From NCBI RefSeq assembly GCF_015476545.1, contig NZ_JADMKV010000010.1, forward strand, positions 1 through 64,000: a stretch of DNA of 64,000 bases. The letters are read 5' to 3'. The position numbers were made by a program, and so were the translations under genes. Origin of the DNA: Methylobacter sp. BlB1 (GTDB lineage Bacteria > Pseudomonadota > Gammaproteobacteria > Methylococcales > Methylomonadaceae). This document shows, in pieces, positions 1 through 64,000 of this stretch; the stretch's first letter is position 1, and each line of letters begins with the position of its first letter. The notes under the pieces are model-generated. The model worked only from the letters and a program-made list of their open reading frames with translations, searched no databases and had not been told where the DNA came from.

Positions 1-55
1 CGATGGTGCCTACGTTTACGTGTGGCTTAGTACGTGTAAATTTTTCTTTGGCCAT
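1..55 (-). CDS. tuf: Elongation factor Tu, N-terminal fragment
   Basis: Only the first 18 codons lie in the window; the gene runs off the left edge on the minus strand. They read MAKEKFTRTKPHVNVGTI, the near-invariant EF-Tu amino terminus that leads into the P-loop. EF-Tu is the GTPase that delivers aminoacyl-tRNA to the ribosome. It follows tRNA-Tyr, tRNA-Gly and tRNA-Thr on the same strand, the classic tufB arrangement, so it is probably read from the promoter upstream of tRNA-Tyr. Whether it is tufA- or tufB-like cannot be judged from this fragment. Confidence 0.95.
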   Translation of the reverse strand, partial: MAKEKFTRTKPHVNVGTI

Positions 56-87
56 TTTAATACGCCTTTAACAATCAATATTACAAC

Positions 88-163
<76 letters not shown>

Positions 164-178
164 CTAATACAGAAAATT

Positions 179-252
179 TGGAGCGGGTGATGGGAATCGA
201 ACCCACGTGATCAGCTTGGAAGGCTGGAGTTCTACCATTGAACTACACCCGC
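179..252 (-). tRNA. glyT: tRNA-Gly (anticodon TCC)
   Basis: A 74-base cloverleaf on the minus strand. Acceptor GCGGGTG pairs with CACCCGC, the T loop is GTTCGATTC, and CCA is encoded. The anticodon loop TTCCAAG gives TCC. It sits between tRNA-Tyr and tRNA-Thr, as in the E. coli tufB operon. Confidence 0.97.
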
Positions 253-272
253 AGATTTCTTTTAATTGATGA

Positions 273-357
273 TGGTGGAGGGGGGAGGATTCGAACCTCC
301 GAAGGTAGAACCGGCAGATTTACAGTCTGATCCCTTTGGCCGCTCGGGAACCCCTCC
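273..357 (-). tRNA. tyrU: tRNA-Tyr (anticodon GTA)
   Basis: An 85-base class II tRNA with a long variable arm on the minus strand. Acceptor GGAGGGG pairs with CCCCTCC, the discriminator is A, and CCA is encoded. The anticodon stem-loop CAGACTGTAAATCTG gives GTA. It is the first gene of the tRNA-tuf transcript, directly downstream of a strong promoter. Confidence 0.97.
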
Positions 358-376
358 GATATCGGATAAGTCAACT

Positions 377-405
377 ATTATCTTGGAACAATGACAACTT
401 GTCAA
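377..405 (-). promoter_or_regulatory. Sigma-70 promoter of the tRNA-Tyr-Gly-Thr-tuf operon
   Basis: Read on the minus strand, TTGACA (400-405) and GATAAT (377-382) are separated by exactly 17 bases, about 20 bases before the tRNA-Tyr 5' end. This is the closest match to the sigma-70 consensus noted in the window, as expected for a stable-RNA operon. Confidence 0.75.
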
Positions 406-450
406 CTTTTTTATTTGGAAATTTTATTTTTCACTGGCACACCCAGCACA

Positions 451-1017
451 TTAGGCGTGCAATTTATTCATCACAGCCGCGACGTCACCAGCCACCAACT
501 TATCCATACACGCAATCCCTGCGTCAATGGCTGAATTAATTAACTCCCACTCACTCTTTGAAGGAGATCCCAGCACATAGTCAGCAACAACCTTCCCTAC
601 ACCTGGCCGACCAATACCTATCCTTAATCTACAAAAGTCTCTTGAGCCCAGATGCGCAATAATATCCTTTAAACCATTATGCCCTGCATGCCCGCCACCC
701 TTTTTCAGCTTGACGATACCCGCATCAAGATCCAGTTCATCATGAACAACCAAAATCTCTTCCGGCATTATTTTATAATAACGCACAATCTTACCAACAG
801 ATTGCCCACTACGATTCATGAAGGTTTCAGGCTTTAAAAGCATCACCTTCCCCATCGAAGCATTATACTCAGAGAGCACCCCTTGAAATCTGGGATCACT
901 CACCCAAACACAGCCGAATTTAGATGCCAGTTCATCCAAAAATAAAAACCCGGCATTATGCCGGGTTTTTTCATATTGTCGCCCAGGATTACCCAGCCCA
1001 ACTACAAGTTTAATCAC
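451..1017 (-). CDS. pth: Peptidyl-tRNA hydrolase
   Basis: Recycles peptidyl-tRNAs dropped by stalled ribosomes by cutting the ester bond between peptide and tRNA. The 188-residue length is typical. Family residues are in place: N10 in GLGNPG, catalytic H20 in KTRHNAGF, N68 in the FMNRSG segment and D93 in VHDELDLD. The C-terminal part shows the RLRIGIGRP substrate-binding strand. It lies 9 bases after rplY on the same strand, the usual prs-rplY-pth order, so the genes are probably cotranscribed. Confidence 0.96.
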   Translation of the reverse strand: MIKLVVGLGNPGRQYEKTRHNAGFLFLDELASKFGCVWVSDPRFQGVLSEYNASMGKVMLLKPETFMNRSGQSVGKIVRYYKIMPEEILVVHDELDLDAGIVKLKKGGGHAGHNGLKDIIAHLGSRDFCRLRIGIGRPGVGKVVADYVLGSPSKSEWELINSAIDAGIACMDKLVAGDVAAVMNKLHA

Positions 1018-1026
1018 CCGCTGTTT

Positions 1027-1632
1027 TTAAGCTTCTGATGATTCTTCAGCACTACCTCTTGAAGCCATCATAGACACCACAGGCAAATCATGCTCAGGCC
1101 CGTGCGACAATACCACAATTTCCACTCCAGCCGGCAGAACTAAGTCAGAGAGATGAATCGACTCACCAATATCCAAATTAGCCAAATTTACTTCAATATA
1201 TTCTGGCAGAGCAGAAGGCAAGCATGTAACCTCCACATCAACCATAGAGTGAGTAGCAACCCCACCCTTTTTGCCGCCTATGGAAGTATCTTCATTGATA
1301 AAATGCAAAGGCACATGCACCTTAAGAACCTCTGACATACTCACACGCTGAAAATCCAAATGGAGAACCTGAACCTTAGCAGGATGACGCTGAACACCTT
1401 TCAAAATGGCTTTTTCTGTTTTTCCATCAACAGTAACATCAAGAACATGAGAGTAAACCGCCTCATGCGCCAAATGCTTAACAACTTCATTGTGACTCAA
1501 CAACAGCATTTGAGGCTCACCATGCCCACCGTATATCACCGCAGGAACCTTACCTTGACGACGCACGCTTCTTGCTGCGCTTTTACCTGATTGCCCACGA
1601 CTTTCGGCAACAAACTCAAATACGTTAGACAT
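1027..1632 (-). CDS. rplY: 50S ribosomal protein L25, long Ctc/TL5 form
   Basis: Binds 5S rRNA on the large subunit. This is the long form (201 residues): an N-terminal L25 barrel with RRQGKVPAVIYGG near residue 30, then a C-terminal TL5 beta domain. The start is set at 1632 because GAGAGGAAAG precedes that ATG; an in-frame ATG 12 codons upstream lacks such a site. It ends in an acidic, serine-rich tail (GSAEESSEA). It lies between prs and pth, all minus strand, linking translation with nucleotide supply. Confidence 0.95.
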   Translation of the reverse strand: MSNVFEFVAESRGQSGKSAARSVRRQGKVPAVIYGGHGEPQMLLLSHNEVVKHLAHEAVYSHVLDVTVDGKTEKAILKGVQRHPAKVQVLHLDFQRVSMSEVLKVHVPLHFINEDTSIGGKKGGVATHSMVDVEVTCLPSALPEYIEVNLANLDIGESIHLSDLVLPAGVEIVVLSHGPEHDLPVVSMMASRGSAEESSEA

Positions 1633-1677
1633 CTTTCCTCTCAACTCCGTGCCTTCAAGCACACACATTAAATTATA

Positions 1678-2631
1678 TCAATCGACATAAAGTGAACTAA
1701 CTGATTCACCTACTGCTATACGCCTTATAGTCTCAGCCAACATTTCAGCAACACTCAATTGCCTTATCTTACCCAAGCTGATCGCTTCTTGACTTAATGG
1801 TATAGTATCGGTAACAACCAGCTCATCAAGTTCCGAACCATAGAGGTTTTTCATGGCCTTACCTGAAAGCACAGCATGCGTGCAGTAAGCAACCACCTTT
1901 ATCGCCCCATGCTTTTTTAGCGCATCCGCTGCATGACATAAAGTGCCCGCAGTATCAACCAAGTCATCAATCAATACACAGGTGCGCCCATTAACATCAC
2001 CAATAATATGCATAACCTCTGCAACGTTAGCCTTTGGCCTGCGCTTATCAATGATTGCAAGATCAGCATCATCCAATCGTTTAGCAAGGGCACGCGCCCT
2101 AACTACACCACCCACATCCGGCGAGACAACAATCAGATCTTTATATTTCTGCCGCCACACATCACCGAGAAGAATTGGCGACGAATACACATTATCAACT
2201 GGTATGTCAAAAAAACCTTGGATCTGATCAGCATGCAAATCAACAGTCAACACCCTGTTGGCGCCCGCCTGTTCGATCATCCTGGCAACCAACTTCGCAC
2301 TGATAGGCACCCGAGCCGATCGCGATCTTCTATCCTGCCTAGCATAACCATAATATGGCATGACAGCAGTAATCCGTGACGCTGACGCCCTTTTAAGCGC
2401 ATCAATCATCACAAGCAATTCCATTAAGTTTTCATTTGTAGGCGAACAGGTCGGCTGAATAACAAAAACATCCTTACCCCGGACGTTCTCCTCTATTTCT
2501 ACCGCAACCTCACCATCGCTAAATCTACCGACAGTCGCCATACCAAGGCGCATATTGAGCTTTCTTACTATACCTTCAGACAAAGCCAGGTTAGCATTTC
2601 CAGAAAACACCATCATAGAGGTGTCACTCAT
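1678..2631 (-). CDS. prs: Ribose-phosphate pyrophosphokinase
   Basis: Makes 5-phosphoribosyl 1-pyrophosphate from ribose 5-phosphate and ATP for purine, pyrimidine, histidine, tryptophan and NAD synthesis. The 317-residue length matches class I enzymes. Visible landmarks are the N-terminal [16 protein letters not shown] stretch, the [10 protein letters not shown] flexible loop, the [12 protein letters not shown] metal-binding region and the [14 protein letters not shown] ribose-5-phosphate loop. It starts 40 bases downstream of tRNA-Gln and is followed by rplY, so tRNA-Gln and prs may share a transcript with ispE. Confidence 0.97.
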
Positions 2632-2671
2632 TCAAGCACTCCCAAACTGAATTTAACTTAGTGGAGGTAAA

Positions 2672-2746
2672 TGGCTGGGCCGCAAGGATTCGAACCTTGG
2701 TATGCGGGGATCAAAACCCCGTGCCTTACCGCTTGGCGACGGCCCA
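2672..2746 (-). tRNA. tRNA-Gln (anticodon TTG)
   Basis: A 75-base cloverleaf on the minus strand. Acceptor TGGGCCG pairs with CGGCCCA, the discriminator is G, CCA is encoded, and the T loop is GTTCGAATC. The anticodon is TTG. It ends 4 bases from the ispE stop codon and lies between ispE and prs, so it is probably processed from the ispE-prs transcript. Confidence 0.97.
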
Positions 2747-2750
2747 ATAA

Positions 2751-3632
2751 TCAAGATGTATACTTACCAAACTTCAGCTTTGAAAACAGTGGTGATTCAT
2801 TAACTCCCTTAGCCAGATAAGCCTGCCACTTATCTTTAAGCGACTTATAGGCATAAACTGCAGTATCTTCCGAATCAAATTGCGCAAAAATACAAGCACC
2901 TGTTCCGGTCAGCCTTGCCTCAGAAAAATCAGACAAATCAACCAAAGCATCTTTAACAGACTGGTAACGCTCACGAACCACACCAAGACAATCATTTTGA
3001 TGCTGGCCCGCTATAAAGTCGCCTATTGTGATTGATTTACTATTTCTTGTCAAATCTTTTGCTGAAAATATTTCTTTTGTATTCACATGACAATCAGGCT
3101 TAATAATCACAACCCATTGTTCTGGAATATCTATTTTTTCAAGTTTTTCACCGACACCTTCTGCCCAGGAGGAATAGCCATACACAAATATCGGAACATC
3201 CGCCCCCAAAGCCAGACCTAACGTCATCAACTTCTCAGTTGTCAAACCTAGGCTCCACAATTCATTCAGCACCACTAAAGTAGTAGCAGCGTCAGAGCTT
3301 CCTCCACCCAAACCGCCACCCATAGGCAAGTTCTTCTCCACCTCAATGCACACTCCATGAGTGCATCCGGTCTCTGCCTTCAATAAATTTGCTGCCTTAA
3401 TGGTTAAATCATCTAACTCGGGAACACCGGGAATAGCTTTATGCAAACTGACTCGCCCATCCTCAACCGGGCGAAAGGTTATCCAATCACATAGATCCAC
3501 AAATTGAAATACAGTTTGTAACAGATGATAGCCATCTTCTCTTTGACCAGTAATACGTAACATCAAATTTAATTTTGCCGGCGCCGGCCATTTCTCCATC
3601 CATGCGGACTGCTTATTTTGCTTTTGCGACAT
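2751..3632 (-). CDS. ispE: 4-diphosphocytidyl-2-C-methyl-D-erythritol kinase
   Basis: Phosphorylates the 2-hydroxyl of CDP-methylerythritol in the non-mevalonate isoprenoid pathway. It is a GHMP kinase: the substrate-binding PAPAKLNLML segment is at residue 16, the glycine-rich ATP loop LPMGGGLGGGSSDAA is near residue 105, and the third GHMP motif LTGTGACIFAQF is near residue 240. At 293 residues it has normal length. Its start overlaps the end of lolB by 20 bases, indicating translational coupling in lolB-ispE-(tRNA-Gln)-prs. Confidence 0.96.
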   Translation of the reverse strand: MSQKQNKQSAWMEKWPAPAKLNLMLRITGQREDGYHLLQTVFQFVDLCDWITFRPVEDGRVSLHKAIPGVPELDDLTIKAANLLKAETGCTHGVCIEVEKNLPMGGGLGGGSSDAATTLVVLNELWSLGLTTEKLMTLGLALGADVPIFVYGYSSWAEGVGEKLEKIDIPEQWVVIIKPDCHVNTKEIFSAKDLTRNSKSITIGDFIAGQHQNDCLGVVRERYQSVKDALVDLSDFSEARLTGTGACIFAQFDSEDTAVYAYKSLKDKWQAYLAKGVNESPLFSKLKFGKYTS

Positions 3633-4206
3633 CTAAATCCCAACGATCTACGATTAACTTTAATTTGACTTGATCATTTGTTACTGTGATTTTACGCGGC
3701 ATAATCTCACCTTCTGCGCGCTGCATTTCTTTGTATTCGCTATGCCATCCCGCCTGCCTGAAACCGTCACCAACTTCTTCAAATTCCCGGGAAGGCTCGG
3801 GCAACCCCACAACCCAGTACCGAAGCGAATGCACAGGCACAAAGATACCTAACTGTTGATTAATAAATTCTTCCGACCTTGCTGAAGATTCTACTTTTCC
3901 ATCTCCGCGATCAACAGTCACAAAATCGTTCACCAGCCGGATAAGCATGGCGCCCTGCCCCAACGGTCCAGATAGTTTTATTTTTTCTTCGCCAGGCTCA
4001 TGCTCCCAACTTATATTTGCGGTCCAGGAATCGTTATGCCCTGAAACAGCCAAACGCCCATCAAAAGCCCACTGTTTCAACTTATAAAGATGAGCTCTTC
4101 CAGCCTTCGAGTAATACCCGCCAGGCTCAACTGGAACAACGGAACAGGCCGACATTAATAGGGACAAACAACCACAAATAAAAAGCTTTGCTTTAAAACG
4201 TGACAC
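3613..4206 (-). CDS. lolB: Outer-membrane lipoprotein receptor LolB
   Basis: Accepts lipoproteins from periplasmic LolA and inserts them into the outer membrane. The signal peptide ends in the lipobox LMSAC, with C21 as the lipidated residue. The mature part has the WAFDGRLAVSGHNDSWTANISW strand pattern of the LolB half-barrel and ends with ITVTNDQVKLKLIVDRW. Length (197 residues) and position directly upstream of ispE and near hemA match other gammaproteobacteria. It follows a TPR lipoprotein by 2 bases. Confidence 0.93.
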   Translation of the reverse strand: MSRFKAKLFICGCLSLLMSACSVVPVEPGGYYSKAGRAHLYKLKQWAFDGRLAVSGHNDSWTANISWEHEPGEEKIKLSGPLGQGAMLIRLVNDFVTVDRGDGKVESSARSEEFINQQLGIFVPVHSLRYWVVGLPEPSREFEEVGDGFRQAGWHSEYKEMQRAEGEIMPRKITVTNDQVKLKLIVDRWDLDVAKAK

Positions 4207-4208
4207 AA

Positions 4209-5954
4209 CTATTCCGCAGTGTTTAGTACTCTTTGTTGAAAATCCAATAGATCTTCATCTTCCGGGGCATCTTTAATGGCTTTAGTAAATATTTTTCTCG
4301 CTTCAGATTTTCTATTTAAAGCCCACAAAACCTCGGCAAGATGCGCCGCTATTTCACCTTCCTGCCTTTTTGCATAGGCCTTCTGAAGGTAAAACAAGGC
4401 TTGCTCAGTATTTCCTAGCTTAAATTGCAACCATCCATAACTATCCATAATAACTGCCTCGTCCGGCTGCAGCCTAAGCGCTTTCTCCAGATATTTTTCA
4501 GCTTCAGCGTAACGATCAGTTTTTTCCGCCAAGGTATATCCTAAAGCATTTAGCGCTTCGGCATTATCAGGATCTTCAGCCAGTATTTTTTTTAGATCGA
4601 CTTCCAATATATCCAATCTGTTGAGGCGCTCAGCCATCAATGCCCGGGTATATAACAATTCTTTCTGCTCAGGCATATCGGCCAACGCATTTGTTAATAG
4701 ATTAAACGCTTGCTCATATTGCTTTTGTTGATTATACAGCTCGGCCTGAATCAGAATGAGCCGCAGCTTCTGTTTTGGAAACTGACTCCGCAAACTGTTG
4801 AGCCTGGAATTAGCTTCATCAAATTGATTATCTTTTGCAAGCAATGAAATCGCGGAAATCTCTGCATCGAGAACAAAAGGCCCATCCTTTACCTTATCAA
4901 ACCAAGCCATAGCCTTTTTCGTGTTCTTGCGTTTTTCTTCTATCTTACCCAGATAAAAGCTAGCTTGGGATTGCCACTCCGGCTGCTCCAGCAATTTTTT
5001 TAAAATATCCTCAGCCTTATTATCTCTACTTAACTGCAAATGCACCAATGCCAAGGCGAACTGGCTTTCAGCATCATTTGGATTAGCAGAAATTATGCCC
5101 TGATAAACTTCACCGGCCTCTTCATATTTTTCTGCTTTTATTAAAACCTGCGCCAATAATTTTTTAATTTTATCATTTTCCGGATACTTGGCGGCCGCCT
5201 TCTCCAGCAATTTTGCCGCAGTATTCAGATCGCCTGAAGACGCCGAGATCTGAGCCTGAAAAATCTGCGCCTTATCCCAATCAGGCTGCACATCCAAAGC
5301 TTGCTGTATTTTCGTTTTAGCCAAATCAGTATTTTTCATCTGCATGGCCAACAATGACTGTACAAAATAGACCTCAGCCTGATTTTGATGACGCAGAGAT
5401 AACGCATCCAACACATCATACAAGAAAGAGACCTTATTTTCCTTTTCCAGCGCAACCGCCAATTCCAGCATTGAATTCTCAAAACCGGCAGGATCAATTA
5501 TCAGCAATTTATCCATATGCTCAACGGCAACTTGTTTATCACCCGCTCTTAAAGCCGATAATGCAGCAATTTTTCTGGCTGTTATATTATTGGAATCTTG
5601 AGACAACCATAGGGAAACAGCCTCGTTTGTCTTATTGCTGTCTTTCATATACATAGCGATTTTTGCAGCTCTCTCAGCAAATCGCGGATCCTTGGTACGC
5701 TTGGCAGCTTCCATATAACCTTCCAGCGCAATCTCATATTGCCCTCTTTGCCCAGCAAGTTCTGCCGCCAATAACATATACATCACATCAGGATCGATCT
5801 CCGTTTTTATACTGCCGGACTGAGCTTCTCCCTTTGTTTGGGATATTTTGACAGGCTCAACAGACTCCTCCTGCGAATTAAGCTTATCCTGCGAACCAGC
5901 ACAGCCATTAAGCAAGACCAGAGTTAGCACTGAAATCAATCTAAAAATCACCAC
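4209..5954 (-). CDS. TPR-repeat lipoprotein, first gene of the lolB-ispE-prs operon
   Basis: A 581-residue protein with a lipoprotein signal peptide (lipobox LLNGC, C18) followed by an almost continuous tetratricopeptide array. Repeats such as NAEALNALGYTLAEKTDRY, AEKYLEKALRLQPDEA and ALFYLQKAYAKRQEGE are clear near the C terminus. TPR arrays bind partner proteins or scaffold envelope complexes. The exact role is unknown; homologous TPR genes often sit upstream of lolB in gammaproteobacteria. Only 2 bases separate it from lolB, so a part in lipoprotein or outer-membrane assembly is plausible but inferred. It diverges from hemA across a 299-base gap in which no consensus promoter stands out. 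Confidence 0.85.
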   Translation of the reverse strand: MVIFRLISVLTLVLLNGCAGSQDKLNSQEESVEPVKISQTKGEAQSGSIKTEIDPDVMYMLLAAELAGQRGQYEIALEGYMEAAKRTKDPRFAERAAKIAMYMKDSNKTNEAVSLWLSQDSNNITARKIAALSALRAGDKQVAVEHMDKLLIIDPAGFENSMLELAVALEKENKVSFLYDVLDALSLRHQNQAEVYFVQSLLAMQMKNTDLAKTKIQQALDVQPDWDKAQIFQAQISASSGDLNTAAKLLEKAAAKYPENDKIKKLLAQVLIKAEKYEEAGEVYQGIISANPNDAESQFALALVHLQLSRDNKAEDILKKLLEQPEWQSQASFYLGKIEEKRKNTKKAMAWFDKVKDGPFVLDAEISAISLLAKDNQFDEANSRLNSLRSQFPKQKLRLILIQAELYNQQKQYEQAFNLLTNALADMPEQKELLYTRALMAERLNRLDILEVDLKKILAEDPDNAEALNALGYTLAEKTDRYAEAEKYLEKALRLQPDEAVIMDSYGWLQFKLGNTEQALFYLQKAYAKRQEGEIAAHLAEVLWALNRKSEARKIFTKAIKDAPEDEDLLDFQQRVLNTAE

Positions 5955-6253
5955 GCAATCGTCCTATTTATCACTCACTAGATATAAGTTAATAGATTAT
6001 CAGAAAAATCAGCTGATTCAGACAGTTGATTTATTCGATTTGGATAAAGCCGTTATATTTCTTTAGAATAAGCCCTCATAATATACTTTGAATTTACCTG
6101 AAAGCCATCTGGTCTCAGTAATTGTGTATAGCTGTGGACGTGTTGGCTACAGCAAAGTTCCTGATCGACTGTGTCGATGCCAAGATAAAAAATCACTGTA
6201 TAAAAATATTATTATAGTACTCTAGAACACATAAACTCTTAACCATCGATACC

Positions 6254-7513
6254 ATGACACTTCTTGCAGTAGGGATTAATTACAATACCGCCCCGGTTTC
6301 CATCCGGGAGCGCCTGGCATTCCCTGCCGAAATTCTGGAATCATCGCTACAGGAATTATGGCACCTGAAAGAAATCAGTGAAGCCGCGATTCTTTCAACC
6401 TGTAACAGGACCGAGTTTTACTGCAAAACATCCACGGCAAACAAGCAGATTCTGATCGATTGGGTTGCCGAAAGCAGAAATATCGACCCGGCAGAGCTTA
6501 CGCCTTACCTGTATTGCCATACTGACAGCCAACTGATCCGCCATATGTTTCGGGTCGCATGCGGCCTGGATTCAATGATACTAGGCGAACCGCAAATTCT
6601 CGGACAGATGAAAACGGCTTATCAGGCAGCCTATGAAGCAGGAACTTTAGGAAAACAGTTAGGCAAACTTTTCCAATACACATTTTCAGCAGCCAAGAAA
6701 GTCCGCACAGATACGGCTATCGGCTCTAGCCCGGTATCGGTGGCCTTCGCAGCTGTCCAGCTGGCACAGCAAATCTTTGACAAACTCAGCGAACAAACTG
6801 CCTTGCTGATCGGCGCCGGCGAAACCATCGAATTGGCAGCCCGTCATCTATCACAACAGGGCATAGGCCGCATTATTGTCGCTAATCGCACATACGATAA
6901 AGCCCATACTTTAGCTTCCCAGTTCAACGGTTATGCTATCGCCTTATCCGAACTGCCCACTCATCTGGCTGAAGCCGACATTGTCATCTCATCAACGGCC
7001 AGCCAGTTGCCGATCCTTGGTAAAGGCAGTGTCGAAAGCGCGATCAAGAAACGCAAACATAAGCCCGTGTTCATGGTAGATCTGGCCGTTCCGCGCGATA
7101 TCGAAGCTGAAGTAGAGCAGCTCAGAGATGTATATCTTTATACGATTGATGATCTGCAGAACACTATAGACCAGAACATGAACTCGCGCCGCCAAGCCGC
7201 GGAACAGGCCGAAGAAATCATTGACACACAAGTGGGCTATTTTTTAGCCTGGTTACGCTCGCAAGGCGCACAGTCAACTATCCGCGACTATCGTCATCAA
7301 GCTGAACAAGTGCGCGATGAAGCTCTGCAAAAAGCATTGGCATTGCTAAAGAACGGCACCTCACCTGAAGAAACTTTGAGCCGGCTTGCTTACAGCCTGA
7401 CCAATAAACTGATACATACGCCCAGCATTCAAATCAGAGAAGCCGGCGAGAACGAAAGACATGATCTGGTTGCCGCTGCCCGCGAAATTTTTAAATTAAA
7501 ACAGACTCAATGA
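6254..7513 (+). CDS. hemA: Glutamyl-tRNA reductase
   Basis: Commits glutamyl-tRNA to tetrapyrrole synthesis by reducing it with NADPH to glutamate semialdehyde. The 419-residue protein has the N-terminal [15 protein letters not shown] signature, the catalytic C50 in [11 protein letters not shown], a Rossmann stretch beginning [17 protein letters not shown] near residue 184, and a C-terminal helical dimerisation domain. It overlaps prfA by 4 bases (ATGA), giving the usual hemA-prfA-prmC operon. The remaining hem genes hemCDXY lie near the other end of the window. Confidence 0.97.
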
Positions 7514-8595
7514 AACCATCCATACAACATAAACTCGAAAATTTGTGCGAACGCTACGATGAAATCGCGGCGCTGCTCTCCGACCCGGAAGTTCAAGGCA
7601 ATCAAAATAAATTTCGTTCACTGAGCCAGGAGTATGCCCAAATCAACCCGATCGTTGATTGCTACAAGCGCTATCAAAAAGCGCTGGACGCGCTGGCTTC
7701 CGCCGAGGAAATGGCCAACGACAGTGATCCGGAACTGCGCGAAATGGCCAAGGAAGAGGTTATTGAAGCGGAAAATCAGATAGAAGCGCTGGAACATGAA
7801 CTGCAAATTCTATTGCTGCCTAAAGATCCCAACGATAACCGCAACATTTTTCTGGAAGTCCGGGCAGGAACCGGCGGTGATGAAGCGGCCATTTTCTCGG
7901 GCGATCTGGCGCGCATGTACCAACGCTTTGCTGAAAGGAAAGGCTGGAGAACCGAAATCATCAGCGAGAGTCCCGGCGATCACGGCGGCTACAAGGAAGT
8001 CATTCTGCGCGTTTCCGGGCAGGACGTTTACTCCCAGCTAAAATTCGAATCCGGCGCGCACCGTGTACAACGGGTGCCTGAAACCGAATCGCAAGGCCGT
8101 ATTCATACCTCCGCCTGTACTATCGCTGTCATGCCCGAAGTCGAGGAAATTGATGCTTTTGACATCAATCCGGCCGACCTGCGAGTCGACACGTACCGTG
8201 CATCAGGCGCCGGCGGCCAGCACGTTAACCGTACCGAATCAGCAATTCGTATCACCCACATCCCAACCGGTGTCGTAGTCGAATGCCAGGATGAACGTTC
8301 GCAACACAAAAACCGCGCCCGAGCCATGTCTTTGCTGCAATCGCGTCTTTTAGCCGCCGAACAGGAAAAACACCACGCCGAACAGGCAGCGACTCGAAAG
8401 CTGCAAGTCGGCAGCGGCGACCGCTCCGAGCGCATCCGCACTTATAACTATCCGCAAGGCCGGCTAACTGACCACAGGATCAATCTGACCCTCTATAAAC
8501 TTGAAGACATCATGGAAGGAGGCCTTGAGCAGGTCATCCAGCCGCTGATCAGTGAGCACCAGGCGGAATTACTGACTCAACTGGGCGAAGAGTAG
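7510..8595 (+). CDS. prfA: Peptide chain release factor 1
   Basis: Releases nascent peptides at UAA and UAG codons. It has 361 residues. The codon-reading PET tripeptide is in [13 protein letters not shown], and the peptidyl-transferase GGQ motif falls at residues 235-237 in GAGGQHVN. The glutamine there is the methylation target of PrmC, encoded next. The start ATG overlaps the hemA stop, suggesting translational coupling. Confidence 0.98.
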
Positions 8596-8600
8596 GCCGG

Positions 8601-9443
8601 ATGCACAGCATCAAATCCGCGCTGGCTGATGCAGTCGACGCGCTGGCATCCATCTCCGACTCCGCGTTGCTGGATGCCGAGGTTTTATTGTGTCATGCCC
8701 TTCAAAAAGAACGCTCTTATCTGCGAACCTGGCCCGATAAACTGCTAGATCCTGAACAGCTGGAACAATTCTGGACATCGATTGAAAAACGACGAAAAGG
8801 CATGCCTGTTGCCTATCTTATCGGCCGCCGGGAATTCTGGTCGCGCGATTTCCACGTCTCGCCGGACGTGCTGATCCCGCGCCCGGACACCGAACTGCTC
8901 GTAGAGCTTGGATTGGAGCTCATACCGCCTAATAAACCCTTCAAACTTATAGACCTGGGAACCGGCTCCGGCATTATCGCCGTCACACTGGCCGCCGAGC
9001 GCCCTCATGCTCAAGTCATAGCAACCGATTTCAGTCCGGCAGCGCTAAAAATAGCCGAGCATAATGCCCAACAACACCACATCACCAACATCCGCTTTTA
9101 CCAGAGCGACTGGTTTAACAATGTACCCAACATCCAATTCGATCTGGTGATCAGCAATCCACCTTATATTGCCGAAGACGATAGCCATCTACAGGAAGGT
9201 GATGTCCGGTTTGAACCGCAAACCGCCCTGGTCGCCGCCCAGCAAGGGCTCAGAGATATAAAGATTATAGCGGACGGGGCGCGTGGCCGCTTGAAACCTC
9301 AAGGGCATTTACTGATCGAACATGGCTACAACCAGCAACATCAGATACAAACAATCTTTAAAGGCTTGGGCTATGATAAGGTGCAAACCTATCAGGATTT
9401 GTCAGGGCAACCGCGCGTCACCTACGGCCAATGGAATAAATAA
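8601..9443 (+). CDS. prmC: Release factor glutamine methyltransferase
   Basis: Methylates the GGQ glutamine of release factors using S-adenosylmethionine. The 280-residue protein has an N-terminal helical domain, the SAM-binding LIDLGTGSGIIAVTLA motif near residue 115 and the catalytic NPPY at 186-189. It begins 5 bases after prfA, its substrate gene, and is followed by an M67 peptidase gene after a short gap. Confidence 0.97.
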   Translation: MHSIKSALADAVDALASISDSALLDAEVLLCHALQKERSYLRTWPDKLLDPEQLEQFWTSIEKRRKGMPVAYLIGRREFWSRDFHVSPDVLIPRPDTELLVELGLELIPPNKPFKLIDLGTGSGIIAVTLAAERPHAQVIATDFSPAALKIAEHNAQQHHITNIRFYQSDWFNNVPNIQFDLVISNPPYIAEDDSHLQEGDVRFEPQTALVAAQQGLRDIKIIADGARGRLKPQGHLLIEHGYNQQHQIQTIFKGLGYDKVQTYQDLSGQPRVTYGQWNK

Positions 9444-9477
9444 GCCCGCCGATTTTAACTTTTACTTTACTCATCTT

Positions 9478-9897
9478 ATGATGCAAGAAGAAATCCATAT
9501 TCCACGCAAAATCACCAACCAGTTACTGCATCTCGCGCAGCAATCCCCCGACCAGGAAGTCTGCGGTCTTATCGGCAGTAAAAATGGCCTGCCGATTCGC
9601 TGCTATCCGATCAACAACATTGCAGAACGGCCTGGACAGCGTTTTCAACTGGATCCATCGCAACAAATCGCCGCCATGGCCGCTATGCGCGATCAGGGCG
9701 AAGCGCTTTTCGCCATTTATCATTCGCACCCAAGCGCGCCGGCCCAACCGTCAGCTATTGACTTGGAATGGGCCGCTTACCCGGACGCGCTGTATCTGAT
9801 TATTTCATTAAACACGAAAGGCATTCTGGAAATGCGCGGCTTCAGGATAGAACAGCAATCTGCCAGAGAAATCGCGCTGGCGTTGAGCGAAGACTAA
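9478..9897 (+). CDS. M67-family JAMM/MPN+ metallopeptidase
   Basis: A 139-residue stand-alone JAB1/MPN+ domain. The zinc signature is complete: E27 in EVCGLIG, then H82-x-H84 with S92 and D95 in the segment that starts HSHPSAPAQPSAID. Bacterial members cleave C-terminal extensions from ubiquitin-like sulfur carriers or act on small peptides; the substrate here is unknown. The start is set at the ATG at 9478 (the next codon but one, 9481, is an alternative), because the frame upstream overlaps prmC by more than 100 bases with no reason to be coding. It is likely the last gene of hemA-prfA-prmC. Confidence 0.85.
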   Translation: MMQEEIHIPRKITNQLLHLAQQSPDQEVCGLIGSKNGLPIRCYPINNIAERPGQRFQLDPSQQIAAMAAMRDQGEALFAIYHSHPSAPAQPSAIDLEWAAYPDALYLIISLNTKGILEMRGFRIEQQSAREIALALSED

Positions 9898-9954
9898 ACC
9901 TTGCTCAATCCCGGTTTTGCCGTTGATATTGGCAGCAGTAGCCTTTCATGCCAA

Positions 9955-9993
9955 GGTTCAAAAGCGGTCAACCGGCTTCCGGCCAATTGAACC
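9955..9993. repeat. Inverted repeat in the M67-gatB convergent gap
   Basis: Arms GGTTCAA (9955-9961) and TTGAACC (9987-9993) enclose a nested CCGG/CCGG pair. It lies just before a stronger 15-base-pair hairpin in the same convergent gap. Confidence 0.4.
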
Positions 9994-10000
9994 GATGCTG

Positions 10001-10046
10001 AAATGTGCCGGGCATGACTGTTAAAGTACAGATGCCCGGCACATTT
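10001..10046. terminator. Bidirectional terminator-like hairpin between M67 gene and gatB
   Basis: Perfect 15-base arms AAATGTGCCGGGCAT (10001-10015) and ATGCCCGGCACATTT (10032-10046), with CTGT/ACAG also able to pair inside the loop. It sits between two convergent genes and is symmetric enough to act on both strands. It lacks a long T-run, so it could instead be a mobile palindromic unit. Confidence 0.6.
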
Positions 10047-10059
10047 CATAAGACAGAGC

Positions 10060-11490
10060 TTATTTCAACTTATCCTTCAGCATTTTATTCACTTCGCCGG
10101 GATTGGCCTTGCCCTGCATCTCTTTCATGACCTGACCGACAAAAAAGCCGAACACTTTGTCTTTACCGCTACGATATTGCTCAACCTGCTCCGGGTTATT
10201 GGCGATGATCTTGTCGATAATGGCTTCTATCGCGCCAGTGTCGGTAATTTGCTTTAAGCCCTTGGCTTCGATAATCTCATCGGCTGAAGCCGTGCCTTGC
10301 CACATCTCCTCAAACACCTGCTTGGCGATTTTTCCCGAAATCGTGTTGTCGCTGATGCGCGCCAGCAATCCCGCCAAACGTTCGTGGCTAACCGGCGAAT
10401 CAGTGATTTCCAATCCAGACCGGTTAAGCGCGGCTGAGAGATCGCCCGTTACCCAATTGGCACAAATTCTTGCTTCACAAGCTGATTCTTTCACCACAGC
10501 CTCAAAATAATCGGCCAATGGGCGCGATGAAGTCAGTATTGCGGTGCTTTCATCATCCAATCCGTATTGATCCTTGAAGCGCTGCTTTTTCGCATCCGGC
10601 AATTCGGGCATTGTCGCTTTTACTTGTGCTTTAAACGCCTCATCGACAACCACGGGCAACAGGTCCGGATCGGGGAAATACCGGTAATCGTTGGCCTCTT
10701 CCTTGCTGCGCATTGAGCGGGTCTGATCCTTATCTGCATCATAAAGCCGTGTTTCCTGAACTACCTCGCCACCGCTCTCGATCAGATCGATCTGGCGCTC
10801 AATTTCATAGTTGATAGCCTTCTCGACGAACCTGAACGAGTTGATATTCTTGATTTCGGCACGCGTGCCGAACGCTTGCTGGCCTTTGGGCCGCACCGAC
10901 ACGTTGGCATCGCAGCGGAATGAACCTTCCTGCATATTGCCGTCGCAAATGCCCAGGTAACGCACCAGCTCATGCAGTTTTCTCATGTAGGCGACCGCTT
11001 CTTTCGCCGAACGCATATCCGGCTCGGACACGATCTCCAGCAGCGGCGTACCGGCACGGTTTAAGTCGATACCGGTCAAGCCATGAAAATCCTCGTGCAG
11101 CGATTTACCGGCGTCTTCTTCAAGATGCGCGCGCGTCACGCCGACGCGTTTTTTGACGCCATCCACGTCAATATCCAGATGCCCAAGGCCTACGATGGGC
11201 AACTCAAACTGACTGATTTGATAGCCCTTAGGTAAGTCCGGATAAAAATAGTTTTTTCTGGCGAAAACCGAATACGGCGCAACTTCCGCTTCAATAGCCA
11301 GGCCGAACAGTACCGCCATGCGTACGGCTTCCTCGTTCAGAACCGGCAGAACACCGGGCAGACCCAGATCGACCGCGCAAGCCTGCGTATTAGGCTCTGC
11401 GCCGTAAGCTGTCGAGGCGCCGGAAAAAATTTTAGATTTTGTGGCGAGTTGCGTATGAATTTCCAACCCGATCACTGCTTCCCATTCCAT
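10060..11490 (-). CDS. gatB: Asp/Glu-tRNA amidotransferase subunit B
   Basis: The kinase and tRNA-binding subunit of GatCAB, which converts Glu-tRNA(Gln) or Asp-tRNA(Asn) to the amidated form. It has 476 residues. The N-terminal cradle starts [22 protein letters not shown] and contains [11 protein letters not shown] and the [16 protein letters not shown] signature; the C-terminal YqeY-like tail ends [14 protein letters not shown]. It is last in gatC-gatA-gatB on the minus strand, 11 bases after gatA. Confidence 0.97.
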
Positions 11491-11501
11491 GATTTTCCCC
11501 T

Positions 11502-12953
11502 TTACTCAAAACCTTTAGGACTTTGTTGATGCCAATCGGTAACCTGCTGATATTGATGAGCAATATTCAACAACCGGTGTTCCGCAAAATAATTGCCGAT
11601 GATCTGCAGGCCCACCGGTTTACCACCGACGACTCCGGCTGGCATGGACATGGCCGGCAATCCGGCGAGGTTGATGGCAATGGTATAGATATCGGATAAA
11701 TACATCTCGATTGGATTGCCGATTTTCTCGCCTATGCCGAAAGCGGCAGACGGCGCCACCGGCCCCATGATCACATCGACTTCCGACAAGGCCTTTTTAA
11801 AGTCATCACTGATTAAGCGGCGAACTTTCTGAGCCTTAATATAGTAGGCGTCATAATAGCCGGCCGATAGCGCATAGGTTCCCATCAGAATCCGGCGTTT
11901 GACTTCCTTGCCGAAGCCTTCGCCACGTGAGCGCGTATAGAGATCCGTTAGATCTTCCGGATTGGCGCAACGGTAGCCGTAGCGTACACCATCAAAGCGG
12001 GACAGGTTGGCTGAACATTCGGCCGACGCGATAACGTAATAAGCCGGAATGGCCAGCTTCAGATTAGGCATCGAAACTTCCTTGATATGCGCGCCCAATT
12101 TCCGGTATTCATTGACGGCGGCTTCAATAACGGCGGCAACGTCGCTGTTGAGCCCGGCGCCGAAGAACTCTTTCGGCAGCCCGATTTTGAGTCCTTCGAT
12201 AGGATTACTCAGCCCCGCGCGATAATCAGGCACCGGCAGATCGACACTGGTTGAATCCCGCTCATCGAACCCTGCCATCACCTGCAGCATGATGGCCGCA
12301 TCTTCGGCGCTACGCGCCATGGGGCCGCCTTGATCCAGGCTGGACGCATAAGCGATCATGCCGTAACGCGACACGCGCCCGTAAGTCGGCTTCAACCCCG
12401 TAATGCCGCAATGCGAGGCTGGCTGGCGAATTGACCCGCCCGTATCCGTTCCAGTCGCGCAGACGGCCAGTCCCGCCGCCACGGCCGCGGCCGAACCGCC
12501 TGACGAACCGCCTGGAATAGCATTGTGATCCCAAGGGTTTCTGACCGCGCCGTAATAACTGGTTTCGTTTGACGAGCCCATGGCGAATTCGTCCATATTG
12601 AGCTTGCCCAGCATCACGGACCCGGCCTGGTTGAATTTCTCCACGACGGTGGCGTTATAGGGCGCGATGAAGTTATCGAGTATTTTAGAGCCGCAAGTGG
12701 TTTTCACGCCTTGCGTGCAAAAAATGTCTTTCTGTGCGATAGGTATGCCGGTCAGCAGTGTCGCATCGCCTTTGGCGATTCTGTCATCGGCGGCCTTAGC
12801 CTCCTGGAGGGCTAAATCTTCGGTGACTGTAATATAACAATTAAGCGAGCTGTGTTGTTTGATCCGGTTCAAAAACGCCTGAGTCAGTTCGACACTTGAA
12901 AATTCGCCTGAACGCAGGCCTTTAGCTAAATCTGTAATTGACTTATTGTGCAT
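11502..12953 (-). CDS. gatA: Asp/Glu-tRNA amidotransferase subunit A
   Basis: The amidase subunit that hydrolyses glutamine and channels ammonia to GatB. The amidase-signature catalytic set is visible: the lysine in PIAQKDIF, the serine-rich [14 protein letters not shown] loop and [14 protein letters not shown]. The start is placed at the ATG at 12953 (483 residues, normal length), which has AAGGGA upstream; the in-frame ATG at 12971 lies inside the gatC end and has no clear ribosome site. It is translationally close to gatC. Confidence 0.96.
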
Positions 12954-12963
12954 GACTATTCCC

Positions 12964-13251
12964 TTATTCAATGACTTTCGGCACTAGATAAAGTCCCGCT
13001 TCAACTTGTGGCGCAATGGCCTGGAACTGCTCGCGGTTGTTCCGTTCCGTAACGGTATCCGGCCTTAATCTTTGCACCTGATCCATCGGATGAGCCATTG
13101 GAATGACGTCATCGGTATTCAGTTCGCTCATCTGCGTCATTAAATCCAGCATGCGGGATAAGTCCTTTGCGTAAGATTCAATGTCCGATTCATCAATACC
13201 CAAGCGCGCTAAATGCGCAATTTTCTTCACATCATCAGTCGTCAAAGACAC
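12964..13251 (-). CDS. gatC: Asp/Glu-tRNA amidotransferase subunit C
   Basis: A 95-residue chaperone-like subunit that wraps around GatA and links it to GatB. The sequence has the typical [18 protein letters not shown] opening and the [18 protein letters not shown] tail. The GTG at 13251 is chosen because GAGGAG lies 6 bases upstream; the TTG at 13257 directly abuts that site and is unlikely. First gene of gatCAB, divergent from mreB. Confidence 0.94.
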
Positions 13252-13374
13252 TATCAACTCCTCAAAATTTCAGAGATTTTGTATAATTATAAATATGATA
13301 CTTTATATCTTGCTCAAATACCCGCTTGATTGATAAAGTAGTACAATTTTATTCCCCACAAAGGACACAGGTAA

Positions 13375-14424
<1,050 letters not shown>

Positions 14425-14459
14425 TGATGCATAGCCTTTAATCGCTTATTCTGGCAGAT

Positions 14460-14492
14460 GCCGGGACGCACGCCGCCCGGCCGCTTCTTTTT
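14460..14492 (+). terminator. Attenuator-like hairpin between mreB and mreC
   Basis: GCCGGG (14460-14465) pairs with CCCGGC (14476-14481), followed by the pyrimidine run CGCTTCTTTTT. The stem is short but GC-only. It could trim transcripts after mreB, giving more MreB than MreC and MreD. Confidence 0.5.
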
Positions 14493-14544
14493 AACTGATA
14501 AGATGACTGCACGGATGCAGGAGGTAGAGCAGCGCTAGGAGCAA

Positions 14545-15450
14545 TTGCCGAGGAAATCCGCCATCAAACTTTTATTTGCCACCGGTCCATCGATCAATAC
14601 CCGCCTGCTAGTGGCAGTAATCGCCTCTATCGCCCTGCTAGCGACGGAACAGACCAGCATCCGACTGGACCCGCTTCGCGCCACATTATCGTTTTTTATC
14701 GACCCAATAAAATATCTGGTCAATTTGCCTTCCACGCTGATCGAGCAGACTTCCGACTCTATCAGCTCTTACACCGCCTTAAAAAAAGAAAATGAAAGAT
14801 TGCGCGAAGAGCAACTTATCCAACAAACCCGACTACTGAAATTTGCTGCGCTGGAAAAAGAAAATATCCGACTACGCGCACTGCTGGAGAACTCATTCAA
14901 ACTCGGCGAACAGGTGCTGGTTGCAGAATTGCTGTCGATCAACATGGATCCTTATGAACACATTGTGCAAGTCAACAAAGGGACTCGCTTCGGCGTTCAC
15001 CCTCAGCAGCCCGTGCTTGACGCCAACGGCGTTGTCGGACAGGTCATTCGGAGCCTGCCGCTCAGCTCTGAGATCATGTTGATTACCGATCCGAATCATG
15101 CCATTCCGGTTCAGGTAAATCGAAACGGCTTGCTGACCATTGCAGTCGGTAGCGGCCAAATGAACCGGCTTAATCTGCCCTATTTGCCGAACAATGCCGA
15201 TATCCAACCTGGCGACTTATTGATTACATCCGGTTTGGGCGGCACTTTTCCGCAAGGCTACCCTGTCGCGGTTGTGGATGAATTTACACCGGAGCCCAAT
15301 AAACCTTTCGCCAGCATTACCGCGACACCTAAAGCCATGCTGAACCGAAACAGGGAACTGATGATTGTCTGGAGCAATACCACGCCCATTCCTTTAACCT
15401 CACCACAAAAAGCGAACGACAAGAAAACCGAGACACCTGCCGATGAATAA
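14545..15450 (+). CDS. mreC: Rod-shape determining protein MreC
   Basis: A bitopic inner-membrane protein whose periplasmic beta domain activates PBP2-RodA. The 301 residues show a basic N terminus, a membrane helix near residues 18-35, a coiled coil (ALKKENERLREEQLIQQ and onward, about 75-115) and a two-lobed beta domain with DPNHAIPVQVNRNG and DLLITSGLGGTFPQGYPVA. The start is TTG with AGGAG 5 bases before it; no ATG fits. The end overlaps mreD by 8 bases. Confidence 0.95.
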   Translation: MPRKSAIKLLFATGPSINTRLLVAVIASIALLATEQTSIRLDPLRATLSFFIDPIKYLVNLPSTLIEQTSDSISSYTALKKENERLREEQLIQQTRLLKFAALEKENIRLRALLENSFKLGEQVLVAELLSINMDPYEHIVQVNKGTRFGVHPQQPVLDANGVVGQVIRSLPLSSEIMLITDPNHAIPVQVNRNGLLTIAVGSGQMNRLNLPYLPNNADIQPGDLLITSGLGGTFPQGYPVAVVDEFTPEPNKPFASITATPKAMLNRNRELMIVWSNTTPIPLTSPQKANDKKTETPADE

Positions 15451-15925
15451 CTACTATGGCTTTGGCCGAATCATTTTGACCATAGTCTTGGCGATGTGCT
15501 TAAGAATTGCCCCCATGCCGGACATGATGGCGGCCATTAATCCCGACTGGGTGCTGCTGTCTCTCATCTATTGGTCGCTTGCCGTGCCGGAGCGAGTCGG
15601 CATATTCCATGCCTGGGCTTTTGGTTTGCTTACCGATGTGTTGATGGGCAAGTTATTCGGCCAATATGCATTGGCTTATTCGCTAGTTATTTATCTTTGC
15701 CTCAAGCTTCATAAGCGGCTGCGCCAATACCCTTTGATTCAACAGGGGCTGTTTATCTTTTTCTGCCTGTTGTTATCCCAATTGCTGCTGTTCTGGATAA
15801 AAAATCTCCAGCACCCTTCCCAGCTTCATCCATCCTTCTGGCTTCCCGTTATTACTGGCACATTATGCTGGCCTTTGGTTTATACAATGCTACGCTTTAT
15901 CCGTCTGTCACGACGCGCTAAGTAA
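15443..15925 (+). CDS. mreD: Rod-shape determining protein MreD
   Basis: A 160-residue polytopic inner-membrane partner of MreC. It is strongly hydrophobic with about five membrane spans and the conserved opening around IILTIVLAMCLRIAPMPD and the NPDWVLLSLIYWSLAVPERVG stretch. Its ATG overlaps the mreC end, so the two are translationally coupled. Confidence 0.93.
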   Translation: MNNYYGFGRIILTIVLAMCLRIAPMPDMMAAINPDWVLLSLIYWSLAVPERVGIFHAWAFGLLTDVLMGKLFGQYALAYSLVIYLCLKLHKRLRQYPLIQQGLFIFFCLLLSQLLLFWIKNLQHPSQLHPSFWLPVITGTLCWPLVYTMLRFIRLSRRAK

Positions 15926-15942
15926 AACAATTCGCTGCTGTC

Positions 15943-17787
15943 ATGTCCCGCACATATATTATTAAAGATAACTCAGTAGAGAATCGCCTGTTCCTCAACC
16001 GCATCATCGTCGCATTCGTTATCATCTTACTATTAACTTCCGCCCTGATTGTCCGACTGGTCTATCTGCAAATTGTCGGTCATGAGCATTATTCAAGCCT
16101 GGCAAAAGACAACAGCATCAAAATCAAGCCTTTAGTACCAACTCGAGGCATGATTTATGATCGCAATGGAAAGATTCTGGCCGAGAACATGCCTTCTTAT
16201 AGCCTTGAGCTAATCCCTGAACAGATCAAAGACCTCAATGACACATTGAAGCGCTTACAGAAACTGCTCAATATCCCCGACGAAAAAATCCAGCAGTACC
16301 ATAAGCAGCGCAAACGGGAAAAACGCTTCGCCAGCACCCCGCTGCTGATGAACATGACCGAAGAAGAGCTTGCCAAGTTTGCCGTCGCCCGTCCTTTTTT
16401 CCCCGGCGTTGATATTCAGGTTCATCTGGCCCGGCATTATCCCTATGCCGAGTTGGCCTCTCATGTGGTCGGCTATGTGGGGCGCATCAACGAAACCGAA
16501 CTCAAGACATTGCCGGTGGCTGAATATCAGGGCTCAAGCCATATCGGCAAAATAGGCATTGAAAGCAGCTATGAAGCTCAACTTCACGGCAAAACAGGGT
16601 ATGCGGAAATCGAAACCAACGCCCAGGCGCGAGCCATCCGAACGGTCAATGCCGTGGAGCCGACACCCGGCGCCAATCTCTACCTTACACTGGATATTGA
16701 TCTCCAGAAAACCGCCTACGACGCGCTGGACATCTATAACGGCGCCGTTGTTGCGATTGATGTTAAAACGGGCGGCGTACTGGTATTCGCCAGCCGTCCC
16801 GGCTTCGATCCCAATCCGTTCGTTGTCGGCATAAGCAATGACGCCTATCAGGCGCTGAATTCATCCGAGAACCGGCCGCTCTACAATCGCGCACTGCGCG
16901 GTCTGTATCCGCCCGGCTCGACACTGAAGCCATTTGTCGGTCTGGCAGGGCTTGAATATAACGCAATAGGCACGCAGCACAGAATTTTCTGTCCGGGCTT
17001 TTATCAGCTGCCTGGCGTCAGCCACCGCTACCGGGACTGGAAAAAGTGGGGCCACGGCTCTGTTAATTTAAACGATGCCATCATGCAGTCTTGCGACGTC
17101 TATTTTTATAGCCTAGCTTCTGCTTTAGGCATAGATAACATGCATGATTTTTTGCAGCAGTTCGGCTTTGGCGAGAAAACCGGCATCGATCTGGTCGGGG
17201 AGAAAGCGGGCTTGATGCCATCTCGTGAGTGGAAACGCCGACAGAGAAATCAATCCTGGTATCCTGGGGAAACGATAATCACCGGCATCGGCCAGGGTTT
17301 TACCCAAGTAACGCCATTGCAGCTTGCCAGAGCCATGGCGACACTGGCCAATAAAGGCAATATTGTCACACCGTTTCTGGTGGACAAAATCGTCAATGCC
17401 GATAGCACGACGCATGGCCCCGAGACCCATAAAGGCACCCTGCCGGTTAAGCAGGAAAACATCAATAGTATTCTCACCGCCATGGTCAACGTGGTCCATG
17501 GCGAACGCGGGACAGCCAAGATCATCGGCAGGAACATTAATTATCAAATTGGCGGAAAAACGGGGACCGCGCAGGTTTTCAATATTAAACAGGACGCCAA
17601 ATACAACGAAAATGAAATCGAATTCAAACTGCGCGATCACGCGTTGTTTATTGCTTTTGCACCGGCCGATGATCCCAAGATTGCAGTGGCGGTCATTGCT
17701 GAAAACGGCGGTCATGGCGGCTCGGTCGCAGCGCCTATCGCCGGAAAAGTCATTAAGCAATATTTAGAGAGCGACAATGAGAACTGA
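15943..17787 (+). CDS. mrdA: Penicillin-binding protein 2 (elongation transpeptidase)
   Basis: The peptidoglycan transpeptidase of the elongasome. It has 614 residues: an N-terminal membrane helix (about 21-43), a pedestal domain opening with TRGMIYDRNGKILAENMP, then the transpeptidase domain. Catalytic S326 and K329 are in PPGSTLKPF, the second motif is in MQSCDVYFYSL, and KTG is at 539-541. It overlaps rodA, the matching glycosyltransferase, by 11 bases. Confidence 0.97.
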   Translation: MSRTYIIKDNSVENRLFLNRIIVAFVIILLLTSALIVRLVYLQIVGHEHYSSLAKDNSIKIKPLVPTRGMIYDRNGKILAENMPSYSLELIPEQIKDLNDTLKRLQKLLNIPDEKIQQYHKQRKREKRFASTPLLMNMTEEELAKFAVARPFFPGVDIQVHLARHYPYAELASHVVGYVGRINETELKTLPVAEYQGSSHIGKIGIESSYEAQLHGKTGYAEIETNAQARAIRTVNAVEPTPGANLYLTLDIDLQKTAYDALDIYNGAVVAIDVKTGGVLVFASRPGFDPNPFVVGISNDAYQALNSSENRPLYNRALRGLYPPGSTLKPFVGLAGLEYNAIGTQHRIFCPGFYQLPGVSHRYRDWKKWGHGSVNLNDAIMQSCDVYFYSLASALGIDNMHDFLQQFGFGEKTGIDLVGEKAGLMPSREWKRRQRNQSWYPGETIITGIGQGFTQVTPLQLARAMATLANKGNIVTPFLVDKIVNADSTTHGPETHKGTLPVKQENINSILTAMVNVVHGERGTAKIIGRNINYQIGGKTGTAQVFNIKQDAKYNENEIEFKLRDHALFIAFAPADDPKIAVAVIAENGGHGGSVAAPIAGKVIKQYLESDNEN

Positions 17788-18907
17788 AACCCGCAGAGAA
17801 CAATTCGAACCGCCTTCAGCTTTAGGCAATCTGCTCAGAAAACTGCACATCGATGTGCCCTTGTTTATCGCGCTTTTCCTCGCGGCAATGGTCAGTTTCG
17901 TGATTCTTTACAGCGCTGGCAGCCAGGAAATGGGCATACTGATACGCCAGGCGGCTCGGGTCGGACTGGCCTTTGGCTTGATGACATTACTGGCTCATGT
18001 CAATCCTTATCAGTTTAAGCGTTATTCGGCCGTGCTGTTTAGCCTGGGCATCTTGCTGCTCATCGCCGTACTGATCATGGGACAGATCGGTAAAGGCGCG
18101 CAGCGCTGGCTGGACCTGGGCTTTTTTCGCTTCCAGCCGTCGGAAATGATCAAAATCACGACGCCCATGATGATTGCCTGGTATCTGTCCGAGCACTCAC
18201 TGCCTCCTAAATGGAAACAACTCTGCATAGCCGCCGTTCTGATCGTGGTCCCGACTTTATTGATTGCCAAACAACCGGATCTGGGGACGGCTCTGCTGGT
18301 AGCCAGTTCTGGCGCCGGCGTGCTGTTTTTTGCCGGTCTTTCCTGGCTTTTCATCCTGGCTATTATTGCTATATTAGCTTCTCTGGCGCCTATCGTCTGG
18401 CACCTGATGCACGACTATCAACGCGACCGGGTACTGACTTTCCTAAATCCCGAAGCCGATCCGATGGGCAGAGGCTATCATATTATTCAATCGAAAATAG
18501 CTATCGGCTCGGGCGGCATCTACGGCAAGGGCTGGCTGGGCAGTACACAGTCGGAACTGGATTTCCTGCCGGAAAGTTCGACTGACTTTATTTTTGCCGT
18601 ATTTGCCGAGGAATTCGGTCTTTTCGGCTGCGTGGGTCTACTGATACTGTACCTGCTCATTATTGGCCGCTGCCTGTACATCGCCTCGCAGGCTCAAGAT
18701 ACCTACAGCCGATTACTGGCCGGCAGTCTGTCCTTCACTTTTTTCGTGTACGTGTTCGTCAACATTGGCATGGTCATAGGCATTCTGCCTGTCGTAGGCG
18801 TTCCGTTACCGTTAATCAGTTACGGCGGCACCTCAATAGTGACCCTGCTGGCCGGATTCGGTATCCTGATGTCCATTCATACGCATAGAAAACTTTTGCC
18901 AAACTGA
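17777..18907 (+). CDS. rodA: Peptidoglycan glycosyltransferase RodA
   Basis: A SEDS-family polymerase that builds glycan strands from lipid II together with PBP2. The 376 residues form about ten membrane spans. SEDS landmarks are RWLDLGFFRFQPSEMIKI, the LPESSTDFIFAVFAEEFG loop carrying a conserved acidic patch, and the C-terminal VPLPLISYGGTSIVTLLAGFG. The stop shares a base with the mltB start (TGATG). Confidence 0.97.
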   Translation: MRTETRREQFEPPSALGNLLRKLHIDVPLFIALFLAAMVSFVILYSAGSQEMGILIRQAARVGLAFGLMTLLAHVNPYQFKRYSAVLFSLGILLLIAVLIMGQIGKGAQRWLDLGFFRFQPSEMIKITTPMMIAWYLSEHSLPPKWKQLCIAAVLIVVPTLLIAKQPDLGTALLVASSGAGVLFFAGLSWLFILAIIAILASLAPIVWHLMHDYQRDRVLTFLNPEADPMGRGYHIIQSKIAIGSGGIYGKGWLGSTQSELDFLPESSTDFIFAVFAEEFGLFGCVGLLILYLLIIGRCLYIASQAQDTYSRLLAGSLSFTFFVYVFVNIGMVIGILPVVGVPLPLISYGGTSIVTLLAGFGILMSIHTHRKLLPN

Positions 18908-19977
18908 TGAAATTGAAAAATATGCTAGGCCGCTTTCTGCTAAGCGGCCTCTGTTTAACTGCCGCCTCATGCACCTCCAATATTAAAGAAACGGACCGCA
19001 TGGATGCTTTCATCCAGCAAATGGCCGCAACGCATCAATTCGATGAATCCGAACTTAATGAGCTGTTTCAGTCAGTCCAGATAAAGGAAAACATACTTAA
19101 AACCATTTCGAAGCCGGCCGAAGGGCTGCCATGGCATAAATATCGCAACATATTTATGACCGAATCCCGCATCAACGGCGGAGTGAAATTCTGGCAGGAA
19201 AATGCGCAAGCCCTGGCCTCCGCCGAACAGCAATATGGCGTTCCGGCGGCAATTATTGTCGCCATCATAGGGGTTGAAACCCTGTATGGACAAAATACCG
19301 GCAATCATCGCGTCATCGACGCGCTATCTACCCTGGCGTTTGCCTATCCGCCGCGCAGCCAATTCTTTCTCGGCGAATTGGAAAATTTTCTGCTGCTTTG
19401 CCGCGATGAGCACATAAATCCGCTTGAGCCAACCGGCTCTTATGCTGGCGCCATGGGCATACCGCAGTTTATGCCCAGCAGTTTCAGAACTTATGCCGTC
19501 GATTTTGATCATGATAATCGCCGCGATATCTGGCATAACAACAACGATGTCATCGCCAGTATCGCCAATTATTTTTCCCGGCATCAATGGCAACCGGGCC
19601 AGGCAATCGCCTTTCCGGTTAAAGCCAAAGGCAAAAAGTATAAGGCCATCCTCAAGCCCGACCTTAAGCCCGATTTAACTATTGCAGAGTTACAATCCTT
19701 TGACGTTGATATATCAGCATCATTACCTATAAACAGCAAGATAAAACTTCTTGCCTTTGAACAAGAACAAAATAAAGAACTCTGGGCTGCTTTAGACAAT
19801 TTTTATGTGATCACGCGTTACAATCACAGCCCTTTATATGCAATGGCGGTTTACCAGTTAAGCCAGGCCATTTCAAACAAAAAGGCTTCAATATATGAAG
19901 AAAATCATAATCCCCATTTCCTTTTTCATTCTGACCAGTTGCGCTACGGAGCAGATAGAAAAAATCCAGATCTCTAA
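18907..19977 (+). CDS. mltB: Membrane-bound lytic murein transglycosylase B
   Basis: Cuts glycan strands to 1,6-anhydro ends. The signal peptide has lipobox TAASC (C22). Catalytic E124 is in IIGVETLYGQNTG, and the goose-lysozyme-like GSYAGAMGIPQFMPSSFRTY stretch follows. The usual C-terminal YNHSPLYAMAVYQLSQAI is present; after it come about 30 residues with no family resemblance that are read in the overlap with rlpA. At 356 residues it is close to normal length. Confidence 0.94.
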   Translation: MKLKNMLGRFLLSGLCLTAASCTSNIKETDRMDAFIQQMAATHQFDESELNELFQSVQIKENILKTISKPAEGLPWHKYRNIFMTESRINGGVKFWQENAQALASAEQQYGVPAAIIVAIIGVETLYGQNTGNHRVIDALSTLAFAYPPRSQFFLGELENFLLLCRDEHINPLEPTGSYAGAMGIPQFMPSSFRTYAVDFDHDNRRDIWHNNNDVIASIANYFSRHQWQPGQAIAFPVKAKGKKYKAILKPDLKPDLTIAELQSFDVDISASLPINSKIKLLAFEQEQNKELWAALDNFYVITRYNHSPLYAMAVYQLSQAISNKKASIYEENHNPHFLFHSDQLRYGADRKNPDL

Positions 19978-20479
19978 AGTCGAGTTGGCTTCTAGATCTA
20001 TCACTGACTCATGGTTTCATCCCTTATCAAAGGATGAGCAAAAGAGCGCCGCTTCAAAGGAAGCATCTCAACAAGAAAATCTATCATCCGGTATTACCCA
20101 CTATCTGAAAAAAGGCGTTGCTTCATGGTATGGCCCCCGCTTTCATGGCAAAAAAACCGCTAACGGTGAAATATTCGACATGTACGCCATGACTGCTGCC
20201 TCGAAAACGCTGCCGATTCCATCGTATGCTCGCGTGACCAACTTGAAAAACAAGCGCAGCGTCATTGTCCGCATCAATGATCGGGGACCTTATCACGGCA
20301 ACAGAGTATTGGATCTGTCCTATATAGCAGCCAAAAAACTGGGAATTCATAAAACTGGAACCGGGATGGTTGAAATCAAGCCCTTAGCGCCTGAACAGGC
20401 CTTGTCCCAACAGCGAGCCTCTGCAACAAAGCAGAAAAATCAGGCCTATTTGCAAGTAGGTGCTTTAGATACCCCCTAA
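19895..20479 (+). CDS. rlpA: Septal-ring lytic transglycosylase RlpA, SPOR domain missing
   Basis: A lipoprotein (lipobox ILTSC, C16) with the double-psi beta-barrel domain that cleaves denuded glycan strands: GVASWYGPRFHGKKTANGE, ASKTLPIPSYARVTN and VRINDRGPYHGNRVLDLS with the catalytic aspartate. Normally a C-terminal SPOR domain follows. Here the frame reaches QAYLQVGAL, the first SPOR strand, then stops at TAA after a run of five C (20472-20476). Removing one C would continue the frame for 16 codons with SPOR-like KSAEVIRQ. The start overlaps mltB by 83 bases. Confidence 0.85.
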   Translation: MKKIIIPISFFILTSCATEQIEKIQISKVELASRSITDSWFHPLSKDEQKSAASKEASQQENLSSGITHYLKKGVASWYGPRFHGKKTANGEIFDMYAMTAASKTLPIPSYARVTNLKNKRSVIVRINDRGPYHGNRVLDLSYIAAKKLGIHKTGTGMVEIKPLAPEQALSQQRASATKQKNQAYLQVGALDTP

Positions 20480-20738
20480 AAGCGCAGAAGTTATAAGACA
20501 AAATTATTACTCATGGCTTGCGCCAGCCTAAAATTTTATTCTCCACCCTATAAAAATCCATTCTTTATAAAGTTTAGATGCCCCTATAGACTCAGCTATG
20601 GATGCGGACAAGCTGAATGGGCAATTGGCAAAAAATTGTCGTAAAAGATGCTTAAATTTGTCACAGAAACCAGACAAAATTAAAAAATCACATGGTACAA
20701 TAAGGCTACGATTTAGCCAGCCCTAGCCCTTACTTATC

Positions 20739-21905
20739 ATGATGTTTTTAAAAAGTTATTTCCGCTTCTACTTTGTTATATTTTTGGGTTTACTGCTTGC
20801 CGCTTTCCAGGCAAATTCAGCAGATGAGGACATTGCAACCCCGGCTGCGCCTACTGTTGCCGCAAGCGCTTATATTTTGCAGGATTTTGCTACGGGAAAA
20901 GTACTGGCGGACAGCAACGCTGACGCCAAGGTAGCCCCGGCCAGTCTCACCAAAATCATGACCGTCTATGTGGCCTTCCGGGAACTCAGCAACGGCCACC
21001 TGCATCTCGACGACAAAGCCACTATCAGTCAAAAAGCCTGGCAGACTTCCGGCTCGCGCATGTTTCTTGAAGTCAATAATCAGGTATCCATTGAAGATTT
21101 GCTGCATGGCATAATCATTCAATCGGGCAATGATGCCAGCGTCGCTTTAGCCGAACATATAGGCGGCAATGAGACGACATTCGCCGACATGATGAATCAG
21201 CATGCGGCACGCCTGGGCATGGTCAATACCCATTTCGTCAACAGCGATGGACTGCCTGCCCCGGAGCATTACACAACGGCGCGCGATCTTGCGACGCTGA
21301 CCCGCGCTCTAATCAAGGAATTTCCCGAGTACTACCGCTGGTTTTCACAGAAGGAATTTACTTATAACAAGATCACCCAGCAAAATCGCAATAAATTGCT
21401 CTGGCGCGATGCAACAGTAGATGGTGTTAAGACCGGCTTCACCGATGATGCCGGCTATTGCCTCGTCGCTTCTGCATTAAGGGATAATATGCGATTGATC
21501 TCTGTCGTGATGGGGACGTCGAGTTCTAATGTCAGAGCTAACGAAAATCAAAACCTGCTTAATTACGGATTCCGCTTTTTTGAATCGCACCGGCTCTATC
21601 AGGCCAAAACGCCTATAACCGAAGCGAGAATATGGAGAGGCGACAGCAAAAATGTGTCCCTCGGTCTGACAGAAGATCTTTTTGCTACGGTTCCACGCCA
21701 TCACTATAAAGACCTGAAAGCTGTCATGAATGTCGATAAAAACATTACCGCGCCAGTAAAAGAAGGCGAAAAATTCGGCACTGTAACAGTCTCGCTGGCA
21801 AATGAAGTGATTACCACTAAAGATCTGGTAGTGCTTAAAGCCGTGGAGAAGGGCAATATTCTTCAAAGAATCTATGATCAAGCTCTACTATTAATGGAAA
21901 AATAA
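20739..21905 (+). CDS. dacA: D-alanyl-D-alanine carboxypeptidase (PBP5/6 type)
   Basis: Trims the terminal D-alanine from pentapeptide side chains. It has 388 residues and a signal peptide ending near QANSADE. Active-site motifs are S69-x-x-K72 (ASLTKIM), SGN at 129-131 and KTG at 231-233. A C-terminal beta domain ends in a short amphipathic helix (IYDQALLLMEK) that anchors it to the inner membrane. A weak TACAAT box about 50 bases upstream may mark its own promoter. The stop overlaps the next start. Confidence 0.96.
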   Translation: MMFLKSYFRFYFVIFLGLLLAAFQANSADEDIATPAAPTVAASAYILQDFATGKVLADSNADAKVAPASLTKIMTVYVAFRELSNGHLHLDDKATISQKAWQTSGSRMFLEVNNQVSIEDLLHGIIIQSGNDASVALAEHIGGNETTFADMMNQHAARLGMVNTHFVNSDGLPAPEHYTTARDLATLTRALIKEFPEYYRWFSQKEFTYNKITQQNRNKLLWRDATVDGVKTGFTDDAGYCLVASALRDNMRLISVVMGTSSSNVRANENQNLLNYGFRFFESHRLYQAKTPITEARIWRGDSKNVSLGLTEDLFATVPRHHYKDLKAVMNVDKNITAPVKEGEKFGTVTVSLANEVITTKDLVVLKAVEKGNILQRIYDQALLLMEK

Positions 21906-22750
21906 TGGAAAATAAAACGGTTTATTTAAACGGCCAATACCTGCCTCTTAGTGAAGCTAAAATATCGGTTATGGACCGTGGATTTTTGTTCGGCGACGGC
22001 ATCTATGAAGTCATTCCGGCCTATCATGGTCAGTTATTCCGCTTCCAGGAGCACATGGAACGGTTGGAAAACAGCCTTAACAATATTCGCCTGACCAATC
22101 CTCATAGCCGCGAGCAGTGGCTGAAGATTCTGACGGAACTGCTAAGCCCTAGCGGGGATCAATATATCTATCTACAGGTTACGCGCGGCGTTGCGCCTAA
22201 AAGAGACCATGCGTTTCCGGAAAAAACCGAGCCTACCGTTTTCGCCATGTGTTCAAACATAGCGCCGTTTGAAGGGCGGGAGACCGGCGTCAAGGCAATC
22301 AGCCTGGATGACAGCCGTTGGGAGCTGTGTCATGTCAAAGCGACCACGCTGCTGGCTAATATCCTTCTTAGGCAACAGGCTGTTGAACAAGGCTGCGCCG
22401 AGGCTGTCTTAGTCAATAAAGACGGCTATGTGACCGAGGGCGCGGCAAGCAATATTTTCGCGGTGATCGATGGCATCCTGATTACTCCGCCCAAAAGCTG
22501 CGAGATATTGCCGGGAATTACCCGCGATGTCATTCTGGAAATCGCACAACAAAACAACATTCCTTACAGAGAGGAAATTATTGCCTTGGAAGCTTTAAAC
22601 AATGCCAGCGAGATCTGGTTAACCAGTTCCACGCGTGAAATCATACCAGTTGTAGAGTTTGACTCCCACAAAGTGGCAGACGGCAGACCCGGTCCGGTAT
22701 GGCAGAACATGAATCGGCTTTTCCAAGCTTATAAGCAGTCCCTGTCATGA
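21905..22750 (+). CDS. dat: D-amino-acid transaminase, class IV
   Basis: A PLP enzyme that interconverts D-alanine and D-glutamate with their keto acids. The 281 residues carry the class IV opening VMDRGFLFGDGIYEVIPAYHG, a PLP lysine in CHVKATTLLANILLRQQA and the VTEGAASNIFAV phosphate loop. The branched-chain aminotransferase family is related, but the short length and the dacA neighbourhood favour the D-amino-acid enzyme. It overlaps both neighbours by 1-4 bases and could feed wall D-amino acids. Confidence 0.88.
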   Translation: MENKTVYLNGQYLPLSEAKISVMDRGFLFGDGIYEVIPAYHGQLFRFQEHMERLENSLNNIRLTNPHSREQWLKILTELLSPSGDQYIYLQVTRGVAPKRDHAFPEKTEPTVFAMCSNIAPFEGRETGVKAISLDDSRWELCHVKATTLLANILLRQQAVEQGCAEAVLVNKDGYVTEGAASNIFAVIDGILITPPKSCEILPGITRDVILEIAQQNNIPYREEIIALEALNNASEIWLTSSTREIIPVVEFDSHKVADGRPGPVWQNMNRLFQAYKQSLS

Positions 22751-23013
22751 ACGAAGAACAATCCCTTTTAGAATTTCCCTGCCAATTTGCTATCAAAGTA
22801 ATGGGCAGAACCAGCCCCGAGCTTGATGTGCTGATCGTGGAAATTATCCGTCGCCACAGTCCTGACCTCAGAGAAGGCGCAGTGACATCCCGTCCCAGCA
22901 AGGGCGGCAATTACACCGCCATCACTGTAACGGTAGAGGCGTTCAGCCGGGAACAGCTGGATGCCATCTATCAGGATTTGACGGCCAGCCCGCATGTTTT
23001 GATGGCGTTGTAG
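22747..23013 (+). CDS. ybeD: YbeD/DUF493 family protein
   Basis: An 88-residue ferredoxin-like fold protein, usually encoded between dacA and lipB. The FPCQFAIKVMGRTSPELD opening and the SRPSKGGNYTAITVTVEAFS strand pair match the family. The function is not established; an ACT-like ligand-binding or lipoate-related regulatory role is only inferred from position. It overlaps dat by 4 bases; a palindromic repeat separates it from lipB. Confidence 0.88.
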   Translation: MNEEQSLLEFPCQFAIKVMGRTSPELDVLIVEIIRRHSPDLREGAVTSRPSKGGNYTAITVTVEAFSREQLDAIYQDLTASPHVLMAL

Positions 23014-23069
23014 GCGGGCATAGCATGGCTCAATGCTTTGCTCACAACACCGTCCAAGCAACACTCTTA

Positions 23070-23130
23070 GCCACGAAGACGCAGAGAAAAACGGTTGGCT
23101 CTACTATACGGGATTCTCTGCCTCTCTGGC
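23070..23130. repeat. Palindromic intergenic element, copy 1
   Basis: Left arm GCCACGAAGACGCAGAGAA (23070-23088) and right arm TTCTCTGCCTCTCTGGC (23114-23130) are imperfect inverted repeats around a 25-base loop. It fills most of the ybeD-lipB gap. It shares the CGAAG/CAGAGAA core with elements at 31371 and 39531. Confidence 0.6.
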
Positions 23131-23149
23131 AAAAGCCTAACTTAGCGCC

Positions 23150-23758
23150 ATGCAGATAACGATACGAAACCTGGGGCTACAGCACTACGAAACGACGTGG
23201 CAGGCTATGCAGCAGTTCACGCTGGATCGTACCGAAGAAACGATCGATGAGATATGGGTCGTGGAGCATTTTCCCGTTTATACACTGGGCATAAACGGCA
23301 AGCCCGAACACCTGCTCGATGCAGGTGCCATCCCCGTCATTCATTCCGACCGGGGCGGTCAAATTACTTATCACGGCCCTGGGCAATTGGTCATTTATAC
23401 ATTGCTGGACATTAAACGGCTAAAAATAGGCGTCCGGCAATTGGTGACGATTCTGGAGCAAGCCATGATCGATACTTTGGCCTGCTATGGCATTACTGCG
23501 CTTGCCAGAGCCGATGCGCCCGGCGTCTACGTGGACGGCAAAAAAATCGGTTCGCTCGGCATACGGATCAAGAAAAACTGCAGCTATCACGGCCTAAGCT
23601 TCAATAACCAGATGGATTTGAGTCCTTTTGACTCCATCAATACTTGCGGCTATCCTGAACTGGAAGTGACCCAACTGGCTGATCTGGGCGTCACCGTCAA
23701 CAATTCCGAACTCGCCATCCCTGTTATTCAGGCTATAACCACGGCTATACAAAAATGA
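23150..23758 (+). CDS. lipB: Octanoyl-[acyl-carrier-protein]:protein octanoyltransferase
   Basis: Moves octanoyl groups from ACP to lipoyl domains. The 202 residues include [19 protein letters not shown], the catalytic lysine in [12 protein letters not shown] and the acyl-thioester cysteine in INTCGYPEL. The stop overlaps the lipA start by 4 bases, giving a coupled lipBA pair. Confidence 0.97.
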
Positions 23759-24726
23759 CTCATCAAGCGCCTTCCCGCTCCACGCCCGAATCGCACCAAC
23801 GCAATGCTGAAAAACTGGCAAGGATTCCGATCAAAGTCGAGCCGGTCCAGACTCCTCTGCGCAAACCCGAATGGATACGCATGAAACTATCGGCCAGCGA
23901 GGAAGTCAGCCGGGTAAAACAGTTATTGCGCCAGAACCAGCTGCATACGGTCTGCGAGGAAGCCGCCTGCCCCAATCTCTCCGAGTGCTTTCAGCACGGC
24001 ACAGCGACTTTCATGATCATGGGTGATTTATGCACGCGCCGCTGCCCGTTCTGCGATGTTGCCCACGGCAAACCATTGGCGCTCGACAAAGAAGAGCCCC
24101 AACATCTGGCTCAGGCGATTCAGGCATTGGCCTTGAAATATGTCGTCATCACTTCGGTAAATCGGGACGATCTGAAAGACGGCGGCGCTGGCCACTTTGC
24201 TGACTGCATTGGTGCGATTCGGCAATTGATTCCCACAACCAAAATCGAAATTCTGGTGCCGGACTTTCGCGGCCGCATGGATAAGGCCGTTGAAATATTG
24301 GCCGGACAGCCCTGTGATGTCTTTAACCATAACCTGGAAACGGTTCCCAGGCTGTACCAGCAGGCTCGCCCCGGCGCCGACTATTCAGGTTCATTGCAAT
24401 TGCTTCAAAAATATAGCGATGCTCAGCCTCAGACCCCTACCAAATCCGGACTGATGCTCGGCCTTGGAGAGGAGCCTCATGAAGTCCATCAGGTCATGAA
24501 AGATTTACTGGATCACGGCTGCTCCATGCTGACCCTGGGCCAATACCTGCAGCCCAGCAAAGCCCATTTGCCGGTCAAGCGCTATATTACTCCGGAACAA
24601 TTTGAGGAATATGCCGTCATGGCAAAGGCATTGGGCTTTAAACAAGTTGCCAGCGCACCATTAGTCAGGTCGTCTTATCACGCTGACGCGCAAGCCAAGG
24701 CTATTATAAATGTGCCAACTGACTAA
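23755..24726 (+). CDS. lipA: Lipoyl synthase
   Basis: A radical-SAM enzyme that inserts two sulfurs into octanoyl-lipoyl domains. It has 323 residues. Auxiliary cluster cysteines C67, C72 and C78 are in [12 protein letters not shown], and the radical-SAM cluster cysteines C93, C97 and C100 are in CTRRCPFC. The C terminus keeps the RSSYHA serine segment that ligates the auxiliary cluster. Coupled to lipB. Confidence 0.97.
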
Positions 24727-25118
24727 CTGTCCCGCATAATCGCTTCATCATCTGTACTCACAATAATGCCCCCCGGCCACAGAGCGGCCTGTCAAACCAC
24801 TTCCTGGCGTTGTCTGGGGTAGACTCTAATAATTTGCCCGCCCACAGATAGCGCTGAAATCAGCCTATCTTGCGTCTTATTCAACAACAGCTTGAGCTAT
24901 TGCTCATTGATGCTCATCTGGATCATAGCAATTTTTTTGCTGAGATTGATCCAAGTCTGGAAATCACACTCAGCCGACTATTTTACTCATTATTGGGAAC
25001 CAGTTAGCTTGCCCTTGGATCGAAAAATGTAGACGGCTTTTCTCTTTCTCAATTGGGTCTGGATCACAATTTTGCTATGAAAGCTTCAGGCCCAGTAATC
25101 CTACAGGTATTACTTCTG
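24727..25118. other. Non-coding gap with a decayed reading frame
   Basis: A 392-base gap between lipA and the hydrolase gene. At 24870-25007 on the plus strand there is an open frame from TTG of 45 codons (including HLDHSNFFAEIDPSLEITL) with protein-like composition, no ribosome site and stop codons just upstream in frame. It is most likely a gene remnant; I do not recognise the family. No clear promoter or terminator was seen in the rest. Confidence 0.35.
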
Positions 25119-26015
25119 ATGGCTATCAAAAGAGTATCTAAAATCGTCAGCCTCATTATTTTCTCATACACGCTGCAAGCTTGTTCCGGCCTGATGTTTT
25201 ATCCAGATAAAGCGTTAGTCAGAACACCTGCAAAGCTAGGGCTCGCCTATCAGGATGTTCAGTTGGAAGCCAGGGACGGCCTGAAAATATACGGTTGGCT
25301 TTTACCTGCGCAAGGCGAGTTGAAAGGCAGTATCTATTTTCTGCACGGCAATGCCCAAAACATCAGCACCCATGTGCAGAACGTAGCGTGGCTGCCGCAG
25401 CATGGTTATCAGGTTTTCCTAATTGATTACCGAGGCTTTGGCCGATCGGATGGAGCTCCCCGTCTACCAGAAGTTTTTTGGGATATTGAAGCGGGCTTCA
25501 ATTGGCTGCTTGGCCATGCTGACCATAAACCCATTTTTTTGCTGGGCCAAAGCATAGGCGCCAGCCTGGGCATCTACTTTACAGCAACCAATCCAAAAGC
25601 TAAACAGCATCTTGCCGGCATTGTCAGCGATTCGGCATTCAGCAGCTATTTTGAAATCGTTCGCCATGTGTCCGCCTCAAACTGGCTCAGCTGGCCATTC
25701 CAATATCCTGCAGCGGCCATGATGGACTATCCCTATAACCCGATTGATGTCATTGCCGATATCGCGCCCGTTCCATTATTGCTGGCTCATGGCAGCCAAG
25801 ATTCAATCGTGCCTTTTTCGCAAGGACAAAAACTTTATCAGGCAGCAAGACAGCCCAAAATAATGGTCCAATCGGAAGTCGGTCATGATGAGACTTTTCA
25901 TCTTCAAAATAATCGCTCGAGCTTATTGAATTTTCTACAGCAACATCATTTAGCTCAGAAAGGACTTCCTACCCCGATCGCAGAACCTGAAACCGATCTT
26001 TCGCGAAAACTCTAG
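25119..26015 (+). CDS. Lipoprotein alpha/beta hydrolase (Bem46/YfhR-like)
   Basis: A serine hydrolase of the Bem46-like group with unknown substrate. A lipoprotein signal with lipobox TLQAC (C22) anchors it to a membrane. The oxyanion strand is YFLHGNAQN, the nucleophile is in LLGQSIGASLG, the acid is probably in HGSQDSIVP and the histidine in EVGHDETFH. The start at 25119 gives a clean signal peptide; the in-frame ATG at 25053 would add 22 residues without a signal. It is isolated from neighbours and ends before a strong terminator. Confidence 0.82.
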   Translation: MAIKRVSKIVSLIIFSYTLQACSGLMFYPDKALVRTPAKLGLAYQDVQLEARDGLKIYGWLLPAQGELKGSIYFLHGNAQNISTHVQNVAWLPQHGYQVFLIDYRGFGRSDGAPRLPEVFWDIEAGFNWLLGHADHKPIFLLGQSIGASLGIYFTATNPKAKQHLAGIVSDSAFSSYFEIVRHVSASNWLSWPFQYPAAAMMDYPYNPIDVIADIAPVPLLLAHGSQDSIVPFSQGQKLYQAARQPKIMVQSEVGHDETFHLQNNRSSLLNFLQQHHLAQKGLPTPIAEPETDLSRKL

Positions 26016-26023
26016 TTATAAAA

Positions 26024-26054
26024 AAGCCCCGGCTATTAAAAACAGCCGGGGCTT
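26024..26054. terminator. Intrinsic terminator of groESL (bidirectional)
   Basis: Perfect 11-base arms AAGCCCCGGCT (26024-26034) and AGCCGGGGCTT (26044-26054) with a 9-base loop. On the minus strand a T-rich tract follows, so it ends groESL; it can also stop the plus-strand hydrolase transcript. Confidence 0.9.
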
Positions 26055-26085
26055 GCTTAAAGCGACAGGCTTTAAGACAGCATGA

Positions 26086-27744
<1,659 letters not shown>

Positions 27745-27789
27745 TTAATTTGTTATGTTAAAAATGATTGTGATTAATAAGACTCAGGC

Positions 27790-28077
27790 TTAACCTAAAA
27801 CGCCCATGATGTCTTCTTCACGCATAACGATAAGTTCTTCACCGTCAACTTTAACTTCGTTGCCGGCATATTTGCCAAACAGTACTTTATCGCCGACTTT
27901 AACATCCAATGGACGAACATCGCCGTTATCCAGCACTTTACCGTTACCTACGGCCAAAACCACGCCTTGGCTTGGTTTTTCTGCCGCAGAGCCAGGCAGA
28001 ACAATACCACCTGCGGTGGTTGTTTCCTCTTCAACACGTTTAACAATCACTCTATCGTGTAACGGACGTATTTTCAT
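27790..28077 (-). CDS. groES: Co-chaperonin GroES
   Basis: The 10-kDa lid of GroEL. The 95 residues carry the mobile loop [20 protein letters not shown] that binds the GroEL apical domains, and the [22 protein letters not shown]-terminal strand region. The ribosome site TTAGGAG precedes the ATG. First gene of groESL; its promoter is embedded in a CIRCE operator. Confidence 0.98.
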
Positions 28078-28119
28078 TAATGTCTCCTAACAGTTAAATA
28101 TAAAAGGTTAATCCAGTTG

Positions 28120-28146
28120 TTAGCACTCTCTGGCAATGAGTGCTAA
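28120..28146. promoter_or_regulatory. CIRCE operator (HrcA site)
   Basis: TTAGCACTC (28120-28128), 9 bases, then GAGTGCTAA (28138-28146): a perfect match to the CIRCE consensus. CIRCE binds the repressor HrcA, released on heat stress when GroEL is busy. It directly follows the -10 box of the groES promoter and lies about 75 bases upstream of divergent moeB. Confidence 0.95.
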
Positions 28147-28173
28147 TAATAATCAGCTTTTGCAGACTGTCAA
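28146..28173 (-). promoter_or_regulatory. Sigma-70 promoter of groESL
   Basis: On the minus strand, TTGACA (28168-28173) and TATTAT (28146-28151) are 16 bases apart. The -10 box touches the CIRCE arm, so HrcA binding would block transcription start. No obvious sigma-32 box was noted. Confidence 0.75.
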
Positions 28174-28219
28174 GTTCTTTGGCATCATCTCTTATCCTTA
28201 TACGGAAACCACACGACTA

Positions 28220-28966
28220 ATGAATGACAACCAACTATTACGCTATAGCCGTCAAATCATGCTGCCTCAAATTGATATTGAGGGGCAGCAAAAACTCCTG
28301 GAAGCCAGGATACTGATTATTGGCGCCGGAGGACTTGGATCTCCCGCATCAATCTATCTTGCCGCTGCCGGTGCCGGTAGCATTACGATTTATGATGATG
28401 ACGAAGTAGACTTGTCCAACTTACAAAGGCAAATTGCTCATCACACCAACGATATAGGGATTGATAAAGTAATTTCAACCCAGCGGACACTTAAAAATCT
28501 AAATCCGGAAATAAACGTGCAAGCTATTAAAGAGCGGCTGGAAGGCGAGCAGCTTGAAACGGCTGTGGCATCGGCCGATGTAGTACTGGATTGCTCTGAT
28601 AATTTCTCAACGCGTTTTGCCATTAACAACGCCTGCGTCAAACACAAAACCTCGCTGGTATCAGGTGCAGCCATACGCTTTGAAGGCCAAGTAGCCGTAT
28701 TTACGCCGGGCAAGAATGACAGCCCTTGCTACAACTGTCTGTATCGTAACGATGGCGAGGAGCAACAGACCTGCTCAACCAATGGCGTGATAGCGCCTAT
28801 TACGGGCATTATCGGCAGCATTCAAGCACTGGAAGCCATGAAGCTGATTATGAATATCGGGGAAACGCTGACCGGCCGGTTACTGTTGGTCGACGGCTAT
28901 ACAATGGAATTCAACACCATGAAATTGCGAAAAAACCCTAGCTGCCCGACCTGCAGTGCTGTTTGA
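28220..28966 (+). CDS. moeB: MoeB/ThiF family E1-like adenylyltransferase
   Basis: Activates the C terminus of a ubiquitin-like sulfur carrier (MoaD or ThiS) by adenylation. The 248 residues have the LRYSRQIMLPQIDIEGQ opening, the nucleotide loop IIGAGGLGSPASIYLAAAGAG and two zinc CxxC pairs (CYNC, CPTC). The start is set at 28220 (MNDNQ); the open frame extends to 28136 but would run across the CIRCE site. MoeB and ThiF cannot be told apart here, and no moaD or thiS is adjacent. Confidence 0.88.
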   Translation: MNDNQLLRYSRQIMLPQIDIEGQQKLLEARILIIGAGGLGSPASIYLAAAGAGSITIYDDDEVDLSNLQRQIAHHTNDIGIDKVISTQRTLKNLNPEINVQAIKERLEGEQLETAVASADVVLDCSDNFSTRFAINNACVKHKTSLVSGAAIRFEGQVAVFTPGKNDSPCYNCLYRNDGEEQQTCSTNGVIAPITGIIGSIQALEAMKLIMNIGETLTGRLLLVDGYTMEFNTMKLRKNPSCPTCSAV

Positions 28967-28982
28967 ATTTATGGCTGGAGAA

Positions 28983-29018
28983 GGACTTTCCGGACCTCCA
29001 GGAGCATCCGGAAAGTCC
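28983..29018. terminator. Hairpin between convergent moeB and small membrane protein gene
   Basis: Perfect 12-base arms GGACTTTCCGGA (28983-28994) and TCCGGAAAGTCC (29007-29018) with a 12-base loop. It sits between two convergent stop codons, so it probably ends both transcripts despite lacking a clean T-run. Confidence 0.65.
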
Positions 29019-29029
29019 AAAATGAAATA

Positions 29030-29236
29030 TTACTTTTTGCTAAACAACCCCTTCGCTAAACTAATTGCTTTCTCCGCTAGATCATTTATCACAGACGGGC
29101 TGTCGCCATGCGGCTCGGTTTCACCGAAAGGCTTGGCGTTTTTCTGCGAAAACTTGTAAATGAAATAACCCAATGGCGCAAACGAAAACGCCGCCAGAAT
29201 GAACATGCCCAAAAACAGCACAATGACTCCACTCAT
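29030..29236 (-). CDS. Small membrane protein, function unknown
   Basis: A 68-residue protein with one strongly hydrophobic N-terminal segment (about residues 3-27, VIVLFLGMFILAAFSFAP) and a basic, polar tail (INDLAEKAISLAKGLFSKK). Translation is well supported: GAGGAGG stands 5 bases before the ATG. I do not recognise the family. It is convergent with moeB and divergent from the pqq operon, with a 271-base gap to pqqA. Confidence 0.7.
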   Translation of the reverse strand: MSGVIVLFLGMFILAAFSFAPLGYFIYKFSQKNAKPFGETEPHGDSPSVINDLAEKAISLAKGLFSKK

Positions 29237-29417
29237 AACACCTCCTCATGATTTTATCAATATCTATTATTATTTTTAGGTGAAATTGGATAATACTCTC
29301 TTACAAGAAAAAAAACACCCCGAAGAAATTAATTAAAAATCTGACGAATTTAATTGTTTTTTATCGGTTTCAATCAATGATTGAATTCCGTAGGAGACAA
29401 ACGCCTCCCGCCAAAAG

Positions 29418-29446
29418 TTGCGTAAAAAAACGGTTCATCGTATACT
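29418..29446 (+). promoter_or_regulatory. Promoter of the pqq operon
   Basis: TTGCGT (29418-29423) and TATACT (29441-29446) with 17-base spacing, about 60 bases before the pqqA start codon. A leader hairpin follows at 29450. Confidence 0.65.
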
Positions 29447-29449
29447 TCG

Positions 29450-29475
29450 GGCCAGCTTACTTGATCAAGCTAGCC
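29450..29475 (+). other. Leader hairpin upstream of pqqA
   Basis: GGC-x-AGCTT (29450-29458) pairs with AAGCT-x-GCC (29467-29475), one C/A mismatch, 8-base loop ACTTGATC. It lies at the predicted 5' end of the pqqA mRNA and may stabilise it or regulate it. Confidence 0.4.
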
Positions 29476-29507
29476 TATAACATAAAAAACTTCTGGAGGT
29501 TAATACG

Positions 29508-29582
29508 ATGAAATGGGAAACACCAAGTTACACAGACCTGCGTTTCGGTTTCGAAGTAACAATGTATATCTATAACCGTTAA
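29508..29582 (+). CDS. pqqA: PQQ precursor peptide PqqA
   Basis: A 24-residue peptide that supplies the glutamate and tyrosine fused into pyrroloquinoline quinone. The core FEVTMYIYNR holds the required E16 and Y20 in the E-x3-Y spacing. A strong ribosome site (TGGAGGT) stands 10 bases before the ATG, fitting high expression of a consumed substrate. An intrinsic terminator follows 22 bases after the stop, before pqqB. It was found by reading, being too short for standard gene calls. Confidence 0.96.
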   Translation: MKWETPSYTDLRFGFEVTMYIYNR

Positions 29583-29604
29583 TCCATTCGGTTCAGAGTA
29601 AAAA

Positions 29605-29631
29605 GGGGCTCCGCATGAGCCCCTTTTTTTT
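29605..29631 (+). terminator. Intrinsic terminator between pqqA and pqqB
   Basis: GGGGCTC (29605-29611) and GAGCCCC (29617-29623), 5-base loop, then eight T. Partial readthrough would give far more pqqA than pqqBCDE mRNA. Confidence 0.9.
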
Positions 29632-29696
29632 GCCTGCTTGTCTTTATTCCCGTATCATTCATTTCTTCACAGCTTTTTTCAAATACCGTCCAAACT

Positions 29697-30608
29697 ATGA
29701 AAATCAGAGTTTTAGGTTCAGGCGCTGGCGGCGGTTTTCCTCAATGGAACTGCAATTGCCATAATTGCCACCGCTTGCGCCACAATCAAATGAACGGCAA
29801 AGCCCGCACCCAATCATCCATTGCCGTAAGCACCGATAACAGAAACTGGCTGCTGTTCAATACCTCGCCCGATATTCGCGCGCAATTGGAAGCCTTCCCT
29901 GCCATCCAGCCTAAAGAAGGCATTCGCGATACCGGCATCAAAGCCATTATGCTGATCGACAGCCAGATTGATCACACCACTGGCCTGCTCATGCTTAGAG
30001 AAGGCAAGCCGCTGGAAGTCTATTGCACCGACATGGTCAAACAGGACCTGACCACGGGCTTTCCTTTGTTCAACATGCTGGCTGATTACTGCACCGTCAA
30101 TCATCACCCTGTCCCTGTTGATGGCAGCAGCTTCACCATTCCGGGCATTGATGACTTACGCTTTTACACCCAGGCTTTAAAAAGCAAAGCGCCCCCTTAT
30201 TCGCCGCATCGACATGACCCGCACGAAGGCGACAATATCGGCGTTATTGTCGAGCAGATCTCCACTGGCAAAAAATTATTTTATTCTCCAGGCTTGGGCG
30301 AAATCGAACCGCATGTCATGGCCGCCATGCAAGCTGCAGACTGCCTGATGGTGGACGGCACATTCTGGACAGAGGACGAAATGTGCACGCAAAATATCAG
30401 CCTTAAAAAAGCGCGTGAAATCGGCCACTTGCCTCAATCCGGCCCGGGCGGCATGATAGAAGTGTTAAGCGGCGTCAAAAAAGCCCGCAAAATATTGATC
30501 CATATCAACAACACGAATCCGATACTGGACGAAGATTCCGAGCCTCGCAAAATGCTCGATGCGGCCGGCATTGAGGTCGCTTACGACGGATTAGAAATTG
30601 ATTTATAG
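29697..30608 (+). CDS. pqqB: PQQ biosynthesis protein PqqB
   Basis: A metallo-beta-lactamase-fold protein thought to hydroxylate the tyrosine-derived ring of the PQQ intermediate. The 303 residues begin [20 protein letters not shown], with [10 protein letters not shown] holding the conserved structural cysteines. The metal-site region is [14 protein letters not shown] and the C-terminal [16 protein letters not shown] is typical. pqqC starts 10 bases after its stop codon. Confidence 0.97.
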
Positions 30609-30618
30609 AAGGTACATT

Positions 30619-31350
30619 ATGAGCTGCTCTGACAACCAAGCGTGGACCAAAGAAGAGTTTGAAGCCCAACTGCGGGGCATGGAAAGGTATTACCACATTC
30701 ATCACCCTTATCACACCCTGATGAATGAAGGCAAACTCACTAAAGAACAACTGCAAGGCTGGGTTGCCAACCGTTATTATTACCAGGTCTGCATTCCCAT
30801 TAAAGACGCCAATATTTTAGCAAACTGCCCGGACCGCGAGACACGCGCACTCTGGGTTCAGCGCATTCTGGACCATGACGGCCACCCTGGCGATCCAGGC
30901 GGCATCGAGGCTTGGATACAACTGGGCATAGCGGTCGGCTTGACGCGCGAAGAAATCACCTCGCAAAAATATGTCCTGCCAGGCGTGCGTTTTGCTGTCG
31001 ATGCCTATGTGAACTTTGCACGCAGAGCTGAATGGCATGAAGCGGCCAGCTCATCGCTGACTGAGCTGTTTGCGCCCAAAATCCATCAGCAACGCCTCGA
31101 CAATTGGCCTGAGCATTATCCCTGGGTAGAAAAAGAAGGTTATACCTATTTCCGCAAGCGCCTGACAGAAGCGCGGCGCGATGTCGAGCATGGTTTGGCA
31201 ATCACGTTGGACTGGTATAAAACCCGCGAGCAACAAGAACGCATGATCCAAATCCTGAAGTTTAAACTGGATGTGCTCTGGACCATGGCCGATGCGATGT
31301 ATATGGCCTACATTAATAATATGCCGCCATACTATAATATTGAAGCATAA
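30619..31350 (+). CDS. pqqC: Pyrroloquinoline-quinone synthase PqqC
   Basis: The cofactorless oxidase that performs the last ring closure and eight-electron oxidation to PQQ. It has 243 residues of the heme-oxygenase-like all-helical fold, with [15 protein letters not shown], the [20 protein letters not shown] helix segment and the C-terminal IYMAYINNM-like [12 protein letters not shown]. The ATG at 30619 has GAAGGT upstream; an in-frame ATG at 30598 lies inside pqqB. A palindromic element follows it. Confidence 0.97.
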
Positions 31351-31370
31351 GAGCTATTAACTTATTTTTA

Positions 31371-31423
31371 CCGCAGAAGCACAGAAAAAGCACTTAATGT
31401 TGAAAATTCTGTGTCCTCTGCGG
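31371..31423. repeat. Palindromic element inside the pqq operon, copy 2
   Basis: Left arm CCGCAGAAGCACAGAA (31371-31386) and right arm TTCTGTGTCCTCTGCGG (31407-31423) form an imperfect inverted repeat, followed by CTTTTTC. It lies between pqqC and pqqD, genes that are usually adjacent, and resembles elements at 23070 and 39531. It may act as an RNA processing or attenuation site. Confidence 0.65.
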
Positions 31424-31493
31424 CTTTTTCAGGGTAATGACGAGATAATTTCCCATTCTCCTTCTCATGACCCACCACTACCGAACGATCATA

Positions 31494-31766
31494 ATGACTA
31501 TCAATCCCGATCTCCCTTTCAAGTTTTCACCCCTACACAGATTGCAATGGGAAGAAGCCCAGCAGAAAGATGTTATTCTCTATCCGGAAGGCATGGTGGA
31601 ACTTAACCAGAGTTCTGCGGAAATACTGAAATTGTGCGACGGCACGCGCAATCTCCCCCAAATCGTAGCCGAACTGGAACAGAAATTCGCCACGACGGGT
31701 CTTACCAAAGATATCACTACTTTTCTGGAAGTCGCTTTAAAAAATGGCTGGATTCAACAAAACTAA
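31494..31766 (+). CDS. pqqD: PqqA-binding chaperone PqqD
   Basis: Binds PqqA and presents it to the radical-SAM enzyme PqqE. The 90 residues show the family pattern [23 protein letters not shown], then the winged-helix part [21 protein letters not shown] and ending [10 protein letters not shown]. The ATG at 31494 gives usual length; the frame could start at 31467. The 3' end overlaps pqqE by 23 bases, in keeping with PqqD-PqqE coupling. Confidence 0.95.
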
Positions 31767-32871
31767 GATTACGCCGCCCCGCTGGCTGCTGGCGGAACTC
31801 ACTTATGCCTGTCCGCTGCAATGCCCTTACTGCTCCAATCCGATCGACTACGCGAAGCATCAGTCCGAACTGGCGACGGAAGACTGGAAACGCGTACTGA
31901 CGCAGGCTCGCAAAATGGGCGCTGTGCAGTTAGGTTTTTCGGGCGGCGAACCGCTGACTCGCAAAGACCTGATCGAACTGGTCAGGCATGCGCGGGAACT
32001 GGGCTATTATTCCAACCTGATCACTTCCGGCTACGGATTGTCCGAAGAAAAAATCATCCAGCTTAAGGAAGCGGGGCTCGATCATATCCAGGTCAGCATT
32101 CAGGCCAGTACGCAGGAATTGAGCGACCATCTGGCCGGCACGGAGTCCTATCAGCATAAAAAAGAAGTTGCGCGCCTGGTCAAGAAACACGGCTATCCGA
32201 TGGTGCTGTGCGTGGTCATCCATCGGGAAAATATCCATCAAATGCCGCAAATACTGGAGATGGCTGAAGAGCTCGGCGCTGACTACCTGGAACTGGCCAA
32301 TACACAGTATTACGGCTGGGCCCATGTCAACCGTGACTTACTGTTGCCTACCAAAGAACAATTCGAGCAGGCCGAACAAATCGCCCAGGCTTTTAAAGAA
32401 AAAGTCGCCGGCAAAATGAAAATCTACTATGTGGTACCGGATTTTTACGAAGATCGCCCCAAAGCCTGCATGAACGGCTGGGGCACGACATTCCTGACGA
32501 TCGCCCCGGATGGCGTCGCGCTGCCTTGCCACTCTGCGCGCGAACTGCCGGGCCTTGATTGCCCTAATGTCAAAGAGTACAGCATCGAGCAGATCTGGAA
32601 CGAATCGAAAGCGTTCAATTTCTTCCGCGGCTTTGAATGGATGAAAGAACCCTGCCGCAGCTGCGATGAGAAGGAAAAAGACTTCGGCGGCTGTCGCTGT
32701 CAGGCCTATCTGTTATCGGGCGACATGTACAATGCCGATCCGGTCTGCAGCAAATCGCCAGACCATGCCGTCATTCAACAGGCAATCAATTCGGCCAGAG
32801 CCAGCACCTTATCCGCTGATGAGAAACCGCTGATTTTCCGTAACAGCAAAAACTCACGGATCTTGTCATAA
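31744..32871 (+). CDS. pqqE: PqqA peptide cyclase PqqE (radical SAM)
   Basis: Forms the carbon-carbon bond between the glutamate and tyrosine of PqqA. It has 375 residues. The radical-SAM cysteines are C23, C27 and C30 in CPLQCPYC, and [14 protein letters not shown] is the SAM-binding GGEP motif. The SPASM domain near the C terminus has the cysteines of [12 protein letters not shown] and [17 protein letters not shown] for auxiliary clusters. Last gene of pqqABCDE; no pqqF follows. Confidence 0.97.
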
Positions 32872-32887
32872 AAAACTGCACATTGTA

Positions 32888-32929
32888 GGGCCGAATTCGC
32901 CTGGAGCGCCTACTGTTGGCATTCGGCCC
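32888..32929. terminator. Inverted repeat between convergent pqqE and ubiX
   Basis: Perfect 9-base arms GGGCCGAAT (32888-32896) and ATTCGGCCC (32921-32929), extended by GCC/GGC after a two-base bulge. It may end both transcripts. The GGGCGAAT-like arms recall the repeat at 49171, so a mobile palindromic origin is possible. Confidence 0.55.
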
Positions 32930-32956
32930 CAAACAAACTGCCAGCCTGCATTAAAG

Positions 32957-33529
32957 CTACAGCCCCTGCCAGGGCTCATACAATCCTTCCACATTGACGC
33001 CGAACATATCCAGGACCCGGCCCACGGCTTCATCAACCATCGCCGCCAGCGAGTCCGTTTTGCTATAAAAAGCCGGCATCGGCGGAAAGATAATGCCGCC
33101 CATTTCAGTCACAACAGCCATATTGCGAATATGCACCAGATTCAGCGGCGTCTCCCTGGGCATGACCACAAGCCGCCGCCGCTCTTTTAATACCACATCG
33201 GCCCCGCGCGAGATCAGGTTGTCGCCGAAACCATGCGCGACCGCAGCCAGCGTTTTCATCGAACAGGGCGCAATAACCATGCCTTCCGTTTTAAAGCCGC
33301 CGCTGGCGATACTGGCGGCAATATCATCGATGCCATGCGTCACATCGGCCAGCTCATGCAATTCCGATCGTCCCATATCCAGCTCGTGCTTCAGATTCAC
33401 GAGACCGGCTGATGAAATCACCAGATGTGTTTCCCAATCTTCCTGTTGCTGCAATACCTGCAGCATTCTTACGCCGTAGATCGCGCCGGTGGCGCCGGTC
33501 ATGGCGATAATCAAACGTTTTTTATTCAT
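32957..33529 (-). CDS. ubiX: Flavin prenyltransferase UbiX
   Basis: Makes prenylated FMN, the cofactor of UbiD decarboxylases in ubiquinone synthesis. The 190 residues begin with the flavin-binding LIIAMTGATGAIYGVRML and include VIAPCSMKTLAAVAHGFGDNLI and the RRLVVMPRETPLNLVHIRNM loop. Its partner ubiD lies at 56951-58411 in the same window. It is 1 base from the iminopeptidase gene upstream. Confidence 0.96.
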   Translation of the reverse strand: MNKKRLIIAMTGATGAIYGVRMLQVLQQQEDWETHLVISSAGLVNLKHELDMGRSELHELADVTHGIDDIAASIASGGFKTEGMVIAPCSMKTLAAVAHGFGDNLISRGADVVLKERRRLVVMPRETPLNLVHIRNMAVVTEMGGIIFPPMPAFYSKTDSLAAMVDEAVGRVLDMFGVNVEGLYEPWQGL

Positions 33530-33530
33530 G

Positions 33531-34493
33531 TCAGTTCAGTTTAAAGACCTGCTTCTCAGCAAACTTATCGGCCGCGGAAACCAGCGCATCGATCATTTCT
33601 TCGCCCTGGGCGACATGCCCGGCATTGGGCAGGACGATATATTCAGCCTCAGGCAATGCCTGATGCAGCCTCATGCCGGCCTCCATAGGGCATACCAAGT
33701 CATTACGACCATGAATGATCATGGCTGGAATCGGGTGTAACCTGTCACAGTTCTCCAGAATCTGGTTCTCGCAGATAAAATAACGATTGCGAGCATAGTG
33801 CATTTCCATGCTCACCTGTTTGACCATTTTTTCCGTAACATGCTCGGATTCCTGGCCAGGCTGATAATCCTTGCCTAGCGCCACCTGCCCGCTCCAGGCC
33901 ATCCATTCCTTTGTGACACGGCGTTTTGCTACCTCATCATCACCCCATAATACATCGCATATCCCTTGTATCGGATTTTTACGGCTCGGCTCGGGGATGC
34001 TTTCAAGCAGATGCTGCCATTGCTCGGGATAAATCAACCCGGCGCCTGATTTGGCGAACCAATCTAGATCTTGCTGTCTTGCCAGAAACACGCCGCGGAT
34101 CATCATGCCCATCACTTTATCGAGATGCTGCTGGGCATACAGCAATGCCAGCGCACCACCCCAGGAACCGCCAAACAACAGCCATTGCTCAATGCTAAGC
34201 CGTTTGCGGATACGCTCCATGTCATCGATTAAATCCTGCGTAGTATTGCCTTCCAGCTCACCGAACGGCAAAGACTGGCCGCAGCCGCGCTGGTCAAAAA
34301 GGATAATGCGGTATTTTTCTGGATTGAAAAAACGCCGGTGATCGGGCTTAGTGCCCGAACACGGTCCACCATGCAAAAAAATTACGGGCAGACCGTCTGG
34401 ATTGCCGGATTGTTCTACATAAACGGAATGCTTACCGCCGGTGTCCAAAAAAAATGTTTGGTAAGGCAGGATTTCAGGATAAAGGGTTTTCAT
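33531..34493 (-). CDS. pip: Proline iminopeptidase
   Basis: Removes N-terminal proline from peptides. An alpha/beta hydrolase of family S33 with 320 residues: the oxyanion HGGPCSGTKPDHRRFF, the nucleophile serine in LFGGSWGGALAL, the aspartate in IHGRNDLVCPM and the histidine in NAGHVAQG. The ATG at 34493 (MKTLYPEI) matches the family amino terminus better than the upstream ATG at 34529. It ends 1 base before ubiX, so the two are cotranscribed. Confidence 0.93.
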   Translation of the reverse strand: MKTLYPEILPYQTFFLDTGGKHSVYVEQSGNPDGLPVIFLHGGPCSGTKPDHRRFFNPEKYRIILFDQRGCGQSLPFGELEGNTTQDLIDDMERIRKRLSIEQWLLFGGSWGGALALLYAQQHLDKVMGMMIRGVFLARQQDLDWFAKSGAGLIYPEQWQHLLESIPEPSRKNPIQGICDVLWGDDEVAKRRVTKEWMAWSGQVALGKDYQPGQESEHVTEKMVKQVSMEMHYARNRYFICENQILENCDRLHPIPAMIIHGRNDLVCPMEAGMRLHQALPEAEYIVLPNAGHVAQGEEMIDALVSAADKFAEKQVFKLN

Positions 34494-34601
34494 GGCTATA
34501 GCTTCAATCTCGATCGGCTCCACAGGCAAACAAAGAAGCCTGAAAACACTATTTTACCTTGCTCCTTCACATTGTACCTCTCCATTAATTTTTTCAGGCA
34601 T

Positions 34602-34629
34602 AAAAAAAGGGAGGGGTTGAGCCCCTCCC
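34602..34629 (-). terminator. Intrinsic terminator of the outer-membrane protein gene
   Basis: On the minus strand, GGGAGGGG (622-629 complement at 34622-34629) pairs with CCCCTCCC (34609-34616) around a 5-base loop, then seven T (34602-34608). It ends the 34660-35595 gene. Confidence 0.9.
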
Positions 34630-34659
34630 TTTTATCAGATTGGCTTTTAAACGTTTAGT

Positions 34660-35595
34660 TTAGAAACCGATACCGAGATAACCACCAGCAGTCAAGCCAT
34701 TAACCTGAACGCCATCAACATCGCCAGGCGCATAGTGGTAACGCGCATCAGCACCGATGAAGATATCTTTCCATATTCTGTAATCAGCACCAGCACCGAA
34801 CTGCATACCTGGAGTTAATACGGTAATTGCATCGGATGGAGGGCTGATAATGCTCAATTCAAAACCGACTGGAATAACCCATGGACGGAAAGCGCTGCCT
34901 TGCATGAACTTGATTTTTGGTGAAGCAGTCAACCTTAACATGTTAACAGTTGCTTGTTCAGTGTTGCCGGCAGGTAGAGGAAAACCTAATGAATCCAGTA
35001 CTGCTGTTTCCTGAGGAGATAAGCCATTAGGTTTATTTTTGGCGAATTCCGTGTAATCAAACATCAACTCAGCCAACACTTGAGTACTGTCCAACATACC
35101 CCAGACATTGTCAGTCAAGCTGAAATCAAAGCCCGCGCCAAAGTAAAAACCATCTTTATCAGCAATCGGACCCACTGCTACGCCATCCCGGCTTGAGCCG
35201 ACACCTGGAACAACAGTAGGATCAATTGTGCCGCCTCTGTCGTTATTCTGATGCGCATAACCGCCACGGAAGAACAGAGTGTTATCGTGGTGTTTTTCTG
35301 CTACAGGGTGAGCCTTCTGAGATGCCATCCATTGATCCAGTTCCTGAACCTTTGCTGAATCTGCAGAAGGACGGGCTGCTTCAGATCTGACGCGATCCAG
35401 TTCAGCCTGCATGGACTGCATCATCTGTTGCATCTGGTTCATTTGGGCCTCTAACGCCTCAGTTCTGCTGTTGGCGCTCTCAGCAACACGCTGCGCTTTA
35501 GAGTGAGCGGCTGCCTGTGGAGAAACCAGAGCACCCGCCATAGTTAAAGTTGCTGTAGCGATACCCAGCGCTAATTTAGTTTTTGTAAATGTCAT
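34660..35595 (-). CDS. Predicted outer-membrane beta-barrel with N-terminal coiled coil
   Basis: A 311-residue protein. It has a signal peptide ending near SPQAAAHS, then a heptad-rich segment (EALEAQMNQMQQMMQSMQ, about residues 45-75) followed by alternating polar/hydrophobic strands (LFFRGGYAH, GFYFGAGFDFSL, IWKDIFIGADARYHYAPG). It ends GGYLGIGF, with the C-terminal phenylalanine used by the BAM complex. I do not recognise the family. It has its own promoter and terminator, so it is probably well expressed. The coiled coil may tether it to peptidoglycan or partner proteins. Confidence 0.75.
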   Translation of the reverse strand: MTFTKTKLALGIATATLTMAGALVSPQAAAHSKAQRVAESANSRTEALEAQMNQMQQMMQSMQAELDRVRSEAARPSADSAKVQELDQWMASQKAHPVAEKHHDNTLFFRGGYAHQNNDRGGTIDPTVVPGVGSSRDGVAVGPIADKDGFYFGAGFDFSLTDNVWGMLDSTQVLAELMFDYTEFAKNKPNGLSPQETAVLDSLGFPLPAGNTEQATVNMLRLTASPKIKFMQGSAFRPWVIPVGFELSIISPPSDAITVLTPGMQFGAGADYRIWKDIFIGADARYHYAPGDVDGVQVNGLTAGGYLGIGF

Positions 35596-35924
35596 TGTTC
35601 CCCCTCGTGAGGTGGTTGTTATTTCTTATTAAATTTGCCTTCTTACAACAAAGCCTTTTTCACAGCCTAAATATAGCAGTAAAACTGATTCCCCACAAGT
35701 TTTAACGTCATTTTTTTAATAAATAAAAATCGTTAAAAATCAAAAAGTAATAAAAAAATATTTATTTTATTTATTGACTTGTCTGGAAAAAGCAACAGAT
35801 TTGTCTCAATGTATCCTCTTAAGTTCGAGTTAATTTTCTACTGTGCTGCGCAATTTTTTGGGTAAGTTATAATGCAAATATTTATCGTCAGAAGCATTTT
35901 TGCTTCTCTATATACTTTTACCTT
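35596..35924. other. Divergent AT-rich promoter region
   Basis: A 329-base gap between the outer-membrane protein and thiO. It holds the minus-strand promoter at 35670-35698 and, on the plus strand, TATAAT at 35868-35873 about 50 bases before thiO without a clear -35 box. The middle (about 35710-35780) is very AT-rich. No reading frame of note. Confidence 0.5.
35670..35698 (-). promoter_or_regulatory. Promoter of the outer-membrane protein gene
   Basis: On the minus strand, TTGTGG (35693-35698) and TATATT (35670-35675) are 17 bases apart. The mRNA would have a leader of roughly 65 bases ending with GAGGGGG before the start codon. Confidence 0.6.
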
Positions 35925-37022
35925 ATGAACAAAATCACGGATATTACTATTATAGGCGGCGGTGTTATCGGCCTTTTAACAGCTCGCGAATTTTTCCACG
36001 CCGGCGCTACAGTGACCGTTATCGAAAAAAACCGGATCGGTCAGGAATCTTCATGGGCTGGCGGAGGAATTTTGCTGCCGCTTTATCCATGGCGCCAGCC
36101 GGATGCGATTACGCGCCTGATCATGCAAAGCCTGAGCTTGTATCCTGTGCTGGCTTCGCAACTGAAAGCCGAAGCCCAGATAGACCCGGAATGGAACCCA
36201 TGCGGCCTGCTGATGACAAAAAATCCCGATATTGCGGCCGCCGCCGACTGGTGCCGCACTAACGGCGTCCGTTTTGAACCAGCCAGCGCCGATTTTTTCA
36301 ATCTGATCAATACGCAGCCTGACAATCCGCTCTGGCTGCCTGATATTGCACAGGCGCGCAACCCCCGCCTGGTCAAATCATTAAAGCAGGATCTGATCAA
36401 CAAAGGCGTCCGCCTAATTGAGCAGTGCGAGCTGGAAAACGTTATCCTGGAACAAAACCGCATTACCGCCATCGCCACCAGCGCCGGCCAGTTCGCCGTC
36501 AATCAATTGATTATTTGCGCAGGCGCCTGGACCGGACAACTGTTTCGTCAGTTTTTTCCGTCTATTGGCCATGCGCCGGAAATTGCGCCTGTCAAAGGTC
36601 AAATGCTGCTGTTCGACGCCAAGCCGGACACGCTGCCCTATATGGTGCTGGACGAAGACCAATACCTGATTCCGCGCCTGGACGGAAAAATCCTGGCGGG
36701 CAGCACCGTGGAACAGGATGGCTTCAATAAAACCACGACGATGGAAGCCAGAAACCGGTTGGAAAGCTTCGCAATAAACTTGCTGCCCGCACTTAAAAAG
36801 TATCCAGTGATAAACCATTGGGCCGGCTTAAGGCCGGGCACTGAGCATGGCATACCCTATATCGATAAACACCCTGAAATCGTCAATTTAAGCCTGAATG
36901 CCGGCCATTTCAGGAACGGACTGGCGATGGGGCCGGCATCGGCGCAACTGATGGTTGACCTGATCCTGGATCGACCTGCAGCCGTATCGCCAGAGCCTTA
37001 CAAATTATCGAGCCCACATTAA
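35925..37022 (+). CDS. thiO: Glycine oxidase ThiO-like FAD-dependent oxidoreductase
   Basis: Oxidises glycine to the dehydroglycine used for the thiazole ring of thiamine. The 365 residues have the FAD motif DITIIGGGVIGLLTAREFF, the SSWAGGGILLPLYPWRQ segment typical of ThiO, and the C-terminal GLRPGTEHGIPYID and HFRNGLAMGP FAD-binding stretch. No thiS, thiG or thiE is adjacent, so ThiO is the best call but a broader DAAO-family oxidase remains possible. pyrD follows. Confidence 0.85.
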   Translation: MNKITDITIIGGGVIGLLTAREFFHAGATVTVIEKNRIGQESSWAGGGILLPLYPWRQPDAITRLIMQSLSLYPVLASQLKAEAQIDPEWNPCGLLMTKNPDIAAAADWCRTNGVRFEPASADFFNLINTQPDNPLWLPDIAQARNPRLVKSLKQDLINKGVRLIEQCELENVILEQNRITAIATSAGQFAVNQLIICAGAWTGQLFRQFFPSIGHAPEIAPVKGQMLLFDAKPDTLPYMVLDEDQYLIPRLDGKILAGSTVEQDGFNKTTTMEARNRLESFAINLLPALKKYPVINHWAGLRPGTEHGIPYIDKHPEIVNLSLNAGHFRNGLAMGPASAQLMVDLILDRPAAVSPEPYKLSSPH

Positions 37023-37082
37023 CCAAAAAATCATTCTACAGCTTTTTATTAAACCTATTTGCCCGAAGCGCTAACACATCCT

Positions 37083-38096
37083 ATGAATTTTTATCCCCTG
37101 CTCCGACCGCTGTTATTTTCGCTTGATCCGGAAACCGCTCATGAAGTCACACTGAAACTGTTAAATACGGCATATGCATCCGGTTTATCGAAACTGATCT
37201 ATCCGTCTATCGAAGATAAGCCGGTCACGGTCATGGGACTGGAATTCAAAAATCCTGTCGGTCTGGCGGCAGGCCTGGACAAGAATGGCGACTATCTGGA
37301 CAGTTTGGCAGCTTTAGGCTTCGGCTTTGTGGAAATAGGCACCGTGACGCCGAGGCCGCAACCTGGCAATCCGAAGCCGCGGCTGTTCAGGTTGCCCGAA
37401 CACCAGGCCATCATAAACCGTATGGGCTTTAACAATCATGGCATCGAGCATTTGCTGGCGCAGGTGAAACAAAGCCGTTATACCGGCATACTGGGCATTA
37501 ATATCGGCAAGAATTTCGACACGCCGATTGAAAGCGCCGTCGACGATTATCTGATCGGCTTGCGCAAAGCCTATAACTCGGCCAGTTACATCACGATCAA
37601 TATTTCGTCTCCGAACACGAAGAGCCTGCGCCAACTGCAGCAAGGCGACGAGATCAAAAGCCTGATTTCCGCATTAAAGGAAGAACAGCTCAAGCTGCGA
37701 CAGGAACACGGCAGATACGTGCCTTTGGTGCTGAAAATCGCACCGGATCTGACGACCGATGAAATCGGCCATATTGCCCGGCTGCTGTTGGCATTTGAAA
37801 TCGACGGCGTTATCGCCACCAATACCACTATTGCGCGCGATGCGATTGCAGGCCATCCGTTGGCGCATGAAACTGGCGGATTGAGCGGCGCGCCGGTCAA
37901 GGGCAAATCAACTGCAGTCGTGCGCGAACTGGCCGCCGAACTGAACGACCGCTGCCCGATTATAGCGGCCGGGGGCATTTTGAGTGCGGCCGATGCACAA
38001 GAGAAAATAGCGGCAGGCGCGAGTCTGGTACAGATATACAGCGGTCTTATCTATAAAGGACCACAATTGATAGAGGATATTGTAAAAAGCCTTTGA
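37083..38096 (+). CDS. pyrD: Dihydroorotate dehydrogenase (quinone), class 2
   Basis: Oxidises dihydroorotate to orotate and passes electrons to the quinone pool. The 337 residues begin with the N-terminal membrane-associating helices of class 2 ([19 protein letters not shown]), then [14 protein letters not shown] for FMN binding and the catalytic serine in [11 protein letters not shown]. The ATG at 37083 is preferred over 37059 because it matches the family start. It lies 60 bases after thiO. Confidence 0.96.
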
Positions 38097-38139
38097 TCCG
38101 AACAGGGCGATAAGTACATCGCCCTGTCAGTCCAATGGT

Positions 38140-39474
38140 TTATTGCCCGGCGATAGACAGGCGTTCAACCAGTATTGAACCGGTCCGGATATTGCCGCGG
38201 TAATCGACATCATTGCCGATGGCCACAATATTCTTGAACATGTCTTTCAGATTGCCGGCAATCGTGATTTCCTCGACCGGATATTGTATTTCTCCGTTTT
38301 CGACCCAGAATCCGGCGGCGCCGCGCGAGTAATCGCCCGTCACCATATTGATGCCCTGTCCCATCAACTCGGTCACCAGCAAGCCGGTATGCAGTTGCTT
38401 CAGCATGCCTTGATAATCGTGCTCGCCGGGATCTATCGTTAAATTGTGCACGCCGCCGGCATTGCCGGTACTGCGCATGTCAAGCTTGCGGGCTGAATAA
38501 GTGCTTAGCACATAGCCGCGCAGAATGCCTCCGCTGACAATATCACGCGTTTGAGTAGCGACGCCTTCGCCGTCATAGTTGGCGCTGCCCAGAGCGCCTT
38601 TTAAATGCGGCTGCTCGTGAATACGGATAAATTCGGGAAAAACCTGCGTATCAAGCGCATCCAGCAGGAATGATGATTTGCGGTACAAATTGCCGCCGCT
38701 GACCGCACTGATAAACGAGCCCAGAAGACCTGAAGCCACCTCAGCCGCATACATGACCGGGCATTGCCGGGTGCTCAGGCTGCGCGCCTGCAAGCGCCGC
38801 AGAGCCCGTTCCGCGGATTTTCTGCCGACATCCACGGCCGGCTCGAGATTATGCGCATCCCTGGCTACCGTATACCAGTAATCGCGCTGCATGCTGTCGC
38901 CGCGCTGCGCCAATACCGAACAGCTCAGCGAGTGGCGGGTCGAGGCATAACCTTGCAGAAAGCCCAGTGTATTGCCCATGACCCGGATGCCTTGATGGGT
39001 ATTGACCGAGGCGCCTTCGGAATTGCTGATTTCCGCATGATAACCGCGGGCGGCATTTTCGCACTCGATAGCCAGCGCGATGGCTTCATCAGCGCGTAAA
39101 TCCCACGGATGATTAAGATCCAGATCCGGAAACTCGGTCGCCAACTGTTCTTTCTCGGGCAAGCCGGCATATTCGTCTTCGCTGGTATAGCGGGCAATAC
39201 TGCAAGCCGCGCTGACGGTCTCTTTGATCGATGCCGGCGACAGATCCGACGAGCTGGCAGAACCTTTTCGCTGGCCGAAGTACACGGTTACGCCAAGCCC
39301 CTGGTCGCGATGATGCTCTATCGTTTCGACATCGCCAAGGCGAGCCGTTACGGATAAGCCGCTTTCCTGGCTCAAGCCGGCCTCGGCCGCGCTGGCTCCC
39401 TGATTTTTAGCCTCATCCAGTATGGACTGAACAATCGTTTTTAATCGGCTGATTTCTTCCTGGGTCTGCAACAT
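38140..39474 (-). CDS. pmbA: Metallopeptidase subunit PmbA/TldE
   Basis: The non-zinc partner of TldD; together they cleave unfolded or modified peptides, as in microcin B17 maturation and CcdA turnover. The 444 residues show the TldD/PmbA barrel pattern (GASAAEAGLSQESGLSVTAR, TVYFGQRKGSASSSDLS, VTGDYSRGAAGFWVENGE). There is no HExxxH, as expected for TldE. It is 118 bases downstream of tldD on the same strand, with a palindromic element in between. Confidence 0.95.
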   Translation of the reverse strand: MLQTQEEISRLKTIVQSILDEAKNQGASAAEAGLSQESGLSVTARLGDVETIEHHRDQGLGVTVYFGQRKGSASSSDLSPASIKETVSAACSIARYTSEDEYAGLPEKEQLATEFPDLDLNHPWDLRADEAIALAIECENAARGYHAEISNSEGASVNTHQGIRVMGNTLGFLQGYASTRHSLSCSVLAQRGDSMQRDYWYTVARDAHNLEPAVDVGRKSAERALRRLQARSLSTRQCPVMYAAEVASGLLGSFISAVSGGNLYRKSSFLLDALDTQVFPEFIRIHEQPHLKGALGSANYDGEGVATQTRDIVSGGILRGYVLSTYSARKLDMRSTGNAGGVHNLTIDPGEHDYQGMLKQLHTGLLVTELMGQGINMVTGDYSRGAAGFWVENGEIQYPVEEITIAGNLKDMFKNIVAIGNDVDYRGNIRTGSILVERLSIAGQ

Positions 39475-39530
39475 ATTCTCTTAAGCTATTGTTGTTTAGG
39501 TTTAAGCGCCCAAAAGTGCCATCTGTATTC

Positions 39531-39569
39531 GCCGCAAAGAATACGAGATGCTTTCGTGACCTTCGCGGC
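39531..39569. repeat. Palindromic intergenic element, copy 3
   Basis: Left arm GCCGCAAAGAATACGAGA and right arm TTTCGTGACCTTCGCGGC are degenerate inverted repeats between tldD and pmbA. The GCCGCGAAG/CACGAA core links it with the elements at 23070 and 31371. Confidence 0.5.
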
Positions 39570-39592
39570 CGCTATAAATTCAAATCGTTTAT

Positions 39593-41032
39593 CTAAACGT
39601 TGGTGCCGCCGACAGTCAGCCCGTCGATTTTCAGCGTAGGCTGGCCGACGCCGACCGGTACGCTCTGGCCGTCCTTGCCGCAGGTGCCGACGCCGCTGTC
39701 CAGCTCCAGATCGGTGCCCACCATCGATACCTTGGTCAGCACATCGGGGCCGTTGCCGATCAGGGTCGCGCCTTTAACTGCCTGCATGATTTTTCCATCT
39801 TCGATCAGATAGGCTTCGCTGGCTGAAAATACGAACTTGCCGGACGTGATGTCGACCTGGCCGCCGCCGAAATTCTTCGCGTAGAGGCCTTTTTTGACCG
39901 ATCGTATGATTTCTTCGGGATCATGGGGCCCTGGCAGCATGTAGGTATTGGTCATGCGCGGCATCGGCAGATTCGCGTAGGACTCGCGGCGGCCGTTGCC
40001 GGTTGGCTTGACGCCCATCAGGCGGGCGTTGAGCTTATCCTGCATATAGCCTCTCAGAATGCCGTTTTCAATCAATACGGTTTTTTCGGTCGGCGTACCT
40101 TCATCATCGATGCTCAATGAGCCGCGCCGGTTTGGCAGCGTACCGTCATCGACGACGGTGCATAAATCGGAGGCGACGCGCTGACCGACCCGGCCGCTGA
40201 ATGCGGATGTGCCTTTGCGATTGAAATCGCCTTCCAGGCCGTGCCCTATCGCTTCATGAAGCAGAATGCCTGGCCAGCCCGGCCCCAGCACGACGGTCAT
40301 GTTCCCGGCCGGCGCCTCGACCGCATCCAGATTGACCAGCGCTTGTCTGACCGCCTCTCTGCCGTATTCGAGCGCCTTGTCCTGGTCGATGAATCCGCTG
40401 TAATCGCTGCGCGCGCCACCGCCCATGCTGCCCTGTTCGCGGCGGCCGTTTGCCTGTACGATCACGGTGACATTCATGCGCACCAACGGCCGGACATCGG
40501 CCGCCAGCGAGCCGTCCTGATTGGCGACCAGAATACTGTCATGGACACCGACCAGGCTGACGATGACTTCTTCAATGCGGCTGTCCAGCTTGCGGGTTTC
40601 AATGTCGACTCTGCGTAGCAAATCGATCTTTTGCTGATCAGCCAGGGATTTTAACGGGTTCAGCGGCGCATAGTAGAGCGGCCATTCAGCCGCTTTCACG
40701 ATGCCGACTTTCGCTTCCTGCCCTTGCCGGACGATGGCTTTAACATTGTTAGCCGCCTCCAGCAGTACCGGCAGTTCAATCCGGTCACTGTAGGCAAAAC
40801 CGGTTTTCTCGCCGGATACGGCGCGCACGCCGGCGCCTTGCGCAATGTTATGGCTGCCTTCTTTGATGATGCCGCCTTCCATGATCCAGGATTCGAAATG
40901 GCTGGACTGAAAATAAATGTCCGCCGCATCAACCGGCGCGCTGAGCAGCTGGCTCATGATTTTTTCGATATCGCCATCCTGTATGCCGGCCGGCGTCAGA
41001 ATCGATTGTCGTGCAAGATTTAATAGTTCCAT
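39593..41032 (-). CDS. tldD: Metalloprotease TldD
   Basis: The zinc-bearing subunit of the TldD-TldE peptidase. The 479 residues contain the zinc motif [11 protein letters not shown] and the upstream barrel [18 protein letters not shown]; the C-terminal [20 protein letters not shown] is typical. It has been reported that tldD is needed for PQQ synthesis in Gluconobacter, which lacks pqqF. Here, too, no pqqF follows the pqq operon about 7 kb away. Downstream of the BamC-like gene on the same strand. Confidence 0.96.
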
Positions 41033-41079
41033 AGAAAAATTTAAATTAGTGTTAATTGCGCAACAGATAGTTCCGGGCG

Positions 41080-41685
41080 CTATTCTTTTATCAGATCATC
41101 GCGCAGGGTTTCATGCAATGACTTCAGCAGTCTCTCAGCACCATCGGCTGGTCTGTCCTCATCCGGTGCGCTGTCGGGTTTGGGTTTATCTACCGCTTCA
41201 GCACTTATTGCCGTTTCACCGTCCCTGTCTTCCAGCTTTAGCAGATAATCTTCTTTGGCATAATCGTCTTTGAAAAATGAGAAAGTGCTTTCAGGATCAT
41301 AATCGTCAGGATCAAAGGTGAGATAATAAGCCTTTAACTCCCGGTTACGGTCTGCAACTTCAATATCCTGTTGTTTTAAGGCTTGAGCAAGCGTGCTCCA
41401 GGCCACGTCGAAAGGCTGCTTGATGATCAACAACGGTGAATTGGAATCGGCCATATAGACTTTAGTTCCCAGGCCGGTTTTAGCTTCTCCTTCCGATTCA
41501 GCGCTATCAGGCTCTGCGCTGCTATCGGCTCCTTTTTGCTCCCCGGCAGGCCTGTTGCTGATCAGCGTCGGCGGTTTTTCAAGCATGGAAGTATCACGGT
41601 ATCGAACCTCTTCCGTCGTTCCGCAGGAAACCAAGGTTGCAGCCAGCAATACAGCAGGAATAAAGTTTTTGAAGATTATTTGCAT
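41080..41685 (-). CDS. BamC/NlpB-like lipoprotein
   Basis: A 201-residue lipoprotein (lipobox TLVSC, C21). After the unstructured N-terminal stretch with [13 protein letters not shown] (BamC-like lasso) comes one helix-grip domain: [22 protein letters not shown], then [19 protein letters not shown]. coli BamC has two such domains and is longer; only one is seen here. It might serve as an accessory of outer-membrane protein assembly. It sits between nit and tldD, where other gammaproteobacteria often have different genes. Confidence 0.7.
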
Positions 41686-41697
41686 AAACGGGTATTT

Positions 41698-42510
41698 TTA
41701 AAAGAAACGACGATGACTCAGCGCCGGAAATGCACTGCGGACTCTTTCCAGGCGGCCCCGATCAATATCGGCGCAAACGAAACCGCCGCCGGTTTTATAG
41801 CAATCCAGCACAACGCCCCATGGGTCGATGATCATACTGTGCCCAAAGGTCTTGCGGCCATTCAGATGAAAACCGCCCTGATTCGGTGCGATGACATAAC
41901 ACAGGTTTTCTATCGCCCGCGCGCGCAGCAATATTTCCCAATGCGCAGCGCCTGTTTCGGCGGTAAACGCGGAGGGGATCACCAGTATTTCCATGCCTTG
42001 CTCAACCATCTTGCGGAAAAACTCAGGGAAGCGAAGATCATAACAGACCGCCACGCCGAGCTTGCCGAAAGGCGTATCGATAACCAAAGGCTCGGAGCCG
42101 CATTCAATGCTATCCGATTCGCGGTAAACCTCGCTCGTGCCCGGCACATTCACATCGAACAGGTGCACCTTGTCATAACGCGCCACTCGCTCGCCCTGAT
42201 CATTATAAATAAGGCAGGCTGCCCGCACTTTATTTTCATTGTCGGCAGCCAGTGGAATAGTGCCGCCGACTACCCATACTCCGTATTTTTTAGCGACCGA
42301 AGATAAAAAATTCTGGATAGGACCGGAACCGTCAGGTTCTTTCGCGTTGAGCTTATCTGATTCATGCTCCCCCATCAGGGCAAAATTTTCCGGCAGGACA
42401 ACGAGTTTTGCACCGGCTTTTGCCGCCTCGCCAATCAGCTTGTCGGCTTCCAGCAGATTAGCGCTGATACTGGGACTTGATGCCATTTGTATGGCCGCAC
42501 ATTTATTCAT
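41698..42510 (-). CDS. Carbon-nitrogen hydrolase (Nit1/omega-amidase-like)
   Basis: A 270-residue nitrilase-superfamily amidase. The catalytic triad is E41 (LPENFAL), K114 (YDKVHLFDV) and C156 (VAVCYDLRFPE). Relatives in this yhdP-tldD position resemble Nit1, which hydrolyses deaminated glutathione; that substrate is inferred from family, not shown here. It overlaps the yhdP end by 8 bases. Confidence 0.9.
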   Translation of the reverse strand: MNKCAAIQMASSPSISANLLEADKLIGEAAKAGAKLVVLPENFALMGEHESDKLNAKEPDGSGPIQNFLSSVAKKYGVWVVGGTIPLAADNENKVRAACLIYNDQGERVARYDKVHLFDVNVPGTSEVYRESDSIECGSEPLVIDTPFGKLGVAVCYDLRFPEFFRKMVEQGMEILVIPSAFTAETGAAHWEILLRARAIENLCYVIAPNQGGFHLNGRKTFGHSMIIDPWGVVLDCYKTGGGFVCADIDRGRLERVRSAFPALSHRRFF

Positions 42511-45500
42511 ATTGATTCTCTTTATTATTCTCGCGTTGCTCTAACCAGGGAAAGTCAGTAATGCCGTTCCAGGTTTTCTGCAACAGACCATCGTTTTCAT
42601 GCAGCGGAATAATCTCCGCATTTCTCCATTCGCCTTTCACGCGATACTGCGAACCGAAGAAGAAGCCTTCTTTATCTTCACCGGTCAGCGAGCGCGCGAC
42701 CAAGCCGGCTATTTTTCCCACAATTGTACCAGCAATAGGCACGGCCTCAGAACTTTTAGGCACTACATTAACATTCTGGTCAATGGTTCCATTGACTAGA
42801 TCCGTATCCCCGCGGATCGTGATCTTTGCCGGCACGGCATCGACAATCAGGTCATGCGTATTAGCCAAGCCGTCCAATAAATCAAAGTGACCTTTGATGC
42901 TGTTAAATGTCAGCCCTTCCTCATACACATCACTAAAATCAAGCTGTATGCGCTTGACCCATTGAGCCATAGCCAGCATGCCCAGCACGCGGCCGAATCC
43001 CGGCTCTATACTCAGAATTCGTCCGTTTTTTAAATTGACATCAACCTGTCCATTAAGGCCCGCCAACGAGAATTGAAACGGCGCGCCCTGCCAACGCAGG
43101 TCATAATGCATGACCCCGCTGGTTTCGGTCATGTCGTCCGTAACGCCGAGTCTGGCGAGCAGCCGGCCCCAGTGCGGTGTTTCCAGCCGTCCTATTATCT
43201 GCGACTCATGCTGTCTCCAGGTGCCAGACAAGGTCAATTTTTTATCCGCTCCTAGCAGTTCCACGCGCTTAAAACGGATGCCTTCCGGTATCCGCTCAGT
43301 CTCCAGCAGCAACTGCCCGAGATTGGTCGAATGCCACAGCGTTTCCCGGCTCGTGATATTCAATAAAGGTACTTGTTCAGACCGCACGGCTGCCCCCTCG
43401 AGCCTGAGCTGTCTCAAGGCCGAAATGTCCAGCACATCCATATTTAACTTAATACTGTCACCACCCTTTGGACTTACGGGAACCTGAAGGTTTCCTCTAG
43501 CGAATGAGCTGCTGATATCGCCGACCCAATAGTCGCCATTACGCTTTAGCGCCAGATCGAAAACACCCAGCTCGGTTTTTTTCCAGATGCCCCGATCGCT
43601 GTGAATTTTTATTTCCCTGATATCGCTCGTTGCACCGGCGTCATTCTCCTGGCCCTGAGCGGCTGCCGCCGATAGACTCAACCATTCCGGCAAGTCCAGC
43701 CGGTCTCTGTTGATTTCCAGTTCAAGTCCGGCTTCCCGAGGCAGAGTTGCCTCGCCGGCTCCGACCAGAACATGGCCAGAATGGATACGCTGCTGCTTCG
43801 CATTCAAGCTGATGGCCGCCTTCAATTTATTGTCGTAATTCAATTGTATCGGCAATAACGCTTCGTCCGTCAACTCAAACCTCAGCGATAGCGGCCTTTC
43901 CTGTCCGGCGCTTTTAGCCAAAGTATCAGGCAGATCCAGCGCTATCCCGGCCAATGTAGATTGAACCGTCAAGTCGGGCTTATTGTCGCCATAAGGCAAG
44001 CGCAGCTGCAGCTGATAATCGGTCTCCCCTTCGGCAATATCCCACCAGGGCATTTTGAATTGCGCTTGCAAATCATCCACGCCGGCATGTCCAGATACAT
44101 TGATCATAGTCTGGCTGTCATCGCTATTCATGTTAATCCGAATAGCATGGCCTAACGCAGCCGCGTGGACCGTATCGCTATAAAGCCCTTGTTCATTGAA
44201 TTTCAGAGCGCCGGAAATGCCTTTTACCGGCAGATCCAGCGAATTTACGGTCAGCTGGGCATTGTTCAGCTGCGCCGTTCCGTCGACTTTGGCATCAACT
44301 GTGTCAATCAAAGGAATCTGCAAATCCAGCGCCACCTCGGTATTTCCGGCCGGCGTAATGACATCCTGCAAGGCATCGAACGTCGAATGCAACGGCGTCT
44401 GTTGCATAAAGCCCAGGATTTGGCCGATTTCACCGGCCACTTGCCCCTTGATCTGTAAATAATCGCTTTCCTGCATCGATGTAATTGCCACTTGCGCCTG
44501 TTTAATCGAGGCTTTATCGCTTCGTCCTTGCTTCACGTCGACAAGCAGGCCGTCTTTCAGAAACAACACGTCCGCTGCCATGTCGGTTATGTGCGGCCAT
44601 TCCGGATGATAAGCCAGTTCCGCCTGCTCAGCCTCAAACAGGGTTTCAAAGACGCCGTTGCCGTCTTTGAACGGGAAATCGCCGGGGTTTCCGTAAAACA
44701 ACATGCCGCCTTTTTTTATGCGGCCGCCGATAAAGGCATGATCCAGCCAGTCAACGACCGACTTTCCCATAATACCTACCGGCAGATAATGTTTGGCCTG
44801 ACTGATGTCATGCCCGAGAAATGCACTCTGCAGATCCATGAAAACCTGTCCATCGGCTTTGGGAATGGCTATGCGCAATCGATTCTCGCTCTGAAAATCA
44901 GCATTATCAAGCCGGATCATCGAACTGGTCAGAATCCAGTCGGATTCTGTTTGCCGCCAATTTATAACCCCGTTTAGACTGTCGATAGACAGCGCGTTGC
45001 GGAACAGCTCCGGTGATGTCAGCAGCGCCCGCTCAGTCATCAAGCGCACAATGCCGCCTTGCTCGGTGCCTCTTATGTGGCCGGCCAGATTCTCCAGCCC
45101 CGGAATCGATGGTTGCGGGGCCATGCTTATGCCGGCAAAGCGGCCGTTAATGGCAAAATGACCCGCCTGCAGATCGGCAAACGCGGAAAAGTTCTCGAGC
45201 AAGCCTCTTAGCCGGGCTTGCGCCAGCGCCTTTGACTGCTGATCCGATAAAGGCGCAAAAAAGCCGAGAACGCCGGACGCTTCGTGCAAATCCAGCTGTT
45301 CGACAAACACGGCAAGTTTTCGCGATAAGTTGTCCTCAGTAAAATCACCCGATACGCTGAAGTCGGCGGCCGGCCACTTTTTGCTGGCGCCATTAGGGGC
45401 ATCGACTGTTTCCAGCCAGAAATCCTTGACATCAAGACGCCACTGATTGTCTTTGGCCTGCCATTGAAACCGGGTCCTCAGCCTATCGACAGGAAAGGCG

Positions 45501-46366
45501 CCCTTGCCTTTGCGGGCAAGCTTCGCTCGTTGAATTTGCGCCTCGCCGATAACCGATACAGGCTGGGAGTTTTGCCATTTCGCCCAGGCCTTAAAATCGG
45601 CAATGCCGGAATCGATCTGCATATCCAACGGCAGGCCGAATTTATCCCATTCGGCCAGTTTTATCCGGCTGCCTTCAATAAAAGCTGTGCCATGAAGATT
45701 GGTAGATTCAAAAACGTTACTTTCCAAATCCATCGACACTTTCAACGCATCGCCATACTGCGGCGGCAGCTTCATAAGCATATTAATGCGATGATGTTTG
45801 GCATCGGCAGCATTGATGATCGCCAGATCCACGTCATTAAATATCAGAGGCTGGCTGTGATTTCTTTCATCCTGCCAGCTGATTTCGCTGCGTAAAACCT
45901 CGTATTTGCCGCCCTCCATCAGCCATAACGGCTGCCCGTCGCTGGCTTTCAGTCCGACAATGGCAAAACTCCCGTCAGGTTTACGTATAACGGTCAGCTT
46001 GGCGCCGACCAGCGTGACCCATGAAGAAGACAGCAATTGCCTGTTAATCAGCATATCGAGCAAATTGATGCCCAGGCGTATTTCTTTAAACTGGATGGGC
46101 GGTTTCTTATGCGTGCCCGGCGACAGAATAGTGATATCTTCGAGCAGCAATTCAGGGCTGAATCCGCGCATCTTTGCACCTAATCGGCCTATTTCGACCG
46201 GCGCACCGACGAGCTCTTCGATATTGCTTGCCAGATTGGATTTATAACTCTCGATCCCGGACAATAATAAACGCACGCCGCTCAAACTTACGGCTATAGC
46301 GATCAAGGACCAGAAAATAAGATGCCGCGTTGCCCGCGTAAGATGATAAATTACAAAAACAGGCAC
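42503..46366 (-). CDS. yhdP: YhdP family AsmA-like phospholipid-transport protein
   Basis: A very large (1287-residue) envelope protein with an N-terminal inner-membrane helix (about residues 14-36) and a periplasmic repeated beta-groove, the shape of TamB/YdbH/YhdP proteins that carry phospholipids to the outer membrane. The opening PVEIGRLGAKMRGFSPELLLED and the C-terminal DUF3971/AsmA portion (RVLGMLAMAQWVKRIQLDFSD; VARSLTGEDK) are typical. It lies between rng and nit on the minus strand, as in Pseudomonas and E. coli. Confidence 0.92.
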   Translation of the reverse strand: MPVFVIYHLTRATRHLIFWSLIAIAVSLSGVRLLLSGIESYKSNLASNIEELVGAPVEIGRLGAKMRGFSPELLLEDITILSPGTHKKPPIQFKEIRLGINLLDMLINRQLLSSSWVTLVGAKLTVIRKPDGSFAIVGLKASDGQPLWLMEGGKYEVLRSEISWQDERNHSQPLIFNDVDLAIINAADAKHHRINMLMKLPPQYGDALKVSMDLESNVFESTNLHGTAFIEGSRIKLAEWDKFGLPLDMQIDSGIADFKAWAKWQNSQPVSVIGEAQIQRAKLARKGKGAFPVDRLRTRFQWQAKDNQWRLDVKDFWLETVDAPNGASKKWPAADFSVSGDFTEDNLSRKLAVFVEQLDLHEASGVLGFFAPLSDQQSKALAQARLRGLLENFSAFADLQAGHFAINGRFAGISMAPQPSIPGLENLAGHIRGTEQGGIVRLMTERALLTSPELFRNALSIDSLNGVINWRQTESDWILTSSMIRLDNADFQSENRLRIAIPKADGQVFMDLQSAFLGHDISQAKHYLPVGIMGKSVVDWLDHAFIGGRIKKGGMLFYGNPGDFPFKDGNGVFETLFEAEQAELAYHPEWPHITDMAADVLFLKDGLLVDVKQGRSDKASIKQAQVAITSMQESDYLQIKGQVAGEIGQILGFMQQTPLHSTFDALQDVITPAGNTEVALDLQIPLIDTVDAKVDGTAQLNNAQLTVNSLDLPVKGISGALKFNEQGLYSDTVHAAALGHAIRINMNSDDSQTMINVSGHAGVDDLQAQFKMPWWDIAEGETDYQLQLRLPYGDNKPDLTVQSTLAGIALDLPDTLAKSAGQERPLSLRFELTDEALLPIQLNYDNKLKAAISLNAKQQRIHSGHVLVGAGEATLPREAGLELEINRDRLDLPEWLSLSAAAAQGQENDAGATSDIREIKIHSDRGIWKKTELGVFDLALKRNGDYWVGDISSSFARGNLQVPVSPKGGDSIKLNMDVLDISALRQLRLEGAAVRSEQVPLLNITSRETLWHSTNLGQLLLETERIPEGIRFKRVELLGADKKLTLSGTWRQHESQIIGRLETPHWGRLLARLGVTDDMTETSGVMHYDLRWQGAPFQFSLAGLNGQVDVNLKNGRILSIEPGFGRVLGMLAMAQWVKRIQLDFSDVYEEGLTFNSIKGHFDLLDGLANTHDLIVDAVPAKITIRGDTDLVNGTIDQNVNVVPKSSEAVPIAGTIVGKIAGLVARSLTGEDKEGFFFGSQYRVKGEWRNAEIIPLHENDGLLQKTWNGITDFPWLEQRENNKENQYE

Positions 46367-46455
46367 AATGTTGAAAGTTCTGCTGTTGATATGCTGCGCT
46401 TTATAAAAGCGGTGTTAGTCTTTTTGGGGTGAATGAAACCGGCCTATGGTCTATT

Positions 46456-47910
46456 TTAAAGCAACACCACATCATACTGCTCCTGATTGTATTCTGCTTC
46501 CGCTCGGAATTTGATCTGCACGCCCAGGAACGCCTCCAGTTCGGCCAGCATATCGGCTTCTTCATCGAGCAGCATTTCCACGACTTCATTGGAAGCCAGC
46601 ACCAGCAACTGCTGGACTTTATATTGTCTGACCTCTCGGATGATTTCCCGGAATATTTCCAGGCACATGGATTCGGCCGTTTTCAGAACGCCGCGTCCGC
46701 CGCAGGCCTTGCAGGGCTCGCAGAGCACATGCTCGAGGCTTTCGCGGGTTCTTTTGCGCGTCATTTCCACGAGCCCCAGCACCGACACTTCGGTGATTTT
46801 GGTCTTGGCATGATCTTTTTCCAGATGGCGCTCGAGTGCCTGCAAAACCTGCTTCTTATGATCTTCGCTTTGCATATCGATAAAATCGATAATGATGATG
46901 CCGCCCAGATTCCTCAGCCTGAGCTGACGCGAAATCGTCTGAGCCGCTTCCAGATTGGTCTTAAAAATGGTCTCTTCCAGATTGCGGCCGCCGACATAAC
47001 CGCCGGTATTGACATCGACCGTCGTCATCGCTTCAGTCTGGTCGAACACCAGATGCCCTCCCGATTTCAATTTGACTTTGCGCTCCAGCGCCTTTTGAAT
47101 TTCGTCCTCGACACTGTAAATATCGAAAACCGGGCATTCGCCGGTGTAATGCTCGATGACCGGCACCATTTCCGGCACGAACACTTCAGCGAATTCGAGC
47201 AAGCGATGGTAGGTTTCTTTGGAATCCACGCGGACCCGCTCAATGCCTTCTTTGTATAAATCTCTCAAAGTCCTGACGCTGAGCGGCAAATCCTTGTGAA
47301 TGAACTGTTTGGGCTTGGCCGTGGCGATTTTGGCCAAAATCGATTCCCATAATTTCAGCAAAAACGTCATGTCGGAAAACAATATAGCTTCTTCCACGCA
47401 CTCCGCCGCTGTTCTGGCGATAAAACCGCCGCAGTCGTGCTCCCGCCGAAAGGAATCAATGCACGCGCGCAGCCGAGCCCGTTCGGCTTCGCACTCAATG
47501 CGCTGAGATACGCCGGAATTGTTGGCATAAGGCATGTATACCTGATAGCGCGAAGGAATTGATATCTCCGTCGTCAAGCGCGCGCCTTTGGTGCCGATGG
47601 GATCTTTGACGACCTGTACGACGATGTGCTGACCTTCGTGCAGATAATGCTCGATATTTTCCGAACGTTTTTTTTCCAGTTCCCTGCTGCACAAATCGGA
47701 GATATGCAGAAATGCGGCCCGAGGCAGGCCGATATCGACAAACGCCGCCTGCATGCCGGGCAGCACCCGGCACACTTCGCCTTTATAAATATTGCCGACC
47801 AAGCCTATCTGCCGGCTTCTTTCAATGATCAGTTCCTGCAAAACGCCATTTTCGATGACGGCAACGCGAGTCTCGGGCGGGGTAACATTGATTAAAATTT
47901 CTTCGCTCAT
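46456..47910 (-). CDS. rng: Ribonuclease G
   Basis: Single-strand endoribonuclease that matures the 5' end of 16S rRNA and decays some mRNAs. The 484 residues begin EEILINVTPPETRVAVIENG, then the S1 domain (GNIYKGEVCRVLPGMQAAFVDIG). The DNase I-like catalytic site is in TTVDVNTGGYVG and IIIDFIDMQ. The zinc link CEPCKACGGRG follows, without the long RNase E tail. Its ATG overlaps the maf stop by 4 bases. Confidence 0.96.
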   Translation of the reverse strand: MSEEILINVTPPETRVAVIENGVLQELIIERSRQIGLVGNIYKGEVCRVLPGMQAAFVDIGLPRAAFLHISDLCSRELEKKRSENIEHYLHEGQHIVVQVVKDPIGTKGARLTTEISIPSRYQVYMPYANNSGVSQRIECEAERARLRACIDSFRREHDCGGFIARTAAECVEEAILFSDMTFLLKLWESILAKIATAKPKQFIHKDLPLSVRTLRDLYKEGIERVRVDSKETYHRLLEFAEVFVPEMVPVIEHYTGECPVFDIYSVEDEIQKALERKVKLKSGGHLVFDQTEAMTTVDVNTGGYVGGRNLEETIFKTNLEAAQTISRQLRLRNLGGIIIIDFIDMQSEDHKKQVLQALERHLEKDHAKTKITEVSVLGLVEMTRKRTRESLEHVLCEPCKACGGRGVLKTAESMCLEIFREIIREVRQYKVQQLLVLASNEVVEMLLDEEADMLAELEAFLGVQIKFRAEAEYNQEQYDVVLL

Positions 47911-48482
47911 TTAAATAACTCTATTCCTTGTTTAGCTAATAGTTCGGCAGTTTCAAATAAAGGCAAGCCGACCACGCCGGAAAAACTTCCCTTTATGGAC
48001 GCCACAAATATTCCTCCCATCCCTTGAATGGCATAGCTTCCGGCTTTATCGGCCGGCTCGCCGCTATGCCAATAGGCCAGCATTTCCTGCTCCGTTAGCG
48101 GTCTGAAAGTGACGTCAGTAATGCTGACAGCCTGCCAGTGTTCGCGCCCTCTGAGCGAAATTGCGCTATAGACTTGATGGGTTCTGCCCGACAACTGCGT
48201 CAACATGGCGATCGCATCCTGCTGATTTTTAGGTTTTCCCATAATCAAATCATCCAACACCACAGCCGTATCGGCCGCCAGAACCGGCACGCTGACTCCC
48301 ACTTGCGCGGCACAGGCAGCCGATTTTTCCGCCGCCACGCGCTTTACATAATCCAGCGGCGACTCATTAATGTGTGGCGTCTCGTCAAGGTCGATCGGAT
48401 TAACCGCATAAGTGACCTTGATTTGATCCAGCAGTTCCTTTCGGCGGGGCGAAGCGGAAGCAAGAATAAGCTGTACAGTCAT
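47907..48482 (-). CDS. maf: Maf family nucleotide pyrophosphatase
   Basis: Hydrolyses non-canonical or dTTP/UTP nucleotides. The 191 residues open with LILASASPRRKELLDQI and contain ADTAVVLDDLIMGKPKN and the GGIFVASIKGSFSGVVGLPL loop. The arrangement with rng matches YhdE (dTTP/UTP pyrophosphatase). It is coupled to both neighbours by 1-4 base overlaps. Confidence 0.94.
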   Translation of the reverse strand: MTVQLILASASPRRKELLDQIKVTYAVNPIDLDETPHINESPLDYVKRVAAEKSAACAAQVGVSVPVLAADTAVVLDDLIMGKPKNQQDAIAMLTQLSGRTHQVYSAISLRGREHWQAVSITDVTFRPLTEQEMLAYWHSGEPADKAGSYAIQGMGGIFVASIKGSFSGVVGLPLFETAELLAKQGIELFK

Positions 48483-48949
48483 TATCGATGATAGGGGTGA
48501 TTGTGAAGAATGCTCCAGGCACGATAAATCTGCTCGGCCACGATAATCCGCACCAGGGGATGAGGAAATGTCAGCTTTGAAAGACTCCAGGATTCCCTGG
48601 CCATTTGCTTGGCCGCATCGGCCAGACCTTCCGGTCCGCCGACCAGCAAGGCGATGTTCTGCCCGCCTTCCAGCCAGCGCTTCATGGCCTGTGCCAGTTC
48701 GGGAGTCGTCCAGGGCTTGCCGGGAATATCCAGGGTCACAATATGCGCCCCTTGAGGGATGGCCGCCAGCATGCGTTCACCTTCTTCCTTGACGATTCTG
48801 GCCACGTCGCTGTTCTTCCCTCGTTTACCCGGCGCTATCTCTTTAAGCACAAGCTCACATTCACGCGGCAGGCGCTTGGCATACTCATCATATCCCTGCT
48901 GCACCCAGCCGGGCATACGGTTTCCTACTGAAATCAGATTTATTTGCAT
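48482..48949 (-). CDS. rlmH: 23S rRNA pseudouridine-1915 N3-methyltransferase
   Basis: A SPOUT-class methyltransferase acting on assembled ribosomes. The start at 48949 ([16 protein letters not shown]) gives 155 residues, exactly the E. coli length; the frame extends to 49012 but that part has no family match. The knot motif [16 protein letters not shown] and the C-terminal [19 protein letters not shown] are present. It usually follows rsfS, which is not found here. First gene of rlmH-maf-rng. Confidence 0.95.
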
Positions 48950-49534
48950 GCTGTGCAGAATATAGAGATCACGGTTTTGATGCAATGCAGCCTGATGGAC
49001 AAAATCAGCCATTCAATAAAAATACTGGTCGATCATCAGGCGCATACTGGCGAAAAATGATACGGCCTGAAGCTTAACCATTCAGTCGTATCAACTGTTA
49101 GCGAAAATACTATAGTGTAGCCTTTATGGCTCCGTTTTTGCTTAATTTTTTTAACTGATGATGCACAGTTGTAGAGGCGATTTAATCGCCTTGGGCGAAT
49201 GAATTCGCCCCTACAGGTCATTCTACAAGTCGGGAAGTATTTCCAACCGAATCCTTAGCAAGTTCTCTTCCGGTGTTTTCTTACGGCATAAGAACGGACG
49301 TCGACAGTTTTATTCACGGTATCAAAAAAACTGGCGACCACGACTAAAAACAGCGGAATAGCCGCATTCCCAATAATGGGACACCGAAGCAATTTCGGCC
49401 AATATGATTTGAAGAATATAACCTGCTCTCCATTCGACGGCAGGCAGGCTTCAGATGAAAAGCGCTCAGACTCTGAGCCGAATAAGAATAAAAAAATCTA
49501 GCTGATTTGCTATACGATGCTAAACATCAAGAAC
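48950..49534. other. 585-base non-coding gap between panD and rlmH
   Basis: The gap holds a double-hairpin repeat (49171-49214) and, on the minus strand, an open frame of about 80 codons at 49255-49497 with no canonical start until a TTG at 49392. That frame encodes a basic C terminus and a hydrophobic IIGNAAIPLFLVVVASFF segment, so it may be the decayed end of a membrane protein gene. I do not recognise it. Confidence 0.35.
49171..49214. repeat. Double-hairpin palindromic repeat
   Basis: GTAG (49171-49174) and CTAC (49211-49214) flank two hairpins: GGCGA/TCGCC (49176-49190) and GGGCGAAT/ATTCGCCC (49193-49210). This compact layout resembles small non-autonomous palindromic elements spread in many bacterial chromosomes. 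Confidence 0.65.
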
Positions 49535-49915
49535 TCAAGCGGCCTGAACGGGAATGGCATGAGAAGAACGCAGAACTTCGTTCTTTTCATTGAAATAGAC
49601 CAGCGTAGGTTTGTAATTTGCCAGCTCTTTTTGATCCAAAATAGCATAAGCGCAAACAATAATCAGATCGCCAGGGCAGGCCATTCGAGCCGCCGCCCCA
49701 TTAACGGAAAACAATCCGGAACCTTCTTCCGCGCGAATGGCATAGGTAGTAAAACGGGCACCGTTATTAATATTGTAAATCTGTATCTGCTCGTATTCCC
49801 GAATGCCTGCGAGATCAAGAATATTGCCATCGATTGCACAGGAACCTTCATAACCCAATTCCGAATGGGTTACCGTCGCTCTGTGTAATTTCGCTTTAAG
49901 CATTGTAAGTTGCAT
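49535..49915 (-). CDS. panD: Aspartate 1-decarboxylase
   Basis: Makes beta-alanine for pantothenate. The proenzyme cleaves itself at Gly24-Ser25 in GYEGSCAID to form the pyruvoyl group. Using the ATG at 49915 gives 126 residues with the cleavage site at 24/25, the same as in E. coli; the second ATG at 49903 would lack four residues. Neither has a strong ribosome site. Its promoter overlaps a palindrome upstream. Confidence 0.95.
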
Positions 49916-49949
49916 ATTAAAAACAATGTAAATATTTTTAAGAACTACT

Positions 49950-49979
49950 CATTATGCATTAATTGCATAATGGCTTCAA
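49950..49979 (-). promoter_or_regulatory. panD promoter with an operator-like palindrome
   Basis: On the minus strand TTGAAG (49974-49979) and CATAAT (49951-49956) are 17 bases apart. CATTATGCA (49950-49958) and TGCATAATG (49964-49972), a perfect 9-base inverted repeat with 5-base spacer, covers the -10 box and spacer. That is a repressor-like arrangement. Confidence 0.5.
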
Positions 49980-50107
49980 CTTTTTAGATATCAAAAATAA
50001 AATGACATCCAGTATTTTCCATCATTGCACAAGGCCTGCCGATTTGCGCCAAAAACAAAAAATTCGAGCAAGTACGCAGCAGTTTAAAGAAATTATCGCC
50101 TTTAACT

Positions 50108-50950
50108 TTATCTGGAAAAATAGATATTATCGATCAACCGGGTTCTGCCCAGCTTTGCCGCTGCCAGTATAACCAAATCCTTATCCTCTGCTTCCGCTTT
50201 TTTTAGATCATTGCTGCGGCATATGGAAAAATAATCCGGTTGGAAGCCGGCTTCGCGCAAAGACAGCATCGCCTGAATCTCTATATCCGCATAAGCTTGC
50301 TTGCCGAATAAAACGGCATCACGCGCCATGCATAAGGATTCATAGAGTTTAGGCGCCGCCTTTATTTCTTCCATGGATAAATAACCGTTTCTGGAACTCA
50401 TAGCCAAACCGCTGGGCTCCCGCACCGTATCTACGCCGATAATTTCCACCGGAAAATTCAGATCCCTGACCATGGTCCGTATCACGGCCAATTGCTGAAA
50501 ATCCTTTAACCCGAATAAGGCAATATCCGGCTGCACCAAATTAAATAATTTGCAGACGACTGTCGCCACGCCGTTAAAATGCCCAGGCCTGGACGCTCCG
50601 CAATGCAGTTCGGAAAGCCCCGCTACCGATACGACCGTTTTGGCATCAGGCATATACATTTCCGAAACAGGAGGCAGAAACAGCAGATCTGCGCCGACAG
50701 TCTCGAGTTTTTCCTGATCTTCCCGTTCAGTGCGCGGATACGTTTCAAAATCCTCACCCGCGCCGAATTGAGTGGGATTGACGAAAATGCTGACCACCAC
50801 GCGATCGGCTTTTTGCCGGGCCTCGCTGACCAATTTCAAGTGACCTGCATGCAGGTTGCCCATGGTCGGCACAAAGGCGATGCGCTCACCGGCCGAGCGC
50901 CAGCCAGCGATGGCTTTGCGCAGTTCAGATGCTAAAGTAACTTTCTGCAT
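50108..50950 (-). CDS. panC: Pantothenate synthetase
   Basis: Joins pantoate and beta-alanine using ATP. The 280 residues carry the nucleotide-binding VPTMGNLHAGHLKLV with the HxGH motif, RPGHFNGVATVVCKLF and the AMSSRNGYLS KMSKS-like stretch. It follows panB by 3 bases; a 192-base gap separates it from panD, which has its own promoter. Confidence 0.97.
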   Translation of the reverse strand: MQKVTLASELRKAIAGWRSAGERIAFVPTMGNLHAGHLKLVSEARQKADRVVVSIFVNPTQFGAGEDFETYPRTEREDQEKLETVGADLLFLPPVSEMYMPDAKTVVSVAGLSELHCGASRPGHFNGVATVVCKLFNLVQPDIALFGLKDFQQLAVIRTMVRDLNFPVEIIGVDTVREPSGLAMSSRNGYLSMEEIKAAPKLYESLCMARDAVLFGKQAYADIEIQAMLSLREAGFQPDYFSICRSNDLKKAEAEDKDLVILAAAKLGRTRLIDNIYFSR

Positions 50951-50953
50951 GAT

Positions 50954-51769
50954 TTAAAAACTGTGTTCGGATGCTGGAAACTGCGACTGTTTGACGGCTG
51001 AATGATAAGCGGCGATAGCCTGCCCGATATCAGCGGCATCCTGCATGAAATTCTTCGAAAATCGCGGCCGCTTGCTGACGCCGATATTGAGCATGTCATA
51101 AAGCACCAGCACCTGCCCGTCGCAGTCGATACCGGCTCCGATGCCTATGACGGGGATAGTCAGCTGAGTGCTGACGTCCTTGGCCAACTCGGCAGGTACG
51201 CATTCCAGAACCAGCAATCCCGCCCCCGCTTGTTCCAGCTGATGCGCATCGGCAATTATTTTTTCGGCCTCGAGGCGCTCTTTGCCCTGCACTTTATAAT
51301 CGCCTAATTGATTGATGGATTGCGGCAATAAACCTAAATGTCCACAAACCGGAATACCCTGATCGACCAGAAAACGGACACAGTCAATGCGCGCCCCTTC
51401 GAGCTTGACCATTTGCGCGCCGCCGGCTTGCATCAGACGGGCAGCGTTTTCGGCCGCCATAAGCGGCGTGGCATAACTCATAAAAGGCAGATCGGCGATA
51501 ACGAACGCCCGTCGCCTGACATGACTGACGCAACGGGTATGGTAAACCATGTCATCCATAGTGACCGGCAAAGTGGTAGTACGCCCCTGGATAACCATGC
51601 CCAAGGAATCCCCCACCAGCATCACATCGATACCAATACTGTCGATCAGCGTGCTGAAACTGGCATCGTAGGCAGTCAGGCAACTAATTTTTTCACCACA
51701 TCGCTTCATCGCAACCAGATCATTGATTGATAATGGCTTTACCGTGGATAACGAGGAATATTGAGTCAT
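50954..51769 (-). CDS. panB: 3-methyl-2-oxobutanoate hydroxymethyltransferase
   Basis: Makes ketopantoate from alpha-ketoisovalerate and methylene-tetrahydrofolate. The 271 residues have VGDSLGMVIQGRTTTLPVT, VKLEGA, and GHLGLLPQSINQLG with metal and ketoacid ligands. It is 1 base from folK. panB needs methylene-THF, and folK serves folate supply, so the grouping is sensible. Confidence 0.97.
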   Translation of the reverse strand: MTQYSSLSTVKPLSINDLVAMKRCGEKISCLTAYDASFSTLIDSIGIDVMLVGDSLGMVIQGRTTTLPVTMDDMVYHTRCVSHVRRRAFVIADLPFMSYATPLMAAENAARLMQAGGAQMVKLEGARIDCVRFLVDQGIPVCGHLGLLPQSINQLGDYKVQGKERLEAEKIIADAHQLEQAGAGLLVLECVPAELAKDVSTQLTIPVIGIGAGIDCDGQVLVLYDMLNIGVSKRPRFSKNFMQDAADIGQAIAAYHSAVKQSQFPASEHSF

Positions 51770-51770
51770 C

Positions 51771-52286
51771 TCAAGCCAACCGTTTCAGGCCATTTAAAGG
51801 ACAGTTTTTAACCAGCTCCGCGATATGGCCTTTGCCCGGCACCAATAGTTCCTTCGCAATTTCATACAAGGGATATAGCACAAAGGCTCGCTCGGCGATG
51901 CCTACATGCGGAACGGTCAACTCAGGCAGATCAATTTGCTGCTGGCCATAAACCAGCAAGTCCAGATCCAGCGTCCTGGCGCCCCAGCGCTCGCCTTTGC
52001 GCACTCGGCCGTGCTCATGCTCAATACGCTGCAGGTTTCTCAGCAAATCCATGGCCGACAAGACCGTAGTGATGGCCATAACAGCATTGACATAATCAGG
52101 CTGATCCTGCGGCCCCATCGGCGAACTATGGTACAGGCTCGAAAAGGCAAGCTCTTCAACACCCGCCAAGCCGGCAATTGCTGCGTGCGCCGATTGAATT
52201 TGCTCTGCCGGGTTTTCAAGGTTGCTGCCCAAGCCTATGTAAGCGATAACCTGGTCCTTGCCTGAGTTTTTCATAGCTGAACTCAT
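51771..52286 (-). CDS. folK: HPPK, 2-amino-4-hydroxy-6-hydroxymethyldihydropteridine pyrophosphokinase
   Basis: Transfers pyrophosphate to hydroxymethyl-dihydropterin in folate synthesis. The 171 residues show YIGLGSNLENPAEQI, the PMGPQDQPDYVNAVM loop and RWGARTLDLDLLVYG with the metal-binding aspartates. Between pcnB and panB on one strand. Confidence 0.96.
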   Translation of the reverse strand: MSSAMKNSGKDQVIAYIGLGSNLENPAEQIQSAHAAIAGLAGVEELAFSSLYHSSPMGPQDQPDYVNAVMAITTVLSAMDLLRNLQRIEHEHGRVRKGERWGARTLDLDLLVYGQQQIDLPELTVPHVGIAERAFVLYPLYEIAKELLVPGKGHIAELVKNCPLNGLKRLA

Positions 52287-52301
52287 TTCAAACCAAACAC
52301 T

Positions 52302-53684
52302 TTAAACACTTTTATCCTGAGCGGCAGGTTTTTTACGGTAAGTTCTTTTCCGCTTTGCCTTGCCGGTTTTAACGCCGCGCGGAGGCCGGGTCATCTTCCT
52401 TTGCTCGGTTTCGTCGGCCTCCTGATACCGGGCCCACCATGTCGGCAGCTCAGGATCGGCACCGCCGGTCTCTGCACGCAGCACCAGAAAATCATAGGCA
52501 GCCCTAAAGCGCGGGTGTGTCAGCAAACGACTGGGCTTGGAGCCGATGCGCATATTGAATTTGGGCTGCAGCGTCCAGACTTCGCGCATTGACATGGTAA
52601 TATGGCGAGGCAGGGACGTACTGCTATTCTGCCTGGAGACCACTTCATTGGCGGCTTCCTGATAGGCCATGGATTCCGCCATGCCTCTCGCTATTTTTTC
52701 CTTGGCCCGTATCGCTACCGGCTCCCATAAAAAAGCAGACCATAGAAAATAAGCCGTAACGGTTTTGCCTTCGGCAATCCTGTTATCGGAATTTTCCAGC
52801 GCCTTGACCAGGAACAATTTGGGGAAACCTTCTTCCTCGAGCGCCAGACTGCTCTCGGTATCGGGAAACAATATCTGGAACAGCCCATAATGCCTGAGCA
52901 TTTCAAAAGTCTGCAATGCGTAGCCCGACAAAAACAGCTTCAAGGCTTCATCGTAAAGCCGGGCAGCCGGTATGCCGTACAGCAACTCGGCGAGCTCATG
53001 AATGGGCTTCTCGCAAGCAGGGTCCAGATTAAAACCGAGCTTCACGGCAAAACGCACCGCCCTCAGCATGCGCACGGGGTCTTCACGAAAGCGCGTTTCA
53101 GGATCGCCGATCAGCCTGAGCGTTCCGGTCTTATGGTCGTCCATGCCGCCGGTGTAATCGACTACCGAAAAATCCTTGATGTTGTAATAGAGCGCATTGA
53201 CCGTAAAATCGCGCCGCCAGACATCTTCCTCAATCGTGCCGTAGACATTGTCGCGCAGCAGGCGCCCTTCCTTGCTAAGCACCTGCTTATCATCCTGAGC
53301 ATCTCCTGCGCCGCGGAAAGTAGCCACTTCAATAATTTCGCGGCCGAAATGCACATGCGCAAGGCGAAATCTGCGACCGATTATGCGGCAATTGCGAAAA
53401 ATCTTTCTGATCTGCTCGGGATCCGCATCCGTTACGACATCGAAATCCTTAGGCTCCCGCCCCAGCAATAAATCCCGCACACAGCCGCCGACAAGATAGG
53501 CCTGGAATCCCGACTTCTGCAACCGATATAAAACCTTCAATGCATTTTCGCTGATCTGGGACCGCGAAATATTATGTTCGGCGCGCGCATATATTCTCAC
53601 TGCTGGCGCATTTACTGCTGGTACAGCATCCGGTTCAGCTTCATTTCTGGCTGGATTAATAATTTTTTTAAAGAAGTTTAAAAT
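52302..53684 (-). CDS. pcnB: Poly(A) polymerase I, probable AUU start
   Basis: Adds 3' poly(A) tails that direct RNAs to decay. The nucleotidyltransferase core has LVGGCVRDLLLGREPKDFDVVTD, RRFRLAHVHFGREIIEVATFRG and RRDFTVNALYYN; the basic tail KTGKAKRKRTYRKKP matches the family. The first normal start is GTG at 53600, without a ribosome site. In frame upstream, AUU at 53684 has AGGGT 9 bases before it, and the extra 28 residues (NFFKKIINPARNEAE) align with the E. coli PcnB amino terminus (NFCRKVL...). E. coli pcnB is known to start at AUU. Length from AUU is 460 residues. Confidence 0.85.
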   Translation of the reverse strand: MLNFFKKIINPARNEAEPDAVPAVNAPAVRIYARAEHNISRSQISENALKVLYRLQKSGFQAYLVGGCVRDLLLGREPKDFDVVTDADPEQIRKIFRNCRIIGRRFRLAHVHFGREIIEVATFRGAGDAQDDKQVLSKEGRLLRDNVYGTIEEDVWRRDFTVNALYYNIKDFSVVDYTGGMDDHKTGTLRLIGDPETRFREDPVRMLRAVRFAVKLGFNLDPACEKPIHELAELLYGIPAARLYDEALKLFLSGYALQTFEMLRHYGLFQILFPDTESSLALEEEGFPKLFLVKALENSDNRIAEGKTVTAYFLWSAFLWEPVAIRAKEKIARGMAESMAYQEAANEVVSRQNSSTSLPRHITMSMREVWTLQPKFNMRIGSKPSRLLTHPRFRAAYDFLVLRAETGGADPELPTWWARYQEADETEQRKMTRPPRGVKTGKAKRKRTYRKKPAAQDKSV

Positions 53685-53719
53685 AGTCTTTATACCCTGT
53701 CTGTTTTCTAAAATTTAGT

Positions 53720-53741
53720 AATCATATCATTTCATATGATT
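53720..53741. repeat. Inverted repeat in the pcnB upstream region
   Basis: AATCATAT (53720-53727) and ATATGATT (53734-53741), perfect 8-base arms with 6-base spacer, about 40 bases before the AUU start of pcnB. It could be an mRNA hairpin or an operator. Confidence 0.4.
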
Positions 53742-53923
53742 CTAGCCCAATTGACAACTTTCTTTTCTTTTACATTCCCCTTTTTATTATAGTAAAATCG
53801 CAATCCTGATTTTTAATAGCAGTCTCAATCGGTTCGACATTTTGTTTTTAACGGTTTATAAAGATCAGGCAACCCTTTTTTTAACTACCTGCACAAATCA
53901 TTAACGTGCTTGACGGAATTGTT

Positions 53924-54103
53924 ATGTTCAAAAAGATTATAAATGGCTTCATTGACCAACCTTTGCTAACCAGCCTTTTTGTAACAGATTTCTTAATTCT
54001 TCTGTTCCATAAACCGCCTTTCCTGTTCTCATTGGCGATGCTGGGAGCGTTAGTCACTATGTGCATGTATTTCGGCCAAAAACTGGCTTTATTTAAAGAC
54101 TAA
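53924..54103 (+). CDS. Small two-helix membrane protein, function unknown
   Basis: A 59-residue hydrophobic protein with two likely membrane segments (about residues 15-30, LLTSLFVTDFLILLF, and 34-53). The ATG at 53924 is preferred: ACGGA stands 6 bases before it. An in-frame GTG at 53906 is possible. Its stop directly abuts the TTG start of the RDD-family gene, so the two are likely coexpressed. A TTTACA/TAAAAT pair (53769-53798, 18-base spacing) may be the promoter. Confidence 0.55.
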   Translation: MFKKIINGFIDQPLLTSLFVTDFLILLFHKPPFLFSLAMLGALVTMCMYFGQKLALFKD

Positions 54104-54574
54104 TTGTCTCGTTCGATCCGGAAAAAGCAGCTAAAACCAGATAATGGCTCATCGCCAGTACCTGGTTTTTTGCGCCGTCTGGCGGCTATTATTTATGATC
54201 TTTTTCTGCTGCTCGCCCTTTTGTTTTTCGCGACAGCACTGCTACTGCCGTTGAATGCCGGGGAGGCCTTCACTTCCCAACAATTTTTTTATCCCGTTTA
54301 TCTGCTCGTTATCAGCTTCTTTTTTTATGCCTGGTTCTGGACCCATGGAGGACAAACCTTGGGACTGCGGACATGGAAACTGAAAGTACTGACCTTCAAC
54401 GGCGAACCCATTAATTGGAAACAAGCCTTTTTGCGCTTTTTAGGCGCTATAATCTCCTGGGCCTTTTTTGGATTGGGCTTTTTATGGATTCTTATCGATA
54501 AAAACCGTCGCGGCTGGCATGACTATTTATCGAAAACCGCCTTGTTTTTTGACTCTCAAGATATGCGGCGCTAA
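54104..54574 (+). CDS. RDD-family membrane protein
   Basis: A 156-residue inner-membrane protein of the RDD family. The motif is seen in GFLRRLAAIIYDLFLLLAL, then hydrophobic helices and GGQTLGLRTWKLKVLTFNG and RRGWHDYLSKTALF at the end. RDD proteins are linked to envelope transport or ion balance; the role here is unknown. TTG at 54104 follows the previous stop without space; no strong ribosome site, so translation may be coupled. Confidence 0.8.
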   Translation: MSRSIRKKQLKPDNGSSPVPGFLRRLAAIIYDLFLLLALLFFATALLLPLNAGEAFTSQQFFYPVYLLVISFFFYAWFWTHGGQTLGLRTWKLKVLTFNGEPINWKQAFLRFLGAIISWAFFGLGFLWILIDKNRRGWHDYLSKTALFFDSQDMRR

Positions 54575-54914
54575 CTGAGGCCAATCAGATCAGGAATTGA
54601 CGTGATGGCATTATATTGGTTTATCCGACATTTTTCTTCCGACCCTAAAAACGCTTATCCAATAGATAAATCGAGCGGCAATCCGTCACCAGTGCAGATA
54701 AATTATCCGCATCCCGGACGCCTCCTGGCCCCACTGAAGACCGAAACCAACCTTTGCTACTATGGGCCGGCCCCATCAGCAGTCTTGATTCAGAGAGCAA
54801 GAAAGCCATGCTCGCCTATGCCGTATTGAGATGTAACGAATTAGTCCTGACTTTTCTCTGCACGAACCGCATAAAACGCATCAATGCAACCGCGAACCTA
54901 CTTTGCTTAAAACT
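54575..54914. other. Gap before prlC with a doubtful short reading frame
   Basis: A 340-base gap. A plus-strand frame at 54602-54829 (75 codons from GTG, ATG at 54605) has AGGA upstream, but its composition (PSPVQINYPHPGRLLAPLK) is not clearly protein-like and I know no relative. No promoter or terminator stands out. Confidence 0.25.
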
Positions 54915-56954
54915 ATGAACAATCCATTACTGCAAAACTCAGTATTACCGTTATTTTCACAAATCAAACCCGAACAGGTTGAGCCTGCCATCGATCAACT
55001 GTTGGCTGAAGCCCGAGCCGTTGTCGAACAGCATCTTCAGGCCACTGCCGAATACACTTGGGAAAATTTGGTTGAACCGATTGAAGATGCGGAAGACCGC
55101 CTGGGCAAGGCCTGGTCTCCGGTCAGCCATATGAACTCGGTCGTCAACAGCGACGCCCTGCGCGAGGCATATAACGCCTGCCTGCCCAAGCTCAGCGAAT
55201 ATTCGACTGAAATGGGTCAGAATGAAAGATTGTTTAATGCCTATCAGTTTATTGCCGCCAGCGATGCATATGCCGCGTTGGATACGGCGCAGCAAAAAAT
55301 CATCCAGAACGCGTTAAGAGACTTCAGGTTGTCCGGTATCGATCTCGATGCCGAAAAAAAGCAGCGTTATAAGGAAATCAGTCAGGAATTATCGCAGCTT
55401 GCCAGCAAGTACGAAGAAAACCTGATGGACGCAACCAATGCCTGGACCAAGCTGATCAGAGATGCAGATGATCTGGCCGGACTGCCGGAGTCCGCACTGG
55501 CGGTGGCCCGGCAGTCCGCTGAAAGCCATAATGAAGAAGGCTGGATGATCACGCTGCAGTTTCCTTCCTACAGCGCGGTCATGACTTATGCCGACAACCG
55601 GGAATTGCGCCGTGAACACTATGAAGCCTTTGCTACGCGCGCCTCGGACCAGGGACCGCATGCCGGCCTTTACGACAACGGCGAAATCATGAAAAAAACC
55701 TTGGCCTTGCGTCATGAGAAAGCGCTATTGCTGGGTTTTAACAATTATGCCGAATTGTCGCTGGCCAGGAAAATGGCCGAAAAACCCGACGACGTGATCG
55801 GCTTCCTGGAAGATCTGGCCGACCGATCCTGGCGCCAGGCACGCAAGGATTTAGTGGAATTGCGCCAGTTCGCCAAGCAGCACTACGGCATCGGTGACCT
55901 GCAGCCTTGGGATATCGGCTATTACTCGGAAAAAATGCGCCAGCACTATTACCAGCTGTCCCAGGAAGAAGTCAAAGCCTACTTCCCCATCACACGCGTC
56001 TTGCCGGGCCTGTTTGCCGTCGTTGAAAAACTTTTCGGTCTGAATATCAGCGAAATTATCGGCTTCGACAGTTGGCATCCTGATGTGCGCTTCTTCGAGA
56101 TCCACGACCAGCACGGCCAACTGCGCGGCCAGTTTTATACCGATCTGTATGCGCGTCCGAAAAAACGCGGCGGGGCCTGGATGGATGATTGCGTAAGCCG
56201 CAAGAAATCCGGCGATCGCATTCAAACGCCGGTCGCGTATTTAACCTGCAACTTTACGCCGCCTGCCGGCAATGATCCGGCGTTATTGACCCATGACGAA
56301 GTCACGACGCTGTTTCATGAATTCGGCCATGGCCTGCACCACATGCTCACGCAGGTCGATCATTTGGGCGTATCGGGCATCAACGGCGTCGAGTGGGACG
56401 CTGTCGAACTGCCCAGTCAGTTCATGGAAAACTGGTGCTGGGAAAAAGAAGCGTTGGCGCTGATCTCCGGCCATTATCAAACCGGGGAACCGCTGCCCGA
56501 AGAACTGTTCAATAAAATGCTGGCCGCCAGAAACTTCCAGTCCGGCATGATGATGGTCAGACAGCTCGAATTCAGCCTGTTCGATTTCAGAATCCACCGG
56601 GATTACGATCCTAAAAAAGGCGACCGTATTTACCAGACACTGGAACAGGTCAGAGATATGGTCGCCGTCATCAAGCCGCCCAAATTCAACCGGTTTGCGC
56701 ACAGCTTCTCGCATATTTTCGCAGGCGGTTATGCCGCCGGCTATTACAGCTATAAATGGGCCGAGGTGCTATCCAGCGACGCCTTCTCTCTGTTTGAAGA
56801 AAAAGGCATTTTTGATCAGGAAACCGGTCGCTCATTCCTGGCCAACATTCTTGAAAAAGGCGGCAGCGAAAATGCCATGGACTTGTTCGTCCGCTTCCGC
56901 GGCCGCAAACCGACCATCGATGCGTTACTGCGGCACAACGGCATAGCGGCATGA
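54915..56954 (+). CDS. prlC: Oligopeptidase A
   Basis: A cytosolic M3 zinc peptidase that degrades signal peptides and short peptides. The 679 residues hold the HEFGH zinc motif at 468-472, with the third ligand in [19 protein letters not shown]. The C-terminal [24 protein letters not shown] is typical. The ATG at 54915 is chosen over TTG at 54903. The stop overlaps the ubiD start by 4 bases. Confidence 0.96.
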
Positions 56955-58411
56955 AATACAGGGACCTGCGCGACTTTATCAAGCAACTGGAAAAACAGGG
57001 CGAGCTGAAGCGGATCACGATCCCTGTCGATCCCTATCTGGAAATGACCGAAATCTGCGACCGCACCTTGAAGCAAGGCGGTCCGGCGCTGCTGTTCGAA
57101 TATCCGGCAGGCTCCAACATCCCGGTCCTGGCCAACCTGTTCGGCACGCCGCGCCGCGTCGCCATGGGCATGGGAGCCGAATCGGTCGCGGAACTGCGCG
57201 GCATCGGCGAGTTGCTGGCCTATTTGAAGGAACCGGAACCGCCCAAAGGCATGAAAGACGCCATGGAAAAAATTCCGGTTTTCAAGCAGGTGCTGAATAT
57301 GGCGCCCAAGCTGGTCAAGGAGCCGCCCTGCCAGGAACTGGTGCGCGAAGGCGACGAAATCGATCTGGGCGATTATCCGATTCAAACCTGCTGGCCCGAC
57401 GATGCGGGGCCTTTGATCACCTGGCCTTTGGTCATCACCAAAGGCCCGAATAAAGAACGGCAGAATCTGGGCATTTACCGACAGCAGGTCATCGGCAAAA
57501 ACAAGGTCATCATGCGCTGGCTGGCGCATCGCGGCGGCGCTCTGGATTTCAGGGAATGGCAGCAGGCCCATCCCGGCAAGCCTTTCCCCGTTGCCGTAGC
57601 CTTGGGCGCAGACCCGGCTACGATTTTGGCCGCCGTCACGCCGATTCCCGATACATTATCCGAATATGCTTTTGCAGGCCTGCTGCGAGCCAGCAAAACA
57701 GAAGTGGCGAAATGCCTGAGCAACGACCTGCAGGTTCCGGCCAGCGCCGAAATCGTCCTAGAAGGCTTTATCTATCCGGGAGAGACGGCGCCCGAAGGCC
57801 CGTTCGGCGATCATACCGGTTATTACAATGAGGTCGATGAATTTCCTGTATTCACAATAGAACGCATCACCCAGCGTCAGGCGCCTATCTATCACAGCAC
57901 CTATACGGGCCGCCCGCCTGATGAGCCCGCCATCCTGGGCGTGGCTTTGAATGAAGTCTTCGTGCCGATCTTGCAAAAGCAGTTTCCGGAGATTGTTGAC
58001 TTTTACCTGCCGCCGGAAGGTTGCTCCTACCGCATGGCCGTGATCAGCATGAAAAAACAATATGCCGGCCATGCCAAACGCGTCATGCTCGGCACCTGGT
58101 CATTCCTGCGCCAGTTCATGTATACGAAGTTCGTCATCGTCGTCGATGACGATGTCGACGTGCGCAACTGGCAGGATGTAATCTGGGCCATGACCACGCG
58201 CATGGACCCGGCCCGAGACTTGACGATACTGGAAAATACGCCTATCGATTATCTTGACTTCGCCTCGCCGGTTTCAGGGCTAGGCTCCAAGGTCGGATTT
58301 GATGCGACCAACAAGTGGCCTGGGGAAACCAACAGGGAATGGGGCCGGCCTATCGCCATGTCCGAGGAAATCATTAAAAAAGTGGATAAGATCTGGGACT
58401 CTCTGTTTTAA
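56951..58411 (+). CDS. ubiD: 4-hydroxy-3-polyprenylbenzoate decarboxylase UbiD
   Basis: Removes the carboxyl group of polyprenyl-hydroxybenzoate in ubiquinone synthesis, using prenyl-FMN made by UbiX (encoded at 32957). The 486 residues include [32 protein letters not shown] with the catalytic arginine region, [26 protein letters not shown] with the glutamates, and [17 protein letters not shown]. Coupled to prlC by ATGA. Confidence 0.96.
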
Positions 58412-58474
58412 AGCCGTAGAACATTGGCAATCCGGCGCTCCTGAATTATGGGCGCCCGAATTGCCATGTTTTTA

Positions 58475-59707
58475 TTAGGATATGGTATCGATCCGGCTGA
58501 CGATTTCGCTGGAGGCCAGCTCCAGTCCGGATTTATAGCACTCGCTGGCTTTATCCTTATCGCCGCGTGCAGACAGCAAATCACCCAGCAACTGATAAGC
58601 CAGCACAGTCGGCTCAACACTAATGCTGTGGTTGAAATATCTTTCGGCTTTTCCCGCATCGCCGCATTTCAGGCTTAATTTACCTATGATTGACAGCAGC
58701 ACTGCATCGCCGGCATGCGAAGTGAGCCACTGTTCCGCCGTTTCAAGCTGCCTGGCAGGATCGGCCGACTGTATACTGCCAAACAGGACCAAAAGAGTCT
58801 GATCCCAGTTTGCCGATAAAGTCTTAGCCAGCTCATCTTCAACCTTGGCGCCGACACCGGCCCCGATCATCGCGGCAAAATAAATGGCCGAGACGCCATG
58901 CACGCTTTTTATATAACCCGGAATTTCCGACCAGAGCGATTCAATTTCATTGATATTGCCATTTTCGGCCGCCTGCTTTAACAGTTTGCTGAATGCTTCT
59001 GTTTCCAGCAATTTTATCTCGGCTTCCATCAGAATTTTATTATTGTGCAATGACGGAATCAGCTTTCGTATCCCTTCCCAGTCGCCGATATGCTGATAAG
59101 TCTGGTGCAGTAATTTCAGCACGCTGGCATGAGTCGGATCTATGGAGTGCAATCGAGTCAGCGTTTCCAGGGCTTGGTCAAACTGGTTTCCTGACAGGTT
59201 CAGCTCCGCTTGAGTCAAGCCGATCGCGATATCGGAACCGGGTGCCTGATCCGCAGCTTTTCTAAGGTATTCGTCTCTTTTATCAATCGCGCCGCGCGAT
59301 TGAGCGGCCTTCGCAGCTGTCAAGTAGTGCAGCAATGGCGCGCCGCTATGCGATGCGTGTTTAATCAGCACTTTTTCGGCTCTTTCCCAATTGCCTTCGG
59401 CTGAATCCACCAATCCTGCAATCAAAGCTTCCTGAGAACGGTTGAATTTAACGCTTTTTCCGCGCGCTTTGATTTGCTCGGGCAATCTGAGCAGCCATCC
59501 CAGGAATCTGAAAAACAGATAGAAGATAAAAAATCCCATGATCAGGCTGACTGCAAAAACAACCAATGAAGTCTCAACGGACCACTGGCCAATGCCAATC
59601 AGTACATAACCGGGACTTTCAAAGCTGCTCAGCCATTGATTGACTAAAAAAGCGGCCGCAATCGCAAGTAAAAAAGCCCCTAAAAAGAAAAATATGGTTT
59701 TCTTCAT
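58475..59707 (-). CDS. hemY: HemY, TPR membrane protein of the hemCDXY operon
   Basis: A 410-residue protein with two N-terminal membrane helices (about 2-24 and 42-70) and a cytoplasmic or periplasmic TPR domain (NFNRSQEALIAGLVDSAEGN, SIDPTHASVLKLLHQTYQHI, EPTVLAYQLLGDLLSARGD). It is the proteobacterial HemY, not the Gram-positive oxidase of that name; the role in haem synthesis is unproven. Last gene after hemX by 14 bases. Confidence 0.92.
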   Translation of the reverse strand: MKKTIFFFLGAFLLAIAAAFLVNQWLSSFESPGYVLIGIGQWSVETSLVVFAVSLIMGFFIFYLFFRFLGWLLRLPEQIKARGKSVKFNRSQEALIAGLVDSAEGNWERAEKVLIKHASHSGAPLLHYLTAAKAAQSRGAIDKRDEYLRKAADQAPGSDIAIGLTQAELNLSGNQFDQALETLTRLHSIDPTHASVLKLLHQTYQHIGDWEGIRKLIPSLHNNKILMEAEIKLLETEAFSKLLKQAAENGNINEIESLWSEIPGYIKSVHGVSAIYFAAMIGAGVGAKVEDELAKTLSANWDQTLLVLFGSIQSADPARQLETAEQWLTSHAGDAVLLSIIGKLSLKCGDAGKAERYFNHSISVEPTVLAYQLLGDLLSARGDKDKASECYKSGLELASSEIVSRIDTIS

Positions 59708-59721
59708 CGCAGACTCTCTTG

Positions 59722-60975
59722 TTATTGCGCAGCAGGTGCAGATTCAGGTGTCGGAGCCGGTGCTACTGCCGGTTCCGACTCTTGCTTGGGCTGAGGCTCT
59801 TGCTTGGACTTGGGCTCCGCTGCAGGCTCTGGCGAAGGCATGGCTTTATCTGTTTCCAGCCTGAGTTTGACAATGTCCCTGAGCATCTTCAAAGACAGAC
59901 TGATGTCTGGATACTGGCTATGGATCTGGATACTCTTCATTTTATCCAGCTCGGCAATAAAGCTTTTCGTCTGTGCATCCTGCATGAAATGTTGTTCGGC
60001 CCATTTTTTTGCATCCGCCAAGCCTGCCTGATAAAGCGTTTCATTACGCTGAACCAGTGCAACTTTGGCCGATTCCAGCTTTAGTCTCAACTGCTCTTTA
60101 ATAAATTGAGCTTCCTCCTGGGTCAATGTCGCCTTGATCGGCTGCTCGGTATGCCGGATCGTGACATATTCTTCCAATCCGCTCAGCGCTGAATCAATCA
60201 GATCCTGTCCTTCCTGGGATTCACCCGCCGGCTTTTCAGGGGCTTTTGGCGGTGTCGGCGTCTTTCCGGCATACGGCAGAAATAAAGTCAGATTGTCAAT
60301 CTGGCTCGCCTGCGTCTGAATTGAGGAATACATACCGACAATATCAGGCTCCTCGACTCTGTTGAGAGCAGCGATATCCTTGACGATCTGTTCACGCACT
60401 TTAAATACTGCCGCATCACCGCTCTCCCGTAAGCGCTGGTCAGCCGCCTCCAATGCCTGGCGCGCTGTGTTTACATCGCCTATCAGATGCAAACGTTCGT
60501 TGGCTGTACTGAGCAGATATTCGGCATCGGCAATCAGCCAGTCGCCGCGCGTCTTGCTGAGCTGTCGCTGCACCTGCTGTATGGCTGTGTTTAACTCTTT
60601 GCGGGTACTGTCGAGTTTTTCATTATGTAAACGGGAAAAGTCCTCAAGCGTTTTGGTAAAATGCGTGTCTTTGCCGGCAATACTGGCTTCCAGAGTGGCC
60701 AATTGCGACTGCACAGAGGCCAGTTGCGACTGATAACCGCTGATCTGCTTCGATAATTCGAGCAACTGCATGTCACCCTTGTTGACCTCACTGTCTAAGC
60801 TGGCCTGTTCTTCGCGCAATTGGGTAAAAAGGAAGAATCCAGCGCCTGCCAATGCGATAATAATGAGCAAAGTAATGATGCCAAACCAGAACCCGCTACG
60901 AGACCGGTGAACTTTATTACTCTCGCCCACATTCTGTTCCTGTTTTTCACTCAATTCGGCCACACTATTCCCCAT
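59722..60975 (-). CDS. hemX: HemX family protein
   Basis: A 417-residue bitopic protein: a short cytoplasmic tail, a membrane helix (about 29-51), then a long coiled coil (LSKQISGYQSQLASVQSQLA and onward) and a helical domain with DWLIADAEYLLSTANERLHL. The end is a low-complexity proline/glutamate/alanine tail. It was once called a uroporphyrinogen methyltransferase, but no such motif is visible; it may be a scaffold for HemC/HemD. It overlaps hemD by 11 bases. Confidence 0.92.
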   Translation of the reverse strand: MGNSVAELSEKQEQNVGESNKVHRSRSGFWFGIITLLIIIALAGAGFFLFTQLREEQASLDSEVNKGDMQLLELSKQISGYQSQLASVQSQLATLEASIAGKDTHFTKTLEDFSRLHNEKLDSTRKELNTAIQQVQRQLSKTRGDWLIADAEYLLSTANERLHLIGDVNTARQALEAADQRLRESGDAAVFKVREQIVKDIAALNRVEEPDIVGMYSSIQTQASQIDNLTLFLPYAGKTPTPPKAPEKPAGESQEGQDLIDSALSGLEEYVTIRHTEQPIKATLTQEEAQFIKEQLRLKLESAKVALVQRNETLYQAGLADAKKWAEQHFMQDAQTKSFIAELDKMKSIQIHSQYPDISLSLKMLRDIVKLRLETDKAMPSPEPAAEPKSKQEPQPKQESEPAVAPAPTPESAPAAQ

Positions 60976-61738
60976 TACATACTATTGTTACTGTCTCAAG
61001 AATTGCTGTATCAGCAGGACTTTCCGTCACGGCAATTCGCTTAAAACCCATCCCGGCAGCTAATTGCCCGATCCTATCGCTCACCACCACCAAGGGTATA
61101 GGCAATAACAGCCGATGATTTTTTTCGCCCAGCATGATCAATAAATTTTGTAGCGCTTCACCGCTGGTTACAGTAATGACATCCAACCGGTGCTGGGTAA
61201 GTAATTGGACTACTTGCGAGTTATCAATGCTGGGAATTGTCCTTTTGTACACTTCCAGATACTGAACATCCGCCCCCCGACTGCGCAGCGTATTGGCCAG
61301 TTCCTCTCGTCCGCCTTCTCCTCGCACGATCAAGCAGGACTGCCCTTTTATCTGTTGTATTTGCGGCATGGCCAACAATGCTTCACTGGTATAACCCTGT
61401 TCAGGCACTGCATCGACAGTCAGCCCGGCGGCTTCCAATACCTGAGCGGTTGCTCGCCCCACTGCGGCAAATCGCACAGCCTTTAATCGATCTATTTTGC
61501 CATTATTCGCTTTCAGTGCAAAATTTACTGCATTTGGACTAATAAAAACAACCCATTGGAATTTACCGAGGTTTTTTAGCGCATCCTGAACCTCGTCAAT
61601 ATTGTCGCGCGCAACAATATCGAGCACGGGAAACCGAACGGCCTCACCGCCGCGCGACTGAATCAAGCGGCTTAGATTTTCTGCCTGATGCGCCGGCCGT
61701 GTCACTAGAACCCGCGCACCGTTCAAACCTCTGCTCAA
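60965..61738 (-). CDS. hemD: Uroporphyrinogen-III synthase
   Basis: Closes hydroxymethylbilane into uroporphyrinogen III with ring-D inversion. The 257 residues form two lobes: [36 protein letters not shown], and the [16 protein letters not shown] segment, then [16 protein letters not shown]. Sequence identity in this family is low, so the call leans on the hemC-hemD-hemX order. It overlaps hemC by 4 bases. Confidence 0.94.
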
Positions 61739-62661
61739 TGAAACAACGCTTGCAGAATTTTATCTGCGCCACAGGCCAATAAATCTTCCGCGATCGAGCG
61801 TCCAATTGCCTCGGCCTGGTCAGGAGTGCCTGACTGCGCGGTGCGGAAAATCACCGTGCCGTCAGGGCTACCGACCAATCCGCGCATGACCAGCTGATTG
61901 CCCTGCAATTGCGCAAAGCCGGCAATCGGAACCTGGCAGCCGCCGTTCAGGCGCGCGTTCATCGCTCTTTCGGCGCTGACGCAAATGCTGGTGTCTCGAT
62001 CATGCAAGGCGCTCAGCATCGCATTGACTTCAACGTCATCCACCCGGCATTCTATGCCGATAGCACCTTGACCTATAGCCGGCAGGCTGATGCCGGGATC
62101 GAGTCTTTCGGCAATACGGCCGGCCATACCCAATCTTTTCAATCCGGCCGAAGCCAAAATAATGGCGTCAAACTCATCGGCATCGAGCCTGGCCAATCGC
62201 GTATTGACGTTGCCTCTCAGCGACAGGATTTCCGCCTCGGGAAATCGCTCTTTTATCTGGCATTGCCGGCGCAAGCTGGACGTGCCGATCCGGGCATCAG
62301 GCGGCAACTCTTCCAATGACGCATAGCGGTTCGATACGAAGGCATCGGTTGGATCTTCGCGCGTTAAAATAGCAGCCAGATGCAACCCTTCCGGAAACTC
62401 CACAGGCACATCTTTCATCGAATGCACGGCGATGTCGGCCATCCCTTCCAGCATGCCCTGTTCCAGTTCCTTGACGAACAACCCTTTGCCGCCCACCTTG
62501 GCCAAAGGCGCATCCAGAATTTTATCGCCGCGCGTAGTCATTTTAACCAGCTCGGTTTTCAAGCCAGGAAAAGCCCGCTCCAGGCGTTCGGCGACATGTT
62601 CTGCCTGCCACAGCGCCAGAGGACTTCTGCGCGTGGCTATACGAATAATTTTTTCAGCCAA
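61735..62661 (-). CDS. hemC: Hydroxymethylbilane synthase (porphobilinogen deaminase)
   Basis: Polymerises four porphobilinogens. The 308 residues start [20 protein letters not shown]; the dipyrromethane-cofactor cysteine is in [16 protein letters not shown] and the catalytic aspartate is in the [31 protein letters not shown] region. TTG at 62661 is chosen: AAGGG stands 7 bases before it and it gives family length. The open frame continues upstream to 62877 but overlaps the response-regulator gene. Homologous synteny algZR-hemCD is known in Pseudomonas. Confidence 0.95.
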
Positions 62662-62707
62662 AATAAACCCTTCTATTTTGAATATAAAAAACGCATTGTA
62701 ACTCCAT

Positions 62708-63469
62708 TTAACGCAATGGTGCCTTATTGTGCTTAAATTCTTTAAGACAAGTGCGCACTTTCGCAGCCAGCCTGCGACTGACTGCCAATCTCTCGTCAGT
62801 GCCTTGACATTTGACCAGCAATTGCCCGTCCTGTTTTTTCTCCAGCTCTTCAATATGCAGCAAGGAAACCAACGCATTACGGTGTATGCGGATAAACAAT
62901 CCGCTGAACTCGTCTTCGAGCGTTTTCAACGATTCGTCGAGCAAATAAGCTTTCTGTAGCGTTTTAATGATGACGTATTTTTGATCGGCCTGAAAAAACA
63001 CAATGTCTTTAACCGGAATCAGGTGCAAATCAGCCTGCACCTGCACGCAGAGATGGGATCGTACCGGCCGCTCGGGCAACCATTGCATCAAACGGTCCCA
63101 TTTTGCACGATTGAACACCTGCGCTTTTTGGAGCGCATTCAGCAAGCGCTCCTTGCGTATCGGCTTTAACAAATAATCGACCGCATTCGCGTCAAAAGCC
63201 TGCAAGGCATGCTCATCATAAGCGGTCGTGAAAATAATGGCCGGCGGCGATTGCGTCCTTGCCAGCTCCCGCGCCACGTCCAGCCCGTCCATGTCCGGCA
63301 TTCTGATATCCAGCAGCAAAATATCCGCCCCTGTCTGCTGCCATTTTTGCAGCGCTACACGGCCGTTTTCGGCCTCCGCAACGATCTGAATATCCTCATT
63401 CAGTTCATTGAGCAGACTTTTCAACCGCAACCTGGCCAGTTTTTCATCATCGGCGATTAAAACTTTCAT
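62708..63469 (-). CDS. algR: AlgR-like LytTR response regulator
   Basis: A 253-residue two-component regulator. The receiver domain has the acidic pocket near D7-D8 and the phosphorylated D54 in [12 protein letters not shown]; the C-terminal LytTR DNA-binding domain begins near residue 145 ([33 protein letters not shown]). In Pseudomonas, AlgR next to hemC controls alginate, twitching and virulence. The target set here is unknown. Its start overlaps the kinase gene by 4 bases. Confidence 0.92.
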
Positions 63470-64000
63470 GATGTGGCCTGATAAGGAATCATTATATCCA
63501 CGTGATAATTACCTTCTTTTATATACCGGTCGAGACGGCCGTTGCCCTCGAAACAGCCTGCTATCCTGGCTGCCAGATTGGCCATCGCAACCTGGTTGCC
63601 TTTGCGCTGGCGATGGCTTCCCTCAGGCGGCAGCGTGTTGCTCACCGACAGCACAATTCCGCCGATGCTTCTGGTGCCCTTGATAACGATTTCACCGCCA
63701 TTCGGATCGGGCTCCACACCATGATAAATCGCGTTCTCAACCAGCGGCTGCAGGCTCAGCGGCGGCAACAGGGCGTCTTGGGGCACATCGTCAATATCCC
63801 AGCTGACTTTCAGGCGCTCGTCCAGCCGATGAAACTCGATCGCCAGATACAGATTCACCAGCTTGATTTCCTCGTCCAGCCGCACCAAACGGGCATGGTC
63901 GACCAGCATGCTGGCGCGAATCAGCTCTGCAAGATCCTCCACCAGTTCCTCGGCCAATTTGGGATCGATCCGGGTCAAACTGGCAATGGTGTTCAAACTG
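63466..64000 (-). CDS. algZ: AlgZ/FimS-like sensor histidine kinase, C-terminal part
   Basis: The gene runs off the right edge; about 178 C-terminal codons are visible. They begin just after the expected phospho-histidine box, at SLNTIASLTRIDPKLA, and contain the ATPase N-box LSLQPLVENAIYHGVEPD and the glycine-poor GNQVAMANLAARIA. This is the LytS/AlgZ class (His_kinase with HATPase). It overlaps algR by 4 bases, so the kinase and regulator are a coupled pair. Confidence 0.9.
   Translation of the reverse strand, partial: SLNTIASLTRIDPKLAEELVEDLAELIRASMLVDHARLVRLDEEIKLVNLYLAIEFHRLDERLKVSWDIDDVPQDALLPPLSLQPLVENAIYHGVEPDPNGGEIVIKGTRSIGGIVLSVSNTLPPEGSHRQRKGNQVAMANLAARIAGCFEGNGRLDRYIKEGNYHVDIMIPYQATS

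Follow-up and report, generated by a model that had tools for sequence, protein, structure and literature searches.

The palindrome between pqqC and pqqD of Methylobacter sp. BlB1 is probably an old, drifted and gene-less copy of a dispersed palindrome whose full form carries a GxxExxY gene, the product of which would recognise or cut the palindrome arms. An arm of this unit consists of a few heptamers in tandem, spaced at about one helical turn, and the two arms are inverted. The full form carries in its loop one small gene, for the putative single-domain PD-(D/E)XK nuclease GxxExxY. The nuclease would recognise the heptamers and would cut or nick the arms, possibly when these are extruded as a cruciform, and subsequent repair or copying may then spread or convert palindromes, gene-less ones included. 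Such a working mode would be like that of a REP element and its RAYT, but with another enzyme fold. In the pqq operon the copy most likely has no dedicated role and is tolerated as a relic.

The stretch analysed, called the window here, comprises 64,000 nucleotides of the BlB1 genome, in which NCBIfam confirms pqqB, pqqC, pqqD, pqqE, lipB, pmbA and tldD. The first-pass annotation had placed an inverted repeat between pqqC and pqqD, and this is borne out by CCGCAGAAGCACAGAA at 31371-31386 and TTCTGTGTCCTCTGCGG at 31407-31423 (Table 1); none of 100 shuffled versions of the window contains a two-arm pattern of this kind. As RNA, the palindrome folds with -22.7 kcal/mol on the plus strand (z -4.6) and with -27.8 kcal/mol on the minus strand (z -5.5), and on either strand 0 of 200 shuffles folded equally well. 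The arms are built as in the rest of the family, being inverted and made of tandem CRCRRAG-type heptamers 9-10 bp apart, here of the type CRCAGAR. The full form is not seen at this site. The 20-nt loop is free of genes and PF13366, the GxxExxY domain, has no match in the BlB1 genome, so the element is at most a gene-less member. T-rich DNA follows on the 3' side of the right arm, and a further in-frame ATG for pqqD lies at 31467. At its curated gathering cut-offs, Rfam yielded four tRNAs in the 64 kb window and nothing else.

Table 1. Coordinates of the palindromes in the window and of the genes next to the pqq element
Feature	Positions	Strand	Remarks
pqqC, upstream neighbour	30619..31350	+	ATG at 30619; TIGR02111, 371 bits
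Left arm, pqqC-pqqD palindrome	31371..31386	+	two units, CGCAGAAG + CACAGAA
Loop, pqqC-pqqD palindrome	31387..31406	no strand	20 nt, gene-free; other units have gene-bearing loops
Right arm, pqqC-pqqD palindrome	31407..31423	+	left arm inverted, plus one extra base
pqqD, downstream neighbour	31497..31766	+	likely start 31497; NF002535 and TIGR03859
Second copy, between DUF493-type gene and lipB	23071..23129	+	left arm CCACGAAGACGCAGAG
Third copy, between tldD and pmbA	39532..39568	+	

The two genes had been described as normally packed end to end, which holds for some relatives and not for the others. Among 80 relatives fetched by PqqC, 65 have pqqD downstream within the fetched stretch; their gap is at most 8 bp in 11 and longer in the rest, of which 13 have 30-64 bp, 3 have 140-155 bp and 38 have 477-2657 bp. 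Two long gaps were opened and hold DUF29 and Uma2 genes. The pqqC-pqqD spacer is thus an insertion hotspot in this clade, and with DNA entering it so frequently, a relic of an insertion fits the site. The DUF29 and Uma2 inserts, both in Methylobacter relatives, lie at 3749-4712 of locus L028 and 3818-4279 of locus L040. The same gap in a Crenothrix metagenome-assembled genome holds an unrelated palindrome, GGTGGCTAAGGACT...AGTCTTTAGCCACC (L070, 3732-3797).

Two further copies in the window had been named at 23070-23130 and 39531-39569. Both are real and weaker than the pqqC-pqqD palindrome: the lipB copy folds with z -3.4 (0 of 200 shuffles equally good) and the tldD-pmbA copy with z -2.2 (8 of 200). 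A covariance model whose training set excluded these two copies recovers both (E 0.038 and 0.025 over the 64 kb of the window), and its next-best place there has E 1.5. The lipB copy is clear in BlB1 and in G003, another genome of the genus, degenerate in M. luteus and unrecognisable in M. marinus, and a counterpart of the tldD-pmbA copy aligns in each of these four genomes. Judged by their distribution, the pqq, lipB and tldD copies are all old and predate the divergence of the genus, in part or as a whole.

That the three copies belong to a dispersed family, as first suggested, is supported by further copies in the BlB1 genome and by up to hundreds of arms in relatives. The genome-wide covariance-model search proposed for this purpose gave eight places at E <= 0.01 in BlB1, two of them from the training set, and 24 strand-matches at E <= 1, with a model built from 12 copies, 150 of 1677 first-look candidates scored, and E-values that are rough. 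When one or two mismatches were allowed, the arm pattern was no more frequent than a backward control (12 versus 19; 12 versus 11), so pattern counts alone speak against a family in BlB1, and copies are separated from noise there by folding and the covariance model only. One copy in BlB1 found by eye (contig C195; L023, 1501-1618) has in its loop a second palindrome, beginning GTAGGCTGGGTTGGC, which by eye resembles a GTAG-type REP.

Across the family, an arm has two or three heptamers of the CRCRRAG type, which follow one another at 9-10 bp, and a strict 16-base arm pattern matches in 25 of 121 genomes of the host family, 972 times in total and up to 374 times per genome, as compared to 8 matches of its backward control over all 121. 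At least five arm matches occur in 21 of 249 sampled Pseudomonadota genomes. The spread is patchy: in genus g13, genome G041 has 55 matches and the six other genomes searched have 0, and genomes of genus g16 range from 7 to 374. In the copy-rich genome G044, most copies read TCA-CCACGAAGR-CACGAAG-NN-CACGAAG, then the loop and the inverse, with variable bases between units 2 and 3. Mean identity among 20 G044 copies is 0.94 in the arms, 0.57 in the loops and 0.58 in distant flanks, where the arm value is biased upward because these are the best model matches, and is approximate because some G044 copies, like most of those from M. marinus, were parsed one unit late. In M. marinus, 18 of 20 copies could be parsed, and most share the loop (0.77) and near flanks (0.87). 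The near-identical M. marinus copies (L313-L332) likely represent a recent burst. Their flanks are conserved beyond the arms, possibly as part of a larger MITE that captured a palindrome.

Comparable variation was seen elsewhere. A downstream intergenic site compared in 17 relatives holds different palindromes or none, with flanks too diverged for a duplication to be read. In one and the same spacer, at L034 5131-5245 and in L037, L055, L065, L069 and L097, the palindromes differ in sequence between species. The arms at this spacer look as if they change together with complementarity kept, as is also seen in the M. marinus pqq element.

Proteins annotated as GxxExxY often begin with His-Glu-rich or Thr-Lys-rich tails, and because of these tails a link between PF13366 and the repeats was put to the test. 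A PF13366 gene is present in 25 of 80 host-family genomes and in 33 of 249 genomes across the phylum. In M. marinus, inverted arms lie directly on both sides of the gene, whose open frame extends back through the left arm. Sixty GxxExxY loci were taken, best matches first, and 57 remained after three fragment hits were dropped. Each was scored by the best inverted repeat between its two 260-bp flanks, one on either side of the domain. Of the 57 loci, 50 exceed 12, the maximum of 80 pqqC control loci, with medians of 22.5 and 8.5, respectively. When one flank of the same 57 loci was reversed and not complemented, the maximum was 19.5, a value exceeded by 34 of the 57 loci. Flanks paired across different GxxExxY loci (339 cross-pairs) have a mean score of 10.4 with a tail up to 65.5, the tail being high because the loci share heptamers. 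The flanking repeats are mostly tandem CRC-type heptamers, which some of the seven low-scoring loci still show by eye. In named records of a plasmid collection (Bacteroidota, Gemmatimonadota, Pseudomonadota), four of eight GxxExxY loci score above 12 and four score 11-12. The M. marinus GxxExxY protein has no match at E 1e-5 in 50,697 phage records, searched for carriage by phages.

The M. marinus unit also shows an insertion polymorphism. About 490 bp (L139, 1425-1915), comprising the whole GxxExxY unit and 24-29 bp on each side, are absent from BlB1, M. luteus and G003. The aligned blocks overlap by seven bases. These read ATGATTA at the left end; at the right end they read ATGAATA, as does the empty site, where ATGAATA is by eye the stop/start overlap of two genes. 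The insert is flanked by a candidate target duplication, imperfect and in a single case. By eye, the M. marinus unit lies upstream of a gene resembling a short-chain reductase, and in a Sphingomonas plasmid record (L276, 571-999) a GxxExxY unit is directly upstream of an annotated fabG. Two other GxxExxY genes (L161, 1170-1840, in genome G119; L162, 1430-1700, in genome G084) appear by eye to be disrupted, either through a different inverted repeat or through a palindrome copy nested inside.

Full-length units have in their loop a gene that matches GxxExxY in both libraries (TIGR04256 / PF13366 PDDEXK_3; 157 and 153 bits). An AlphaFold2 model of the protein has a mean pLDDT of 95.7 and a PD-(D/E)XK fold, and Foldseek retrieves mainly PD-(D/E)XK nucleases, with weak E-values (best 0.011). 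In a second structural comparison, the model aligned with Cas4 (4ic1; Z 9.8, rmsd 4.4, 100 aligned) and with Hjc (1gef; Z 7.0, rmsd 3.2, 86 aligned). The fold is thus common to GxxExxY and the Cas4-like and Hjc-like nucleases, but fold alone shows no function, identity is 15%, and the GxxExxY alignment has no invariant cysteine, whereas Cas4 is an iron-sulphur protein. Run against the sequences of solved structures, the nuclease profile reached a best E of 0.41, and the PADLOC defence families gave weak Cas4-like matches only (best E 0.0037). Across an alignment of 20 rows, the E of GxxExxY, D67 and K79 (the K of ExK) are invariant and E77 is nearly so. GxxExxY is thus likely a catalytically complete small nuclease.

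The heptamers were mapped onto a protein tree of 55 domain sequences, with two of the 57 loci omitted as having no readable arm. The last heptamer base changes 3 times on this tree, the minimum for four states, as compared to at least 18 times in 300 shuffles. The second base requires 7 changes (shuffled minimum 12), the middle triplet 17 (21) and the whole heptamer unit 23 (37). The middle triplet gives a weaker signal among the 31 G-type rows, with 9 changes that 1 of 300 shuffles equalled. When 41 labels assigned purely automatically were used, the last base again required 3 changes (minimum of 12 in 500 shuffles), and host family changes 12 times on that tree. L160 and L195 come from different host families, have proteins 73.5% identical and both carry CACGAAT; L139 and L170, again from different host families and 61.2% identical, both carry CACGAAG. 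On this tree the arm heptamer closely matches the nuclease phylogeny across distant hosts. Co-inheritance accounts for a gene keeping its arms, and that the heptamer can still be read at such protein divergence suggests that it is recognised. Part of this tree signal would arise without binding if gene and arms were inherited together as a single stretch of DNA. The sole counter to pure co-inheritance is that the heptamers are readable while the proteins differ by 25-40%.

Arms and gene are also linked at the level of genomes. Among the 80 host-family genomes, the gene is present in 20 of 33 with at least three arms of either type and in 5 of 47 with fewer (p = 4e-6), a comparison in which a gene may contribute up to two matches through its own arms and in which the Fisher test, here and below, treats related genomes as independent, which kinship violates. 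Without the arm-richest genus, g16, the same cut gives 14 of 26 versus 5 of 47. Other cuts are weaker, with 21 of 46 versus 4 of 34 at one or more arms, 17 of 29 versus 8 of 51 at five or more, and 13 of 25 versus 12 of 55 for strict G-type arms alone (p = 0.01). All seven genomes whose gene is of the CACGAAA type have at least three CACGAAA-type arms, as do 22 of the 73 others. Across the 249 phylum genomes, the gene occurs in 14 of 21 with at least five arms and in 19 of 228 others (p = 2e-9); 18 of these 21 come from a single host family, however, and within that family there is no significant association (12 of 18 versus 10 of 21, p = 0.33). Seven of the 80 host-family genomes have at least 20 arms and no GxxExxY gene (G109 with 214 and G052 with 102 among them). 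Loss of the gene after the spread of the arms would explain such genomes, and another agent would do so too. Four gene-bearing host-family genomes have no strict arm match, including M. marinus, whose arms miss the strict pattern by one extra base.

A role of the pqqC-pqqD hairpin in the pqq mRNA, as an RNase site or an attenuator, appears improbable. Each of the four genomes from the genus has the element in this position, M. luteus, whose PqqC is 96% identical to that of BlB1, and M. marinus among them. Each of the four orthologues folds well (z -4.6 in BlB1, -5.2 in G003, -5.2 in M. luteus and -6.6 in M. marinus). The M. luteus arm reads CGCAGAGG + CACAGAG and the M. marinus arm has drifted; the M. 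marinus copy as a whole is strongly diverged, with two outer pairs changed on both sides and the inner pairs of a fixed alignment lost, another inner stem standing in their place. Pairing on the fixed alignment of the four orthologues is 82%, as compared to at most 50% with slid partners. The hairpin shape of the element has thus been kept across four species while its sequence changed. This persistence, the stable fold on the plus strand and the T-rich DNA behind the right arm would all suit a function in RNA, and because all orthologues fold well we hold the mRNA reading to be slightly less improbable, and the relic reading slightly less probable, than we otherwise would. Against a function in RNA, covariation on the fixed four-row alignment does not rise above shuffles (103 of 500), and the earlier proposal of an RNase site setting the pqqBC to pqqDE ratio is weak, the four orthologues being diverged though each folds well. 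A simple scan accepting loops of 3-8 only found no terminator-like match at the element. Among the 80 relatives fetched by PqqC, the element was seen in M. luteus and M. marinus and in none outside the genus, in a scan by arm type with gaps read by eye (long gaps to 120 bp) that can miss drifted copies. Template-switch correction of DNA can likewise maintain palindromes. Since in the copy-rich G044 the heptamers are fixed and the bases between them are variable and often unpaired, units bound by a protein on DNA fit better than a conserved RNA helix.

The repeat architecture itself is already known. The accessible passages of Aklujkar 2009 (PMC2700814) describe 21 paired sites of Geobacter metallireducens on opposite strands at variable distance, each made of three tandem repeats with the consensus TCTCCGTS[Y], and take them to be bound by an unidentified global regulator, which may be IHF/HU. 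Compared by description and not letter by letter, these class 2 paired sites agree in architecture with the heptamer arms, and the reverse complement of the consensus is of the CACGGAGA kind; in contrast to the units described here, those passages name no nuclease gene, and a search for the word GxxExxY did not return the paper. By extension, the palindromes could be sites of a global DNA-bending or regulatory protein (IHF/HU-like), which GxxExxY uses or on which it hitch-hikes. We regard this as unlikely. Fixed heptamers with free bases between them do resemble protein-binding sites, and several arm-rich genomes have no nuclease gene, but the patchy spread within genera (G041 against its six g13 relatives, and the range in g16), the tracking of the nuclease tree by the heptamer sequence and the insertion polymorphism of the M. 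marinus unit all speak against it. Mobilisation as REP/MITE elements by a Y1 (RAYT) transposase is far less probable still. Y1_Tnp genes are frequent in arm-rich genomes, with 22 of the 24 genomes searched having one, and the M. marinus burst, with its conserved loop and near flanks, looks MITE-like. However, when 24 of 30 fetched Y1_Tnp loci (three were too short and three were not entered) were scored as the GxxExxY loci had been, strong flanking repeats appeared at 6 of the 24, and none of the 24 best repeats consisted of CRCRRAG units. Neither arm of the window element has a GTAG/CGTC tag beside it on either strand, BlB1 has no Y1_Tnp match, and genome G348 has 54 arm matches and no Y1_Tnp match. 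On the repeats at the 24 loci and on BlB1 and G348, RAYT was rejected as the agent.

REPtrons and TIRtrons are the closest working analogue of the GxxExxY family. As set out in the accessible passages of Di Nocera et al. 2013 (PMC3733652), they consist of REP or TIR repeats with a RAYT or TIRYT transposase, and the gene has possibly been lost in some carriers. Common to both are dispersed short repeats and a rarer gene flanked by the same repeat. They differ in that REPtrons and TIRtrons encode an HUH tyrosine transposase, whereas the units here combine a PD-(D/E)XK nuclease with tandem-heptamer arms and have no GTAG/CGTC tag. Three motif strings of the heptamer-arm family are absent from the main text of PMC3733652. 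The library entries for GxxExxY (TIGR04256 / PF13366) give the name and describe no flanking repeats. In the literature searched, which included the accessible passages of PMC8934634 and PMC12085832 and had subscription papers and supplements outside its scope, there was no description of repeats flanking GxxExxY, no published link of these repeats to it, no relevant match to the arm motif strings and no match for pqqC-pqqD palindromes. As far as these searches reach, the link to the nuclease is new.

Many of the genomes searched have their intergenic space filled by dispersed palindromes of this type, which have elsewhere been read as regulatory sites. If GxxExxY is their partner, unexplained repeats would gain a testable agent, and the flanks of each nuclease gene would reveal its likely substrate; the match of heptamer to protein would amount to a natural table of nuclease specificities for testing. 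Intergenic hairpins such as that of the pqq operon would then be judged as possible relics of mobile elements before an RNA switch is sought. More tentatively, GxxExxY and its heptamer palindromes may be a widespread form of selfish DNA whose spread needs neither transposase nor integrase: the nuclease would recognise and cut its own arms, or gene-less palindromes, and break repair or conversion would do the rest. If true, such DNA would leave fields of gene-less palindromes behind as a footprint, in the way of homing endonucleases and their sites.
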